Part shown: positions 1 to 64,000 of the stretch, piece by piece | Position numbering within the stretch: position 1 is the stretch's first letter | Layout: every line of letters begins with the position of its first letter | Assembly: GCF_000772105.1 (NCBI RefSeq) | Contig: NZ_CP009354.1 | Coordinates: forward strand, 930,001 to 994,000 | Reading direction: 5' to 3' | DNA length: 64,000 nt | Origin: Vibrio tubiashii ATCC 19109 | Lineage (GTDB): Bacteria > Pseudomonadota > Gammaproteobacteria > Enterobacterales > Vibrionaceae | Made by a program: the position numbers and the translations under genes | The notes under the pieces: model-generated | The model's input: only the letters and a program-made list of their open reading frames with translations | Database searches by the model: none | What the model was told of the DNA's origin: nothing

Positions 1-757
1 GCAACAATCATTTGATACTTACCGAGGTATGACAGAGGTACAGGCTGCACAAGATGCCAAAGTGCTACTGGATGGCGTTGCCCAGCTTTCAAGCAATAAC
101 AATATTATTGAAGATGCCATTGACGGCGTTGATTTAACCCTAAAAGGACGTACAGCAGTAGGTAAGCCCGCTTCAGAAATTGATATTGAGTATGACCGTC
201 AAGGCGTTCGTAATGATATTGAGCAATTTGTCGCTGCTTATAACCAGTTCTATCAAACCTCTCAGGAGCTTGGTGGCGTAGACCCAAGAACAGGTGCTGC
301 AGGCCCACTGGCCGGAGATAGTATTGTTCGTAGTGCCGACTCTCGCCTGAAGTCGGTATTCTCCTCTCGGGTAGAGCCTGCGCCGGAGGATCTAAAAACA
401 TTGACGGAGTTTGGTATTACCACTACCCGTCAAGGTACCTTAGAGATCAACTATGACATGCTAGATCGTCAGTTGAACAATAACTTTAACAAGCTTGAGG
501 ACTTTTTTGGCGGGAACCAAGGTTTTGCTAAAAAGGTTGAGGACGCGATTCAAGGTCTGACTGGCGTAACTGGCTCGATACGAAATCGAGAGAAAAGTAT
601 GACCGAGCGGACTTATCGCTTACAGGATGATCAAGCGGCATTGGATCGCCGTATGGATAATTTAGAAAAACGCACACACGCCAAATTTACGGCAATGCAG
701 GATGCGACAAGCAAAATGCACTCTCAGCTCGCGGGTATGATGAATGCGCTTGGATAG
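1..757 (+). CDS. fliD: Flagellar filament cap protein FliD (HAP2), 3' part
   Basis: The reading frame is already open at the window edge (from base 2), so this is the C-terminal part (about 252 residues) of a gene starting upstream. FliD caps the growing filament outside the cell and helps exported flagellin subunits fold in. The segment holds the FliD C-terminal region: an Asp/Asn-rich stretch with DIEYDRQG, then SRLKSVFSS, then a long heptad-like helical tail (about the last 80 residues, ending in SQLAGMMNALG), as expected for the coiled-coil end of HAP2 proteins. It overlaps flaI by 14 bp and is followed by fliS, the usual Vibrio order. The call is secure from the tail and the neighbours; the N-terminal domain cannot be seen. 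Confidence 0.95.
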   Translation, partial: QQSFDTYRGMTEVQAAQDAKVLLDGVAQLSSNNNIIEDAIDGVDLTLKGRTAVGKPASEIDIEYDRQGVRNDIEQFVAAYNQFYQTSQELGGVDPRTGAAGPLAGDSIVRSADSRLKSVFSSRVEPAPEDLKTLTEFGITTTRQGTLEINYDMLDRQLNNNFNKLEDFFGGNQGFAKKVEDAIQGLTGVTGSIRNREKSMTERTYRLQDDQAALDRRMDNLEKRTHAKFTAMQDATSKMHSQLAGMMNALG

Positions 758-1067
758 TGAATTTCTCGGCCAATTAGCTGATTTATGTGAATTAGATCAA
801 AAAGTTTCTGAAACTCTTACATCGGAAGAGATAAATGCTGAAGAAATTGTTCAGCTGGTCGATATAAGGGAACAGTTATTGCAAAGTTTACTGGATGTAA
901 TAGAAAAACATCCAGAATTTGCACAACTACAGCAGTGGCATGATGCGGTCAAAAGAACCCAAACTGTTGTAGAATTAATGCAGAATAAAACTTCTGAACT
1001 GGGACGGGCGTTACAAAAATATCGCCATGGCAAACGTTCCGTTCAGCAGTATCAAAAGTTTTTATAG
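744..1067 (+). CDS. flaI: FlaI, small polar flagellar protein (FliT-like chaperone candidate)
   Basis: This 107-residue protein is Glu/Gln/Leu-rich and predicted almost wholly helical, with no membrane segment or signal peptide, so it is cytoplasmic. Its place between fliD and fliS matches Vibrio flaI, where enterics carry fliT. By analogy with FliT it may be the export chaperone for the FliD cap; that role is inferred from size, helical character and position, not from a catalytic motif. The ATG lies inside the 3' end of fliD (14-bp overlap), which suggests translational coupling. The stop is followed 14 bp later by the fliS start with a GAAGAGGG ribosome-binding site. Confidence 0.8.
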   Translation: MRLDSEFLGQLADLCELDQKVSETLTSEEINAEEIVQLVDIREQLLQSLLDVIEKHPEFAQLQQWHDAVKRTQTVVELMQNKTSELGRALQKYRHGKRSVQQYQKFL

Positions 1068-1081
1068 AGAAGAGGGTTGTT

Positions 1082-1492
1082 ATGCGTGGTTCACTACAGG
1101 CTTACAAGAAGGTATCGGTTGATAGCCAGCTCAGTGCGGCCTCCCCGCATAAAATTGTTCAAATGCTGATGGCTGGCGCTATTGAACGTTTGATTCAAGG
1201 TAAAGCGGCGATGGAGGCAGGAAACATTCCAGCCAAGGGCGAGCGTTTGGGTAAGGCTCTAGATATCATTATCAGTTTGCGAAGCTGTCTTTCTATGGAT
1301 GATGGGGGCGACATCGCTCAAAACCTTGATCAGCTTTACGAATTTATGATTACTCAGATCACGGAAGCGAATCATCAAAATAACCCGCAGCCGATTGATG
1401 ATGTGATTGAGATTATCCGTGAGATCAAGTCAGCATGGGATCAGATTCCTACTGAGTATCACAATCTAACAGCAGCGGATGTTGGTTTATAA
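1082..1492 (+). CDS. fliS: Flagellin export chaperone FliS
   Basis: FliS binds the C-terminal tail of flagellin in the cytoplasm, stopping premature polymerisation and delivering it to the export gate. The 136-residue length is normal. It begins with the family pattern MRGSLQAYKKVSVDSQ, followed by the ASPHKIVQMLMAGAIERL helix and the SLRSCLSMDDGGDIAQNL segment typical of FliS four-helix bundles. It is the last gene of the fliD-flaI-fliS run; a rho-independent terminator lies about 130 bp downstream. Also called flaJ in Vibrio. Confidence 0.95.
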   Translation: MRGSLQAYKKVSVDSQLSAASPHKIVQMLMAGAIERLIQGKAAMEAGNIPAKGERLGKALDIIISLRSCLSMDDGGDIAQNLDQLYEFMITQITEANHQNNPQPIDDVIEIIREIKSAWDQIPTEYHNLTAADVGL

Positions 1493-1624
1493 ACTGAACT
1501 AAGTTTTTAGGAAATTTCATACATAAATAAGTATGCATTGAAATATTATGCCTATTGAGCTTTTGGGCTAACATCACATCAAGTAATTGCTTGGTTGCCT
1601 TATTTTTTTTATCAAATAGAATAG

Positions 1625-1655
1625 AAGCCACTAACTAGCCTAGTGGCTTTTTTTT
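1625..1655 (+). terminator. Rho-independent terminator after fliS
   Basis: A 9-bp perfect stem (AAGCCACTA at 1625-1633 with TAGTGGCTT at 1641-1649) encloses a 7-nt loop and runs into a T tract to 1655. It closes the fliD-flaI-fliS unit and separates it from flrA. Confidence 0.85.
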
Positions 1656-1767
1656 GTTGCTGAAATTTCTAAATTGTCTAACGCGTTTTCTGAACTATAG
1701 TTACAAGTGACGTTTAGATTTTTAACCCAGCCACAACGTTTCAAAATAAAGGCAAACATTCTCACCT

Positions 1768-3234
1768 ATGCAAGGTTTAGCAAAACTACTTGTGATTGAA
1801 GATGATGCGCAAGCACGAATCAATCTCAGTAATATTTTAGAATTTGTTGGAGAACAGTGTGAGGCGATCACTTCTGATCAGCTTGATGACCTAGATTGGT
1901 CTCGAGTGTGGGCCGGTTGTATTCTTGGTTCTCTGAATAATAATAAATTACCTTCCAAGCTGAGCGATAAATTATCCCAGGCTAATCATATTCCTTTACT
2001 TATTGCCGGAAAGCATTCTTATCCAGTTGAAGAGCTAACAAACTATGTTGGTGAGCTGGAGTACCCATTAAATTACCCGCAATTAAGTGAAGCGCTGCGC
2101 CACTGTAAAGACTTCTTAGGCCGTAAAGGTGTAAATGTTCTTTCCTCTTCTCGTAAAAACACATTGTTCCGTAGCCTTGTTGGCCAAAGCCACGGCATTA
2201 AAGAAGTCCGCCATCTTATCGAGCAGGTTTCTGGAACAGAAGCAAATGTGTTAATTCTAGGCGAGTCTGGTACAGGTAAAGAAGTCGTCGCTCGTAATAT
2301 TCACTATCATTCAGCTCGTCGTAATGGCCCATTTGTGCCAATTAACTGTGGTGCAATACCACCTGACCTCCTTGAAAGTGAGTTGTTTGGTCATGAAAAA
2401 GGGGCGTTTACTGGAGCGATTACCTCGCGTAAAGGCCGCTTTGAACTTGCTGAAGGCGGTACACTGTTCCTAGATGAAATTGGCGATATGCCGATGCCTA
2501 TGCAGGTTAAATTGCTTCGAGTACTGCAAGAACGTTGCTTTGAACGTGTCGGTGGCAACACCACCATCCGAGTCAATGTTCGTGTTATTGCAGCAACGCA
2601 CCGCAATCTGGAAACCATGATCAATGACGAGTCTTTCCGCGAAGATCTTTATTATCGTCTCAACGTGTTCCCTATTGAGATGCCTGCACTACGCGATCGC
2701 AAAGATGATATCCCATTGCTGCTACAAGAGTTAATGACTCGCATGGAATCAGAAGGTGCTCAGCCTATCTGTTTTACCCCGCGCTCAATTAACTCACTGA
2801 TGGAGCATGAATGGCCTGGTAACGTTCGCGAACTTGCTAACCTTGTAGAGCGAATGATCATCCTGTACCCGAACAGCTTAGTCGATGTGAATCATCTACC
2901 GACCAAGTATCGTTACAGCGATATTCCCGAGTTTCAGCCCGAGTACAACAATCTTGAATCTGTTGAAGAGCAAGAGCGTGATGCGCTGCAAGATATCTTC
3001 TCTGAAGATTTCAGCCTAGAGTCGAGTGACATATTCCAAGAGCATGAAAATGCGCCGCAAAGTCTTCCTCCAGAAGGGGTTAACCTCAAAGAGATGCTGG
3101 CGGACCTTGAAGTCAATATGATCAATCAAGCACTTGAGGCACAAGGTGGTATTGTTGCGCGAGCAGCCGACATGTTAGGCATGCGTCGAACGACTCTAGT
3201 TGAGAAGATGCGTAAGTACAATCTGCAGCGATAA
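1768..3234 (+). CDS. flrA: Flagellar master regulator FlrA (sigma-54 enhancer-binding protein)
   Basis: FlrA (FlaK) is the class I master activator of the Vibrio polar flagellar hierarchy; with sigma-54 RNA polymerase it switches on class II genes including flrBC. The 488 residues show an N-terminal FleQ-type receiver-like domain (about 1-110), a central AAA+ domain with Walker A GESGTGKE (165-172), the sigma-54 contact loop GAFTGA (212-217) and Walker B LFLDEIGD (233-240), and a C-terminal Fis-type helix-turn-helix (about 445-486, [18 protein letters not shown]). The family's N-terminal domain is not a conventional phospho-receiver and in V. cholerae binds c-di-GMP; that is known for relatives, not shown here. 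The Shine-Dalgarno is weak (AAGG 15 nt before the ATG), possibly limiting translation. It is monocistronic, followed by the flrBC promoter. Confidence 0.96.
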
Positions 3235-3303
3235 TTTGATGTAAAACTTGACTGTCAATTTACTGACCTTATAGTAAGTGATTGAAAAATAAAACAAATA
3301 GCT

Positions 3304-3320
3304 TGGCGTGCCTTTTGCAT
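3304..3320 (+). promoter_or_regulatory. Sigma-54 promoter of flrBC
   Basis: TGGCGTGCCTTTTGCAT matches the sigma-54 -24/-12 consensus (TGGCAC-N5-TTGCA). The invariant GG (3305-3306) and GC (3317-3318) are exactly 12 bp apart. It lies 37 bp before the flrB start, fitting FlrA-dependent class II expression of flrBC in Vibrio. Confidence 0.85.
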
Positions 3321-3356
3321 GTCAGGCTATTGTAGTTTTTAAGGCAGAAATACGTC

Positions 3357-4418
3357 ATGCAGTTAACCCCGTCGGTCGATAATCCGATGCCATTAGGCAC
3401 ACTAGAACAACAAGTAGAACGCTATCAGCAGGTACTCGATGTCATGCCTGCCGGTGTTATATTGCTCGATACTCAGGGTGTGGTGCAGGAAGCCAACCCA
3501 GAAGCTTTACGTTTGTTGGAAGTCCCGCTCGTGGGTGAAAAATGGTTTGAAGTGATTCAACAAGCATTTGCACCGCGAGAGGATGATGGTCACGAGATAT
3601 CGCTTCGTAATGGCCGCAAAGTCCGTTTGGCGATTTCAGCCTCTAAAACAGGACAGTTGATTCTTATCACTGACTTGACCGAGACACGTCTTTTGCAGTC
3701 TAGAATCAGTGATTTACAACGCCTGTCTTCTCTCGGTCGCATGGTGGCTTCACTGGCTCACCAAGTTCGAACGCCACTTTCGAGCGCCATGCTTTACGCC
3801 TCCAACTTAGGCGCGCCCAATTTACCGCCAGCAACGAAAGACAGATTTCAAACCAAGCTGATGGATCGCCTCCATGACTTAGAAAAGCAAGTCAATGACA
3901 TGTTGCTGTTTGCCAAAGGCGGCGACAATAAGGTGGTTAAGCCATTCACCGTGGCAGATTTGGTTGCCGAGTTCTCACCTATGGTTGAAACCGCTCTGAA
4001 AAACAATCAAATCGATTACTGCTTGGAAGTCGAGCAAGAACAAACTCAGTTACTGGGCAATGCCAACGCCATTGCTTCCGCATTAAGTAATTTGGTCATG
4101 AATGCGATTCAAATTGCCGGTAAACAGTCCCAAGTCGATGTGTTTTTTAGACCGGTTAACGGTGAACTGAAAATCTCCGTACAAGATAGCGGCCCGGGCG
4201 TTCCCGCTGAATTACAAAATAAAATTATGGAACCTTTTTTTACCACTCGCTCGCAAGGAACTGGACTCGGTCTTGCGGTAGTGCAGATGGTGTGTCGTGC
4301 GCACGATGGAAGGTTAGAACTCATTTCAGAGCAAGGTGACGGCGCATGCTTTACGGTGTGCATTCCACTTGAGCGTCACCCTCACCCTGATCAACAAGCT
4401 ATGACTGGAGAAGAATAA
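3357..4418 (+). CDS. flrB: Flagellar sensor histidine kinase FlrB
   Basis: FlrB (FlaL) is the cytoplasmic kinase that phosphorylates FlrC to turn on class III flagellar genes. The 353-residue protein has an N-terminal PAS-like domain (about 20-110), an HisKA segment with the phospho-acceptor in SLAHQVRTPLSSAM (His135), and a C-terminal HATPase domain with the N box (LVMNAIQIAG), G1 (DSGPGVP) and G2 (GTGLGLAVV). It has no signal peptide or membrane helix, as expected for FlrB. Its stop overlaps the flrC ATG by one base (TAATG), so the two are translationally coupled. A sigma-54 promoter lies just upstream. Confidence 0.95.
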   Translation: MQLTPSVDNPMPLGTLEQQVERYQQVLDVMPAGVILLDTQGVVQEANPEALRLLEVPLVGEKWFEVIQQAFAPREDDGHEISLRNGRKVRLAISASKTGQLILITDLTETRLLQSRISDLQRLSSLGRMVASLAHQVRTPLSSAMLYASNLGAPNLPPATKDRFQTKLMDRLHDLEKQVNDMLLFAKGGDNKVVKPFTVADLVAEFSPMVETALKNNQIDYCLEVEQEQTQLLGNANAIASALSNLVMNAIQIAGKQSQVDVFFRPVNGELKISVQDSGPGVPAELQNKIMEPFFTTRSQGTGLGLAVVQMVCRAHDGRLELISEQGDGACFTVCIPLERHPHPDQQAMTGEE

Positions 4419-5818
4419 TGGCTCAAAGCAAAGTACTGATCGTAGAAGATGATGAAGGTCTACGCGAAGCCTTAGTCGACACTTTGGCTCTGGCTGGCTA
4501 TGAATGGCTTGAGGCGGATAGCGCCGAAGATGCCTTAGTGAAGCTTAAGTCAAACAGCGTAGATATTGTTGTGTCAGACGTACAAATGGCCGGAATGGGC
4601 GGCTTGGCGTTACTGAGAAACATCAAGCAGCATTGGCCAAACCTGCCAGTACTGCTCATGACGGCTTATGCCAACATTGAAGATGCGGTTTCAGCGATGA
4701 AAGATGGTGCCATTGACTATATGGCAAAGCCTTTCGCACCGGAAGTGCTGCTCAATATGGTTAGCCGTTATGCGCCTGTTAAATCGGATGACAATGGCGA
4801 TGCTGTTGTAGCTGACGAGAAAAGCATTAAATTACTGGCTCTCGCCGATAAAGTGGCGAAAACCGATGCCAGTGTCATGGTTTTAGGTCCTAGCGGCTCG
4901 GGTAAAGAAGTCATGTCGCGCTACATCCATAACGCCTCAAATCGTAAAGATGGCCCGTTTGTCGCGATCAACTGTGCGGCGATCCCGGACAACATGCTAG
5001 AAGCGACCTTGTTCGGTTATGAAAAAGGGGCATTTACTGGTGCGGTACAAGCGTGTCCAGGTAAATTCGAACAGGCGCAAGGCGGGACTATCTTGTTGGA
5101 TGAGATCAGTGAGATGGATCTGAGCCTGCAAGCTAAGCTATTGCGTGTGCTCCAAGAGCGCGAAGTCGAACGCTTAGGCAGCCGTAAGAGCATCAAGCTT
5201 GATGTCCGTGTTTTGGCGACCAGTAACCGTGACTTGAAGCTGTATGTTCAAGAGGGCAACTTCCGTGAAGACTTGTACTACCGCTTAAATGTTTTCCCAA
5301 TCGCGTGGCCTGCTCTTTGTGAGCGCAAAGGTGACATCGAACCACTGGCTCAGCACTTAGTTGAACGCCACTGTCAAAAACTGGGTATGCCGGTGCCGAA
5401 CGTGACAGCAAATGCTATCAACAAACTTCTGTCTTACACATGGCCGGGTAATGTTCGTGAATTGGATAACGTTGTCCAACGCGCGCTTATCTTGAGTGAA
5501 AGCGGTCAGATTGATTCGGAGCACATCCTACTTGAAGGGCTAGATTGGCAAGACGCATCTAGCTTACAAGTAGCGGTAGAGACAGGTGACTGTATTGTTC
5601 CTAACGTTAAGCCTGTAGCTGAACAAGGCAGCAACCTCACTGCGGGTAGTGGGTTAGGTGGTGAACTGCGCGATCAAGAGTACGCCATTATTCTCGACAC
5701 ACTGGAAGAGTGTAACGGTCGACGCAAAGAAATGGCTGAGAAGCTAGGCATTAGCCCGCGTACTCTGCGCTATAAATTAGCAAAAATGCGTGACGCTGGG
5801 ATTGAAATTCCAAACTAA
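4418..5818 (+). CDS. flrC: Flagellar response regulator FlrC (sigma-54 activator)
   Basis: FlrC (FlaM) is the NtrC-type regulator that, once phosphorylated by FlrB, activates sigma-54 promoters of class III genes (hook, basal body and switch operons). The receiver domain (1-120) has the acidic pair D11/D12, acceptor Asp54 in VVSDVQMAG and Lys104 in AKPF. The AAA+ domain carries Walker A GPSGSGKE (157-164) and the sigma-54 loop GAFTGA (204-209). The C-terminus has a Fis-type HTH ([18 protein letters not shown]). At 466 residues it is a normal length. It is followed by the fliE promoter, which it is expected to control. Confidence 0.96.
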
Positions 5819-5837
5819 GGTGTTATTTTTCTTCTGG

Positions 5838-5870
5838 TACTGACGTGGCACGATGATTGCAGCGTCAGTA
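5838..5870 (+). promoter_or_regulatory. Sigma-54 promoter of the fliE operon, framed by a perfect inverted repeat
   Basis: TGGCACGATGATTGCA (5846-5861) is a consensus sigma-54 promoter, with GG at 5847-5848 and GC at 5859-5860 twelve bases apart. It is enclosed by an 8-bp perfect inverted repeat, TACTGACG (5838-5845) and CGTCAGTA (5863-5870). It lies 54 bp before the fliE ATG. No T tract follows, so the palindrome is not an ordinary flrC terminator. Confidence 0.88.
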
Positions 5871-5914
5871 CTCCAACACTAATTTAAGTCAAAGAGTTGA
5901 CTACTGAGGTTTTG

Positions 5915-6226
5915 ATGAGAGTTGACGGTTTTCAAAGCGAAATGCAAGCAATGATGTTTGAAGCAACGGGTACTAAACCTGCTGCGACAGGGCATACAGT
6001 CGGTGCTGATTTTGGCCAATTGCTTAATAATGCGATCAACAACGTTAATAGCCTCTCAAAGACGTCTAGCGACCTTCAAATGCGATTTGACCGTGGTGAC
6101 GCTGACGTTTCACTCTCTGACGTAATGATCGCTAGAAACAAATCTAGTGTCGCTTTCGAAGCCACAATTCAAGTACGCAACAAGCTTGTTGAGTCGTACA
6201 AAGAATTGATGAACATGCCGGTTTAA
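5915..6226 (+). CDS. fliE: Flagellar MS ring-rod junction protein FliE
   Basis: FliE joins the MS ring to the proximal rod and is the first rod-type substrate of the export apparatus. I chose the ATG at 5915, giving 103 residues beginning MRVDGFQSEMQAMM, the conserved Vibrio start; a TTG six codons upstream at 5897 is possible but less likely because TGAGGT sits just before the ATG as a ribosome-binding site. The C-terminal family block is present (SLSDVMIARNKSSVAFEA, then NKLVESYKELMNMPV). It is first in fliEFGHIJ, behind a sigma-54 promoter. Confidence 0.95.
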   Translation: MRVDGFQSEMQAMMFEATGTKPAATGHTVGADFGQLLNNAINNVNSLSKTSSDLQMRFDRGDADVSLSDVMIARNKSSVAFEATIQVRNKLVESYKELMNMPV

Positions 6227-6241
6227 AGTTAGGTAACGACT

Positions 6242-7990
6242 GTGTCAGAGCAAAATTCATCAACCGATCTAACCGTAACTGAAGGTGCTGGCGAAAGCGC
6301 AATGGTGGCTACGTCGGATCTCGATTCACACGTACAAAACCCAGATTTGGACGAAAAATCCAGCTCCAAGTTTGATATGGCGGTGGGTGACCTCGATTTG
6401 CTTCGTCAAGTCGTTCTGGTTCTTTCGATCTCCATCTGTGTAGCTCTGATTGTTATGTTGTTCTTCTGGGTTAAAGAGCCAGAGATGCGTCCTTTGGGCA
6501 TCTACGAAACAGAAGAATTGATTCCTGTCTTAGATTACCTCGACCAGCAAAAGCTCGATTATAAACTTGAAGGTAACACCATCTTGGTACCTGCAAGTAA
6601 GTTCAACTCGCTTAAGCTTGATATGGTTCGCGCTGGCCTTAACCAAGAGAAACATGCCGGTGACGACATCCTGCTACAAGACATGGGCTTTGGCGTATCT
6701 CAGCGTCTAGAGCAAGAGCGTCTCAAGCTAAGCCGTGAGCGCCAACTGTCAAAAGCCATTGAAGAGATGAAGCAAGTACGTAAAGCACGTGTCTTGCTCG
6801 CTTTACCAAAACAGAGTGTCTTCGTCCGTCACAACCAAGAAGCGTCAGCATCTGTCTTTTTAACGCTCAATATGGGGGCTAACCTCAAGCAAGAAGAAGT
6901 GGATTCAGTCGTTGATATGGTGGCAAGTGCGGTTCCTGGCATGAAGCCTAACCGTATTACCGTCACTGACCAACATGGTCGTCTACTAAGCTCTGGCTCA
7001 CAAGATCCAGCCTCGGCAGCGCGTCGTAAAGAACATGAATTAGAGCGTAAGCAAGAACAAGCACTACGTGACAAAATTGATTCTGTACTTATCCCTATCT
7101 TAGGTTTTGGTAACTATACCGCTCAAGTGGATATTGAACTCGACTTCAGCGCAGTAGAACAAACCAGTAAGCGCTTTGACCCGAACACACCGTCAACACG
7201 AAGCGAATACACATTAGAAGACTATAACAATGGTAACGTTGTCGCAGGTGTGCCAGGTGCGTTGAGCAACCAGCCTCCCGCAGATGCTTCTATTCCACAA
7301 GATGTGGCGCAAATGAAAGACGGTACAACTTTAGGTCAAGGTTCTGTGCATAAAGAAGCTACGCGTAACTTTGAACTCGATACCACCATCAGTCACGAAC
7401 GTCGTCAAACGGGTGTGGTAAATCGTCAAACTGTTGCTGTTGCGGTAAAAAACCGTGCGATCGTCAACCCAGATACGGGTGAGACCAGCTACCAACCAAT
7501 TTCTGATGCTGAACTAAACTCTATTAAGCAGCTACTGATTGGTACCGTAGGATTTAGCGAAGCACGTGGCGATCTGCTTAACGTGTTAAGTATGCAGTTT
7601 GCAGAACCTGAAGTTGAAGTCATGGCCGATGTACCAATTTGGGAACACCCTAACTTCAATGACTGGATACGTTGGTTCGCAAGTGCGTTGGTAATCATTG
7701 TTGTGGTCTTGGTTTTAGTGCGCCCAGCATTGAAAAAACTCCTCAACCCTGCGTCTGATGATGATGAAGATCAGCTTTACGGACCAGATGGCTTACCAAT
7801 TGGTGCTGATGGTGAAACCAGCTTGATTGGTGGTGACCTAGACGGTGGCGAGTTGTTTGAGTTTGGCTCAAGTATTGACTTGCCTAACCTACACAAAGAT
7901 GAAGATGTGCTGAAAGCAGTGCGTGCATTGGTTGCTAATGAACCTGAGCTAGCAGCACAAGTAGTGAAGAATTGGATGCAGGATGCCTAA
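6242..7990 (+). CDS. fliF: Flagellar MS-ring protein FliF
   Basis: FliF forms the membrane-embedded MS ring on which the rotor and export gate are built. It begins with GTG (16 nt after fliE, TAGGT upstream) and is 582 residues long, normal for the family. Transmembrane helices lie near residues 56-77 (VVLVLSISICVALIVMLFF) and 478-497 (FASALVIIVVVLVLVRPAL), with the periplasmic ring-building region between them. The acidic C-terminal tail (DDDEDQLYGPDG, then the terminal LAAQVVKNWMQD) is the FliG-binding segment. It overlaps fliG by 8 bp. Confidence 0.97.
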   Translation: MSEQNSSTDLTVTEGAGESAMVATSDLDSHVQNPDLDEKSSSKFDMAVGDLDLLRQVVLVLSISICVALIVMLFFWVKEPEMRPLGIYETEELIPVLDYLDQQKLDYKLEGNTILVPASKFNSLKLDMVRAGLNQEKHAGDDILLQDMGFGVSQRLEQERLKLSRERQLSKAIEEMKQVRKARVLLALPKQSVFVRHNQEASASVFLTLNMGANLKQEEVDSVVDMVASAVPGMKPNRITVTDQHGRLLSSGSQDPASAARRKEHELERKQEQALRDKIDSVLIPILGFGNYTAQVDIELDFSAVEQTSKRFDPNTPSTRSEYTLEDYNNGNVVAGVPGALSNQPPADASIPQDVAQMKDGTTLGQGSVHKEATRNFELDTTISHERRQTGVVNRQTVAVAVKNRAIVNPDTGETSYQPISDAELNSIKQLLIGTVGFSEARGDLLNVLSMQFAEPEVEVMADVPIWEHPNFNDWIRWFASALVIIVVVLVLVRPALKKLLNPASDDDEDQLYGPDGLPIGADGETSLIGGDLDGGELFEFGSSIDLPNLHKDEDVLKAVRALVANEPELAAQVVKNWMQDA

Positions 7991-9038
7991 CGAAATAGTT
8001 CCACAGGAAGAGGGCGGTGAGGTAGTAGAAAACACCGTGGATATATCAACCATCCCGGGCGAAGAGCGCGCGGCGATTCTTTTACTCAGTCTCAATGAGG
8101 AAGACGCTGCGGGTATCATCCGTCATTTAGAACCTAAACAAGTTCAACGAGTGGGTAGCGCAATGGCACGTGCTGCTGACTTAAGTCAAGAAAAGGTCGG
8201 TGCTGTTCACCGTGCCTTCTTAGAAGACATTCAGAAATACACCAACATTGGTATGGGCAGCGAAGACTTTATGCGTAATGCACTTGTCGCTGCTCTGGGT
8301 GAAGATAAAGCCAACAACCTAGTAGACCAAATTCTATTGGGTACCGGATCGAAAGGTCTAGACTCGCTGAAATGGATGGACCCACGTCAGGTGGCGAGCA
8401 TCATCATCAACGAGCACCCACAGATTCAAACCATTGTACTCTCTTATCTAGAACCTGATCAGTCCGCAGAGATCCTTAACCAGTTCGCTGAGCGAGATCG
8501 CTTAGACTTGATGATGCGTATTGCTAACCTCGAAGAAGTCCAACCTTCGGCGCTGGCTGAGTTGAATGAAATCATGGAGAAACAGTTCGCAGGTCAAGCA
8601 GGTGCGCAAGCAGCCAAGATTGGCGGCCTGAAGGCTGCAGCCGAGATCATGAACTACATGGACAACAATGTCGAAGGTATCTTGATGGAGCAAATTCGCG
8701 ATCAAGACGAAGACATGGCGACGCAGATTCAAGATCTTATGTTCGTATTCGAGAACCTTATCGAAGTGGACGACCAAGGTATTCAGAAATTGCTGCGTGA
8801 CGTGCCGCAAGATGCACTACAGCGTGCATTGAAAGGTGCCGATGATTCACTACGTGAGAAGATCTTCAAGAACATGTCTAAGCGTGCCGCTGAGATGATG
8901 CGTGATGACCTAGAGGCTATGCCTCCAATCAAGGTCTCTGACGTAGAAGCAGCACAGAAAGAAGTACTGGCAATTGCACGACGCATGGCTGACTCCGGCG
9001 AAATTATGCTGGGCGGTGGTGCAGACGAGTTCCTATAA
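7983..9038 (+). CDS. fliG: Flagellar motor switch protein FliG
   Basis: FliG is the C-ring component that contacts the stator and transmits torque; it sits on FliF and binds FliM. The 351-residue protein has the N-terminal FliF-binding domain (AAILLLSLNEEDAAGIIRHL), the middle domain with an EHPQ motif (IINEHPQIQTIVLSYLEP), and the C-terminal torque domain with the charged helix (RDVPQDALQRALKGADDSLREKIF) and a C-terminal Gly-Gly-Gly. It overlaps fliF by 8 bp, suggesting coupling and matched stoichiometry. Confidence 0.97.
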   Translation: MPNEIVPQEEGGEVVENTVDISTIPGEERAAILLLSLNEEDAAGIIRHLEPKQVQRVGSAMARAADLSQEKVGAVHRAFLEDIQKYTNIGMGSEDFMRNALVAALGEDKANNLVDQILLGTGSKGLDSLKWMDPRQVASIIINEHPQIQTIVLSYLEPDQSAEILNQFAERDRLDLMMRIANLEEVQPSALAELNEIMEKQFAGQAGAQAAKIGGLKAAAEIMNYMDNNVEGILMEQIRDQDEDMATQIQDLMFVFENLIEVDDQGIQKLLRDVPQDALQRALKGADDSLREKIFKNMSKRAAEMMRDDLEAMPPIKVSDVEAAQKEVLAIARRMADSGEIMLGGGADEFL

Positions 9039-9058
9039 ATTAACTAAGCAAGGTATCT

Positions 9059-9859
9059 ATGTCTTTGGAGAGGAAACGCGGTTTTTTACGCCTAGATAAC
9101 GATGAGCAGGTCGAAAAGCCTGAGCGATGGGGTATGCCTGATTACACCTCGCAGACTCATAAGCAGGCTAAAGAAACGGCGATGAACTACGATCCGAGTT
9201 GGATGCCTATCGCTGAACCTGTTGCAGAAGAAGCGCCGAAAGAGCTCACCGAAGAAGAGATCGAACTGATTAAGCAGCAGGCTTATCAGGAAGGACTTCA
9301 TCAAGGGCAAGAGGCAGGCTTTAAGCAAGGGTACGAAAAAGGCAAAGAGCAGGGGACGCAAGAAGGCCATCAAGAAGGTCTTGAAGCGGGTAAGATAGAA
9401 GGCGTTGCGGCAGGACAAGAGTTTATTCAACAACAGGTTCAAACGTTTGTGAACCTTGCAAACCAATTTGCTCAACCGCTTGAATTAATGAATGCTCAAG
9501 TGGAGAAACAGCTTGTCGACATGGTACTGACTTTAGCGAAAGAAGTGGTCCATGTTGAGGTACAAACCAATCCTCAAGTAATCCTTGATACCATCAAACA
9601 ATCGGTAGAATCGCTACCAATCTCAGGCCACGCGATTACTCTAAAATTACACCCTGACGATGTTGAAATCATTCGCTCTTCATACGGTTCTGAAGAACTT
9701 GAGTTCCGCAATTGGACACTGATGGCAGAGCCTGCGTTAAATCGTGGTGATGTTCAGATCGAGGCGGGTGAGTCGAGTGTTAACTATCGTATGGAAGATC
9801 GTATCCGTAGCGTTATTCAAAGCTTTTGTGGAGTGAATCGCCACCAAGGTGGTGAGTAG
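9059..9859 (+). CDS. fliH: Flagellar export ATPase regulator FliH
   Basis: FliH is the cytoplasmic stator-like partner of the FliI ATPase that tethers it to the C ring and restrains its activity. The 266-residue product has the signature Gly-x-x-x-Gly-rich helix (about 80-125: [20 protein letters not shown] and following), diagnostic of FliH/SctL, then a globular C-terminal domain ([26 protein letters not shown]). An AAGG ribosome-binding site precedes the ATG. The last base of its TAG stop is the first base of the fliI GTG start. Confidence 0.95.
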
Positions 9860-11181
9860 TGCTAGCCCTCGCCGATCGCCTTTCGCAATACAAAACTCAA
9901 GGTCTTACATGTAGACCTGTCGCAGCGGGCAAGTTAGTACGAGTGGTCGGGCTAACTCTCGAAGCTACAGGATGCCGAGCGCCAATCGGCAGTTTATGTA
10001 AAGTCGAAACCATGCATGGGGAAATGGAAGCAGAAGTTGTCGGCTTTTCTGGCGAAAGCTTATACCTAATGCCTAGTGAGCAAATTACTGGCGTGCTTCC
10101 CGGCGCAAAAGTCACCCCACTAACCAGTGAGTCCGGCTTACCAGTTGGGATGGAACTGCTTGGACGAGTCATTGATGGTGTGGGTAACCCACTCGATGGT
10201 TTGGGGCCAATCTATACCGAAAAACGAGCCTCTTTTAACGCAGAACCTATTAACCCGCTTGCCCGTAAACCAATTTCTGAACCTCTCGATGTCGGCATTA
10301 AAGCCATTAATGGTCTGTTAACCGTGGGCAAAGGTCAGCGTATCGGTCTATTTGCCGGTTCTGGTGTGGGTAAATCGGTCACCTTAGGCATGATGACCCG
10401 AGGAACGACAGCGCAGGTTGTTGTCGTAGGTTTGATCGGTGAACGTGGCCGTGAGGTGAAAGAATTTATCGAAGAGATTTTGGGTGTTGATGGCCGCCAG
10501 CGATCTGTGGTTGTTGCCGCGCCCGCTGACTCTTCGCCACTAATGCGATTAAAAGGATGCCAAACCGCACTGACCATCGCTGAATATTTCCGCGATCAAG
10601 GGCTAGATGTCTTACTCTTGATGGACTCTCTGACTCGTTTTGCTCAAGCTCAGCGTGAGATTGCCCTTTCTGTGGGTGAACCTCCGGCGACTAAAGGTTA
10701 TCCACCTTCCGTATTTGCTAAGCTACCCGCACTGGTTGAGCGTGCTGGTAACGGGAGCCCAGAGCAAGGCTCTATCACCGCTTTCTTTACCGTACTTACC
10801 GAAGGTGATGACTTACAGGACCCGATTGCCGATGCGTCACGCGCTATTCTTGATGGTCACGTGGTTCTGTCTCGTGAAATGGCAGATGCAGGTCATTATC
10901 CAGCGATTGATGTTGAGAAGTCTGTCAGTCGTGTTATGCCTCAGATTACCTCTGAAGAGCATGTGTTGATGTCAAAAGCGGTACGACAGGTTCTCTCTGT
11001 GTGCCGCAAAAACCAAGATCTTGTCTCTATCGGGGCTTATAAACCGGGTACTGATCCTGCAATAGATGGCGCGTTTACACTTAAACCTAAGTTGGACGGA
11101 TACTTGCAGCAGACAATGAAAGAGACGGTGCCTTACGACATGTGTCTCAATATGCTGCGTGGGCTGTTACAAGGCGAGTAA
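9859..11181 (+). CDS. fliI: Flagellum-specific ATPase FliI
   Basis: FliI is the hexameric ATPase of the flagellar type III export machine, related to the F1 beta subunit. The 440 residues contain Walker A AGSGVGKS (166-173), [10 protein letters not shown], the Walker B segment [19 protein letters not shown], and the T3SS ATPase signature [14 protein letters not shown]. Translation starts at a GTG overlapping the fliH stop by one base. Its normal partners FliH and FliJ flank it. Confidence 0.97.
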
Positions 11182-11187
11182 TAAACG

Positions 11188-11628
11188 ATGGATAACGCAC
11201 TAGAGTTTCTTTTAGAACAGGCTAAAGAGCGAGAAAACCAAGCGGTTTTAGCGCTAGGCCAAGCTCGTACTGAACTCGAAGGGTATTATCAGCAGCTTGA
11301 GCAAATTGAAAAATACCGTCTTGATTACTGCCAGCAGCTTGTCGACCGTGGTCAACAAGGCCTGACTGCTAGCCAATATTCCCACCTTAATCGCTTTTTA
11401 ACCACGCTCGATGAAACTTTGGCTAAGCAGAAACAAGCCGAATCTCACTTTAAAGGTCAGGTAGAAGGGTGCGAGCAGAATTGGTTAGAGAGTCGTAAAC
11501 AAAGACGCTCCTATGAGTGGATGATAGAGAAGAAACAAGCGGAAAAAGAGCGTCAGCAAAACATTCGAGAACAAAAACAGATGGATGAATTTGCGACCCT
11601 TCAGTTTTCTCGTCGAAGTTTGAATTAG
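11188..11628 (+). CDS. fliJ: Flagellar export chaperone/stalk protein FliJ
   Basis: FliJ is the coiled-coil stalk that inserts into the FliI hexamer and couples it to the FlhA export gate. The 146-residue protein is almost entirely charged helix, with abundant Gln, Glu and Lys (for example LEFLLEQAKERENQAVLALG and EKKQAEKERQQNIREQKQ), as expected for an antiparallel coiled coil. It starts 6 bp after fliI and is last in the fliE-J operon. No terminator is visible before the fliK promoter, so readthrough is possible. Confidence 0.92.
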   Translation: MDNALEFLLEQAKERENQAVLALGQARTELEGYYQQLEQIEKYRLDYCQQLVDRGQQGLTASQYSHLNRFLTTLDETLAKQKQAESHFKGQVEGCEQNWLESRKQRRSYEWMIEKKQAEKERQQNIREQKQMDEFATLQFSRRSLN

Positions 11629-11668
11629 CCTCACAAGCTTCAAATGAACGTCAATGTCTTGCACTTAG

Positions 11669-11684
11669 TGGCGTGCTTCTTGCA
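11669..11684 (+). promoter_or_regulatory. Sigma-54 promoter of the fliK-flhB operon
   Basis: TGGCGTGCTTCTTGCA has GG (11670-11671) and GC (11682-11683) at 12-bp spacing, fitting the sigma-54 consensus. It leaves a leader of roughly 75 nt before fliK. In V. cholerae the fliK operon belongs to the sigma-54/FlrC-dependent class III, which agrees. Confidence 0.85.
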
Positions 11685-11768
11685 GTAAACCTAAAAATGT
11701 ATGCAATCCTATTGGCACCTTGCCGCCTAGAGTCTGACTGGCGCTGAGCAACTGAGAGTGAACCTGGT

Positions 11769-13832
11769 ATGAATATCAATTTATCGTCGGTATCGGAAAG
11801 TCCTAAAGTGACCAAAGCCACCACAGAAGGTGGTGACGCGACCTCTGAATCTTCAGAATCAGGAGGCTTTTTCTCCAAACTTGCTGCGCTGATTAAAGGG
11901 GAAGGTGAGTCTGAAGGCAAAGTCGATAAAAGCCAAACTAAGGCGAGTGCTGAAGGCGAAGAAGTGAGTGTTGACGGGGACTCTGAGACTAAAAGTGTCA
12001 AAGTTGCTGCGACTGAAAGCCAAAGTACCGACGAGTTGCTGGAATCGGAAGAGACTCCATCTGCGAAGTCAGAAAAGGTAGCCTCTCAAGGTGAGGAGAG
12101 TGAATCAGCCAAACCTACGGTTTCCGATAAGCAAGTTGTTCAAGCCAATTCTCAGTCTGCTGAAAAAATCGTCTCAGATAACGACGAAGTATTGCAGCGA
12201 CTCGATCACTCCAATAAAGCGCTTCAGCCAAAAGACGGCAAAGCGTTGCCACAAGATAATTCTGAGCAGCAGGTTGTCGCTGACAAATCTGCTCAAGGTG
12301 GTGAAGAAGCCGCGGCAGTGGGAGCGACTAAATTAACCAGTGATATGGACGACACCGATACTCAACAAGCCAATTCAAAGCAAAAGTCTGTTAACACTGA
12401 ATCTGAAGTGACTCAAGCAGCGAAATCACAGCAACAAGAGACCGTTGTCGTCAAGTCTGCTGAGGGTGAGGAGGTTGTAGTTCCCGCCTCAGCGGAGCGC
12501 TTTGTACAGCAACCTTCAGAACAGAAAAATGATGAGTTAACTGAACAGCAGTCAAGCCCTGAGGTCCCTGCTTCGGTGGTAGGTGCTGCGGCAGTAACTC
12601 AAGATGATGTTGTAGAGTCAGCGAGTAAACAAGCAACACCTAAAGTTAAGAGTGAACACTTACAAGCTACAAATATCGCTAGTGCTGAAAACAATGCCCA
12701 AGTGGTTTCCGATATAGAGCAAACAGAAGGTTCGGACTCAGAAGTGGTTGAAGGGGTTGCGTTAGCAGCAGGAGCCACTGTGTTAGGTGGAGCGGCAGTC
12801 GTTGCGGGCTCTGGTGCCGAAAAAGCCACTGATGGTGCAAGTACAGTTGCGGTTCAAGCTCCGAGTGGCGCTCAATCACTCGCTGCGGCAGGTGAAAGCC
12901 AAACTGAATCAGATATTGACCCAAGTATTGCGGCAGCGACAGTAGCTGCTGGTGCGATTCCTTGGGCGGCCTCGGTAGAAGGCCAAGCAAAAGATGACGT
13001 AGCCATTAAAGCGGACACTATGCCTAAGGCTCAGCAGGCGCAAGTCGCTCAGTCCGTACATCAAGCCATCGTTAGCCAACAATCTCAAGCTCAGCTTGCA
13101 CAAGCGACGCAGCAGCAGGGTGTTGTACCAACCATGCCCACTGAATTAGCTGCGGCTCAAATGCAGCAAATGGCAGCATCGCCAAATGCGGCTATGGTTC
13201 AAGACCAGGCCATGCTTAAGGCCGTTATGGGGGCGAAAGCAGCGGGTACGCTTGGGCAAATGGCAGCCAACAAAGATGGGGCTCAGCAAGGGGCAGAATC
13301 TAATACAGGTTTTGCTCAGCAATTGGCGCAAGCTTCAGGGCAGCAAGGCCCGGGCGCATTAGGTCAGGTAAGAGCTGAGCAAGCGGCTCAAGCACCGTTA
13401 CAATTGAATCGAGAACTTGCAGGAGAGCAAGTGGCTGAGCGCGTACAGATGATGATGTCGAAGAACCTGAAAAACATCGATATTCGTCTTGATCCCCCAG
13501 AACTAGGCCGCATGCAAATTCGCATGCACATGAATGGTGATGCGGCGACAGTACACTTTACCGTTGCCAACCAGCAAGCCCGTGATGTGATTGAACAATC
13601 AATGCCAAGATTGCGCGAAATGCTTGCTCAACAGGGTGTACAATTAGGTGACAGTTCCGTTCAGCAGCAGGCTTCTGGTCAGCAGCAAAGACGCTACGCC
13701 GACAACGGACAAGGAAATAATGGTCAAGGTAGCAGCAATCAGGGCTTCTCTGGTGAAGAAAACCTTGAACCAGACATCAATCTTGATTTGAATGTCGCAG
13801 CAAAGCGTGATGGAATTAGCTATTACGCTTAA
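11769..13832 (+). CDS. fliK: Flagellar hook-length control protein FliK
   Basis: FliK is a secreted molecular ruler that measures the hook and switches export from rod/hook to filament substrates through FlhB. The first ~520 residues are low-complexity, rich in Glu, Ser, Ala, Gln and Lys, as usual for FliK rulers. The conserved C-terminal domain is clear (about 560-640: LDPPELGRMQIRMHMNGDAA, then FTVANQQARDVIEQSMPRLR). At 687 residues it is on the long side. Two short Ala/Gly/Val-rich hydrophobic stretches (around 327-350 and 388-402) stand out. It is first in fliKLMNOPQR-flhB behind a sigma-54 promoter. Confidence 0.93.
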   Translation: MNINLSSVSESPKVTKATTEGGDATSESSESGGFFSKLAALIKGEGESEGKVDKSQTKASAEGEEVSVDGDSETKSVKVAATESQSTDELLESEETPSAKSEKVASQGEESESAKPTVSDKQVVQANSQSAEKIVSDNDEVLQRLDHSNKALQPKDGKALPQDNSEQQVVADKSAQGGEEAAAVGATKLTSDMDDTDTQQANSKQKSVNTESEVTQAAKSQQQETVVVKSAEGEEVVVPASAERFVQQPSEQKNDELTEQQSSPEVPASVVGAAAVTQDDVVESASKQATPKVKSEHLQATNIASAENNAQVVSDIEQTEGSDSEVVEGVALAAGATVLGGAAVVAGSGAEKATDGASTVAVQAPSGAQSLAAAGESQTESDIDPSIAAATVAAGAIPWAASVEGQAKDDVAIKADTMPKAQQAQVAQSVHQAIVSQQSQAQLAQATQQQGVVPTMPTELAAAQMQQMAASPNAAMVQDQAMLKAVMGAKAAGTLGQMAANKDGAQQGAESNTGFAQQLAQASGQQGPGALGQVRAEQAAQAPLQLNRELAGEQVAERVQMMMSKNLKNIDIRLDPPELGRMQIRMHMNGDAATVHFTVANQQARDVIEQSMPRLREMLAQQGVQLGDSSVQQQASGQQQRRYADNGQGNNGQGSSNQGFSGEENLEPDINLDLNVAAKRDGISYYA

Positions 13833-13867
13833 ACTGTTAAAAACAAAAGAATAGAGAACGTTAAGTT

Positions 13868-14365
13868 ATGGCAGACGAAGAACTCGAAACGGAAGCACCC
13901 AAAGGAAAAAGTAAGCTACTTATCATCATTATTGCTGTCGTAGTGTTACTTGCTGGTGGTGGCGGAGCTGCTTTCTTCTTGATGGGCTCAGATGAGCCAG
14001 CAGAGGGACAAGAAGCCATGCAACAAGAAATGGCTGCACCGACAGATCCAGTGGCTTACGTTAATATTCCCCAACCATTTTTATTTAATGTCACAGGTGA
14101 TAAAAAAGATCGCCTAGTTCAGATTAAAGTCCAGCTCATGGTGCGTGGAAGTGAGAACGAAAACCTTGCCCGCTACCACTCGCCATTGATTGAAAGTTCG
14201 CTGTTAAGCACGTTTGCTTCAGCTACCGTAGACCAATTACGTACGGTGAATGGTCGAGTTGAGCTACGTGATAAAGCGACTGATGACATTAAAGCCAGTT
14301 TGAATCGAGCAGTGGGGCAGCCTGTGATTGAGCGGGTGCTGTTTACTGACTTTGTAATGCAATAG
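13868..14365 (+). CDS. fliL: Flagellar basal-body protein FliL
   Basis: FliL is a single-pass inner-membrane protein that surrounds or supports the stator and affects torque. The 165-residue product has a short charged cytoplasmic N-terminus, one transmembrane helix (about 17-39: LLIIIIAVVVLLAGGGGAAF), and a periplasmic domain containing YVNIPQPFLFNV and the terminal RVLFTDFVMQ typical of the family. It lies between fliK and fliM, as in other Vibrio. Confidence 0.95.
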   Translation: MADEELETEAPKGKSKLLIIIIAVVVLLAGGGGAAFFLMGSDEPAEGQEAMQQEMAAPTDPVAYVNIPQPFLFNVTGDKKDRLVQIKVQLMVRGSENENLARYHSPLIESSLLSTFASATVDQLRTVNGRVELRDKATDDIKASLNRAVGQPVIERVLFTDFVMQ

Positions 14366-14372
14366 GTGACGA

Positions 14373-15422
14373 GTGACTGATCTATTAAGCCAAGATGAGA
14401 TTGATGCTCTCTTACACGGTGTAGATGACGTTGATGAGGCCGAAGAGGAAGAAGTTGCCTCGGATGCCAGTGCGGTAGAGTTCGACTTCTCATCGCAAGA
14501 CCGCATTGTTCGTGGTCGAATGCCAACGCTAGAGTTGATCAATGAGCGTTTTGCCCGCCATATGCGCATCAGCTTGTTCAACATGCTGCGCAAAACCGCT
14601 GAAGTCTCTATCAACGGCGTACAGATGATGAAATTTGGTGAGTACCAAAATACCCTGTACGTCCCCACCAGCTTGAACATGGTGCGCTTTAGACCACTAA
14701 AAGGTACGGCTCTGATTACCATGGAAGCACGTTTGGTGTTTATTTTGGTAGAGAACTTTTTTGGTGGTGATGGTCGCTTCCATGCTCGTATCGAAGGTCG
14801 TGAGTTTACCCCAACCGAGCGTCGTATCGTTCAGCTTCTGCTTAAGATCGTGTTTGAAGATTATAAAGAAGCTTGGTCGCCTGTCATGGGGGTGGAGTTT
14901 GAATATCTCGACTCTGAAGTGAACCCGAGCATGGCGAACATTGTCAGCCCGACAGAAGTGATTGTTGTGAGCTCATTCCATATTGAAGTGGATGGGGGAG
15001 GCGGTGACTTCCACGTGGTTATGCCTTACTCCATGGTTGAGCCGATTCGCGAACTGTTAGATGCGGGTGTCCAGTCCGACAAGATGGAGACTGACGTTCG
15101 TTGGAGTACTGCGCTGCGTGAAGAGATTATGGATGTTCCGGTTAACTTCCGCGTCGATTTGTTAGAGCAAGACATCTCGCTGCGAGACTTAATGGAGCTC
15201 CAACCAGGTGACATTATACCGGTTGAAATGCCAGAGCACGCGGTGATGTTTGTTGAAGAGTTGCCTACCTATCGTGTCAAGATGGGGCGCTCAGGAGACA
15301 AGCTTGCAGTCCAAGTATCAGAAGAAATTAAACGACCAGATGTGGTCAAAACGGATATCGCCTTCTTGGGTAAAGACGTCATTTCTGAACTAGAAGAAGA
15401 CGACGGCGAAATCGAAGATTAA
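14373..15422 (+). CDS. fliM: Flagellar motor switch protein FliM
   Basis: FliM forms the wall of the C ring and receives phosphorylated CheY, which reverses the motor. It starts with GTG (AGGTGAC just upstream) and is 349 residues long. The N-terminal CheY-binding peptide is present (LLSQDEIDALLHGV), followed by the central CheC-like domain (GRMPTLELINERFARHMR, FFGGDGRFHARIEGREFTPTE) and the C-terminal SpoA-like domain. It sits 7 bp after fliL in the fliK operon. Confidence 0.97.
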   Translation: MTDLLSQDEIDALLHGVDDVDEAEEEEVASDASAVEFDFSSQDRIVRGRMPTLELINERFARHMRISLFNMLRKTAEVSINGVQMMKFGEYQNTLYVPTSLNMVRFRPLKGTALITMEARLVFILVENFFGGDGRFHARIEGREFTPTERRIVQLLLKIVFEDYKEAWSPVMGVEFEYLDSEVNPSMANIVSPTEVIVVSSFHIEVDGGGGDFHVVMPYSMVEPIRELLDAGVQSDKMETDVRWSTALREEIMDVPVNFRVDLLEQDISLRDLMELQPGDIIPVEMPEHAVMFVEELPTYRVKMGRSGDKLAVQVSEEIKRPDVVKTDIAFLGKDVISELEEDDGEIED

Positions 15423-15443
15423 GAGATTATATAGGTAACAAAT

Positions 15444-15854
15444 ATGGAACCGAGTGATGACCAAAAACTGGCGGACGAATGGGCAGCAGCACTGGGAGAA
15501 GATCCGGCTGCACCTGAGATAGACGTCGATGAGGTAATGAACGCTCAGTTAGATGAGCTACAAGATACATCATCGCCTATCTCGGAAGATGAACGTCGTA
15601 AACTGGATACCATCTTAGACATTCCAGTGACCATTTCGATGGAAGTTGGACGTTCGCAGATCAGCATCCGTAACCTACTGCAGCTTAACCAAGGTTCAGT
15701 GGTGGAACTGGAGCGTTTGGCGGGTGAGTCATTGGACGTACTAGTGAACGGCACTCTGATTGCTCATGGCGAGGTTGTTGTGGTCAACGATAAGTTTGGT
15801 ATTCGTCTTACCGATGTAATCAGTCAAACTGAGAGAATCAAGAAACTTCGATAG
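15444..15854 (+). CDS. fliN: Flagellar motor switch protein FliN
   Basis: FliN makes the base of the C ring and helps dock the FliH-FliI export complex. The 136-residue protein has an acidic, variable N-terminus and a complete SpoA domain (about 55-136) containing LDIPVTISMEVGRSQISIRN and GSVVELERLAGESLDVLVNG. Length and position after fliM are as expected. Confidence 0.97.
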   Translation: MEPSDDQKLADEWAAALGEDPAAPEIDVDEVMNAQLDELQDTSSPISEDERRKLDTILDIPVTISMEVGRSQISIRNLLQLNQGSVVELERLAGESLDVLVNGTLIAHGEVVVVNDKFGIRLTDVISQTERIKKLR

Positions 15855-15867
15855 TGCAAGGATAGCT

Positions 15868-16275
15868 ATGTCTTTCAAGGTTAAGGAGTACTTACTTTAC
15901 TCACTTATACTGCTTTCTCCTTCTGCAATGGCTACCGCCTCTCAACCTGGTAGCCAGCTTGATTGGGCGACCACTTTTGGGTCGCTCTTATTCGTTATAG
16001 TCTTTATTTTATTTTTGGCGTGGCTACTCAAGCGAATGCGAGTTCCAGCCTTAGTCAATCAGAAGGGCTTAAGTGTGGTGCGTCAAATTGCGGTGGGCCA
16101 CAAAGAACGTATTGTGATTGTTCAAGCAGGAGAGGAGCAATTCTTAGTTGGCGTGACTGCGCAATCAATCCAACTTATCTCAAAACTGGAGAAACCTTTG
16201 TCTCAGGAGGAGATAGCTGCGAGTCCTTTTTCCAATCAACTGACTCAGCTATTAAAGAAGAATGAAAAAAGCTAA
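15868..16275 (+). CDS. fliO: Flagellar biosynthesis protein FliO
   Basis: FliO is a small membrane protein that assists assembly of the FliP ring in the export gate. The 135 residues include an N-terminal signal-like hydrophobic segment (about 6-22), a transmembrane helix (about 35-53: [18 protein letters not shown]) and a cytoplasmic domain with the family pattern [20 protein letters not shown]. The start has AAGGATAG upstream. Its 3' end overlaps fliP by 14 bp. Confidence 0.92.
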
Positions 16276-17131
16276 TAACCTAATATTGATTGTCTTAGCG
16301 TTTGTTCTGACACTGTTTTCTGCGTTCTCTCAAGCACAGCAGGAGATAGAAACCCCTGTGCCGAGCAATATGGCACCGTCTGATTCCGTGACTGTCACAG
16401 CGATGGAAAAGGAGCAAGGGGCGTCACGTACGATAGCAGCAGGTACAACGACTGGTGGTGGCATCCCTGCCTTTACCATGACCACCAATGCTGACGGTGG
16501 CGAAGACTACTCTATCAACCTACAAATTCTCGCCTTGATGACCATGCTTGGTTTCTTACCAGCCATGGTTATCTTGATGACATCATTCACGCGAATTGTC
16601 GTTGTTATGTCTATCCTAAGGCAGGCGATGGGTCTCCAGCAAACACCGTCAAATCAGGTGATAATCGGTATTGCTATCTTCCTCACCTTCTTCATCATGT
16701 CGCCGGTGCTAAACAAAATTAACGATGACGCGATTCAGCCGTATATCAACGAACAGATAACCGCTCGCGAGGCATTTGATGTAGCTCAAGTGCCAATGAA
16801 AGACTTTATGCTCAAGCAAACGCGCGTCAAAGACTTAGAAACTTTCGTTAATATTTCGGGTTCGACGGCAACAAATCCAGAAGATGTTTCGATGGCGGTG
16901 TTAATCCCTGCCTTTATCACTTCAGAGCTTAAAACGGCTTTCCAGATAGGCTTTATGTTGTTTTTGCCCTTTTTGATTATCGACTTAGTGGTGGCATCGG
17001 TATTGATGGCGATGGGTATGATGATGCTTTCTCCTATGATCGTATCACTTCCATTTAAATTGATGTTGTTTGTCTTAGTAGATGGCTGGAACTTGATTTT
17101 GTCGACTTTGGCCGGCAGTTTCGCCTTGTGA
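16262..17131 (+). CDS. fliP: Flagellar export gate protein FliP
   Basis: FliP forms the five-subunit core of the export gate in the inner membrane. The 289-residue protein begins with a cleavable signal peptide ([19 protein letters not shown]), normal for FliP, and has the family signatures [19 protein letters not shown] and [15 protein letters not shown], plus several hydrophobic helices. It overlaps fliO by 14 bp and precedes fliQ and fliR. Confidence 0.97.
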
Positions 17132-17144
17132 CGGGAGAAAAACT

Positions 17145-17414
17145 ATGACTCCTGAAATGTTTGTTGAGCTGTTTCGTGAAGCACTTTGGATGGTACTCAT
17201 CATGGTGTGCGCGATCATTATTCCCAGTCTGCTGATTGGTTTAGTGGTTGCCATTTTCCAAGCAGCGACCTCGATCAACGAACAAACCTTAAGTTTCTTA
17301 CCTCGTTTAATTGTCACGCTACTCGCGCTGATGTTGTTTGCTCACTGGATGACACAAATGCTAATGGAGTTTTTCTTTAGCATGATTGAGCGACTGCCTC
17401 AGGTATTGTATTAG
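17145..17414 (+). CDS. fliQ: Flagellar export gate protein FliQ
   Basis: FliQ is the small two-helix gate subunit that packs around the FliP-FliR core. The 89 residues contain two hydrophobic hairpin helices (about 15-40 and 51-75), with IPSLLIGLVVAIFQAATSIN and EQTLSFLPRLIVTLLAL matching the family. A GGGAG ribosome-binding site precedes the ATG. Confidence 0.97.
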   Translation: MTPEMFVELFREALWMVLIMVCAIIIPSLLIGLVVAIFQAATSINEQTLSFLPRLIVTLLALMLFAHWMTQMLMEFFFSMIERLPQVLY

Positions 17415-17422
17415 GTCGCGCT

Positions 17423-18205
17423 ATGGAGTACCCAACGAGCATCGTTTTAGACTGGATTGCCAACTATTTTTGGCCTTACACCCGAATCGCAGCCATGCTG
17501 ATGGTAATGTCGGTAACGGGTGCTCGTTTTGTCTCTACTCGTGTTCGTCTCTATTTGGGGTTAGCGATTACCTTTGCGGTAATGCCAGCGATTCCAGCGG
17601 TGCCGGACAATATTGAATTGCTCTCTTTTGCTGGCTTTATGACACTACTGGAGCAGATCATCATTGGTGTTGCGATGGGCACTGTTACCCAGTTTATGAT
17701 CCAGATTTTCGTTATCTTGGGTCAGATCTTAGGTATGCAGTCGAGCTTGGGTTTCGCCTCCATGGTTGACCCAGCCAATGGACAGAACACCCCCTTGCTT
17801 GGTCAGTTATTTATGTTCCTCGCGACCATGTTCTTCCTAGCGACCGATGGTCACTTAAAAATGATCATGTTGGTCGTGATGAGCTTTAAATCTTTGCCGA
17901 TTGGGACGGGGTCATTAACCACGGTTGATTTTAGAGAATTAGCCTTGTGGCTAGGGATTATGTTTAAAGCGGCGTTGAGTATGTCACTGTCAGGCATTAT
18001 CGCACTACTAACTATTAACTTGTCGTTTGGTGTTATGACTCGTGCCGCGCCACAGCTGAACATTTTCTCTTTGGGCTTTGCGTTTGCGCTTATGGTCGGT
18101 TTGCTGTTGTGTTGGTACATTATTGCCGGACTCTATAATCACTATGAGCTAATCTGGTTACAAGGTGAACAGCAAGTTTGCTCGTTCATCAGGTTGAACT
18201 GTTAA
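17423..18205 (+). CDS. fliR: Flagellar export gate protein FliR
   Basis: FliR completes the export gate as a single subunit with five FliP. The 260-residue protein is strongly hydrophobic with several membrane helices and family segments such as MQSSLGFASMVDPANGQNTP and LLTINLSFGVMTRAAPQLNI. It starts 8 bp after fliQ. Its stop is immediately followed by a 264-bp hairpin-rich element that separates it from flhB. Confidence 0.96.
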   Translation: MEYPTSIVLDWIANYFWPYTRIAAMLMVMSVTGARFVSTRVRLYLGLAITFAVMPAIPAVPDNIELLSFAGFMTLLEQIIIGVAMGTVTQFMIQIFVILGQILGMQSSLGFASMVDPANGQNTPLLGQLFMFLATMFFLATDGHLKMIMLVVMSFKSLPIGTGSLTTVDFRELALWLGIMFKAALSMSLSGIIALLTINLSFGVMTRAAPQLNIFSLGFAFALMVGLLLCWYIIAGLYNHYELIWLQGEQQVCSFIRLNC

Positions 18206-18469
18206 GGCCTGTTGACCTTTTGAGCTGATTTTTGCAGCAGTTTGTGGGTTCTTTCTGCAAGGCAGAGGCTTTGAATTGTAGTTGCCCTACGTGATAAGCC
18301 GATAACGCAGCAGAAGGGAGCCACAAACGCTGCCCGAAGGGTTCGGCTAAAAGCGTTTTACTCTTTGTTGAGAGGTATTTTGCTTAGAATGACTAGGCGG
18401 CAAACCTCTCGCCGCGATTAAAACGCTTTTATCTCGAACAAAATTTAACCGCAAAAGGTCAACAGACCC
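18206..18469. repeat. MITE-like multi-hairpin element between fliR and flhB
   Basis: The segment is bounded by inverted ends matching at 16 of 17 positions (GGCCTGTTGACCTTTTG at 18206-18222; its complement at 18452-18468). Inside is a 12-bp perfect inverted repeat (AAAAGCGTTTTA at 18349-18360 with TAAAACGCTTTT at 18419-18430) with a nested 7-bp stem (GAGAGGT at 18370-18376, ACCTCTC at 18404-18410). It contains no plausible gene. It fills the whole gap from the fliR stop to the flhB ribosome-binding site. Terminal inverted repeats and nested folding suggest a non-autonomous mobile element or structured intergenic repeat; copies elsewhere cannot be tested here. Confidence 0.7.
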
Positions 18470-18480
18470 TAGGAGGCTGA

Positions 18481-19611
18481 ATGGCAGAGTCAGACGGTCA
18501 AGAACGCACAGAAGACGCCACGCCCAGACGCTTGCAACAGGCTCGTGAAAAAGGGCAGGTTGCAAGGTCAAAAGAGTTAGCGTCGGTATCTGTATTGGTC
18601 GTAGGAGCCATCTCTCTAATGTGGTTTGGCGAGAGTCTTGCGCGCGCTTTATTCAGTTCAATGGGCAGATTGTTTACTCTCTCTCGCGAAGAAATATTCG
18701 ACCAAGTTAAGCTATTTGATATTGCTTTGGGTTCATTAGGCAGTTTGCTGCTACCTTTGTTGCTTATTCTGGTGACGCTGTTTTTGGCGGCGTTAATCGG
18801 CGCTGCTGGGGTAGGTGGAGTGAGCTTTTCAGCGGAAGCCGCCATGCCCAAATGGTCAAAGATGAACCCGTTAAGCGGCCTAAAGCGTATGGTCGGCTTG
18901 CAAAGCTGGGTCGAGCTGATTAAGTCCATTCTAAAGGTGGCTTTGGTTTCCGGCATGGCGTTTTATTTGATCAGTGCTGCCAAAGAAGATCTATTTCAAT
19001 TGAGCCTAGATGTTTATCCGCAGAACATCTTTCACTCGCTCGATATACTGCTCGACTTCATTTTACTGATTAGTTGTACCTTATTGATAGTTGCGGCTAT
19101 CGATATTCCATTTCAGATTTGGCAACACGCCAATCAACTGAAAATGACAAAGCAAGAAGTGAAAGACGAATACAAAGAGACTGAAGGTAAGCCTGAAGTT
19201 AAAGGTCGTATTCGTATGTTGCAACGCGAAGCCGCCCAGCGACGTATGATGTCTGAAGTTCCTCAAGCCGACGTTATCGTAACCAACCCAGAGCACTTTT
19301 CCGTTGCACTGCGCTACAAGCAAGACACAGACCGAGCGCCAATCGTGGTCGCCAAAGGCACTGACCATATGGCACTTAAAATCCGCGAGATTGCCCGAGA
19401 GCACGATATCTATGTGGTTCCGGCTCCACCCTTAGCTCGCGCGCTGTACCATTCAACAGAACTAGAGCAAGAGATCCCAGATGGGTTATTTACCGCTGTG
19501 GCACAGATCCTCGCTTACGTATTCCAGCTAAAACAATACCGCAAACGCGGTGGTCAAAGACCAAACCTCAAAGCGTCAGAGTTGCCGATTCCACCGGAGT
19601 ATAGGAAGTAG
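18481..19611 (+). CDS. flhB: Flagellar export switch protein FlhB
   Basis: FlhB is the substrate-specificity switch of the export gate; self-cleavage in its cytoplasmic domain, triggered with FliK, changes export from hook to filament proteins. The 376 residues include four membrane helices (about 35-210) and the autocleavage motif NPEH (269-272, in VIVTNPEHFSVALRY) in place of the commoner NPTH. The N-terminus (MAESDGQERTEDATPRRLQQ) is typical. A strong AGGAGG site sits 5 nt before the ATG, directly after the intergenic element. It is the last gene of the cluster here. Confidence 0.97.
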   Translation: MAESDGQERTEDATPRRLQQAREKGQVARSKELASVSVLVVGAISLMWFGESLARALFSSMGRLFTLSREEIFDQVKLFDIALGSLGSLLLPLLLILVTLFLAALIGAAGVGGVSFSAEAAMPKWSKMNPLSGLKRMVGLQSWVELIKSILKVALVSGMAFYLISAAKEDLFQLSLDVYPQNIFHSLDILLDFILLISCTLLIVAAIDIPFQIWQHANQLKMTKQEVKDEYKETEGKPEVKGRIRMLQREAAQRRMMSEVPQADVIVTNPEHFSVALRYKQDTDRAPIVVAKGTDHMALKIREIAREHDIYVVPAPPLARALYHSTELEQEIPDGLFTAVAQILAYVFQLKQYRKRGGQRPNLKASELPIPPEYRK

Positions 19612-19620
19612 GGCTGGCGC

Positions 19621-19824
19621 GGAACGGGCTGCGCCCTATGGAACGCTTCGCTTATGGAAAACGGGATCGGGCTTCGCCCTTCGGGAAGAACAAAGTTGAC
19701 TCGCTAAGGAATTCAATCAACCTTAGTTATCCAGTTATCCAGTTATCCAGTTATCCAGTTATCCAGTTATCCAGTTATCCAGTTATCCAGTTATCCGTAG
19801 GACGAAGTCCGTTCTCGAATCCCG
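19621..19824. repeat. Composite palindromic/tandem-repeat element 1 (between flhB and smrB)
   Basis: The left module (19621-19660, starting GGAACGGGCTGCGCCC) matches a module at 49911-49950 at 34 of 40 positions. The right module (19800-19824, starting GGACGAAGTCCGTTC) matches 50347-50371 at 23 of 25. The modules are imperfect inverted versions of each other. Between them are smaller GGGCTTCGCCC-type palindromes and a nine-copy 8-bp tandem array. The element ends exactly at the smrB stop codon. It has no coding capacity; REP-doublet (REPIN)-like structure is my inference. Confidence 0.75.
19725..19796. repeat. Tandem repeat: nine copies of AGTTATCC
   Basis: Nine perfect, uninterrupted 8-bp units lie between flhB and smrB, 28 bp beyond the smrB stop. 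The unit fits the pattern AGYTMTCY shared with the arrays at 50256 and 60913. Perfect identity suggests recent slippage, so copy number probably varies between strains. Confidence 0.95.
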
Positions 19825-20355
19825 TTATTTCTCTGGAATTGAAAGCAACACCAACAGTGCACCATCGCCGCCAAACTCTAATGGCGCTTGGTGGAAAGCC
19901 ATCACGTCAGGGTGCTGAGCAAGCCAAAGCGGGGCTTTTTGCTTAAGGATATGTTTACCGATGCCATGCTGCACACAAGCACAAGAGATTTCATTCTTAA
20001 TGCAATAGGCGATCATCGCGCCAAGTTCGCGTTTTGCTTCTTGCTGCGTCATACCGTGCATATCTAAAAACACATCTGGTACGTACACACCACGACGCAG
20101 GCGTTTTACCTCGTACTGGGAAACATCATCACGGGCATAACGTGTTGGGCCATCTTCATTGAGAAGCGGAACAAACTCATCTGAGAAGTAAAACTCTGTA
20201 TCGCTTGCTTCACGGGCAGTTCGAGTAATTTCTTTTTGCTTAGTATTTTTTTTTGGCTGCTGGACTATGGTATCCTGTGACAACTTTTTTACGCCTTGTA
20301 CTGCATCCCTAAAAAGGGCGAAGTCGTCATCCATATCGGTGTCTTTTTTGCTCAT
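19825..20355 (-). CDS. smrB: SmrB, Smr-domain ribosome-rescue endonuclease
   Basis: SmrB is recruited to collided ribosomes and cleaves the mRNA between them, starting rescue. I chose the start MSKKDTDMDDDF at 20355, giving 176 residues; an ATG 20 codons upstream would add a hydrophobic stretch that does not fit the family. The Smr domain is clear: LDMHGMTQQEAKREL near 95, then the core HGIGKHILKQKAPLWLAQHP and the terminal EFGGDGALLVLL. It is divergent from prmB, 62 bp away, as in many gammaproteobacteria. Confidence 0.93.
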   Translation of the reverse strand: MSKKDTDMDDDFALFRDAVQGVKKLSQDTIVQQPKKNTKQKEITRTAREASDTEFYFSDEFVPLLNEDGPTRYARDDVSQYEVKRLRRGVYVPDVFLDMHGMTQQEAKRELGAMIAYCIKNEISCACVQHGIGKHILKQKAPLWLAQHPDVMAFHQAPLEFGGDGALLVLLSIPEK

Positions 20356-20417
20356 GGGACTAATTAGTAAATATATAAATGCAATTAGCAGTATTGTAGC
20401 GCTTTTCGGAGGCAATT

Positions 20418-21350
20418 TTGGATAAGATTTTTGTAGAAGAAGCGGTTTCAGAACTTCACACGCTTCAAGATATGATTCGTTGGACTGTGAGTCGTTTCAA
20501 CGCTGCGAACCTATTTTACGGTCACGGCACTGATAACGCATGGGATGAAGCGGTACAGCTGATTCTTCCAACACTGTACTTGCCAATTGATGTGCCTCCG
20601 CATGTACTGAACTCTCGCCTGACAACCAGCGAGCGTATGCGCATCGTTGAACGTGTAGTGAAGCGCATTAACGAGCGCACTCCAACGGCTTACCTAACCA
20701 ACCGTGCTTGGTTCTGTGGCCTAGAGTTCTTTGTTGATGAGCGTGTATTAGTGCCACGTTCTCCAATTGGTGAGATGATTCAAGCGGAGTTCCAGCCTTG
20801 GTTAGTTGAAGAACCAACACGCATCATGGATCTTTGTACTGGTAGTGGTTGTATTGCTATCGCTTGTGCGCACGCTTTCCCTGAGGCGGAAGTGGATGCG
20901 ATTGATATCTCAACCGATGCTCTACAAGTTGCTGAGCAGAACGTTCAAGATCATGGTATGGAGCAACAAGTTTTCCCAATCCGTTCTGACCTATTCCGTG
21001 ATCTACCAAAAGAGAAGTACAACCTAATCGTGTCTAATCCACCGTACGTGGACGAAGAAGACATGAACAGCCTACCAGACGAGTTCACTCACGAGCCTGA
21101 ACTAGGCTTGGCTGCGGGTACAGATGGTCTGAAGCTTGTACGTCGCATTTTAGCTAACGCGCCAGATTACCTCACCGACAGCGGTATTCTTATCTGTGAG
21201 GTAGGCAACTCTATGGTACATATGATGGAGCAATACCCGCACATTCCATTCACGTGGATTGAGTTCGAGAACGGCGGTCACGGTGTGTTTATGCTCACTC
21301 GTGAACAGATGTTAGAACATGCAGCAGAGTTTTCTATCTACAAAGATTAA
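20418..21350 (+). CDS. prmB: PrmB, ribosomal protein uL3 glutamine methyltransferase
   Basis: PrmB methylates the side-chain amide of a conserved glutamine in ribosomal protein uL3 using S-adenosylmethionine. The 310-residue protein has the SAM-binding motif [15 protein letters not shown] and the catalytic N6/N5-methyltransferase motif NPPY ([11 protein letters not shown]). I accept the TTG start at 20418 because a strong CGGAGG site lies 5 nt upstream and the N-terminus [17 protein letters not shown] is the family's. A strong terminator follows; aroC is next, with its own upstream space. Confidence 0.95.
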
Positions 21351-21375
21351 TGCTTTGAATCGATGATTTAAGTGA

Positions 21376-21406
21376 AACGCCAAGCAGACATTGCTTGGCG
21401 TTTTTT
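21376..21406 (+). terminator. Rho-independent terminator after prmB
   Basis: An 11-bp perfect stem (AACGCCAAGCA at 21376-21386 with TGCTTGGCGTT at 21392-21402), a 5-nt loop and a run of T follow the prmB stop by 25 bp. Confidence 0.93.
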
Positions 21407-21533
21407 ATTGCGGGTTAAAAAGCGAAATAGATCCTTTTTAGGGGTTTACATCAAACCGTAATAAAGCGACTATGAATTTACGAAGAATTGAAGTGTAAAG
21501 CCCAGTTTACGGGCGCATAGGATTGAGGAAGTA

Positions 21534-22619
21534 ATGGCAGGAAACAGTATCGGACAACATTTCCGAGTAACCACATTCGGGGAAAGTCACGGTATCGCAC
21601 TAGGATGTATCGTCGACGGATGCCCTCCGGGTTTAGAAATCACTGAAGCGGATATTCAAGTTGATTTGGATCGCCGTCGCCCAGGCACTTCTCGTTATAC
21701 CACTCAACGCCGCGAACCGGATGAAGTAAAGATTCTTTCTGGCGTATTCGAAGGTAAAACAACGGGTACTTCAATTGGACTGTTGATTGAAAACACCGAT
21801 CAGCGCTCAAAAGACTATTCAGAAATTAAAGACAAGTTCCGTCCGGGCCACGCGGATTACACTTACCATCAAAAGTATGGGGTGCGTGATTACCGAGGTG
21901 GTGGTCGCTCTTCTGCTCGTGAAACCGCAATGCGTGTTGCCGCGGGTTCTGTTGCTAAGAAATATCTTAAGCAAGAATTTGGCGTTGAAATCCGAGCTTA
22001 TCTTTCTCAAATGGGCGATGTTTCAATTGAGAAAGTCGACTGGGATGAGATCGAGAACAATGCCTTCTTCTGCCCAGATGCTGACAAGGTAGATGCATTT
22101 GACCAACTTATTCGTGATCTGAAAAAGCAAGGCGACTCTATTGGCGCTAAGCTTCAAGTGGTTGCGACCAATGTCCCTGTAGGTCTCGGTGAGCCAGTAT
22201 TTGACCGTTTAGATGCAGACATCGCCCATGCACTGATGAGCATCAACGCAGTGAAAGGTGTCGAGATTGGTGATGGCTTCGATGTTGTAAACCAAAAGGG
22301 TAGCGAGCACAGAGATGAGCTGACTCCAGACGGTTTTGCCAGCAACCACGCTGGTGGCATCTTAGGCGGTATTTCTACTGGTCAAGATATTGTGGCGAAT
22401 ATCGCGCTTAAGCCGACGTCAAGTATTACTGTGCCAGGTGAAACTATCACTAAACAGGGTGAACCAACGCAGCTGATTACCAAAGGTCGTCATGACCCAT
22501 GTGTAGGTATTCGTGCAGTGCCGATTGCTGAAGCCATGCTAGCAATTGTGGTGCTGGATCATCTGCTGCGTCACCGTGGTCAAAACCATGGTGTAACGAC
22601 CGAGACACCGCAGATTTAA
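21534..22619 (+). CDS. aroC: Chorismate synthase
   Basis: AroC converts 5-enolpyruvylshikimate-3-phosphate to chorismate, using reduced FMN, in the last step of the shikimate pathway. The 361-residue length is standard. Family signatures are present: [19 protein letters not shown] near the N-terminus, the central [19 protein letters not shown], and the C-terminal [18 protein letters not shown]. It is flanked by terminators on both sides and so is probably a single transcription unit. Confidence 0.98.
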
Positions 22620-22635
22620 GCGAGTCATTAATTTG

Positions 22636-22665
22636 AAAACGGCCTCCAATTTGGAGGCCGTTTTA
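22636..22665 (+). terminator. Rho-independent terminator after aroC
   Basis: A very strong GC-rich hairpin (AAAACGGCCTCCAA at 22636-22649 with its complement ending at 22664) lies 17 bp after the aroC stop. T-rich sequence follows. Confidence 0.9.
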
Positions 22666-22725
22666 TTTTGAGTGTCTATGAGATATTGGCTCTTGCATTT
22701 GCCCTGTAAATGGTTAATTTTAAGG

Positions 22726-22741
22726 TGTGATGGTTGTCATA
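22726..22741 (+). promoter_or_regulatory. Putative CRP-cAMP site upstream of the nucleotidase gene
   Basis: TGTGA-TGGTTG-TCATA matches the CRP consensus (TGTGA-N6-TCACA) at 9 of 10 conserved positions. It lies 114 bp before the start of the nucleotidase gene at 22855, in AT-rich DNA. A role in carbon-source control is inference from sequence only. Confidence 0.5.
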
Positions 22742-22854
22742 AATATTATTGTAATCATATAGTTAAGTTGTTGATATACTCGATATTGATCACGTTTGAT
22801 TGATGAGGTTTGTACTAGTATCCGTTTGGTTTATTAACAACTAGGTGAATACTA

Positions 22855-24759
22855 ATGAACAAGAAGCTGTTATCTTGTGCAATCCCTTTTTTCCTCTCTT
22901 TTCCTACATTCGCCGCTGATGGAGATATCCATCAGGTCACCATCCTAGGTACGTCAGATATCCATGGTCACTTTATGCCTTGGGACTACGCCGCGGACAA
23001 ACTCAACATGCGTGGAAGCCTTAGCCAAATCGCGACAAAAGTTAAGGCGATTCGCCAGCAAGAGTCCAATATCATCTTGGTCGATGCGGGCGATACCATT
23101 CAAGGCAACTTTGTCGAGACATTCAAAGACGAGCCTGTAGACCCTATGATGCTTGGCTTCAATGAAATGGATTATGACGTTTGGGTCTTGGGTAATCATG
23201 AATTTGATTTCGGCGTCAGTGTGCTCAATCGCTCGCTCAAACAGTTTAAAGGCCAAAGCTTAGCTGGCAACATTAAGCACCCAGACGGTAACCGATTCTT
23301 ACCGGGCTACACGATTATCGAGCGTGGTGGCATAAAAATTGGTGTGATTGGTATGGATACCCCAATGACCGAAGTGTTTGCGCAAGGGACTAACCGTTTA
23401 GATGGTATGACATTTACTAACCCTAGCATCGAAGTAAAGAAGATCATTAAGAAGCTTGATGAGCAAGTCGATGCGCTAGTGCTGGTCGCGCATATGGGGA
23501 TTGATAATGAGAATGACATTGCTGATACGGGCGTGACAGATATTGCCAATATCAATCCAGAATTAGATGCGATCGTCGCAGGCCATATGCATACACGCAT
23601 TGATAAGGCTGTCGTCAATGGGGTTATTGTTACAGAGCCAGATAAGTATGGACGTGCGCTTTCTCGTGTCGATCTTCAATTTGAAGAGCGCGATGGGCAA
23701 TACACCTTAATCAATAAAGACAGCTTTACTTATAAGATTGATGGCATTGTCTCTGACGAGAAAATGGAAGAGTTGTATCAGCCTTACCACAAGCGTTTGA
23801 GAGAGATGGCCAATCGTCCGATCGCCGAGCTAAAAGGTGTTGACCTAGTGCCTGAAAATGAAATCCGCGGAATTCCGCAAGTTCATGTGCAAGATACCGG
23901 GATAAGTGCCTTATACCAAGAAGCTAGCTTCTATTACTCACCGAAAGCAAATGTGATTGCACTACAAATTGATAACGATAAAGCACAGCTTAATGTCGGG
24001 ACAATTAAAGCCAAAGACATCGCCTACAACTATCAGTATGCGGGTGGCGAAATTACCGTTTATGAGATGACAGGTAAAGACCTTAAGACTTACATGGAGT
24101 GGTCAGCAGGGTACTTTAACTCGGTGAAGCCTGGTGATGTGACTTATAGCTTTGACCCAGAGCGTCGCGCATCAAAATACTCGACGAACGACTTCTTTGC
24201 AGGTGTAACCTATAAGATCGATTTAACCCAACCGAAAGGTCGACGAATCACAGATCTTAAGTTCGCAGATGGAACCCTTGTTAAAGATGATACGGCGATT
24301 CGCCTAGGTATGAATAGCTATCGTATGGGCCATTTGACTAAGCAAGGTGGAGTGCTTGAAGGTCGTGACTTTAAAGTGTTGTCTGATTCGAAAGCGGTGT
24401 ATGGTGAAGAACAAGGTACGATTCGCAACTTAACCATCCGCTATTTGACCGAACAGAAGAAAGGCCACTACCAAAGCAAGCCGCAAAAGCGTTGGCAGCT
24501 AGTGGGTATGGATGATAGTTACAACAAAGAACGAGAAGTGGTCAAAACTCTTATTAATAAAGGTAAGATCTCTGTACCAAGTAGTGAAGATGGTAGATAC
24601 ACCAACATTGCTTCAATCAATGTCAAAGGGCTTAAGTTTGCCAATGACCAAGCAGCGAAAGAAGCGGTGAAAATGCGTCAAAACAAATTTGCCTCAGCTT
24701 CAGGTTATGAAAAACAGGCTCTTGAGAGAGACATCGCTATAATAGAAGCGATTAACTAA
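22855..24759 (+). CDS. Periplasmic bifunctional metallophosphatase/5'-nucleotidase
   Basis: This 634-residue exported enzyme belongs to the UshA/CpdB-type nucleotidase family, which removes phosphate from nucleotides outside the inner membrane for salvage. A signal peptide occupies about residues 1-20 (LLSCAIPFFLSFPTFA). The N-terminal metallophosphoesterase domain has all metal-binding motifs: TSDIHGHF (D35, H37), DAGDTIQG, GNHEFDFG and AGHMHTRID. The C-terminal half has the nucleotidase substrate domain, with GGEITVYEMTGKDLKTYME. Whether it prefers 5'-nucleotides, 2',3'-cyclic nucleotides or UDP-sugars cannot be read from sequence. It has a terminator of its own and a possible CRP site upstream. 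Confidence 0.88.
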   Translation: MNKKLLSCAIPFFLSFPTFAADGDIHQVTILGTSDIHGHFMPWDYAADKLNMRGSLSQIATKVKAIRQQESNIILVDAGDTIQGNFVETFKDEPVDPMMLGFNEMDYDVWVLGNHEFDFGVSVLNRSLKQFKGQSLAGNIKHPDGNRFLPGYTIIERGGIKIGVIGMDTPMTEVFAQGTNRLDGMTFTNPSIEVKKIIKKLDEQVDALVLVAHMGIDNENDIADTGVTDIANINPELDAIVAGHMHTRIDKAVVNGVIVTEPDKYGRALSRVDLQFEERDGQYTLINKDSFTYKIDGIVSDEKMEELYQPYHKRLREMANRPIAELKGVDLVPENEIRGIPQVHVQDTGISALYQEASFYYSPKANVIALQIDNDKAQLNVGTIKAKDIAYNYQYAGGEITVYEMTGKDLKTYMEWSAGYFNSVKPGDVTYSFDPERRASKYSTNDFFAGVTYKIDLTQPKGRRITDLKFADGTLVKDDTAIRLGMNSYRMGHLTKQGGVLEGRDFKVLSDSKAVYGEEQGTIRNLTIRYLTEQKKGHYQSKPQKRWQLVGMDDSYNKEREVVKTLINKGKISVPSSEDGRYTNIASINVKGLKFANDQAAKEAVKMRQNKFASASGYEKQALERDIAIIEAIN

Positions 24760-24764
24760 ATAGC

Positions 24765-24797
24765 ATGGGCTTGGTAATACCAAGCCCATTTTCTATC
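24765..24797 (+). terminator. Terminator after the nucleotidase gene
   Basis: An 11-bp perfect stem (ATGGGCTTGGT at 24765-24775, its complement at 24779-24789) is followed by a TTTTCT run. It lies between the convergent nucleotidase and DUF885 genes. Confidence 0.82.
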
Positions 24798-24798
24798 T

Positions 24799-26799
24799 CT
24801 ATTTTTTTGACGCTATCCAATTGTTGATGTTTTCGCGTACCACTTCCATAGGTTGCTGCCCATAGCGCAGTAGCTGATCATGAAACTCGGCGTAGTCGAA
24901 TTGGTCACCTAGCTCAGCTTGTGCTTTAGCAAGCATCTCTTTAATCACTAAGTAACCTGATTTATAAGAAACGGCTTGGCCCACATAAGCGGCATAGCGG
25001 AAGCTTTCCGATTCGATATCCCCTTCACCAAGTGCAGAGTTAGCTTTCATATAGTCACGCGCTTGCTGAATACTCCAACCTTGGCTGTGAATGCCTGTAT
25101 CAATAGCTAAACGCATATTTCGCAGCTGTGCTTCATTGAGGCTGCCAAAGTATTGAAGGGCGTTACACTCTTGCTCATCTTTATAGATTCCTCCCTGTAG
25201 TTGGCTGTAATCAGCGTTAGCAGTACACATCCCGGTACCGTTGCTAAAGGTCGGTTTACCATGGCTATCTAACTCACCATAAATACCCATTTCCAGCCCT
25301 AGCCATTCGGTATAGAGTGCCCAACCTTCGCCGTAGGCGGTGTACCAAATATCCTCCATATAGGCGGGTTTATTTGCTGGTGGGTATTCTAGCGCGTAGG
25401 CATTTTGGAAATGGTGCCCCGGCGCGGCTTCATGTAGTAGCAGCGTAGAGACATTCCATTTCTGTAAGCTGTAGTCTGGATTAGTGTTGAGGGTGAAGAC
25501 ATTGTCATCATAGGAGGCGACACCAGCGTACAGTTCATCTTCTGCTGCGGTTGGCTCAATCGAGTAGTCAGTTTTAATTGGTTTGAAATAACCTTGTACG
25601 ACATCATTGGCGTTGACTTTGAACAGGTAGTAATCCGTCAGTGCCCCTTCACATGCCTTGGGAACAGAGGCGTGGCTACATACTTGACTGTACTGGTTGT
25701 CATCGGTGGAATAGCCATCTCGCCCATAGAAAAACTGCTCACTATTGAGGTATTTGAAAAACTCATCCAGATTAATTTTTCCTGAATCGTTAGCCAGCTC
25801 AAAGGTGTGTTTGGCAACCTTGCCAGTGACTGGGTCCCGATAATCCGCTTCTACGATTGCGCCGCGTTTTTTAACCACAAGCTCAGTTACGCGAATCATT
25901 TCAGCTTTAGCATCCGCAACCAGTTGTTCTCCTAAGCGATGTAATTCTGCAGCGGATTTTCCAGTGGTACTGTTTCTATCTAAATGCCACTGATACCAGC
26001 TTTGTCCGTTAGGCAGATCTCCCCAACCGATATTGGTGTCGGTAAGCTGTCCATCGCCACGCGCAGCTTGGGTGTACTGACCGTGAAGGTAAGCGAGGAG
26101 CTTTTGAGTGGCGAGTTGTGCCTTGCCCACTTCTTTTTCGTATTGATGAATAAATTCAGGACTGTACTCAGGCTGAGTTTTTAGATCCTTCAAGCCAACC
26201 TTGAGGACCGAAAAATCATCATAACTAATCGCATCGACGCTGCTTTGGTAAAGCCTTTCAGCAAGAATTGCGGGCAACTGTATACCTTGTAGTTGGCCTT
26301 GCTGGTATTGGCTGCGTAGGTTGTTGACCCAAGACGTGTACTCTTGAAGCGTTTCGAGTTGATCCTGATAGGTTTTCGAATCATCACCATTGGTGTTAAT
26401 CGCAGCACCGGCTTCTTCCGCGTTCCATTGAATGTAGTTGTAGAAGTGGGTAACTGGCGTATCAAGGTTGCCAAAGCGAGCATTAGCAAAGCTAGCACCA
26501 CGGATTGCAATGGTGCGATCAAATCGAAACGTGTCGTAGTAAACCTTCTCTTCATCCGATAAAGCGCTGCGGTCAATTTCGAGTAACTTACTCAGGTAAA
26601 GTCGATCGAGCGTTTGTTTCGCCCCCGCCATTTGATCGTTAACAATGCCAAATTGTGAGCTGTCCAATGACTTAGATTGCGAGCCATATTCATCAAGCAG
26701 AGCAGATAGCTGTTGAGAGGCATCCGGAGTGGATAAAGTGCTGCACCCAGAGAGGCTAAGCGCAAGTACGGAGAGAGTAAGACCTAGTCTATTTTTCAT
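24799..26799 (-). CDS. DUF885 family lipoprotein (putative metallopeptidase-like)
   Basis: This 666-residue protein has a lipoprotein signal peptide with lipobox LSLSGC (Cys19), so it is expected to be membrane-anchored in the periplasm. The body is a DUF885 domain, with the conserved HEAAPGHHFQN (456-466) and YGEGWALYTEWL (489-500) motifs that resemble a zinc-peptidase active site; no substrate is established. A conserved-looking C-terminal part includes MRLAIDTGIHSQGWSIQQ. It is a lone gene convergent with the nucleotidase. Function beyond the family name is unknown to me. Confidence 0.85.
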   Translation of the reverse strand: MKNRLGLTLSVLALSLSGCSTLSTPDASQQLSALLDEYGSQSKSLDSSQFGIVNDQMAGAKQTLDRLYLSKLLEIDRSALSDEEKVYYDTFRFDRTIAIRGASFANARFGNLDTPVTHFYNYIQWNAEEAGAAINTNGDDSKTYQDQLETLQEYTSWVNNLRSQYQQGQLQGIQLPAILAERLYQSSVDAISYDDFSVLKVGLKDLKTQPEYSPEFIHQYEKEVGKAQLATQKLLAYLHGQYTQAARGDGQLTDTNIGWGDLPNGQSWYQWHLDRNSTTGKSAAELHRLGEQLVADAKAEMIRVTELVVKKRGAIVEADYRDPVTGKVAKHTFELANDSGKINLDEFFKYLNSEQFFYGRDGYSTDDNQYSQVCSHASVPKACEGALTDYYLFKVNANDVVQGYFKPIKTDYSIEPTAAEDELYAGVASYDDNVFTLNTNPDYSLQKWNVSTLLLHEAAPGHHFQNAYALEYPPANKPAYMEDIWYTAYGEGWALYTEWLGLEMGIYGELDSHGKPTFSNGTGMCTANADYSQLQGGIYKDEQECNALQYFGSLNEAQLRNMRLAIDTGIHSQGWSIQQARDYMKANSALGEGDIESESFRYAAYVGQAVSYKSGYLVIKEMLAKAQAELGDQFDYAEFHDQLLRYGQQPMEVVRENINNWIASKK

Positions 26800-27023
26800 T
26801 GTTAGACCTTTTTGCTTTTAAATTTTAGTAGGAGTAAAAAGGAAAGGTCTGGGTTGGATGGGCTAATGCCTGAACTTTCCTTGTTGGCGATAAGGGTAAG
26901 ATAAATGGCTCGCTAGGATTGTGCAAAAGGTCACAGGATTAACTTACTGATAACTAACCACTTGTGTACGCGAAATTGAAAGTGAGTGGTTATGTAAGGG
27001 GCGGGTAAATAGATGAATAGATA

Positions 27024-27048
27024 TAAAAACGCCCTGTTTTACAGGGCG
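27024..27048 (-). terminator. Terminator after the TRIC-family gene (minus strand)
   Basis: An 8-bp stem (CGCCCTGT at 27030-27037 with ACAGGGCG at 27041-27048) reads into TTTTTAT on the minus strand, just beyond the stop of the gene at 27058. Confidence 0.85.
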
Positions 27049-27057
27049 AATGCGAGA

Positions 27058-27681
27058 TTAGTGCAGTGAACCTTCGGTTTCGAGGTGGAATGACGGCAAT
27101 CGCCACTTGAAGCGAACCGCTGCCATACGAAGTAGGTAACCGACGATCAGGGTAGAAATGGTTGCTGTCACATCGTTAACACCGAACTCTAACTGAAGTA
27201 GGTACATGCCTGATGCGATAAGCGCTACAGAAGCGTACAGCTCTTCATGAAGCACTAGCGGCGTTTGGCGACAGATTAAATCTCGCAATAGGCCACCAAA
27301 GACACCAGTCACTAATGCTGACACCATACAAATCAGCGCGTGGTGACCCATGCCCATCGCCACTTTAGTCCCTATGATGCTAAACACAATTAGGCCCAAA
27401 GCATCCAATCGAATGAATAAGCCTTTTAGTTTAAGGACCCACTTTGCTAAACCTGTTGTCAGAACACCCGCCACACAGGTAATGGCAAGAAACTCAGGGT
27501 TTTTGACCCAACCAAGCGGGTAGTGACCCAGTAGAATGTCACGAACTGTACCGCCACCAATTGCCGTTGCACTGGCAACAAGCATGACACCAAACCAATC
27601 CATTTTGCGTCTGCCTGCACTCAAAGCACCCGTCATCGCTTCCGCAGTAATACCGATAATATATAAAACACTTAGCAGCAT
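27058..27681 (-). CDS. TRIC cation channel family (UPF0126) membrane protein
   Basis: This 207-residue integral inner-membrane protein has about seven hydrophobic helices. It carries the duplicated UPF0126/TRIC signature: ASATAIGGGTVRDILLG in the first half and VTGVFGGLLRDLICRQTP in the second, consistent with the family's internal repeat. Bacterial TRIC proteins form trimeric cation channels in the cases studied; enteric relatives are YicG and YadS. The transported ion here is not predictable. It is monocistronic with its own terminator. Confidence 0.88.
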   Translation of the reverse strand: MLLSVLYIIGITAEAMTGALSAGRRKMDWFGVMLVASATAIGGGTVRDILLGHYPLGWVKNPEFLAITCVAGVLTTGLAKWVLKLKGLFIRLDALGLIVFSIIGTKVAMGMGHHALICMVSALVTGVFGGLLRDLICRQTPLVLHEELYASVALIASGMYLLQLEFGVNDVTATISTLIVGYLLRMAAVRFKWRLPSFHLETEGSLH

Positions 27682-27899
27682 GGTGAATTCTCAATAAATG
27701 GCCAAAAAGTTAGACTGATCACATAAAATTAAGGCGTGAGTGTAGTGGGAAATGTGATCTGTGACGAATGAGATTTTGTTGGTGTGAAACTCGGTTTCAG
27801 ATAACTATTTCTAATATCACTACATAAGATGTGGATTTGCAATTACGATTAAAAATGCGAAAATGCTGACCGCTGTATTAAAACGCTATCAACTGAGCT

Positions 27900-28430
27900 A
27901 TGAACCACGATTATCAAGACCTAATCCGTATTTTCAATGACACATTTTTGTCTGGTTATAACACCAAACTAGAGCTAGGTGGAGACGAGCCAATTTATCT
28001 GCCTGCAGATGAAAAAACACCGCATCATCGGATTATTTTTGCTCGTGGGTTCTATGCGTCAGGAATGCACGAAGTTGCTCACTGGTGTGTTGCAGGGCCT
28101 AAGCGTCGATTATTGGAAGATTTTGGTTATTGGTATGAGCCAGATGGTCGTACTGAGCAAGTTCAGGCAGAATTTGAAAAAGTAGAGATTCGCCCGCAAG
28201 CCTATGAGTGGATTCTCTCTAAGAGCGCAGGATTTCCATTTACAGTCAGCTGTGACAACCTCAATGGTGATTTTGAACCAGACCGTTTAGCCTTTATGGC
28301 GAAAGTACACAGTGAAGTCGGAAAGATCTTCGAGCAAGGTATCCCACTGCGAGTCAAGATGCTGTCAGATGCGTTAAGAGCTTATTATCAAGTTCCAGAG
28401 CTAAACTACTCGATGTTTGCCGTGAAATGA
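27900..28430 (+). CDS. epmC: EpmC, elongation factor P hydroxylase
   Basis: EpmC (YfcM) hydroxylates the beta-lysylated lysine of elongation factor P, the last step of a modification that helps ribosomes through proline stretches. The 176-residue length fits. The iron-binding motif GMHEVAHWCVAG is present, together with GYWYEPDGRTEQVQAEFE, which supplies the conserved Glu. Its enteric neighbours yfcL and mnmC also lie downstream here, but two accessory genes are inserted between epmC and yfcL. Confidence 0.93.
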   Translation: MNHDYQDLIRIFNDTFLSGYNTKLELGGDEPIYLPADEKTPHHRIIFARGFYASGMHEVAHWCVAGPKRRLLEDFGYWYEPDGRTEQVQAEFEKVEIRPQAYEWILSKSAGFPFTVSCDNLNGDFEPDRLAFMAKVHSEVGKIFEQGIPLRVKMLSDALRAYYQVPELNYSMFAVK

Positions 28431-28431
28431 A

Positions 28432-28463
28432 AAACAAGCCGCTTGATGCGGCTTGTTTGGTTT
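28432..28463. terminator. Bidirectional terminator between epmC and the lipoprotein gene
   Basis: An 11-bp perfect stem (AAACAAGCCGC at 28432-28442 with GCGGCTTGTTT at 28448-28458) has A-rich sequence on one side and T-rich on the other. It can therefore serve epmC and the convergent gene at 28467. Confidence 0.82.
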
Positions 28464-28466
28464 CAG

Positions 28467-28976
28467 TTACTGGATAAGCCACTGAGTTTGAGGCTGGTTG
28501 TTGTGGTTGAGAGTGTACACAAGCGGCGCTGTATTGGGTTCCATTACCGATACAACCGCAATCAGGGACTCACAGTGATTAGGGACTTGTAGTTGATAGC
28601 TCCCTGTACCTGATTGTAGTGCTGCCTTAACCATGCACTTGCTGTAATCGACTGACTGTAAGTTACCTCCTGCGTTGTCACAGATGGATATATAAACCTG
28701 TGACGAGGCCAAATGGGGCAAGCTCACGTCCACATCCACTTTGTATACTGAGATCAGGCTATTGGCCGGATCAATCTGCAGCGTGCTGAGAGAGACAGGC
28801 GTACCGCTGCTTGCTGGTGCGGGTGTTGAAGAACCTGTTGAGCCAGCTCCCGTTGAACCTGAAGATCCTCCTTCACCGCCTCCTTCACCGCCTCCATCAC
28901 CACCTCCGCCGCCACAACCGTAGAGAGGAAGGATAAGAGCGAGTCCAAGTAGCATTGTTGTTTTTGAATTCCACAT
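28467..28976 (-). CDS. Small Gly-rich lipoprotein, partner of the LruC-domain gene
   Basis: I chose the start at 28976 (GGGAGAAAAG lies just upstream), giving 169 residues. The signal peptide ends in a lipobox (LILPLYGC, Cys21), so the product should be lipid-anchored. The mature N-terminus is a flexible Gly/Glu/Ser linker (GGGGGDGGGEGGGEGG and on to about residue 50), then a ~110-residue globular domain with three Cys (ISICDNAGGNLQ, YSKCMVKAAL, NHCESLIAV) that I do not recognise. The start lies 14 bp past the stop of the LruC-domain gene, so the two are almost certainly co-transcribed. Surface or periplasmic partnership with that protein is inferred from the arrangement only. Confidence 0.75.
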   Translation of the reverse strand: MWNSKTTMLLGLALILPLYGCGGGGGDGGGEGGGEGGSSGSTGAGSTGSSTPAPASSGTPVSLSTLQIDPANSLISVYKVDVDVSLPHLASSQVYISICDNAGGNLQSVDYSKCMVKAALQSGTGSYQLQVPNHCESLIAVVSVMEPNTAPLVYTLNHNNQPQTQWLIQ

Positions 28977-28989
28977 AATCTTTTCTCCC

Positions 28990-31125
28990 TTAGTCGACAT
29001 AAATTTTGCTGTTGTTCGGAATGGTGTACCAAGTCGGCTCTGTCAGTCCGGTTGTATCTTGAGCAAACTCTGCAAACTTCGAGTAGGCGTCTAAGATGTT
29101 CTGCTGCTCTAGCGGATGTTGCCACGTGGTTGGAATCTCAATGGCCCAAGGTAGACCGTTAGCATTGTGGTAATGAGTCTCACCATTCGATGCGTCTACG
29201 CCATTCGCCTTGTATCGCGAGTCAAACTTACTGGTAGGCGCTTGGTTTTTTAGATGGATTTCCAGAGCGCGCCCAGGGTAACCACCACTTAGCTGATATC
29301 CGACGTCACCGTAATAGTGACCGGGAGAGGCGAAAATGAATGGGTCGTAAGGGAAGCTTGGCATTGTTTCAGTATTGACCGCATTTTCTAACGAGAAGGT
29401 TAAGCTCCACGTCGGGCGATAAGTGGTCCCACAGTTCTCTTGGGTTCTGAACATGGTACAACCTTCCGCTTCACCCGATTCGGTGATATCCCACAAGTCT
29501 TGATGGATGATAAATACGGCATCGGTGGTATCGCTTTCCAAACTGCTGGAGTGAAGTGTATTGTTGACATAAAGCTGAACTGAGTCAGACTTGATGTCCT
29601 CGCGAGCGATACCTGGTAGTCGAATGGCAAAACCAGAGTGATAGTCGCCACCCAACGCAGCAACCTTGCCCTCAATTTTCATTCGTATAACCTGATTGTT
29701 GAGTTGGTATTCGGTGAATTTAACGTTCATTAAAACGTCATTCATATCGTAGTCACCAACGAGTGGGTATTGATCTTCGTAGGCAAAGGTAGTGAACCCG
29801 CCACCGCTTGGATAAACCTCAGTGACCACACCGCTTTCAGTAATATCCACGAGGTAATCTTCCACCTCCCCCGCCGGTACACCACCACTAGGGCCTATTC
29901 CCGAGGTATTTGATACACGAAAGCGTGCCCATGTTTCTCCTGCAACCGCCCATGTCGGTACTGAGAAGAAGAGGTCTCCAGTGTTGGCATCCACGGACTG
30001 ATCACTGATGATAATTTCGTTAGATTCAAATTCTCCATCGCGATCGAAGTCTATCCATGCGTTGAGAACCGAGTTATCCGTTGCACCAGAGACTGATGCA
30101 ATAATTTTACTGGTTTGGCCGACTTGAATCGGGACAGGGAACTGAATGCCGTCATCGTCATTACTGCCATCGGAAGTGTCATCACTGAGCGGGTAAGGGC
30201 TTCCATCGGTTTCACCGTCAACCAAAGCACCGAGCTTAAGGTCAGACATACCGTGTCTAGCACCTGATGAAGCAAAGGTGGTTTTGTAAGAATCTGGTGC
30301 GTCACCAAAGTCTGTGTACTCGCTAGGCTCGACAGGCGCTAAAGCACAGCGAGCGCCGTCATTCGAATTACTTGATGGACCATAAGCAAAGAACTCGGCC
30401 GTTGAGCTAGTGCCATTGATGGAGACTTTAAACACATAGCCATTGCTGTTGTTACTGGCATAGAAGTTACCATCAACGTCAAAGTAGACCGCGCCGAAAG
30501 TCAGGCGATAGCCAAGTACGTTTTTGTCGAGTAATTGGTTTAGTCGGGTTGAGGTACCTGCGCTGACATCAATTTGCCATAGATAGCCATTGGCATCGAT
30601 CGAGTAGGCTAATCCGTTATCTGGATGGAACGCTAAATCGTAGATGGAGGGGTTACCAAATTGACTTGGTGGAGAAGACAGCTCCATGACTAAGCTTTCT
30701 AAATCTATTCGATATAAGCCGTAGCTTGGTCGATAGCCGTACCAAGCGTTTTCATCGAGTGACACATCACCGACATAAATGGACGTTGGAGCCCCTGCAG
30801 GCTTGGTAATATTGAGTAGGGTTTTGGTAAAAGTTGAGTCAATGCGAGAAAGTGAGGCGACACCGTAGTCCCAACCATAGATAAAGTCATCGTGCTTGCT
30901 GTATCCAACGCCGTTGAGTTTATCCAAACCTAAGTTCGAATCTAAAGTGATGTAGCTACCGACATCGATGTTTACGCCGTAAGCGACTGGCGTACCGGTT
31001 GGGTTTTGAATTAAGAAAGCTTGTGTCGGACATTCTGAAAAAGGCGTTTCTGCCATAACCATTGATGAGCCAGTTAAAGCGACAGTGACCATAGCTATTT
31101 GAAGAGCGGTAGGTTTTATTTTCAT
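28990..31125 (-). CDS. Secreted LruC-domain protein with GEVED motif
   Basis: I chose the start MKIKPTALQ at 31125 (GGAAGAA just upstream), giving 711 residues with a signal peptide cleaved near residue 25 (GSSMVMA). Residues about 70-300 look like a propeller-type repeat region (DDFIYGWDYGVASLSRID, AFHPDNGLAYSIDANGYLWQ). Then come an Asp-rich, calcium-binding-like segment, a GEVED motif (GEVEDYL near 420) and a C-terminal LruC domain (about 445-705, marked by GDYDMNDVLMN). Such proteins are exported and probably surface-associated; no biochemical role is established to my knowledge. The gene precedes the Gly-rich lipoprotein in one operon and interrupts the otherwise conserved epmC-yfcL pair. 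Confidence 0.85.
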   Translation of the reverse strand: MKIKPTALQIAMVTVALTGSSMVMAETPFSECPTQAFLIQNPTGTPVAYGVNIDVGSYITLDSNLGLDKLNGVGYSKHDDFIYGWDYGVASLSRIDSTFTKTLLNITKPAGAPTSIYVGDVSLDENAWYGYRPSYGLYRIDLESLVMELSSPPSQFGNPSIYDLAFHPDNGLAYSIDANGYLWQIDVSAGTSTRLNQLLDKNVLGYRLTFGAVYFDVDGNFYASNNSNGYVFKVSINGTSSTAEFFAYGPSSNSNDGARCALAPVEPSEYTDFGDAPDSYKTTFASSGARHGMSDLKLGALVDGETDGSPYPLSDDTSDGSNDDDGIQFPVPIQVGQTSKIIASVSGATDNSVLNAWIDFDRDGEFESNEIIISDQSVDANTGDLFFSVPTWAVAGETWARFRVSNTSGIGPSGGVPAGEVEDYLVDITESGVVTEVYPSGGGFTTFAYEDQYPLVGDYDMNDVLMNVKFTEYQLNNQVIRMKIEGKVAALGGDYHSGFAIRLPGIAREDIKSDSVQLYVNNTLHSSSLESDTTDAVFIIHQDLWDITESGEAEGCTMFRTQENCGTTYRPTWSLTFSLENAVNTETMPSFPYDPFIFASPGHYYGDVGYQLSGGYPGRALEIHLKNQAPTSKFDSRYKANGVDASNGETHYHNANGLPWAIEIPTTWQHPLEQQNILDAYSKFAEFAQDTTGLTEPTWYTIPNNSKIYVD

Positions 31126-31282
31126 TGGTTCTTCCTCGCTGAACTTAGGTGAATATTTGAGGAAGTGCACAGGGCGTGCCATACGCGCAAGCCCTGCTAT
31201 GACTAGGGTTTGCGTTGGAATTCTCAATGTGAGAAGCTTGGCGTTCTTTTTGAGAAGCAAACTGATTAGGCGTTAACGCAAA

Positions 31283-31546
31283 ATGATTATTGAATTTGAA
31301 GAACAGCTGCTAGAGCTAATTGATGCACGTATTTCATCGGCATCGGATGATGAGTTATTTGCTGGTGGCTATCTACGTGGTCATATTTCTTTGTCAGCAG
31401 CAGCATGTGAAGAAGAAGGCATTAACGATGTAGAAACGTTGAAAGAGCGAATCCAAGCCAGCTTAGATGACGCACGCTCGGAATTGACGCCTGCTGACCG
31501 CACAATTGTCAATGACCTATGGATTGAGCTAGTCAACAACGCGTAA
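31283..31546 (+). CDS. yfcL: YfcL family protein
   Basis: An 87-residue acidic, helical cytoplasmic protein that matches the YfcL family, with IIEFEEQLLELIDARISSAS at the start and AGGYLRGHISLSAAACEEEG in the middle. Its function is unknown. Its neighbours mnmC, fabB and epmC are the same as in E. coli. A long perfect inverted repeat follows it. Confidence 0.88.
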   Translation: MIIEFEEQLLELIDARISSASDDELFAGGYLRGHISLSAAACEEEGINDVETLKERIQASLDDARSELTPADRTIVNDLWIELVNNA

Positions 31547-31573
31547 TCAGAAACGCACTAAATTATCTTAAAT

Positions 31574-31606
31574 AAGGGGTTGTTCGAATTTTTCGAACAA
31601 CCCCTT
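31574..31606. terminator. Long perfect hairpin after yfcL
   Basis: A 15-bp perfect stem (31574-31588 with 31592-31606; AAGGGGTTGTTCGAA and its complement) has a 3-nt loop. AAATTATTTA rather than a T run follows, so it may be a weak terminator or an mRNA-stabilising hairpin. Confidence 0.65.
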
Positions 31607-31685
31607 AAATTATTTATAGTTGTTGCTTTTCTGTTCAGTGATATTCTTCTAAGCACATATCGAGGAACGAATAGGAAATCAGATT

Positions 31686-32210
31686 ATGAAAATTGTAGCC
31701 TTTGGAGCATCAACCAGTTCAACATCCATCAACAAGACTTTAGCGACTTATGCAGCGAATCTCATTGAGGGTGCAGAAGTAACGATTCTCGATTTAAATG
31801 ACTACCAAGTCCCTATGTTTAGTGAAGATACAGAAAAAGAAATTGGTCAGGCAGAGGGAGCGAAAGCATTCTTAGCTGATTTAGCTCAAGCCGATGCGAT
31901 TGTTGTTTCTTTTGCTGAGCATAACGGATCTTACCCAGCGGCATACAAGAACCTATTCGATTGGTCGACGCGTATTGAGCGAAATGTGTTCCAAGAAAAA
32001 CCAGTCGTGTATTTAGCAACCTCTCCGGGCCCAGGTGGTGCGCAAACGGTACTTGCTGCTGCAACTGGCTCAGCACCTTATTTCGGCGCAGAGGTAAAGG
32101 CTTCTGTTTCCGTACCAAGCTTTTATGACAACTTCGATTTAGAATCGGGTCAGTTCCGCAATCAAGAGATTGCGCAGCAAGTAAAGCAAGCAGTGCAAAG
32201 CGTAGCTTAA
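31686..32210 (+). CDS. NAD(P)H-dependent FMN reductase family protein
   Basis: This 174-residue cytoplasmic flavodoxin-like protein belongs to the NADPH-dependent FMN reductase family (quinone, azo or chromate reductase relatives). Typical motifs are the phosphate-binding loop FGASTSSTSINKTLA at the N-terminus, the flavin-binding SFAEHNGSYPAAYKNLFDW, and TSPGPGGAQTVL. The physiological substrate is unknown. It is a single gene with a strong terminator shared with convergent mnmC. Confidence 0.88.
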   Translation: MKIVAFGASTSSTSINKTLATYAANLIEGAEVTILDLNDYQVPMFSEDTEKEIGQAEGAKAFLADLAQADAIVVSFAEHNGSYPAAYKNLFDWSTRIERNVFQEKPVVYLATSPGPGGAQTVLAAATGSAPYFGAEVKASVSVPSFYDNFDLESGQFRNQEIAQQVKQAVQSVA

Positions 32211-32226
32211 GTCTCTGAGAGATATA

Positions 32227-32267
32227 AAAACGCCGTCACCAGCGGAAAGTTGGTGACGGCGTTTTGT
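32227..32267. terminator. Bidirectional terminator between the FMN reductase and mnmC
   Basis: A 15-bp perfect stem (32227-32241 with 32251-32265, AAAACGCCGTCACCA and its complement) has T runs in both directions. It serves the two convergent genes. Confidence 0.93.
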
Positions 32268-32289
32268 TATCTAACTTATACGAGGAGAA

Positions 32290-34311
32290 TCAAAGCTCAG
32301 TAATCGCTTTGCCTTTGCGTAGTTTTCGAACCCACATACGGCTTGGATGAAGCTGTTCTAATACATCGATTGGCAAAGGTAACGGATCGCCACAAATCTG
32401 TGAGGCGAGAGTCTCTGCCAATAATGGCGCTGAGCTTAAGCCTCTAGAGCCCAACCCAAGCATACAAAATAGATTTGGATAACTTGGAACGTCTACCGCG
32501 TTTTTGGCAGGCTTCTTTTTGTGCAGTTCTGCATAGACTTGCTTAATCTGCTCTAACTGACCGACATTGCCAACAAAAGGTAGATGGTCTCGGCTTACGC
32601 AACGAATCCCCTGACGAGAAAGATTCCCTGAGGTATCAACTTGGTTCGGCCAGCTTGGGTTTGGTACACACTTGCGCAGTTTGTCGCCATTATCTTGCTG
32701 TGCGGCAGGGGCAAACTCGTAATCAAGGTGAGAACGGTCATAGCTGGCACCAATACAGTGGTGACCATTATTCGGGTTAACCGGAGTCATGTAGCCGTCA
32801 TAACACAGCACTGTTTTAAGCTGCTGTAAATCATCTGTGGTTGGAATATGGCTGACTTGTCCTTTCACCTGACCGAGAGGGATGTTTGCCGACTGTTCTA
32901 GTTGGTCAAACTGATGACCATTGGCAATCACAACACTTGAGTGAGTGAAGCTGTTATCACCAGATTTAAGAGTCCAAGTTTGCGACTCTTCGTTCCAAGT
33001 TAGAGTATCTATCTTGGTAGCAAAAGCCGTCTCGAACAATTCGCTTTTCTCTAGTTCGGCGATCAAACCTTGAGTTAGTTCAGCAGGACACAGCCAACCC
33101 CCTAGTGGATAGTGGACACTTTCCATATCAATAGGTAGGCCAATGGTTGAACTAGTCTGCTCTTGGTTTAAGCGATGAATAAGTTGGCTGTCGAAGTTAC
33201 CGTTTAACATCTTCTCTAGCTTAGTTTGTGACTTTTCATCCCACATCAGTTGAGTGACGCCGCACCAGTCGTGGTCGAATTTGATCTGCTCTGCCGCTTG
33301 CTCGACAAATTGTCTGGCAAAAAGGAAAGCCGGAGCGAAAACGCGAGATACCCCAGAGTGATCACCATTAAGCAGTGGATAAACAGCACCCTGACGATTG
33401 CCAGAAGCCCCTTGAGCTGGTTGAGCATCTTGGCAATATAACGCGACTTTTTTTCCGCGTCGCAGCAGGGTTTTAGCTAATGTCGCACTAGCAATACCGC
33501 CACCAATGATGGCAATAGACTCCGACTCAGATGAAGGTGTACGGGCAAACCAAGGTTTAAAATTGGTCTCAGCTTGGCGCTGTGTCAGGCTGCCGGCAAT
33601 CATATCTCGCTTGGTGCCGAAACCTTTGACCTTCTTCATTTCAAAGCCTGCTTCAATTAGGCCTCTACGCACAAAACCCGCCGCAGTGAAAGTCGCACAG
33701 GTACAATCTTGCTTGGCGAGCTTCGCCATGCCATTGAATAGATCCTGATTCCACATTTCAGGGTTCTTGCTTGGTGCAAAACCATCTAAGAACCAAGCAT
33801 CAACAAGACCTTGCTCAGCCACTGGCACTTTAGGCATGCAGTCTTTAATATCGCCAAACCACAGATCCAATGTGATAGTACCATCTTCAAGCACAATACG
33901 GTGACATTCAGGAACAGCAATGGGGTAGTGCTTTTGCAATTTTTCCGCATATTCAGCCAGCTCTGGCCAAGATTGATGCGCTTTAACCAGATCTTGTTGA
34001 CTGAGTGGATACTTCTCGAAGCTCACGAAATGGAGCTCTTTTAGTGGCGCATCTGGATGTTGCTGCTTAAATTGATCGAACCATTGCCATGCAGCTAGGA
34101 AATTCAACCCAGTACCAAAGCCAGTTTCAGCAATAACGAAACGGCGTTGGTCATACGTTTGCCATCTTAGCGGGAGATGATTTTGGTGTAGAAACACATA
34201 GCGGGTTTCTTCGAGGCCATTGACGTTAGAAAAGTAGACATCATCAAACTGATCTGAAACAGGCGTACCCGCATCGTTCCAGCCTAGTTGGGCATTAGTA
34301 ATCGAGGTCAT
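32290..34311 (-). CDS. mnmC: MnmC, bifunctional tRNA mnm5s2U biosynthesis enzyme
   Basis: MnmC performs the last steps in making 5-methylaminomethyl-2-thiouridine at the tRNA wobble position: an FAD-dependent demodification of the carboxymethyl group, then SAM-dependent methylation. I chose the start [15 protein letters not shown] at 34311, giving 673 residues, a normal length. The N-terminal methyltransferase domain (1-240) includes [17 protein letters not shown] and [17 protein letters not shown]; the C-terminal oxidase domain (about 260-673) opens with the dinucleotide-binding [19 protein letters not shown]. It is divergent from fabB, as in E. coli. Confidence 0.95.
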
Positions 34312-34439
34312 AGTGTCGGAAATATGTGAATAAAAACGATAATATGATTGCAATTGTACGGTTTTAAGGGAAAGCTGACCACTTTTCCCCGCTATCTTAG
34401 TTATCATCTAGCGGATTTTTGAATTATAGGAATGTCATA

Positions 34440-35651
34440 ATGAAACGAGTCGTAATCACCGGTATGGGTATTGTTTCAAGTATCGGTAACAACGTCGAAG
34501 AAGTTTTAGCGTCTCTAAAAGCAGGTAAATCTGGTATTACTGCCTCTGAGCAGTTTAAAGAACAAGGTCTTCGTTCACAGGTATGGGGTGATCTAAAAAT
34601 CAACCCAGCAGAGCACATTGACCGTAAACAGATGCGCTTTATGGGTGATGCGGCTGCGTATGCATACCTATCAATGCAGCAAGCAATTGAAGACGCGGGT
34701 CTAACTGACGAGCAAGTTTCTAACGATCGCACAGGTATTGTTGCTGGTTCTGGTGGTGCATCTGCACTGAACCAAACTGTTGCGACAGACACAATGCGTG
34801 CGAAAGGCGTAAAACGTGTTGGTCCTTACATGGTTCCACGAACTATGTCTTCAACGGTTTCTGCATGTCTTGCAACGCCATTTAAAATTCGCGGCGTGAA
34901 CTACTCAATGAGTTCTGCATGTGCAACTTCTGCACACTGTATTGGCCACGCAATGGAGCTTATCCAGTTAGGCAAACAAGACATCGTATTCGCTGGTGGT
35001 GGTGAAGAGCTAGATTGGTCTCAAACTATGATGTTTGACGCAATGGGCGCACTATCAACTAAGTACAACGAAACACCAGACAAAGCGTCTCGTACTTATG
35101 ATGCAAACCGTGACGGTTTCGTTATCTCTGGCGGTGGCGGCATGATGGTTATCGAAGAGCTTGAGCACGCTCTAGCTCGTGGCGCAAAAATCTACGGTGA
35201 GATCGTTGGCTACGGCGCAACTTCTGACGGCTACGACATGGTAGCACCATCAGGTGAAGGCGCGATTCGTTGTATGAAGATGGCGATGCAAGATGTAGAC
35301 AGCATCGACTACGTAAACACGCACGGTACTTCTACACCTGTCGGTGACGTGAAAGAGCTAGGTGCTATCCAAGAGCTATTTGGTGACAACAGCCCAGCAA
35401 TTTCAGCAACTAAAGCGATGACAGGTCACGCGCTAGGTGCAGCAGGCGTTCACGAAGCAATTTACTCAACGCTAATGCTAGAAAACAGCTTTATCGCACC
35501 AAGCGTAAACGTTGAGACTCTAGATGACGCAGCACAAGGTCTAGATATCGTGACTGAGAAGCGTGACGCAGAGTTGACGACAGTAATGTCAAACAGTTTT
35601 GGTTTTGGTGGCACGAACGCTACGCTAGTTATCAAGAAATACCAAGGCTAA
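34440..35651 (+). CDS. fabB: Beta-ketoacyl-ACP synthase I
   Basis: FabB elongates acyl-ACP chains and is essential for unsaturated fatty acid synthesis. I chose the start [10 protein letters not shown] at 34440, with AGGAA 8 nt upstream, giving 403 residues. The thiolase-fold catalytic triad is present: Cys161 in [11 protein letters not shown], His in [14 protein letters not shown], and His in [14 protein letters not shown]. The [12 protein letters not shown] motif closes the protein. Codon use is strongly biased, consistent with high expression. A terminator follows. Confidence 0.97.
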
Positions 35652-35778
35652 CTGAATCTGCTCATTAGTGAGCAATCCAGTTTCCAGAGCTGACTAACCT
35701 TTAGCAATAAAGGTTAGTCTAACAGACGCAGACTTTAACCCATGGAGAGCGGGTTAAGATCCTTTTGTTCTGGACTAT

Positions 35779-35804
35779 TGCCCGGCCAAGTGCCGGGCAT
35801 TTTT
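35779..35804 (+). terminator. Rho-independent terminator after fabB
   Basis: An 8-bp stem (TGCCCGGC at 35779-35786, GCCGGGCA at 35792-35799) is followed by TTTTT. It lies about 130 bp past the fabB stop. Confidence 0.9.
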
Positions 35805-35811
35805 CTATCTA

Positions 35812-35856
35812 ATACCAATCGGAATTATGGGTGATCAGATAATTACTCGACACCGA
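35812..35856 (-). repeat. Terminal fragment of a MITE-like repeat (third copy)
   Basis: Read on the minus strand, this 45-bp piece (AATTATCTGATCACC, then CCGATTGGTAT) matches the right end of the element at 52962-53139. Only the end is present, so it is a relic or solo terminus. It lies between the fabB terminator and pdxB. Confidence 0.6.
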
Positions 35857-35906
35857 CTCACCTTTTTTGCACAATCAATGCCATTCAAAGCTAAACCGAT
35901 AAACCC

Positions 35907-37040
35907 ATGAAAATTCTTGTAGATGAAAATATGCCTTATGCTGAGCAGCTTTTTAGTCAGCTAGGTGAGGTTGTTTTAAAATCCGGTCGTACCTTGACCG
36001 CCGATGACTTAATCGATGTTGATGCGCTAATGATTCGCTCAGTGACTAAGGTTAACGCAGAGCTAATCGCTAAAGCGAACAAGCTAAAATTTGTCGGCAC
36101 AGCCACTGCGGGGATGGATCACGTCGATCAAGCGCTACTCAAAGAAAAAGGCATTTACTTTACCGCCGCACCGGGTTGTAACAAAGTAGGCGTCGCCGAA
36201 TATGCTTTCAGCGTGATGATGGTGCTTGCTCAGCAGCATGGCTTCTCCGTGTTTGATAAAACCGTGGGTATTATTGGTGCGGGCCAAGTGGGAAGCTATC
36301 TACAGAAATGCTTAGAAGGTATCGGCATTAATGTGTTGATCAACGATCCACCTAAACAAGCTGAAGGGGACACCCGTCAATTTACCCCTTTGCCTGAATT
36401 GTTAGAGCAAGCTGACATTATCACTCTACATACCCCTATCACGCGTGACGGTGAGCACCCAACCCATCACTTAATTGATCAAGCAGTGTTGGAAATGTTA
36501 CGCGGTGACCAAATTTTAATCAATGCGGCTCGTGGCCCAATTGTCGATAACGCTGCATTAAAAGCGCGCTTACAGAAGAATGATGGGTTCATCGCGGCAT
36601 TAGACGTATTTGAATTTGAGCCAGAGGTTGATATGGAGCTTCTGCCTCTGCTAGCATTCGCAACCCCTCATGTGGCAGGTTATGGCTTAGAGGGGAAGGC
36701 TCGCGGTACGACAATGATCTTCAATAGCTATTGTGAGTTTCTAAACAATGAATTACGTGCGCATGCCAGTGACTTGCTGCCCATTGCGCCAGTCCCACAG
36801 CTCAATTTAGACCGCGAGTGGGATGAAGCAACGCTGCACAACATCACGCAGCTAGTCTATGATGTGCGTAAAGATGACGCCTTATTCCGACGCGAAATCA
36901 GCAAACCTGGTTCGTTTGACCTGATGCGTAAAAACTATTGGGATCGTCGAGAGTACAGTGCAGTCACGTTAGTCGGTGGAGAGTCATGCAATCTATCCCC
37001 ACTAGCAAAACTAGGTTTTCAGGTTGAGGTAAGTCAATGA
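35907..37040 (+). CDS. pdxB: Erythronate-4-phosphate dehydrogenase
   Basis: PdxB oxidises 4-phosphoerythronate with NAD in the DXP-dependent pathway to pyridoxal 5'-phosphate. The 377-residue protein is a D-2-hydroxyacid dehydrogenase: N-terminal [19 protein letters not shown]-binding [13 protein letters not shown], the catalytic-region [14 protein letters not shown], and the PdxB-specific C-terminal extension ending [12 protein letters not shown]. It overlaps the asd start by 4 bp (ATGA), so the two are coupled. Confidence 0.96.
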
Positions 37041-38050
37041 GCCAACAATATAATGTTGCAGTTTTAGGCGCGACTGGTGCAGTCGGCGAAACAATTATCG
37101 AAGTGCTGCAAGAGCGCAAATTCCCAGTAGGTGAAATTTACCTTTTAGCCAGTGAGCGCAGTGAAGGTAAGACTTATCGCTTTAACGGTAAAACTGTTCG
37201 CGTTCAAAACGTAGAAGAGTTTGATTGGTCTCAAGCGCACATCGCCTTGTTCTCTGCAGGTGGTGAATTGTCTGCTAAATGGGCGCCAATCGCGGCAGAT
37301 GAAGGCGTTATCGTGATTGATAATACCTCACAGTTCCGCTACGAGTACGATATTCCGCTCGTGGTGCCTGAAGTGAACCCAGAAGCGATTGCCGAGTTCC
37401 GCAACCGTAACATCATCGCTAACCCAAACTGTTCAACAATTCAGATGTTGGTTGCCTTAAAACCAATTCACGATGCAGTGGGTATTGAGCGTATCAACGT
37501 ATCTACTTACCAGTCAGTGTCGGGCGCAGGTAAAGCGGGTATTGATGAATTAGCAGGTCAAACGGCAAAGCTGCTTAACGGCATGCCAGCAGAGAACGAA
37601 GAGTTCTCACAACAAATCGCGTTTAACTGTATTCCGCAAATCGATCAGTTCATGGAAAACGGTTATACCCGTGAAGAGATGAAGATGGTTTGGGAAACAC
37701 AGAAAATCTTCAACGATCCAGGTATTACTGTAAACCCTACCTGTGTTCGTGTACCTGTTTTCTATGGTCATGCGGAAGCAGTCCATCTAGAAACATGCGC
37801 TCCAATTGATGCGCAAGAAGTGATTAATCTTCTAGAGCAAACTGAAGGTATCGAAGTGTTCCACGGTGAAGATTTCCCAACACAAGTCCGCGATGCTGGC
37901 GGTAAAGATCACGTGATGGTAGGTCGTATCCGTAATGATATCAGTCATCATAGTGGTGTGAACCTGTGGGTAGTAGCAGACAACGTTCGTAAGGGGGCAG
38001 CAACTAACGCTGTTCAAATCGCCGAAGTACTGATTCGCGACTACTACTAG
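37037..38050 (+). CDS. asd: Aspartate-semialdehyde dehydrogenase (asd2-type)
   Basis: Asd reduces aspartyl phosphate to aspartate semialdehyde for lysine, threonine, methionine and diaminopimelate synthesis. The 337-residue protein has the nucleotide-binding [16 protein letters not shown], catalytic Cys132 in [10 protein letters not shown], and the C-terminal [18 protein letters not shown]. Many Vibrio have two ASADH forms; this looks like the shorter one. In enterics this position before truA and accD holds the inactive paralogue usg, but here the catalytic Cys is retained, so I call it an enzyme. Confidence 0.9.
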
Positions 38051-38090
38051 GTCATCAGACACTAAGCTACTGCTGACAAATACCTAACTA

Positions 38091-38118
38091 AAGCCTCGCC
38101 ATTGTGTGAGGCTTTTTT
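38091..38118 (+). terminator. Rho-independent terminator after asd
   Basis: AAGCCTC (38091-38097) and GAGGCTT (38108-38114) form a 7-bp stem. A T run follows, 40 bp after the asd stop. Confidence 0.85.
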
Positions 38119-38268
38119 AATCGAATTTTGAAAAATTGTGTGAGATTAATGCGAATATGGCGCCGGACACACATTTTTTGCCTATCCACCTATAGTTTTG
38201 AGTGGTTTATCCGATATATTTAACAGATCATTGTCATTAATTTAATTGAGCACATAGCTGAGCCTTAT

Positions 38269-43920
<5,652 letters not shown>

Positions 43921-43942
43921 GTAATTCTAGATACAGAGCGAA

Positions 43943-43974
43943 AAGGGGGCTGTTGTTTAGCCCCCTTGTTTTTT
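43943..43974 (+). terminator. Rho-independent terminator after hubP
   Basis: AAGGGGGCT (43943-43951) and AGCCCCCTT (43959-43967) form a 9-bp GC-rich stem followed by GTTTTTT. It lies 22 bp past the hubP stop. Confidence 0.93.
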
Positions 43975-44043
43975 GGTATATACTGCCGCCCCCAAGATTT
44001 GGTCACCAGACCTTAGTAGCAACAATTCAACGAGAACATCCTG

Positions 44044-44838
44044 ATGAGAATTGCTTTAGGCATCGAATACAACGGCACTCAATATTTTGGTTGGCAACGC
44101 CAGCGAGAAGTAAAAAGCGTACAAGAGAAACTAGAACGCGCATTGAGCATCGTTGCAAACCATCCTATTGAAGTCCAATGTGCGGGTCGTACTGACGCTG
44201 GTGTACACGGTACAGGGCAGGTGGTTCACTTCGATACCACAGCAACACGCAAAATGGTCGCTTGGACGATGGGAGCCAACGCGAATCTGCCAGACGATAT
44301 CGCGGTGCGTTGGGCAAAAGAAGTGCCTGAAGAGTTTCACGCGCGTTTCTCTGCGACCGCTCGTCGTTATCGCTACATCATTTTTAATAGCGCGTTGAGG
44401 CCGGGTATTCTTTCATCGGGTGTTAGCCACTATCACGGTGAGCTGGATGAAAACAAGATGCATCAAGCCGCGCAGTACCTGCTTGGTGAAAACGACTTCA
44501 CATCTTTCAGAGCGACGCATTGCCAATCACGCAGTCCTTGGCGCAATATGATGCACATTAATGTGACGCGTCATAACCAGTATGTCGTGATCGATATTAA
44601 AGCCAATGCATTTGTTCACCATATGGTTCGTAACATTACAGGTAGTTTGATTTGTGTTGGCCGAGGCGAGCAGAAACCAGAGTGGATAAAAGAGCTACTG
44701 GAGATCAAAGATCGTAAGCAAGCAGGGGCAACGGCGAAAGCGGAAGGCTTGTACTTGGTGGATGTTGATTACCCAGAAGAATTCCAATTGCCAAGAGTGC
44801 CGATTGGACCACTATTTTTGCCAGACAATTTGAACTAA
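44044..44838 (+). CDS. truA: tRNA pseudouridine(38-40) synthase
   Basis: TruA converts uridines 38-40 of the tRNA anticodon arm to pseudouridine. The 264-residue protein has the catalytic aspartate in [18 protein letters not shown] (Asp51), the [10 protein letters not shown] strand, and the C-terminal [17 protein letters not shown] motif. Length is standard. It follows the hubP terminator, so it probably uses its own promoter. Confidence 0.97.
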
Positions 44839-45013
44839 ACCGTGGTAAATTGTCGAACTAATCAGGTCTTTAGTGTGTGAGGAATTGATTCAAGAAATAG
44901 GTACAACCAGTTTTTTGTCTACACTTGGCATTTAATATGCTTTAATCCTCACGCGTAAATTCAGAATTTGTATCCCTCGCTTTAGGCGCGGGAGTAGAGA
45001 GAAAAGGTCTTCC

Positions 45014-45940
45014 ATGAGTTGGCTTGAAAAGATTTTAGAAAAAAGCAACATCGTTAGTTCACGTAAAGCGTCTATCCCTGAAGGGGTTTGGACTAAATGT
45101 ACTTCATGTGAACAGGTGCTTTACCACGCTGAACTAGAGCGTAACCTAGAAGTATGTCCGAAATGTGACCATCACATGCGTATGAGAGCGCGTCGTCGCC
45201 TTGAAACATTCCTAGACGAAGATAATCGTGTAGAGATTGCCGACGAGCTTGAGCCGCAAGATAAACTGAAGTTCAGAGATTCTAAGAAATACAAAGATCG
45301 TATTTCTGCGGCTCAGAAAAGCAGTGGCGAAAAAGATGCATTAGTTGTAATGAAAGGTGAGCTTCTTGGTCAGCCTATCGTTGCGTGTGCATTCGACTTC
45401 TCTTTCATGGGCGGTTCAATGGGCTCTGTTGTTGGTGCGCGTTTTGTTCGTGCAGCAGAAGCAGCAATGGAAGCAAACTGTGGCCTAGTGTGTTTCTCAG
45501 CAAGTGGTGGTGCACGTATGCAAGAGGCGCTTATGTCTCTAATGCAAATGGCAAAAACCAGTGCAGCGCTAGAGCGCATGTCTGCAAAAGGTCTACCTTT
45601 CATTTCAGTGATGACTGACCCTACTATGGGTGGTGTATCTGCGAGTTTAGCGATGCTGGGTGATATCAACATCGGTGAGCCAAAAGCACTGATCGGTTTT
45701 GCAGGTCGTCGTGTAATTGAACAAACTGTACGTGAAGATCTACCGGAAGGTTTCCAGCGTAGTGAATTCCTACTAGAGCATGGTGCAATCGATATGATCG
45801 TTGACCGCCGTGAAATGCGTCAACGCATTGGTAGCCTGATGGCGAAGATGAACAACAATCCATCACCTTTGGTGGTTTCTGTTAACGATTCGCCAAATGA
45901 AGCTGCTTATTCTGTACCAGAAGCAGACGAAAAAGGGTAA
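45014..45940 (+). CDS. accD: Acetyl-CoA carboxylase carboxyltransferase subunit beta
   Basis: AccD pairs with AccA to transfer carboxyl from biotin to acetyl-CoA, making malonyl-CoA for fatty acid synthesis. The 308-residue protein has the N-terminal four-Cys zinc finger (C29, C32, C48, C51; CTSCEQ and CPKCDHH) and the carboxyltransferase core ([36 protein letters not shown]). Four-Cys fingers of this type bind nucleic acid in E. coli AccD. It stands 175 bp after truA and 44 bp before folC. Confidence 0.97.
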
Positions 45941-45984
45941 AGTAACTCACTAACAAGCAACCACAATCAATTGGTTATAGTTAG

Positions 45985-47250
45985 ATGAGTCAAAGCCAAA
46001 TTCCTCAAGCCACATCACCACTATCGATGTGGCTTGATTATTTAACCAACATCCACACTTCTGCGATAGACCTAGGTCTAGACCGCGTTCAAGCTGTTGC
46101 TCAATCAGCAAACCTTACTAAACCTGCTCCTACTGTTATTACCGTTGCTGGTACTAATGGCAAAGGCTCTACTTGCGCCTTAATGGAAGCAATCTTACTT
46201 GATGCTGGCTACTCTGTTGGTGTCTACAGTTCCCCTCATCTTATTCGTTACAATGAACGTGTTCGTATCAATGGCGAAGATCTTAGTGATGAAAAACATG
46301 CGCAAGCGTTTGATTTTATCGAGAAGCAGCGCGGCGAAATCAGCTTAAGCTTATTCGAATATGGCACCTTAGCTGCCTTGCGTCTTTTCCAAACAGAGAA
46401 AGTCGATGTCGTTCTGCTTGAAGTGGGTTTAGGAGGTCGATTAGATGCGACCAATGTGGTGGATCATGATGTTTCAGTGATCACTAGCCTAGCTATCGAC
46501 CATGTTGATTGGCTTGGTGATGACATCAATGTGATCGGCTTTGAGAAGGCGGGTATTTTCCGCAGTGGTAAACCTGCTATTTGTGGTCAGCCTAAAGCGC
46601 CTGCGACTGTTGCAGCGCACGCTGATGATATTGGTGCAGAGTTCTACCCTGTTGATATTCAGTACAGCTACAAACTGCAAAGTGAGTCGGTTTGGCAGTG
46701 GACACACGGAAGTTACACCCTCGATGAACTCCCTGTCCCAGGTTTACCCCTACAAAATGCAGCGACTGCACTTATGGCACTGGCGACTGCGAACTTAGAC
46801 CTAAGCGATGTGAACATCGTGAATGGTCTTAAAAACGCCCAATTACCCGGTCGTATGCAAGTGATCAGTACAGAGCCAACAATCTTGTTAGATGTTGCGC
46901 ACAACCCGCACTCTGCAGAGTACTTAGTTGAACGCGTTGGGCAAAAATACCAAGGTAAGAATATTCATACCGTGGTGGCAATGCTACACGATAAAGACGT
47001 TGAAGCGACGCTCAATGCGCTAAGCCCAATCGCTGCCAATTGGTATCCAGCTTCTCTTTCTGGTCCACGTGCGGCGAGTTCAGATGAACTATGTCAGTAT
47101 CTTCCGTCAGGAACAACCCAGTATCCAAACCCAGTTGAAGCATTTGAAGCTGCATTGACAAACGCAACGCCACAAGATGTCATCCTCGTCGTTGGTTCTT
47201 TCCACACTGTGGGTGAAGTGCTAGAGCATTGGCAAAACAAAGGTGAATAA
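45985..47250 (+). CDS. folC: Bifunctional folylpolyglutamate synthase/dihydrofolate synthase
   Basis: FolC adds glutamate to dihydropteroate and then to folates. The 421-residue protein is a Mur-ligase-type enzyme with the ATP-binding loop VAGTNGKGSTCALMEAIL, the family segment YSSPHLIRYNERVRINGE, GLGGRLDATNVVDHD, and the C-terminal LLDVAHNPHSAEYL. The stop abuts the dedD ATG with no gap, so the two are co-translated. Confidence 0.96.
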   Translation: MSQSQIPQATSPLSMWLDYLTNIHTSAIDLGLDRVQAVAQSANLTKPAPTVITVAGTNGKGSTCALMEAILLDAGYSVGVYSSPHLIRYNERVRINGEDLSDEKHAQAFDFIEKQRGEISLSLFEYGTLAALRLFQTEKVDVVLLEVGLGGRLDATNVVDHDVSVITSLAIDHVDWLGDDINVIGFEKAGIFRSGKPAICGQPKAPATVAAHADDIGAEFYPVDIQYSYKLQSESVWQWTHGSYTLDELPVPGLPLQNAATALMALATANLDLSDVNIVNGLKNAQLPGRMQVISTEPTILLDVAHNPHSAEYLVERVGQKYQGKNIHTVVAMLHDKDVEATLNALSPIAANWYPASLSGPRAASSDELCQYLPSGTTQYPNPVEAFEAALTNATPQDVILVVGSFHTVGEVLEHWQNKGE

Positions 47251-47787
47251 ATGGCAAGCAAATTTCAGAGCCGTCTCGTTGGAACCATTATCCTTGTCGC
47301 AATAGGGATTATTGTTTTACCCGACGTTTTAGATGGCAAGAAAACCCATTACAAAGAAGAAATCGCGAGCATCCCCCTTAAGCCGGAGCTCGACAGCGAG
47401 CTTGAAAGCTTTGAGATACTCGATCCGGTTGATGATAGCCAAAATTTACCAGAGACGCCGGTTGAAGTCGTGGTTACTCAGGAGCCTGTTGCTGAAGATA
47501 AACCACTGCCAGTGGCGATAAAAGAAGTCCCAGAGCGTAATGAGTACCAAGATAGCGCGTGGATCGTCCAGCTCATGGCATTGAAGAATGCTGACAACGC
47601 CAAAAATCTGGTTAAGGATCTACAAAAGCGCGGTTATCAGGCACACACTAAACCCGAAAATGGTTTTACCCGAGTCATTATTGGTCCTGATGTTTCAAAG
47701 AGTAAGCTTGAGCGCCAGATCATCGAACTGGAAAAAATTACCGGCTCAAAAGGTCAATTGCTCAAATTTAAACCACTAAATCCATAA
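47251..47787 (+). CDS. dedD: DedD, SPOR-domain cell division protein
   Basis: DedD is an inner-membrane protein that localises to the septum by binding denuded peptidoglycan and assists constriction. The 178 residues have one N-terminal membrane helix (about 9-26: LVGTIILVAIGIIVLPDVL), an acidic/Pro-rich linker and a C-terminal SPOR domain (about 105-175, AWIVQLMALKNADNAKNLVK). It begins directly after the folC stop. Its own stop overlaps the PurR operator of the next operon. Confidence 0.93.
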   Translation: MASKFQSRLVGTIILVAIGIIVLPDVLDGKKTHYKEEIASIPLKPELDSELESFEILDPVDDSQNLPETPVEVVVTQEPVAEDKPLPVAIKEVPERNEYQDSAWIVQLMALKNADNAKNLVKDLQKRGYQAHTKPENGFTRVIIGPDVSKSKLERQIIELEKITGSKGQLLKFKPLNP

Positions 47788-47822
47788 GAAAACGTTTGCG
47801 TCAGCGTTTTTTCTGTTAAAAT
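47786..47822 (+). promoter_or_regulatory. cvpA-purF promoter with PurR operator
   Basis: AAGAAAACGTTTGCGT (47786-47801) matches the PurR palindrome ACGCAAACGTTTGCGT at 14 of 16 positions. A -10-like TAAAAT follows at 47817-47822, so the repressor would cover the -35 region. The E. coli cvpA-purF operon has the same control. The operator begins within the dedD stop codon. Confidence 0.82.
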
Positions 47823-47850
47823 GCGCGCCAACTTAAGATGTAAGTACAGA

Positions 47851-48342
47851 ATGAATCCGTTAGATATTGTCATTTTAGGTGTGATCGGCCTGTCGGCTTT
47901 GATCAGTTTAGTTCGTGGTTTCGCTAAAGAAGCGTTGTCATTAGTGATTTGGTTTGGAGCGTTTTTTATCGCGAGTCAGTACTACGCGAAATTAGCGGTC
48001 TACTTTACCAATATCCAAGATGACATGTTCCGCAACGGTGCCGCGATCGCAGCCTTGTTTATTGCCACATTGATTGTTGGTGCACTCGTCAACTACGTGA
48101 TCGCCCAACTGGTGCAAAAAACAGGTTTGTCGGGGACAGATAGAGTATTAGGCGTCGTCTTTGGCGGTTTGCGTGGTGTTCTTATTGTGTCTGCCGGGCT
48201 ATTTTTTATGGATGCGTTTACATCGTTTCCAGACTCACAGTGGTGGAAAGGTTCGCAACTGGTGCCGGAGTTTAGCCGTGTCATTGCCCCTTTCTTCGAA
48301 CACTTACAAGCAACATCTAGTTTCTTATCTGGCGCGCTATAA
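47851..48342 (+). CDS. cvpA: CvpA family membrane protein
   Basis: CvpA is a small inner-membrane protein first linked to colicin V production in E. coli and later to membrane or bile stress tolerance; its molecular role is not settled. I chose the start MNPLDIVILGVIG at 47851, giving 163 residues with about four membrane helices. The family N-terminus and GFAKEALSLVIWFGAFFIAS are present. It lies 34 bp upstream of purF in one PurR-controlled operon. Confidence 0.93.
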   Translation: MNPLDIVILGVIGLSALISLVRGFAKEALSLVIWFGAFFIASQYYAKLAVYFTNIQDDMFRNGAAIAALFIATLIVGALVNYVIAQLVQKTGLSGTDRVLGVVFGGLRGVLIVSAGLFFMDAFTSFPDSQWWKGSQLVPEFSRVIAPFFEHLQATSSFLSGAL

Positions 48343-48376
48343 CGCGCCAGTCATTGTCAAAATCGAGGGTTAGGAC

Positions 48377-49891
48377 ATGTGTGGTATTGTTGGAATCGTG
48401 GGCACTTCGCCTGTAAACCAGTCTATCTATGATGCATTGACGGTATTGCAGCATCGTGGCCAAGATGCCGCGGGTATTTGTACCATAGAAAGCAATCGTT
48501 TTCGTCTGAGAAAAGCGAACGGTTTGGTGAAGGATGTGTTTGAAGCAAAACACATGCAAAGACTCCAAGGCAACGTAGGTATCGGCCATGTTCGTTACCC
48601 AACCGCAGGCAGTTCAAGCGCGTCAGAAGCTCAACCTTTCTATGTAAACTCTCCATTTGGTATCACGCTAGCGCATAACGGTAACCTTACCAATGCGTCT
48701 GAAGTTCGTGAAAAACTGTTTGAGAAAGACCGTCGTCATGTAAACACAACTTCAGATTCTGAAGTGTTACTTAACGTACTTGCTCATGAAATTGATACTG
48801 TAAAAGGTAACGTAACAGCTGACGATGTATTCCGCGCAGTCACTAATGTTCACCGTACTATCCGCGGCGCATACGCAGTAACAGCGATGATCATCGGTCA
48901 CGGTATGGTAGCGTTTCGCGACCCTAACGGCATTCGCCCTCTATGCCTAGGTAAACGCGAAGTGTCAGGCAGAACTGAATACATGGTAGCTTCAGAGTCA
49001 GTAGCGCTAGATGCGGTTGGTTTTGACTTCCTACGTGACGTTGCACCGGGTGAAGCGATTTACGCGACATTTGATGGTCAACTGCATACTAAGCAGTGCG
49101 CTGATAACCCAACACTCAACCCATGTATCTTTGAATTCGTTTACTTTGCACGTCCTGACTCATTTATCGACAAAATCTCGGTATACAGCGCACGCGTTGA
49201 AATGGGTAAAAAGCTAGGTGACCGCATCCGTGACGAGTACGACCACCTAGATATCGATGTGGTAATTCCAATTCCAGAAACATCATGTGATATAGCACTA
49301 CAGATTGCTCAAGCGATTGATAAGCCATATCGCCAGGGTTTTGTTAAGAACCGCTACGTTGGCCGTACGTTCATCATGCCGGGTCAACAGCAACGTAAGA
49401 AGTCTGTACGTCGCAAGCTAAACGCAATTCGCTCTGAGTTTAAAGATAAGAACGTACTTCTAGTCGATGACTCCATTGTACGTGGTACTACGTCTGAGCA
49501 AATCATCGAGATGGCTCGCGACTCAGGTGCGAAGAAAGTCTTCATGGTATCGGCTGCACCAGAAATTCGCTTCCCGAACGTGTATGGCATCGACATGCCA
49601 AGTGCAACTGAGCTTATCGCTCACGGTCGCGACAACGACGCAATCTGTAAGCAAATCGGTGCTGATGAGCTTATCTTCCAAACCATCGAAGATCTTGTTG
49701 ATGCTGTTGGCATGGGTAACCGTGATGTAGAGAAGTTTGAAACGTCAGTATTCAGTGGCGAATACGTAACAGGCGATATCGATCAAGCTTACCTAGACTT
49801 CCTAGAGTCTCTACGCAGCGATGACGCGAAAGTACAACGCGAGATCCAACAAGACCTAGCAAATCTAGAGCTGCATAACGAAGGCGCGTAA
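48377..49891 (+). CDS. purF: Amidophosphoribosyltransferase
   Basis: PurF commits PRPP to purine synthesis by replacing its pyrophosphate with ammonia from glutamine. The 504-residue protein starts MCGIVGIVG, exposing the catalytic Cys2 of the N-terminal glutaminase after Met removal. It has the [16 protein letters not shown] segment and the PRPP-binding loop [17 protein letters not shown]. It is second in the PurR-controlled cvpA-purF operon and ends just before a terminator set in repetitive DNA. Confidence 0.98.
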
Positions 49892-49971
49892 AGCGGGAAC
49901 GCTGCGCTCGGGAACGGGCTTTGCCCTATGGAGCGCTCCGCTGCTGGAAAGCTAGATAGCGAGAATTAGAC

Positions 49972-50001
49972 AAAAACCGATGTGGATACATCGGTTTTTT
50001 T
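49972..50001. terminator. Terminator after purF
   Basis: A 12-bp perfect stem (AAAAACCGATGT at 49972-49983, ACATCGGTTTTT at 49988-49999) has a 4-nt loop and flanking A and T runs. It can work in both directions. Confidence 0.9.
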
Positions 50002-50255
50002 GTTTTGGGAACGGACTTCGTCCTTCGAGAACGCTTCGCTTCGAGAGTCTAGAATCGAGAGCGGGCTTCTCGCTTCGTGTTGTTTCGTTTCGCTGAAACA
50101 ACGCCAAGGTCATTTTATAGAGAGACGAAGGAACGAGTAGGGAATCTCTGAAGGTTGTCTGCTCGCTGAAAGAGATCCCCAACTCGCTTGTGTCTCACTC
50201 TTGAGGATGACGGTATTAAGAGGGCTGACGTGATAGTCAGCCCTGCAAACTTTCT

Positions 50256-50336
50256 AGTTCTCTAGTTCTCTAGTTCTCTAGTTCTCTAGTTCTCTAGTTC
50301 TCTAGTTCTCTAGTTCTCTAGTTTTCCAGTTTTTCC
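50256..50336. repeat. Tandem repeat: AGTTCTCT x8 plus two degenerate units
   Basis: Eight perfect 8-bp units (50256-50319) are followed by AGTTTTCC and AGTTTTTCC, which drift towards the AGTTATCC unit seen at 19725. The array lies about 50 bp beyond the znuB stop. Confidence 0.93.
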
Positions 50337-50386
50337 GTACTCCACAGGACGAAGTCCGTTCCCGCATCCCGTATCCTGCTTCTCTC

Positions 50387-51172
50387 TTAGCCCTTAACTC
50401 GATACAACTGACTCAACATAAACATCGCTGTTGCGCTGATAACCACAGACGGGCCAGCAGGTGTGTCGTAGTGCCATGACATACTCAAACCAAGCAGAAC
50501 TGCAATTGCACCTATGATAGAGGCGAGCATTGCCATTTGCTCTGGTGCTTTGGCAAAGCGGCGCGCGGTTGCGGCAGGGATGATCAATAGAGATGTCATG
50601 ATGAGTGCTCCAACGAACTTCATACCAATGGCGATCACAAGACCAACCATGAGCATCAAGATTAGACGCATTAAATCGACGTTGTGGCCTTCTACTGCTG
50701 CTAAGTCTTCATTCACGGTGGTTGAGAGTAGCGAGCGCCAAAATAGGGCTAATACCGAAGAGACAATAGCTACGCCGATATAGATGTAAACAAGGTCTTC
50801 AGGTGTTACTGCTAACAGGTCACCGAATAGATAACTCATTAAATCAATACGAACATTATCAAGGAAGCTGACTGCGACTAAACCTAGCGATAGGGCACTA
50901 TGGGCAAGAATGCCGAGTAGGGTATCTGTGGCAACAAGCTGCTGTTTTTGCAGGGTGACTAAGATAACCGCTAGGGCCAAACAGCAAACCGTCAGTGCTA
51001 GGTATAGATTAATATCTAACAAGAAGCCGAGTGCAAGCCCCATTAGAGACGCGTGAGCCAGCGTATCGCCAAAGTACGCCATACGACGCCAAACTACAAA
51101 AGAGCCTAAAGGTCCGGCAATAAGCGCGATTCCTAAGCCCGCCAAAATGGAAGGAAGTAAAAACTCAATCAT
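50387..51172 (-). CDS. znuB: Zinc ABC transporter permease ZnuB
   Basis: ZnuB is the inner-membrane channel of the high-affinity zinc importer. I chose the start [14 protein letters not shown] at 51172, giving 261 residues; a longer frame upstream runs through the znuC His-rich tail and is not plausible. The family ABC-3 permease pattern is present ([19 protein letters not shown]) with about eight hydrophobic helices. It overlaps the znuC 3' end by 8 bp and is co-transcribed with it. Confidence 0.95.
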
Positions 51173-51950
51173 GATGATGACCGTGAGAATGATTTGAACA
51201 ATTGTCAGCATCACCGTCGACGGGATCGCCAGCGAGATCATGATGGTGATGGTTGTGCTGATGATGATAGAAGGCAAATGGCTGCTGGTGGGTATGACCA
51301 AACAGCGCGATATAACTTGGGTGCTGCGCAATATCAGCGGGCGCACCAGAGCAGCAGACATGGTGGTTAATACACACGACGTCATCTGTTTTTGCCATCA
51401 CCAAGTGCAAATCGTGAGAAACCATAAACACGGCGCAGTTAAAGCGATGACGAATGGTATCGATCAGCTCATACAAATCAATCTGACCTTGAACGTCGAC
51501 ACCTTGTGCTGGTTCATCCAACACCAAGATATCAGGGCGTTGCAGTAGTGCTCGTGCAAGAAGAACGCGTTGGTTTTCTCCGCCAGACAAAGAGTGCATA
51601 TTGCTTTTCAGCAGATGCTCAGCACCGACTAGCTTTAAGGCATCGTTCAGTTCTTGTTTACTGTATTTACCTGCTAAGCGCAGAAAACGCTCAACATTCA
51701 GAGGCAATGAGTCATTAAGCCTAAGTTTTTGCGGTACATAACCGATCTTCAACCCTTTTGGCTTGGTGACTTTTCCGCTGAAGGTTTTCTGTAGTCCAAG
51801 AAGCACTTTGACCAGAGTAGACTTTCCTGCTCCGTTCGGGCCTATCAGTGTGGTTATCTCGCCTCTATTTAGACGAAGAGAAATGTTATCAAGTACTTTA
51901 CGTTCGCCAAATTGAACGCAAATATCATTGAGTTCGACTAGAATCGACAT
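51165..51950 (-). CDS. znuC: Zinc ABC transporter ATPase ZnuC
   Basis: ZnuC powers zinc import through ZnuB. The 261 residues contain Walker [19 protein letters not shown], the signature [19 protein letters not shown], Walker [12 protein letters not shown], and the H-loop in [10 protein letters not shown]. The last ~40 residues are His/Asp-rich ([11 protein letters not shown] and HSHGHHHD), a likely metal-binding tail on the cytoplasmic side. It is first in znuCB and divergent from znuA across the Zur box. Confidence 0.96.
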
Positions 51951-51974
51951 GAATGGAACTCATTTGCAATTGAC

Positions 51975-51995
51975 TAATGTTATAATGTAACATTT
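51975..51995. promoter_or_regulatory. Zur operator in the znuC-znuA divergent promoter
   Basis: AATGTTA-TAATG-TAACATT (51976-51994) is a perfect 7-5-7 palindrome close to the gammaproteobacterial Zur box (core TGTTATANTATAACA). It lies 25 bp from the znuC start and 36 bp from the znuA start, positioned to shut both when zinc is plentiful. Confidence 0.85.
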
Positions 51996-52030
51996 ATTCA
52001 CTCTTATAACTAGTCGGTAATCATCATAAT

Positions 52031-52918
52031 ATGAAACGTTTTCTAACGGCGTGCGCAATTGTACTCGCAAGTACGTCTATTGCCCAAGCATCAACCGTTC
52101 TAACCAGTATCAAACCAATTCAGCTCATCACAGTTGAGTTGACAAAAAACATCTCACAAGCTGAGGTACTCCTTGGTTCAAACACCTCACCTCATGACTA
52201 TGCATTGCGTCCTTCAGACGTAAAACGCCTACGAAATGCCGATCTCGTTGTTTGGTACGGTAATGACTTGGAACCGTTTTTAACCAAAGTCCTTAAAGAT
52301 CAAGACAATGTACTGACATTGAGTGATATCAATGGGTTAGAGTTGCGTGAATTTGCTGGTGGCCATCACGACCATCATGGTCACGACGGGCATGATCATG
52401 GTTCTCACGATCCTCACTTTTGGTTAGGCTATAAACCGACAATGCAAGTGGCGGAAGCGATCACGCAAAAACTTGTTGAGTTAGATGCGACCAACAAAGC
52501 TGAGTACGTAAAAAATCTAGAAGTCTTTAAGCAGCAGTTAACCGAACAGAAAGCAGCAATCACTAAACAGTTAGCGCCAGTTGCTGATGCGGGCTACTAT
52601 GTCTTCCATGATGCTTATGGTTACTTTGAGCAAGATTTCCCTCTAAATCACCTTGGCTATTTTACGGTGAGCCCAGAGCGCAAACCAGGCGCGAAAACAC
52701 TGATCTCTATCCGTAAAACGCTAGCGGCTGAACAAGCGCGATGTGTATTTTCAGAGCCTCAGTTCACACCAGCAGTGGTTGAATCAGTCACTCGTGGTAG
52801 TAACGCTAAAACAGGTGTCCTAGATCCATTGGGTATTGATGTCGAAGCGGTTGAAGGTGGCTACTTTAAGTTTAAGCAAAACCTTGCTGATAGTTTTAGC
52901 AACTGCTTAACGCGCTAA
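52031..52918 (+). CDS. znuA: Periplasmic zinc-binding protein ZnuA
   Basis: ZnuA captures zinc in the periplasm and passes it to ZnuB. The 295 residues begin with a signal peptide (cleaved after about residue 20, ASTSIAQA). Zinc ligands fit the family: His60-region GSNTSPHDYALRPS, a His/Asp-rich loop (about 113-132, HHDHHGHDGHDHGSHDPHF), YYVFHDAYGYFEQDF, and a C-terminal pair of Cys. It is expressed divergently from znuCB under Zur. Confidence 0.96.
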   Translation: MKRFLTACAIVLASTSIAQASTVLTSIKPIQLITVELTKNISQAEVLLGSNTSPHDYALRPSDVKRLRNADLVVWYGNDLEPFLTKVLKDQDNVLTLSDINGLELREFAGGHHDHHGHDGHDHGSHDPHFWLGYKPTMQVAEAITQKLVELDATNKAEYVKNLEVFKQQLTEQKAAITKQLAPVADAGYYVFHDAYGYFEQDFPLNHLGYFTVSPERKPGAKTLISIRKTLAAEQARCVFSEPQFTPAVVESVTRGSNAKTGVLDPLGIDVEAVEGGYFKFKQNLADSFSNCLTR

Positions 52919-52928
52919 ATATGACATT

Positions 52929-52954
52929 CAGCCAAAGGTTTGTGCCTTTGGCTG
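52929..52954 (+). terminator. Hairpin after znuA
   Basis: CAGCCAAAGG (52929-52938) pairs perfectly with CCTTTGGCTG (52945-52954) around a 6-nt loop, 10 bp past the znuA stop. No T run follows, so it may be a weak or rho-aided terminator. Confidence 0.65.
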
Positions 52955-52961
52955 ACATAAG

Positions 52962-53139
52962 ATACCAATCAAAATAAATATTTGGTCATTCTTGCTGGTT
53001 AAAATCGCTGATAGCAGCGTTATAGCTATGTTTTGAAAGAATGGTGAAGGTAGAAAAACTAGCTATCTGCAATCTATGCCTTGCTCTAAGCGATTTTTCC
53101 TGCGCAATTATCTGAACACCTATTTATCCCGATTGGTAT
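52962..53139 (+). repeat. MITE-like repeat, copy A (upstream of the propeller/AraC regulator)
   Basis: The 178-bp segment has 19-bp terminal inverted repeats matching at 16 positions (ATACCAATCAAAATAAATA at 52962-52980; complement at 53121-53139). Its right half, from ACTAGCT at 53058, aligns with 56708-56790 in the same orientation, and its right tip aligns with 35812-35856 inverted. It has no coding capacity. The remaining ~160 bp before the regulator gene hold a Fur box and are otherwise AT-rich. Confidence 0.7.
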
Positions 53140-53207
53140 TATCTGTGAACTCATCGAAAAACTTGCCAACTATTTCCTTTCCTTACTTGTTAATCCCCCG
53201 ATTTCCT

Positions 53208-53222
53208 AGATAATTATTATCA
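53208..53222. promoter_or_regulatory. Fur box upstream of the propeller/AraC regulator
   Basis: AGATAATTATTATCA matches the 7-1-7 Fur consensus TGATAATNATTATCA at 13 of 14 specified positions, including a perfect GATAAT-N-ATTATC palindrome (53209-53221). It lies 78 bp before the gene at 53301, a typical position for Fur repression. Confidence 0.75.
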
Positions 53223-53300
53223 CAAAATAACAATAGAGCTATTAGGCTCAGCACGCCAACGATTTGGTCTTTTTTATCTGCTGCTAGGAAATGGATTATC

Positions 53301-56300
53301 TTGAGTAAGATTGCAACTTTGCTGCTTTTTCTCCTCTATACGGGAGTGACGATGGCGGCAAATACGTCACCTAAGCTGTTTTATCCTTTGCCAACTTTAG
53401 CGCAGGGGAAGGTGTTCGCTGCCAAGCAATTATTCCTTGCTGATGAGGGAGGAATTTGGCTGCAAGACGTACGCGATCAAGTGTTGTTCTTCGATGGGCA
53501 ACATATCCTTCCTGAAAAGGGCTCGGCGCTTGATCATGAAGCGTCACAAATCGCATTTCTAGACAACGCTTTTTGGTCATTTTTCCAAAACGAAATCTAC
53601 CGTACTGTTCCTAATCAAGAAAAGGAGTTGGTGTTTAGTTTAACGCCCGGAACAGAGATCCTAAAAATTGGTTCATCCAAGCGTTATATCTGGGTATCTG
53701 ATGAACGTAATTTTTATACCTATCAAATTGATAGTGGCGAGTTTCAAACCTTCTCCTTGATGGAGTTGTATCAGTACAACCAGTCCTCTCAAATCGCAAT
53801 TAGTGACGCTAAGTTTATTTTCTCTAAGTGGGTGGTGGCGACCAATGCGGGTGTTTATCTCTCTGAAGGGAGTCATTTTGAGCATGTTTCAAGTTCTGGC
53901 AAAAACTATGTCGAAAAACTCTACTTCTCTGAAAAGCGACGTGAACTGATCATTGGCTCATTGAATGGCGCGCTGATTTTCAATATCAACAAACCGAACG
54001 AGCCAATTCGCACCATCGCAGGTAGTCATGTACTGAGTATTACCGAAACGGATCAAGAGTACTGGATTGGCACCGAAAAAGGTCTGTTTGTTTATACCTT
54101 CTTAACAGGTGAAACTCAGAAGTTTGAGCAGGGGATTGGCGCAGGCAATAGTTTAGCGGGCGAAAAGATCTACTCTCTTCTCAACGATAATACTGGTGGG
54201 ATCTGGGTCGCCACCGATCGCGGTGTTCGCTATTTTTCTCTCTACTCGCATAAGTTTACCCGCTATTCAAATGAAGATATGTCAGTTGTGAGCCGAGGAG
54301 AAAAGCTCGTCGAGCTTTATCGTAGTAAAGGGCGGGACGGTTATTGGCTACTAACCAACAAAGGCGTTTTTAAGATAAATCTAGTTAAACCGTCTTCACG
54401 AAAACTGGTATTTCGCGGCAGTGTGCACGATGTAGAAGAACATAATGGTGTTCTGTGGTTGGCTACCGATAAAGGTATTGTCTGTGTTAATGCAGATACG
54501 GGCGAGGTTATCGATGATGACTTGCCCAACTTCCTAAAAACTAACACGGTGAGATTCCTAGAGTTTAACCACGGCAAAATGATCTGGGGTGCAAGTGATA
54601 CTCAACTGTGGAGTTTCGATCTGGTCAGTCGCAAGCTTACACAGTATGGTTCTGAGTGGATGATCGACAAATATCTCCCTGCTCAGTTAACTAATATGTA
54701 CGTGACTTCTCAAGACTATGTGACGTTAGGGACCGAGCATGGGATGTATGTCGTCCGCGATGGCCAGATTAGTTTTGTGGGGGAAAGTATCCCATTTGGT
54801 GAAGTGATTGATGCGGTGCAACCATCAGAAAGTGAGCTTTGGGTAGCCAGTCGCTATGGGCTGTATCGCTTAGATTTGTTCACTAATAATGTCGATCCCA
54901 TTGATATGGTTGATGGCCACGTAACACCAAAATGCTTGATTCAAAATCAAGACGGCATTTGGCTGACCTCATCCACAGGGCTTTCCCGTTACACACCTCA
55001 AGGCTCATTGACCCAGCATTATGGCGAACCATTTGGTGTCATCAGCAACGAATTTTTGCCGGGTGTGTGTACTTTTGGCAGCGACAGCGAAAAAAACATT
55101 TTCTTTGGGGCTGATAGCAGCCTAGTGAAGGTAAACACCCAGCAATTAGTGGTGAGTCGTTTACCCGATACACGTGTGATATTTAGCCAAATCAAGCGCA
55201 ATCAAAAGCTTTTTTCCTTAGCCAATACGGTGCAAGAAACACCACAAATCGGCTATGGAGAGTCGATCTTTTTCCAGTTTGGCTTTCTGCCGAGTGCTAG
55301 CAACATCAATCTTGAATATCGCTTGAACCAAAGTAGTGACTGGCAGGCACTGGACGGCAGTACCTTGACCATTGAACACCTCATGCCCGGGGAATATAGC
55401 CTAGAGGTTCGCGCCGTCAGGAATGGGCGAGTAAAAGGCAATAGCAACAGCTATCAGTTTCTGGTCACCGAACCTTGGTTTCTTAGTCACATTGCGATAG
55501 TTACTTACGTACTTGCGGTACTGGTTGTTATCGCGGTTATCGTTTACTGGCGTTCACGTTTAATGGCGAAGTCAAACCGCTTGCTTAAAGCCCAAGTGGC
55601 ACTCAAAACCAATCAGCTACGTCATCAAAGCCGAGTTTTGCTCGGCAACAACAATCAACTGCGTAAGCAGCTTGAAGTGCGTTGGTTGATTTATAGTCAG
55701 TCTGTCAATGAGTTAAAAGAGCGGCTTAACACAACTGCTTCTAACTCGTTAACCCATGAGCAGCTTATTGGTTATATGCAGCAAGAGCTAGAAACGTTAA
55801 TCAATGTGCGTTCAACGAATGGGCAAGCTCTTCCTGTATTTAATCTCACCATGATCGTGAATTCGGTGATCAGTAGTTGGAAAGATGAGCTAGCCAAGGT
55901 GGGAGTCAATGTTGAGCTTGAATCTGACCAAGAGCTATTTATAGGCCTGAATGACTTTAATCTTGATGAGCTATTTAACCTACTGTTTGATGGTATTTTA
56001 AGACGCTGCTATCGCAATCAAACGGTAGTGATTCAGTTAGCGCAAAAAGAGGGGATGGTTGTTTTCTCTATGCTGGATCAAGGTGATGCCTTTGACTCTA
56101 ATTCTGGTAGCGTGACATCATCAGATAACTTGCATAAGCTCGTCACGCAAAGCGGTGGCGAGATGAGCTTGTTTAGTTCTGAGGATCGCAACCTATTGGA
56201 AATCAGTTGGCAAGAGAGTGTCTCTTTCGAGAGCAACCCGATTGTGATGCCAGCAGACGAAGAGTGCGCTGAACTTGTCCACGATGACCCTTGGCTATCA

Positions 56301-56609
56301 AAGGTGATTCAATTGGTTGATGACCACTATACCGATCCTGAATTTAGTACCTCTTCTGCGGCTAAGATGCTCTACGTATCGGAGCGAAGCCTACAGCGCA
56401 GGCTTAAATCATCAATAGAGAAAACCTTCACCGAGTATTTGACAGAGGTGCGTTTAGACAACGCTTGTCGCCGATTACTTGCAGGGGAAAAGGTCTCGGA
56501 TGTTGCCTTTGAGTGCGGTTTCAATGACCCTTCTTACTTTAGCCAAAGGTTTAAGCACCGTTTTGGTATGTCACCAACCCAGTTTGTTGAGCAACAAAGC
56601 CGCTACTAG
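53301..56609 (+). CDS. Membrane regulator: beta-propeller sensor, kinase-like domain, AraC DNA-binding domain
   Basis: This 1102-residue protein resembles hybrid two-component regulators but lacks parts. In order: a signal peptide (about 1-19); a periplasmic beta-propeller with Reg_prop-type repeats (GIWVATDRGVRYFS, VLWLATDKGIVCV, ELWVASRYGLYRLD, GIWLTSSTGLSRY); a Y_Y_Y-like domain (about 660-725); a membrane helix (about 730-752); a coiled coil; a domain resembling HATPase (about 850-975) in which I see neither a kinase H box nor clean N or G boxes; and a C-terminal AraC-type HTH pair (about 994-1098, FECGFNDPSYFSQRFKHRFG). No receiver domain is present. The start is a TTG; the next ATG would remove the signal peptide. 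It lies between znuA and feoA behind a Fur box. Iron control is inferred; the ligand is unknown. Confidence 0.85.
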   Translation: MSKIATLLLFLLYTGVTMAANTSPKLFYPLPTLAQGKVFAAKQLFLADEGGIWLQDVRDQVLFFDGQHILPEKGSALDHEASQIAFLDNAFWSFFQNEIYRTVPNQEKELVFSLTPGTEILKIGSSKRYIWVSDERNFYTYQIDSGEFQTFSLMELYQYNQSSQIAISDAKFIFSKWVVATNAGVYLSEGSHFEHVSSSGKNYVEKLYFSEKRRELIIGSLNGALIFNINKPNEPIRTIAGSHVLSITETDQEYWIGTEKGLFVYTFLTGETQKFEQGIGAGNSLAGEKIYSLLNDNTGGIWVATDRGVRYFSLYSHKFTRYSNEDMSVVSRGEKLVELYRSKGRDGYWLLTNKGVFKINLVKPSSRKLVFRGSVHDVEEHNGVLWLATDKGIVCVNADTGEVIDDDLPNFLKTNTVRFLEFNHGKMIWGASDTQLWSFDLVSRKLTQYGSEWMIDKYLPAQLTNMYVTSQDYVTLGTEHGMYVVRDGQISFVGESIPFGEVIDAVQPSESELWVASRYGLYRLDLFTNNVDPIDMVDGHVTPKCLIQNQDGIWLTSSTGLSRYTPQGSLTQHYGEPFGVISNEFLPGVCTFGSDSEKNIFFGADSSLVKVNTQQLVVSRLPDTRVIFSQIKRNQKLFSLANTVQETPQIGYGESIFFQFGFLPSASNINLEYRLNQSSDWQALDGSTLTIEHLMPGEYSLEVRAVRNGRVKGNSNSYQFLVTEPWFLSHIAIVTYVLAVLVVIAVIVYWRSRLMAKSNRLLKAQVALKTNQLRHQSRVLLGNNNQLRKQLEVRWLIYSQSVNELKERLNTTASNSLTHEQLIGYMQQELETLINVRSTNGQALPVFNLTMIVNSVISSWKDELAKVGVNVELESDQELFIGLNDFNLDELFNLLFDGILRRCYRNQTVVIQLAQKEGMVVFSMLDQGDAFDSNSGSVTSSDNLHKLVTQSGGEMSLFSSEDRNLLEISWQESVSFESNPIVMPADEECAELVHDDPWLSKVIQLVDDHYTDPEFSTSSAAKMLYVSERSLQRRLKSSIEKTFTEYLTEVRLDNACRRLLAGEKVSDVAFECGFNDPSYFSQRFKHRFGMSPTQFVEQQSRY

Positions 56610-56627
56610 CTAGAAAGAGCGATCAGC

Positions 56628-56792
56628 TAATACCACTGTCCTATAGTACCGCGTGAGCAATACGCGGTAAGGCAGTTATTTCATACGCTTGTTACCCCAT
56701 GCCAGCAACTAGCTCGCTGCAAACTATCCCTTCTAAGTAATTTTGCCTGCCTAATTATTTAGACACCTATGTACCGCGATAGGGATTGGAAC
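56628..56792 (+). repeat. MITE-like repeat, copy B (downstream of the regulator gene)
   Basis: The right half (56708-56790, ACTAGCTCGCTGCAAACTAT and on to GATTGG) clearly aligns with the right half of copy A at 53058-53136, same orientation, with scattered substitutions and short gaps. The left half is more diverged. Together with copy A it brackets the regulator gene as direct repeats. Confidence 0.65.
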
Positions 56793-56859
56793 TGCTTTGA
56801 AATTACGATGTAGATCTTCTTTAAGCGTATTGGACAAGAGCTAATGGCTATAATCGCTT

Positions 56860-56976
56860 GCGTGAATTGCGTGAATTGCGTGAATTGCGTGAATTGCGTG
56901 AATTGCGTGAATTGCGTGAATTGCGTGAATTGCGTGAATTGCGTGAATTGCGTGAATTGCGTGAATTGCGTGAATT
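56860..56976. repeat. Tandem repeat: thirteen copies of GCGTGAATT
   Basis: Thirteen perfect 9-bp units lie between the regulator gene and feoA. The period is a multiple of three, so a frame stays open through it on both strands, but there is no ribosome-binding site or conserved flanking coding sequence, so it is treated as noncoding. Copy number is likely to vary. Confidence 0.95.
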
Positions 56977-57508
56977 GCTTAGAGAGAAAGAAAAAAAATA
57001 TCGTGGCATAGCCGGGGGGACTATACCACGGGTGCCAACGACACCTTCGCTTGCTGCCGGAGTGACGCTGATGCGCCACCTCTGGAATTCAATGTTGTCT
57101 TAAGGGATGCCCTCTCGACGTGATTAACTATAGCGAGTAGGACTTTTTTTACTTATAAAATTAACGCCAAGATGGCATAAGAAAAGCGACAGTTGACTAA
57201 GTTGATGTATATTAAGGAAAAATTGGTTTTTCTCTTTATTTGTTTCAGCAATTAATCTGCCCAAACAGTAAGAAAAAGCTATCTTTTGACGTAATTGACG
57301 AGTGCGCTTTTAACGTTTTTGCCTGGAGTGAGCCAAGCTAAAGGGCTTCTGTAACGGATCTAAAGAGTGGTTTATCAGAGGTGGTGGAGCATGCGAAATA
57401 CTCACCTTTGCCACAATAGGTAATTAGCGACCACAAGAGCCGTCTATAACCTCTTAATAGATAAATTGAGTCAGATATTCTCAACGCTTCTATCGAAACT
57501 TGGAAACA
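56977..57508. other. Unassigned intergenic region upstream of feoA
   Basis: About 530 bp follow the 9-bp array. I see no credible reading frame and no clear terminator. The segment from about 57020 to 57100 (GTGCCAACGACACC onward) is GC-richer than the rest and may be another degenerate repeat; the remainder is AT-rich. It probably includes distant regulatory DNA of feoABC; a small RNA cannot be excluded from sequence alone. Confidence 0.4.
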
Positions 57509-57522
57509 TTGATTTCAGGCAA
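57509..57522 (+). promoter_or_regulatory. Weak FNR-like site upstream of feoA
   Basis: TTGATTTCAGGCAA matches the FNR consensus TTGAT-N4-ATCAA at 8 of 10 positions, 77 bp before feoA. E. coli feo is FNR-activated, but the right half-site here is poor, so this is only a candidate. Confidence 0.3.
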
Positions 57523-57563
57523 GATCTGCTAGAACAGTTGAAGATAAAATTGTAAGCATAAAT

Positions 57564-57582
57564 AACAATCCTTCTCATTATA
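57564..57582 (-). promoter_or_regulatory. Putative Fur box upstream of feoABC
   Basis: On the minus strand TATAATGAGAAGGATTGTT matches the 19-bp Fur consensus GATAATGATAATCATTATC at 13 positions. It ends 16 bp before the feoA start. Fur repression of feo is well established in related bacteria. Confidence 0.6.
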
Positions 57583-57598
57583 AATAACTGGTCTCGCA

Positions 57599-57826
57599 AT
57601 GAAACTCTCACAACTACAACAAGGGCAAGTCGCTACCATAACTGGTTTCTCAGAGCTCTCTAATGACGTGCGAAAAAAACTGATGGTGATGGGGCTTTTG
57701 CCACAAACACCGGTCACACTAATTCGAAAAGCCCCAATGGGTGACCCGCTACAAGTCGAAGTTCGCGGAGTTTCGCTTGCTGTCCGCGTTAACATTGCCG
57801 ATGCAATTACAGTGGAGGCGAACTAA
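57599..57826 (+). CDS. feoA: Ferrous iron transport accessory protein FeoA
   Basis: FeoA is a small SH3-like cytoplasmic protein required with FeoB for ferrous iron uptake in Vibrio. The 75 residues include the family segments MKLSQLQQGQVATITGF, LMVMGLLPQTPVTLIRKAPM and DPLQVEVRGVSLAVR. Its TAA shares a base with the feoB ATG (TAATG), so translation is coupled. Confidence 0.95.
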   Translation: MKLSQLQQGQVATITGFSELSNDVRKKLMVMGLLPQTPVTLIRKAPMGDPLQVEVRGVSLAVRVNIADAITVEAN

Positions 57827-60102
57827 TGGAATACAAAATTCTAACGGTTGGTAACCCTAATAGCGGTAAAACGACACTCTTCAATGGCTTAACAGGTACC
57901 AAGCAGCAAGTAGGTAACTGGGCAGGGGTCACTGTCGAGAAGAAAACAGGTAAGTACTCTCATTCTAGCGACGACTTTTTGCTTACCGACCTTCCGGGTA
58001 TCTACGCTTTAGACAGCGGCAATGATGGCAATAGTATTGATGAGTCTATTGCGTCAAGAGCAGTGCTAACCCATCCCGCAGACCTAATTATTAATGTTGT
58101 AGACGCCACTTGTCTTGAACGCAGCTTATATATGACTTTGCAGTTGCGTGAGCTTGGCCGACCTATGGTTGTTGTGCTTAATAAGATGGATGCGCTAAAG
58201 CGTGAGCGTCAGACCATCGACATTAAAGCGCTCGAAAAGGTGCTAGGTTGCCCAGTGATGGCAATCTCTGCCAACAACAAATCTCAAGTTCAATCCTTTA
58301 AGGACCGCTTACATAAAGCGTTAGTACAAGGTGTTGCACTAAATGAAATCCGCCTAGACTACGGGATCGAATTTGAGCAGGCAATTGAAACTATCTCGCC
58401 AATCTTCAAATCGCAATCTGAAGTATCGGCGCGAGCATTGGCAATACGTGCACTAGAAAACGATCTTCTGGTTGTTAACTCTCTAGCGGAATCTGACCGA
58501 GTGATCGTAAAAGCAGAGCAGCAGAAAGTTGAGCTAGATATCGATCTACTGGTTGCTGATGTGAAATATACTTTTCTTCACCAGCAGTGCCAGAAAGTCC
58601 GTCGCAGCGAAGGCAAACTAAGCCATAGTTTCACCGAGAAAGTGGATGCCATCATTCTCAACAAATGGATCGGTGTGCCTTTCTTCTTTGTTGTCATGTA
58701 TCTGATGTTTATGTTCTCTATTAATATTGGTAGCGCCTTTATCGACTTCTTCGATATTGGTGTTGGCGCTTTGCTTGTTGATGGTGGACATTATCTACTT
58801 GATGACCATCTACCAGTTTGGCTAGTGACCTTATTGGCTGACGGTGTTGGCGGCGGTATCCAAACCGTGGCAACGTTCATTCCTGTGATTGCTTGTTTGT
58901 ATCTATTCCTCGCGGTACTGGAAAGCTCTGGCTACATGTCGCGCGCGGCATTTGTGCTCGATAAAGTAATGCAGAAAATTGGTCTACCGGGTAAAGCCTT
59001 TGTTCCATTAGTTCTAGGCTTTGGTTGTAACGTGCCATCGATTATGGCGACACGTACGCTCGATCAAGAGCGTGAAAGAAAGCTCGCTGCCTCTATGGCA
59101 CCATTTATGTCATGTGGTGCGCGACTGCCCGTTTATGCATTATTCGCCGCGGCATTCTTTCCTCAAAGTGGTCAAAACATTGTTTTCGCACTGTATCTAT
59201 TGGGTATCGTTTCAGCCGTGTTTACGGGGCTGGTTCTCAAGAAGACACTTTACCCAGGCTCAAGTGATAGCCTGGTAATGGAGATGCCAGACTATGAACT
59301 GCCGACGATGCGCAATGTGGTGATCAAAACATGGCAGAAGCTGAAGCGCTTTGTTTTGGGCGCGGGTAAAACCATCGTTGTGGTTGTAACGATTCTGAGC
59401 TTCCTAAACTCAGTAGGTACTGATGGTTCATTTGGCAACCAAGACAGCGAAAACTCAGTGCTGTCGAAAGCATCGCAAATTGTTACGCCTGTATTTGCCC
59501 CAATTGGTATTCAAGAGGACAACTGGCCTGCCACGGTGGGTATCATCACGGGTATCTTTGCCAAAGAAGCGGTAGTCGGTACTTTGAATAGTCTCTATGC
59601 GCCAAGCGAAGAGGAAGGTGGGGAATACGACCTAATGGCGAGCCTTGAAGAAGCGGTAATGTCTATTCCAGATAACCTAGCAGGGCTAAGCTACTCAGAT
59701 CCACTGGGTATTGAAGTGGGCGACTTGACTGACAGCCAAGCGGTTGCAGAAGAGCAAGAAGTCGATGCGTCTATCTTTGGTAACTTGAAAGGCTATTTTG
59801 CTTCAAGCAATGCGGCATTTGCTTACCTTATTTTTATCTTGCTTTACACGCCTTGTGTTGCCGCTATGGGTGCCTACGTACGTGAGTTTGGTCAGAAATA
59901 TGCGCGTTTTATTGCGGTATGGACGATGGGCTTAGCTTACGGGAGTGCGGCGCTTTACTACCAAGTTACTCACTTTGCTGATCACCCTGCTACAAGTTCA
60001 GCGTGGATAGCAGGTATCTTGTTAGTGAGTTTTGCGACTTACCGAATTCTTAAGTCCGTGGGTAGCAAACAGAGCCAAGTTTTAGAGGTACAAACCGCAT
60101 GA
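57826..60102 (+). CDS. feoB: Ferrous iron permease FeoB
   Basis: FeoB is the inner-membrane ferrous iron transporter with an N-terminal nucleotide-binding domain. The 758 residues show G1 GNPNSGKTTLFNGLTG, G3 in LTDLPGIYAL, G4 NKMD, a helical linker (about 175-280), then about ten membrane helices with two gate motifs including FMSCGARLPVYALFAAAFF. Vibrio FeoB has been reported to accept ATP as well as GTP; that is not decidable from the sequence here. It overlaps feoA by 1 bp and feoC by 4 bp. Confidence 0.97.
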   Translation: MEYKILTVGNPNSGKTTLFNGLTGTKQQVGNWAGVTVEKKTGKYSHSSDDFLLTDLPGIYALDSGNDGNSIDESIASRAVLTHPADLIINVVDATCLERSLYMTLQLRELGRPMVVVLNKMDALKRERQTIDIKALEKVLGCPVMAISANNKSQVQSFKDRLHKALVQGVALNEIRLDYGIEFEQAIETISPIFKSQSEVSARALAIRALENDLLVVNSLAESDRVIVKAEQQKVELDIDLLVADVKYTFLHQQCQKVRRSEGKLSHSFTEKVDAIILNKWIGVPFFFVVMYLMFMFSINIGSAFIDFFDIGVGALLVDGGHYLLDDHLPVWLVTLLADGVGGGIQTVATFIPVIACLYLFLAVLESSGYMSRAAFVLDKVMQKIGLPGKAFVPLVLGFGCNVPSIMATRTLDQERERKLAASMAPFMSCGARLPVYALFAAAFFPQSGQNIVFALYLLGIVSAVFTGLVLKKTLYPGSSDSLVMEMPDYELPTMRNVVIKTWQKLKRFVLGAGKTIVVVVTILSFLNSVGTDGSFGNQDSENSVLSKASQIVTPVFAPIGIQEDNWPATVGIITGIFAKEAVVGTLNSLYAPSEEEGGEYDLMASLEEAVMSIPDNLAGLSYSDPLGIEVGDLTDSQAVAEEQEVDASIFGNLKGYFASSNAAFAYLIFILLYTPCVAAMGAYVREFGQKYARFIAVWTMGLAYGSAALYYQVTHFADHPATSSAWIAGILLVSFATYRILKSVGSKQSQVLEVQTA

Positions 60103-60329
60103 TTCTTGCTGAGCTAAAGCAGTGTATTGATCAGAATGGAAGCATTTCTCGTCGTGAACTAGCGAAGAAATTTGCGATGAGTGAAGATGGTGTTGATGCG
60201 ATGCTCTCAGTGTGGATTAAGAAGGGAAAGATCTCGCGATTTATCGATACCAATGCATCACACAATGTCACTCGTATCAGATACGCTAAAGTGAAAGCCG
60301 ATGCCTTAGCTCTGAATGTCACCATGTAG
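60099..60329 (+). CDS. feoC: FeoC, small winged-helix partner of FeoB
   Basis: FeoC is a 76-residue winged-helix protein (IDQNGSISRRELAKKFAMSE, then VWIKKGKISRF) that in Vibrio binds the cytoplasmic part of FeoB. It has a single Cys (Cys9), so it lacks the four-Cys iron-sulfur cluster motif of enteric FeoC. The ATG overlaps the feoB stop (ATGA). A strong terminator follows. Confidence 0.9.
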   Translation: MILAELKQCIDQNGSISRRELAKKFAMSEDGVDAMLSVWIKKGKISRFIDTNASHNVTRIRYAKVKADALALNVTM

Positions 60330-60344
60330 GTGGTCTGTGATAGC

Positions 60345-60373
60345 AAAAGCCGTTCTAGATAGAACGGCTTTTT
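60345..60373. terminator. Bidirectional terminator between feoC and the HIT gene
   Basis: A 12-bp perfect stem (AAAAGCCGTTCT at 60345-60356, AGAACGGCTTTT at 60361-60372) has a 4-nt loop and T runs on both strands. It serves the convergent genes. Confidence 0.93.
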
Positions 60374-60396
60374 AATAGGCTTTTGGAAACAAGCAG

Positions 60397-60825
60397 TTAC
60401 GCTGGAGAGAAAATCGAGCTCAACGAAAGAACATTTTTAATTCGGCCCAAAAGCTGCGCTTGCTCCTCATCACTGCGAAATTGTCCGTCTGTATTACCCC
60501 AAATAGGACCAGGCCATGCGATGTCATCTTTAAAGCGAGCGATATGGTGAATGTGCAATTGAGGCACCATGTTACCAAGCGCACCAAGATTGAGCTTGTC
60601 AGGTTGGAATGTGGCTTCTAACGCTTGGCTTACCGCTTGTGATTCTAACAAGAACTGTTGCTGCTCTTTCATTGGTAAGTGATGTAACTCTTTTAAGTTG
60701 CTTCGCTTAGGTACAAGGATAACCCAAGGTACAGCTTTGTCCTTATGCAGTAGAGCAAGGCATAAAGGGAATTGACCAATCACAGTGGTATCTTTAGCGA
60801 GTTGAGGATGCAGTTCAAAACTCAT
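60397..60825 (-). CDS. HIT-family nucleotide-binding protein
   Basis: I chose the start MSFELHPQLAKDT at 60825, giving 142 residues. The protein belongs to the histidine-triad superfamily of small nucleotide hydrolases and transferases. The domain includes WVILVPKRSNLKELHHL and the triad region VPQLHIHHIARFKDDIAWPG, where His-x-His-His replaces the canonical spacing. Its substrate is unknown. An argS terminator lies upstream, so it should have its own promoter in the short gap after 60870. Confidence 0.88.
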   Translation of the reverse strand: MSFELHPQLAKDTTVIGQFPLCLALLHKDKAVPWVILVPKRSNLKELHHLPMKEQQQFLLESQAVSQALEATFQPDKLNLGALGNMVPQLHIHHIARFKDDIAWPGPIWGNTDGQFRSDEEQAQLLGRIKNVLSLSSIFSPA

Positions 60826-60870
60826 AGTTAGTATCCGTTTGTCTCTATTTTCGATTAGTATACGCCAAAT

Positions 60871-60904
60871 AAAACAAAAGGTTGACGCTCTCACGCCAAC
60901 CTTC
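60871..60904 (-). terminator. Rho-independent terminator after argS (minus strand)
   Basis: Read on the minus strand, AAGGTTG (60903-60897) pairs with CAACCTT (60884-60878) and runs into TTTGTTTTATTT. It follows the argS stop after the 8-bp tandem array. Confidence 0.82.
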
Positions 60905-60912
60905 ATCATTCT

Positions 60913-60974
60913 AGCTCTCTAGCTCTCTAGCTCTCTAGCTCTCTAGCTCTCTAGCTCTCTAGCTCTCTAGCTCT
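60913..60974. repeat. Tandem repeat: seven copies of AGCTCTCT abutting the argS stop
   Basis: Seven perfect 8-bp units (60913-60968) and a partial unit run directly into the argS stop codon (TTA at 60974-60976 on the plus strand). The unit fits AGYTMTCY, shared with arrays at 19725 and 50256. No palindromic end modules flank this one. Confidence 0.93.
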
Positions 60975-62707
60975 TACATACGCTCTAGCGTATCGATACC
61001 TAGTAGAGATAGACCTTGCTTGATAGTTTTCGCTGTTAAAGCGGCTAGCTTCAAGCGGCTTTGCTTCACAGACTCATCTTCGCTGCTTAGGATCGGGCAT
61101 GCTTCGTAGAAGCTAGAGAATTGACCCGCTAGCTCGAATAGGTAGCTACACATGATGTGTGGTTGACCTTCACGAGCAACAGATTGAACCGCCTCTTCGA
61201 ATTGAAGAAGTTTAGCAATCAGCGCTTTCTCTTTCTCTTCAGTAACTTTGATTTCGCCAGATAGCTCATCCATAGAGATACCTGCCTTAGCGAAGATAGA
61301 AGAAACACGAGTAAAGGCGTATTGCATGTACGGTGCCGTGTTGCCTTCGAACGCCAGCATGTTGTCCCAGTCAAACACGTAGTCAGTAGTACGGTGCTTA
61401 GATAGGTCAGCATACTTAACTGCAGCCATAGCGACCGTTTTCGCGATGTTTGCTTTCTCTTCAGAGGCTAAGTCAGCGTTCTTAGATTCGATCAGCTTGA
61501 TTGCGCGCTCTTCTGCTTCATCAAGAAGATCAGCAAGACGAACTGTTCCACCTGCTCGAGTCTTAAATGGGCGACCATCTTTGCCTAGCATCATACCGAA
61601 AGCGTGGTGCTCTAAAGAAACTTCTTCTGGCACATAGCCTGCTTTACGAACGATAGTCCAAGCTTGCATTAGGTGTTGGTGCTGACGAGAGTCAATAAAG
61701 TAAAGTACACGATCTGCGCCTAGTGTTTCGTAACGGTACTTAGCACAAGCGATATCAGTCGTGGTGTATAGGAAACCACCATCACGCTTCTGGATGATAA
61801 CACCCATCGCTTCGCCGTCTTTGTTTTTGTACTCATCTAGGAACACAACTTGAGCGCCGTCATCTTCTTGCGCTAGACCTTGCTCTTTAAGGTCAGCAAC
61901 AATGCCAGGTAGCATGTCGTTGTACATGCTTTCGCCCATAACATCATCACGAGTTAGAGAGACGTTTAGACGGTCGTAGTTACGTTGGTTTTGAACCATA
62001 GTAACGTCAACAAGCTTTTTCCACATTTCAGCGCAGTATTCATCACCGCTCTGAAGTTTTACAACGTAGTTACGTGCTCTTACTGCGAACTCTTCGTCTT
62101 CGTCGTATAGTTTCTTAGACTCACGGTAGAAGGCTTCAAGGTCTGAAAGCTCCATTGAAACTTCACCAGACTCTTTTTGTACACGCTCTAGGTTTGCGAT
62201 AAGCATACCGAACTGAGTACCCCAGTCGCCGATGTGGTTAGCACGTACAACTTTGTGGCCAAGGAATTCTAGTGTACGAACAACGGCATCACCGATGATA
62301 GTTGAACGTAGATGGCCTACGTGCATCTCTTTAGCAACGTTTGGTGCAGAGTAGTCAGCAACAATCGTTTTTTGTTCTTCTGCTGCAACGCCTAAACGAG
62401 CGTCTGCTAGGGCTACATCAGCCTGTTTCGCTAGGAACTCTTCGCTTAGGAAAATGTTGATAAAACCAGGGCCTGCGATTTCTGTTTTACTCGCGATACC
62501 TTCAAGGTCTAGAACATCCAATACTTTTTGCGCGAATTCGCGTGGGTTAGTCCCTAGTTTTTTTGCAACGCCCATCACACCATTTGCTTGGTAGTCACCA
62601 AACTGAGGTTTTGCAGATTGGCGAACGGCTGCAGGGCTGCCTGCAGGTGCGCCAGCGGCTTCTAAAGCCTGAGAAACTTTGTCATTAATAAGTGCTTGGA
62701 TATTCAC
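60974..62707 (-). CDS. argS: Arginyl-tRNA synthetase
   Basis: ArgS charges tRNA-Arg. I chose the GTG at 62707 (start [13 protein letters not shown] read as Met), because AAGGAAG lies 6 nt upstream and relatives begin MNIQ; the product is 577 residues. Class I motifs are present: HIGH-type [13 protein letters not shown] with the preceding APNVAKEM, and the Arg-specific [19 protein letters not shown] in place of a canonical KMSKS. The C-terminal anticodon-binding DALR domain ends [11 protein letters not shown]. The stop codon borders an 8-bp tandem array. Confidence 0.97.
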
Positions 62708-63096
62708 ACGCGCTTCCTTCAATTCTTGGGAATTGGTTAGCTATGCATTCGTTACTATTCGGGTGATTCTTCAAGTGGAACCATGAATAATATCCACCAA
62801 GTGGAGTGAATGCATATCTCGATCTAGTTCATAAATTTGGCGCACATAATAGCAACTTTATTGCTTCTCTTATAGGGAGTGAACTGGGAAATTTACTACT
62901 TTTCCTGATGATCTTGTTACTATTAGGAAAAAAATAACGTTTTGACTAAATCAATCAAGAGGAATGGCTGTTGAAAGCATAAAGAACTGGGTTACGAGTC
63001 AAACGTGAATGGTTTGATTTTATGCATAAAATTCATGGTTTAAGCGAGTTTCTGCATATTAATTGCGCATGTTTTAACTCGTTGGAGCACATGAAC
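62708..63096. other. Upstream region of argS
   Basis: About 390 bp without a credible gene. It contains an 8-bp perfect inverted repeat, ATGCATTC (62743-62750) with GAATGCAT (62808-62815), enclosing two CAAGTGGA-like direct copies, just upstream of argS. The rest is AT-rich with no recognised element. Confidence 0.4.
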
Positions 63097-63125
63097 GAAA
63101 AAGACGGCTACAAAAGAACCGTCTT
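63097..63125 (-). terminator. Terminator after the outer-membrane protein gene (minus strand)
   Basis: AAGACGG (63101-63107) pairs with CCGTCTT (63119-63125). The minus strand reads into a T run, 28 bp beyond the stop of the gene at 63153. Confidence 0.85.
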
Positions 63126-63152
63126 GAGATTATCTTAAGCCGAGCTAAGCGA

Positions 63153-63791
63153 TTAGAACTTGAGTTCTGCACCCATGAAGTAACCATCCATACGGATGTT
63201 GGTTTCCTTAGTTGTCTTATGCTTAAACTCGTTATCCATAACGCGGTAACCCGCCTTTAAGCCAAGATCAAGTGGACCCATTTCGATGGTCCATTTTGCG
63301 CCAGCTTCACCATCAAAAGTTTTGGTGCCGTCAAAACGACCCGCAGAAACCGTTGAGTACAAGGTAACTGGTGTTGCTGGGATGGTAAATTCTACATCAC
63401 CGTACGCAGCCGGTTGCCACTCATTATCTTTTACGCCAGAAAAATGTTGCATGTTTAGACCGAAGTCAACGCCGATCATATTAGTGTCGATCAAACGGTA
63501 GTAAGCAATGTAGTCAACTTGGCGATACGACATATCAAACTTGTCAGATTTTACGTTTGTTGAGCGGATTTTTGCGTTAGGGATTAATGGAACAAAGTGT
63601 TCAAAACCGACGTAGTATGAATACTGAGATTGGCGTTCACCCGCTTTAATGTCATCTACTTTTGCTTCCGCTGACCAGTAATCGAAGCCACCTTTAATTT
63701 CAAAGGTATCTCCAGGTGCCGATAGGGCTGCAAATGGAGTAAGAGCAGAAAGGGTAAGGCCTGCGCCCAAAAGAGTTTTCTTAAAAGACAT
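63153..63791 (-). CDS. TIGR04219-type outer-membrane beta-barrel protein
   Basis: I chose the start MSFKKTLLGAGLTL at 63791, giving 212 residues with a signal peptide cleaved near residue 25 (FAALSA before PGDTFEIKGG). The mature part alternates hydrophobic and polar residues in about eight strands (QYSYYVGFEHFVPLIP, VDYIAYYRLIDTNMIGVDFG, GAKWTIEMGPLDLGLKAGYR) and ends GYFMGAELKF with a C-terminal Phe, all typical of a small outer-membrane barrel. The family's function is unknown. A lone gene with its own terminator. Confidence 0.85.
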   Translation of the reverse strand: MSFKKTLLGAGLTLSALTPFAALSAPGDTFEIKGGFDYWSAEAKVDDIKAGERQSQYSYYVGFEHFVPLIPNAKIRSTNVKSDKFDMSYRQVDYIAYYRLIDTNMIGVDFGLNMQHFSGVKDNEWQPAAYGDVEFTIPATPVTLYSTVSAGRFDGTKTFDGEAGAKWTIEMGPLDLGLKAGYRVMDNEFKHKTTKETNIRMDGYFMGAELKF

Positions 63792-64000
63792 GATTGCAAT
63801 CTCGTAGCAAAAGTTGATGAATAAAAACGGTCCGCAATATAGCAGCATTAGAGATTGGTAAAGTCCGGATAATGTCATTGTTTTACGTTGAACCATATGG
63901 TTCGGCTATTAACCATTATCTTCGAAATATGAGTGGTTTAGTGGTGACACACTTTTATGGATGCGGTCACTACTGGTACTGCGCAACATTGAACGGTAAC

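What the first reader, a model, noticed from the sequence alone, without database searches (positions are those of the whole stretch)
53301..56609. Membrane-bound propeller/pseudokinase/AraC regulator without a visible phosphorelay
Seen: signal peptide, Reg_prop-like periplasmic repeats, Y_Y_Y-like domain, one TM helix, a HATPase-like region and a C-terminal AraC HTH. Known: hybrid two-component systems with this sensor normally carry an H box, intact HATPase and a receiver before the AraC domain. Here I see no H box, no DxGxG-type G1 (the matching place reads LDQGDAFD), and no receiver. Inference: the kinase core has become a signal-transmitting scaffold, making this a one-component membrane-embedded transcription factor.
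Basis: partly seen in the sequence, partly recalled or inferred. Interest (0 to 1): 0.72.

Follow-up and report, generated by a model that had tools for sequence, protein, structure and literature searches.

The report
TfoS, a disarmed histidine kinase regulator
This gene is the Vibrio DNA-uptake regulator TfoS, a membrane-bound gene switch whose inner half is a worn-out histidine kinase: sister genera still carry the working-looking kinase, or lack it altogether, at the same chromosomal spot.

Summary
The ORF at 53301-56609 is real and is the orthologue of TfoS (V. cholerae VC2080), a published membrane-bound activator of the small RNA tfoR; tfoR itself is in the window (56992-57088, minus strand) and the locus order znuBCA - tfoS - tfoR - feoAB is conserved. 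So 'a membrane-embedded one-component regulator' is already known. What I did not find in print is why: TfoS hides a degenerate DHp/HATPase core. Residues 750-975 model as a histidine kinase core and the CA part aligns to hybrid kinases by profile, but the phospho-His column is N803, the catalytic Asn G898, the second G1 glycine A930, the G2 box is gone, and there is no receiver. The kinase looks lost, not absent from the start. At the same locus Photobacterium keeps a kinase core: 23 of 31 homologues have His, Asn and G1 together; 16 of 31 have a Pfam receiver, three have none. Enterovibrio-type genus g335 and two unnamed genera have no core. Vibrio/Aliivibrio carry the pseudokinase, still under purifying selection; a paired TGKCG repeat upstream of tfoR is shared by Vibrio and the Photobacterium loci tested.

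The parts
53301..56609 (+). tfoS orthologue, 1102 aa
   Evidence: synteny
53358..55475 (+). periplasmic sensor, Reg_prop-type propeller repeats and Y_Y_Y-like domain (residues 20-725)
55482..55547 (+). single TM helix (residues about 728-749, by eye)
   Evidence: no TM predictor run
55548..55682 (+). membrane-proximal helix (residues 750-794), as conserved as the HTH
   Evidence: mean pairwise identity 0.74 over 37 rows; part of one long helix in the model; pN/pS 0.066
55683..55844 (+). DHp remnant (residues 795-848); N803 (codon 55707-55709) sits in the phospho-His column
55845..56216 (+). degenerate HATPase_c/CA domain (residues 849-972): G898 for catalytic Asn, D926-Q-G928-D-A930 for G1, G2 box missing
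56280..56594 (+). AraC-type DNA-binding domain (residues 994-1098)
56992..57088 (-). tfoR small RNA, convergent to tfoS
   Evidence: Rfam RF02100, 102.9 bits, E=1e-26
57165..57191 (-). paired direct repeat TGTCG-N17-TGGCG about 100 bases upstream of tfoR, candidate AraC-type operator
   Evidence: found in 16 of 17 Vibrio/Aliivibrio and 4 of 4 Photobacterium promoters tested
52031..52918 (+). znuA, upstream neighbour that defines the locus
   Evidence: gene name by recall, position conserved
57599..57826 (+). feoA, downstream neighbour (name by recall)
57826..60102 (+). feoB, downstream neighbour (name by recall)

Best explanation
The gene is tfoS. Its protein descends from a hybrid two-component regulator (propeller/Y_Y_Y sensor, TM, HisKA, HATPase_c, receiver, AraC) that lost the receiver, the phospho-His and the ATP site but kept the folded core. 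Proposed working: a chitin-derived signal in the periplasm changes the sensor dimer; the change passes through the TM and the very conserved helix 750-794; the non-catalytic DHp/CA body works as a mechanical spacer or gate that sets whether the two AraC domains can bind the paired repeat upstream of tfoR; tfoR is then made, as published for TfoS. Shown here: orthology, the dead kinase fold, kinase-bearing and core-less counterparts at the same locus, purifying selection, the shared promoter repeat. Shown by others: TfoS binds and activates the tfoR promoter together with ChiS. Inferred: that the dead core carries the signal, that loss was from a full hybrid kinase at the family root, and that the repeat is the TfoS site.
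Against: HATPase_c is not found in the window protein itself by Pfam at E<=10, and only 5 of 35 Vibrio rows match it at E<=1, best 0.0054. Model pTM is only 0.54. The hhalign match covers the end of the DHp part and the CA domain only, not the H-box stretch. Genera g335, g342 and g339 manage with no core, so it is not needed in principle. The DHp remnant is weakly conserved (identity 0.26, pN/pS 0.293). By alignment 4 of 120 and 5 of 80 sequences have a His in the phospho-His column; the five among the loci lack the usual following acidic residue. Only 7 of 17 Photobacterium-genus (g340) genomes with a match have tfoR over cut-off, so the kinase form may not always serve tfoR.
Confidence: 0.78

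Rival explanations
1. The dead core is a docking module, not a signal conduit: it binds a partner such as ChiS or a response regulator, in the way the pseudokinase DivL binds phosphorylated DivK.
For: DivL 4q20 is among the fold matches; DivL is described as a kinase core turned sensory module (PMC4211667 section 15); ChiS and TfoS interact directly (PMC11856585 abstract); R902 is invariant in all three Vibrio-type alignments and Q907 in two of them, while the Photobacterium rows have Y or F at column 902.
Against: The DHp face that would dock a response regulator is the least conserved folded part (identity 0.26). The ChiS-TfoS contact is reported as supporting but not critical (PMC11856585, abstract and section heading).
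Confidence: 0.3
2. The core is an evolutionary relic on its way to deletion, with no present function.
For: Core-less orthologues in g335, g342, g339 and in one Photobacterium lineage.
Against: pN/pS 0.193 in the CA domain over 15 close pairs; fold, reading frame and new invariant residues kept across Vibrio.
Confidence: 0.12
3. A cryptic kinase still signals by phosphate in some Vibrio.
For: A His in the column in 5 of 80 loci, an Asn at 898 in 27 of 80, DxGxG in 4 of 80.
Against: Never all three in one protein (0 of 80, 0 of 120); GLGL G2 box 0 of 120 and 0 of 80; no receiver found in the window protein.
Confidence: 0.04
4. The root of the family was kinase-less and the kinase was inserted once, before Photobacterium and Vibrio parted, then died in Vibrio.
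For: Core-less genera branch beside the Photobacterium+Vibrio group in the marker tree; change counts cannot tell gain from loss.
Against: Outside relatives with the same sensor and AraC parts carry kinase and receiver domains by Pfam and align at the same position; one Photobacterium lineage is itself core-less within a kinase-bearing genus, so deletion does happen.
Confidence: 0.15

Closest known systems
TfoS (VC2080, VP0854), membrane-bound regulator of chitin-induced natural competence
   Same: Same gene: order of neighbours, adjacent tfoR, 40% identity over 99% of the length to V. cholerae proteins
   Different: A paper I saw in passages quotes that TfoS lacks two-component signature domains; the degenerate core and its kinase-bearing counterparts were not mentioned in what I saw
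Hybrid two-component systems (HTCS) of Bacteroides type
   Same: Propeller/Y_Y_Y sensor, TM, kinase fold, AraC domain in the same order
   Different: No phospho-His, no working ATP site by motif, no receiver
DivL and other histidine pseudokinases
   Same: Kinase core without catalysis kept as a folded body (PMC4211667 section 15)
   Different: Here the dead core sits between a periplasmic sensor and a DNA-binding domain; DivL has no such domain (recalled)
ChiS, noncanonical DNA-binding hybrid kinase
   Same: Membrane-bound, chitin pathway, binds the same promoter (PMC11856585)
   Different: Known only from papers here; not compared in sequence
ToxR/CadC/TcpP-type transmembrane transcription regulators
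   Same: One-component DNA binding from the membrane
   Different: Those place the DNA-binding domain N-terminally and have no kinase core (recalled)

Membership tests
TfoS | Sequence homology over full length to VC2080-type proteins | tested here: met
   V. cholerae P0084, P0096, 40% over 99% of the query; that these are VC2080 rests on recall of the locus plus the passage
TfoS | Locus next to tfoR and between znuA and feoA | tested here: met
TfoS | Binds and activates the tfoR promoter in response to chitin | not testable with these tools
   published for V. cholerae; promoter repeat conserved
Active histidine kinase / HTCS | Phospho-acceptor His in an H box | tested here: not met
   N803 in the column
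Active histidine kinase / HTCS | N, G1 and G2 boxes of the ATP site | tested here: not met
   G898, A930, no GLGL
Active histidine kinase / HTCS | Receiver domain | tested here: not met
   no Response_reg up to E=10; linker 973-993 too short
HATPase_c/DHp fold (by descent) | Fold and profile similarity to kinase cores | tested here: met
   profile match covers CA and the end of DHp only
AraC/XylS DNA-binding domain | HTH_18 above the Pfam cut-off | tested here: met
   82.2 against 33.6 bits
Transmembrane one-component regulator | Signal peptide or N-in anchor, one TM and a DNA-binding domain in one chain | tested here: inconclusive
   TM and signal peptide read by eye only; AraC domain shown

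The most novel reading that the evidence does not exclude
TfoS is a natural series of phosphorelay dismantling at one locus: full hybrid kinase, kinase without receiver, kinase without phospho-His, folded pseudokinase, and no core at all, all at the same place with related sensors, most with the AraC domain, and (in Vibrio and the Photobacterium loci tested) a shared promoter repeat. It would show that a sensor can drive an AraC domain mechanically, and that a phosphorelay can be discarded without changing the target gene.
Probability: 0.6. Interest if true: 0.78.

Novelty: new variant of a known kind. Interest (0 to 1): 0.62.

Why it matters
How membrane-anchored regulators work is called poorly understood (PMC10269533, abstract shown in the listing), and whether TfoS senses chitin directly is stated as unclear (PMC11856585 section 4). 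Orthologues with a live-looking, dead or absent kinase at one locus turn 'is phosphate needed, and what does the core do' into a direct comparison between sister genera. It also explains why TfoS looks like a hybrid two-component sensor outside the cell but shows no two-component domain by standard annotation.

Tried and rejected
Rejected: chance resemblance to HATPase_c; a hidden receiver in the window protein; a paralogue in the same genome (the other 16 matches cover only the AraC domain). Led nowhere: Pfam on the Vibrio core rows and a class-wide genome search, which gave no full-length TfoS outside the family among 274 genomes sampled (3 matched, the window's own included). Two distant hybrid-kinase loci, L142 and L143, gave no phmmer hit at 1e-5 and were dropped. 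In the TfoS tree I left out nine protein rows as duplicates or near-duplicates before building (68 of 77 rows used). Both trees are quick searches without bootstrap; the TfoS tree has long branches (L169 and outgroups), and the marker tree joins two long rows (L145, L167). The two trees disagree on the core-less Photobacterium row L174: at the base of the genus, inside it. Of 12 Photobacterium loci fetched, the promoter test used 4.

Literature: searches gave no account of a kinase remnant in TfoS or of kinase-bearing TfoS in Photobacterium. They cover open-licence PMC papers only, and one search listed 40 of 2,099 papers, most about other things called TFOs. What I saw of papers: PMC11856585 abstract, sections 4, 6 and 12, and passages; PMC13316777, PMC7564644, PMC10269533, PMC12282291 and PMC8545128 passages; PMC4211667 abstract, outline and section 15; all others listings. 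The founding TfoS papers (mBio 2014, Mol Microbiol 2014) were not read: the first is not held, the second I did not look up.

Full report
What is there. The frame at 53301-56609 encodes 1102 residues. Pfam places an AraC-type DNA-binding domain at 1021-1097 and one Reg_prop repeat above cut-off; Y_Y_Y is sub-threshold; there is no HisKA, HATPase_c or Response_reg. The propeller matches the HTCS sensor 4a2l by sequence. Nearly all of the listed homologues that carry a species name are Vibrio (120 of 267 listed).

What it is. VC2080 is tfoS, a 'transmembrane transcriptional regulator' (PMC12282291, passage); tfoR lies between VC2078 and VC2080 (PMC8545128, passage). In the window Rfam finds tfoR at 56992-57088, minus strand, 102.9 bits against a cut-off of 70. 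The order znuB-znuC-znuA-tfoS-feoA-feoB holds in 29 of 29 loci tested, 28 of them distinct. In the window's own genus 80 of 80 sampled genomes with TfoS at E<=1e-60 also have tfoR over cut-off and 0 of 15 without do, counted from the listings (two of the 15 have sub-threshold tfoR matches). So the regulator as such is known: TfoS binds and activates the tfoR promoter, with ChiS, in V. cholerae (PMC11856585, abstract and sections 4, 6, 12). A V. parahaemolyticus paper quotes the earlier finding that TfoS has no two-component signature domain and says that its sensor resembles HTCS proteins (PMC7564644, passages).

What is dead. On the alignment with Photobacterium and outside kinases the phospho-His column holds N803, the catalytic Asn column G898, and G1 reads D926-Q-G928-D-A930; the G2 stretch is missing. 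Counts: of 120 listed Vibrio-type homologues 4 have His, 17 the Asn, 5 DxGxG, 0 GLGL, 0 all of His, Asn and DxGxG; of 80 loci 5, 27, 4, 0 and 0. The His cases among the loci read IHSFRERL or IHALRDKL, without the usual acidic neighbour. first used column 897 for the Asn; one search corrected it to 898.

Lost, not never present. A family-wide search (197 genomes, 121 matches at 1e-60) showed homologues of other lengths. Their loci show several states at the same place. Photobacterium: H box LSHELRTPL, NLLSNALKY, DTGKGM, FGLGLS, a receiver and AraC (L150; Pfam HisKA 32.7, HATPase_c 85.4, Response_reg 47.7 bits). P. lipolyticum: the same without receiver (L149). L155 ends after the core and L153 after the receiver, both without AraC. 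Of the seven Photobacterium proteins scanned, 7 pass the HATPase_c, 2 the HisKA and 3 the Response_reg cut-off. Genera g335, g342 and g339: sensor, TM, short linker and AraC only, frames of 908-959 codons in 11 loci. Vibrio, Aliivibrio and g341: pseudokinase. Of the 31 best matches to L150 (all with a name are Photobacterium), 30 keep N, G1 and G2 boxes, 23 the His; seven have Q, N or S instead, and P0154 (P. jeanii) has no core. By the Pfam labels, 30 of 31 have HATPase_c but only 7 HisKA and 16 a receiver; ten more have a receiver-sized stretch without a label, three have none (P0127-P0129), P0138 ends after the core and P0154 has no core. Names come and equal contig lengths (L150 = Photobacterium sp. 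SDRW27, L149 = P. lipolyticum, L158 = Enterovibrio baiacu); g342, g339 and g341 are unnamed codes, though the g341 locus has the contig length of the Vibrio sp. Of7-15 record.

tfoR beside them. tfoR is over the Rfam cut-off in 11 of the 17 sister-genus loci L149-L165 and not in L153-L156, L162 and L164. Of 17 g340 genomes with a TfoS-type match only 7 have it over cut-off.

Trees. With the kinase columns masked, 68 proteins fall into a core-less group (96), a Photobacterium group (99, with the core-less L174 at its base) and a pseudokinase group of 29 (100); three changes among live-looking, dead and absent are the minimum. A ZnuB+ZnuC+FeoB tree of 54 loci gives the same groups, Photobacterium beside Vibrio/Aliivibrio (90), and puts L174 inside Photobacterium. 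This fits vertical descent. Direction is inferred: outside relatives with the same order of parts carry the kinase.

Is the dead core still used? Over 15 close pairs pooled pN/pS is 0.159 sensor, 0.066 helix 750-794, 0.293 DHp remnant, 0.193 CA, 0.077 AraC (uncorrected for multiple hits, and several pairs have saturated dS). Mean pairwise identity over 37 rows is 0.74 for helix 750-794, as high as the AraC domain at 0.70; DHp remnant 0.26, CA 0.38, sensor 0.46. So the core is under constraint, and the membrane-proximal helix most of all.

Target. A paired direct repeat TGKCG-N15-18-TGNCG lies about 100 bases upstream of tfoR in 16 of 17 Vibrio/Aliivibrio and 4 of 4 Photobacterium promoters tested; a single TGGCG-N9-13-TA occurs in 4 of 5 g335 and 3 of 3 g342/g339 promoters; neither in three loci that lack an intact TfoS (L145, L167, L170). 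Mononucleotide shuffles gave the pair in at most 0.2% and the single site in at most 4%. The patterns were chosen after seeing the sequences. These are 32 of the 35 loci I tried; L163, L174 and L168 had no recognisable tfoR core for this extraction. That this is the TfoS site is inference; ChiS also binds this promoter.

Verdict. The gene is known; the reading that it is a dismantled hybrid kinase, with kinase-bearing and core-less forms in sister genera, was not found in the papers searched. The step from dead core to signal transmission is the weak link.

Noticed in passing
window 56858-56978: Perfect 9-bp tandem repeat TTGCGTGAA, 13.4 copies, between tfoS and the end of tfoR; V. europaeus L009 has 3 copies at the matching place; apart from the window's own copies (L001, L105) no other fetched locus has two or more.
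   Followed up: partly
window 53301: TTG start. Several public records of 98% identical proteins are 1085 aa, apparently from a later Met, and would cut off the signal peptide; a 94% homologue (P0013) has ATG at the TTG position.
   Followed up: partly
L145 4935-5032 and L167: tfoR over cut-off between znuA and feoA but no TfoS found there: G010 from another family of the order (an ORF that looks like an M23 peptidase, by eye, instead) and genus g337. What switches tfoR on there is unknown.
   Followed up: partly
L151, L152, L153, P0142: Photobacterium kinases with the phospho-His replaced (N, S, Q, N) while the ATP-site motifs are intact; the tree needs three changes of label for this group, two at least by its starred branches.
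   Followed up: partly
P0139, P0145-P0153: The receiver-sized stretch of several Photobacterium orthologues carries no Pfam receiver label and looks decayed (for example VASATLPGL in P0139), so the relay may be failing there too.
   Followed up: no
genus g340 genomes: Only 7 of 17 g340 genomes with a TfoS-type match have tfoR over the Rfam cut-off.
   Followed up: no
L170 3911-6752: tfoS position in an unnamed genus (g344) is split into several frames; real decay or assembly error not decided.
   Followed up: no
PMC12282291 section 15 (passage): That survey calls VC2080 nearly exclusive to V. cholerae; the orthologue is found across Vibrio at about 40% identity and widely in the genus, so this is probably a threshold effect.
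   Followed up: partly
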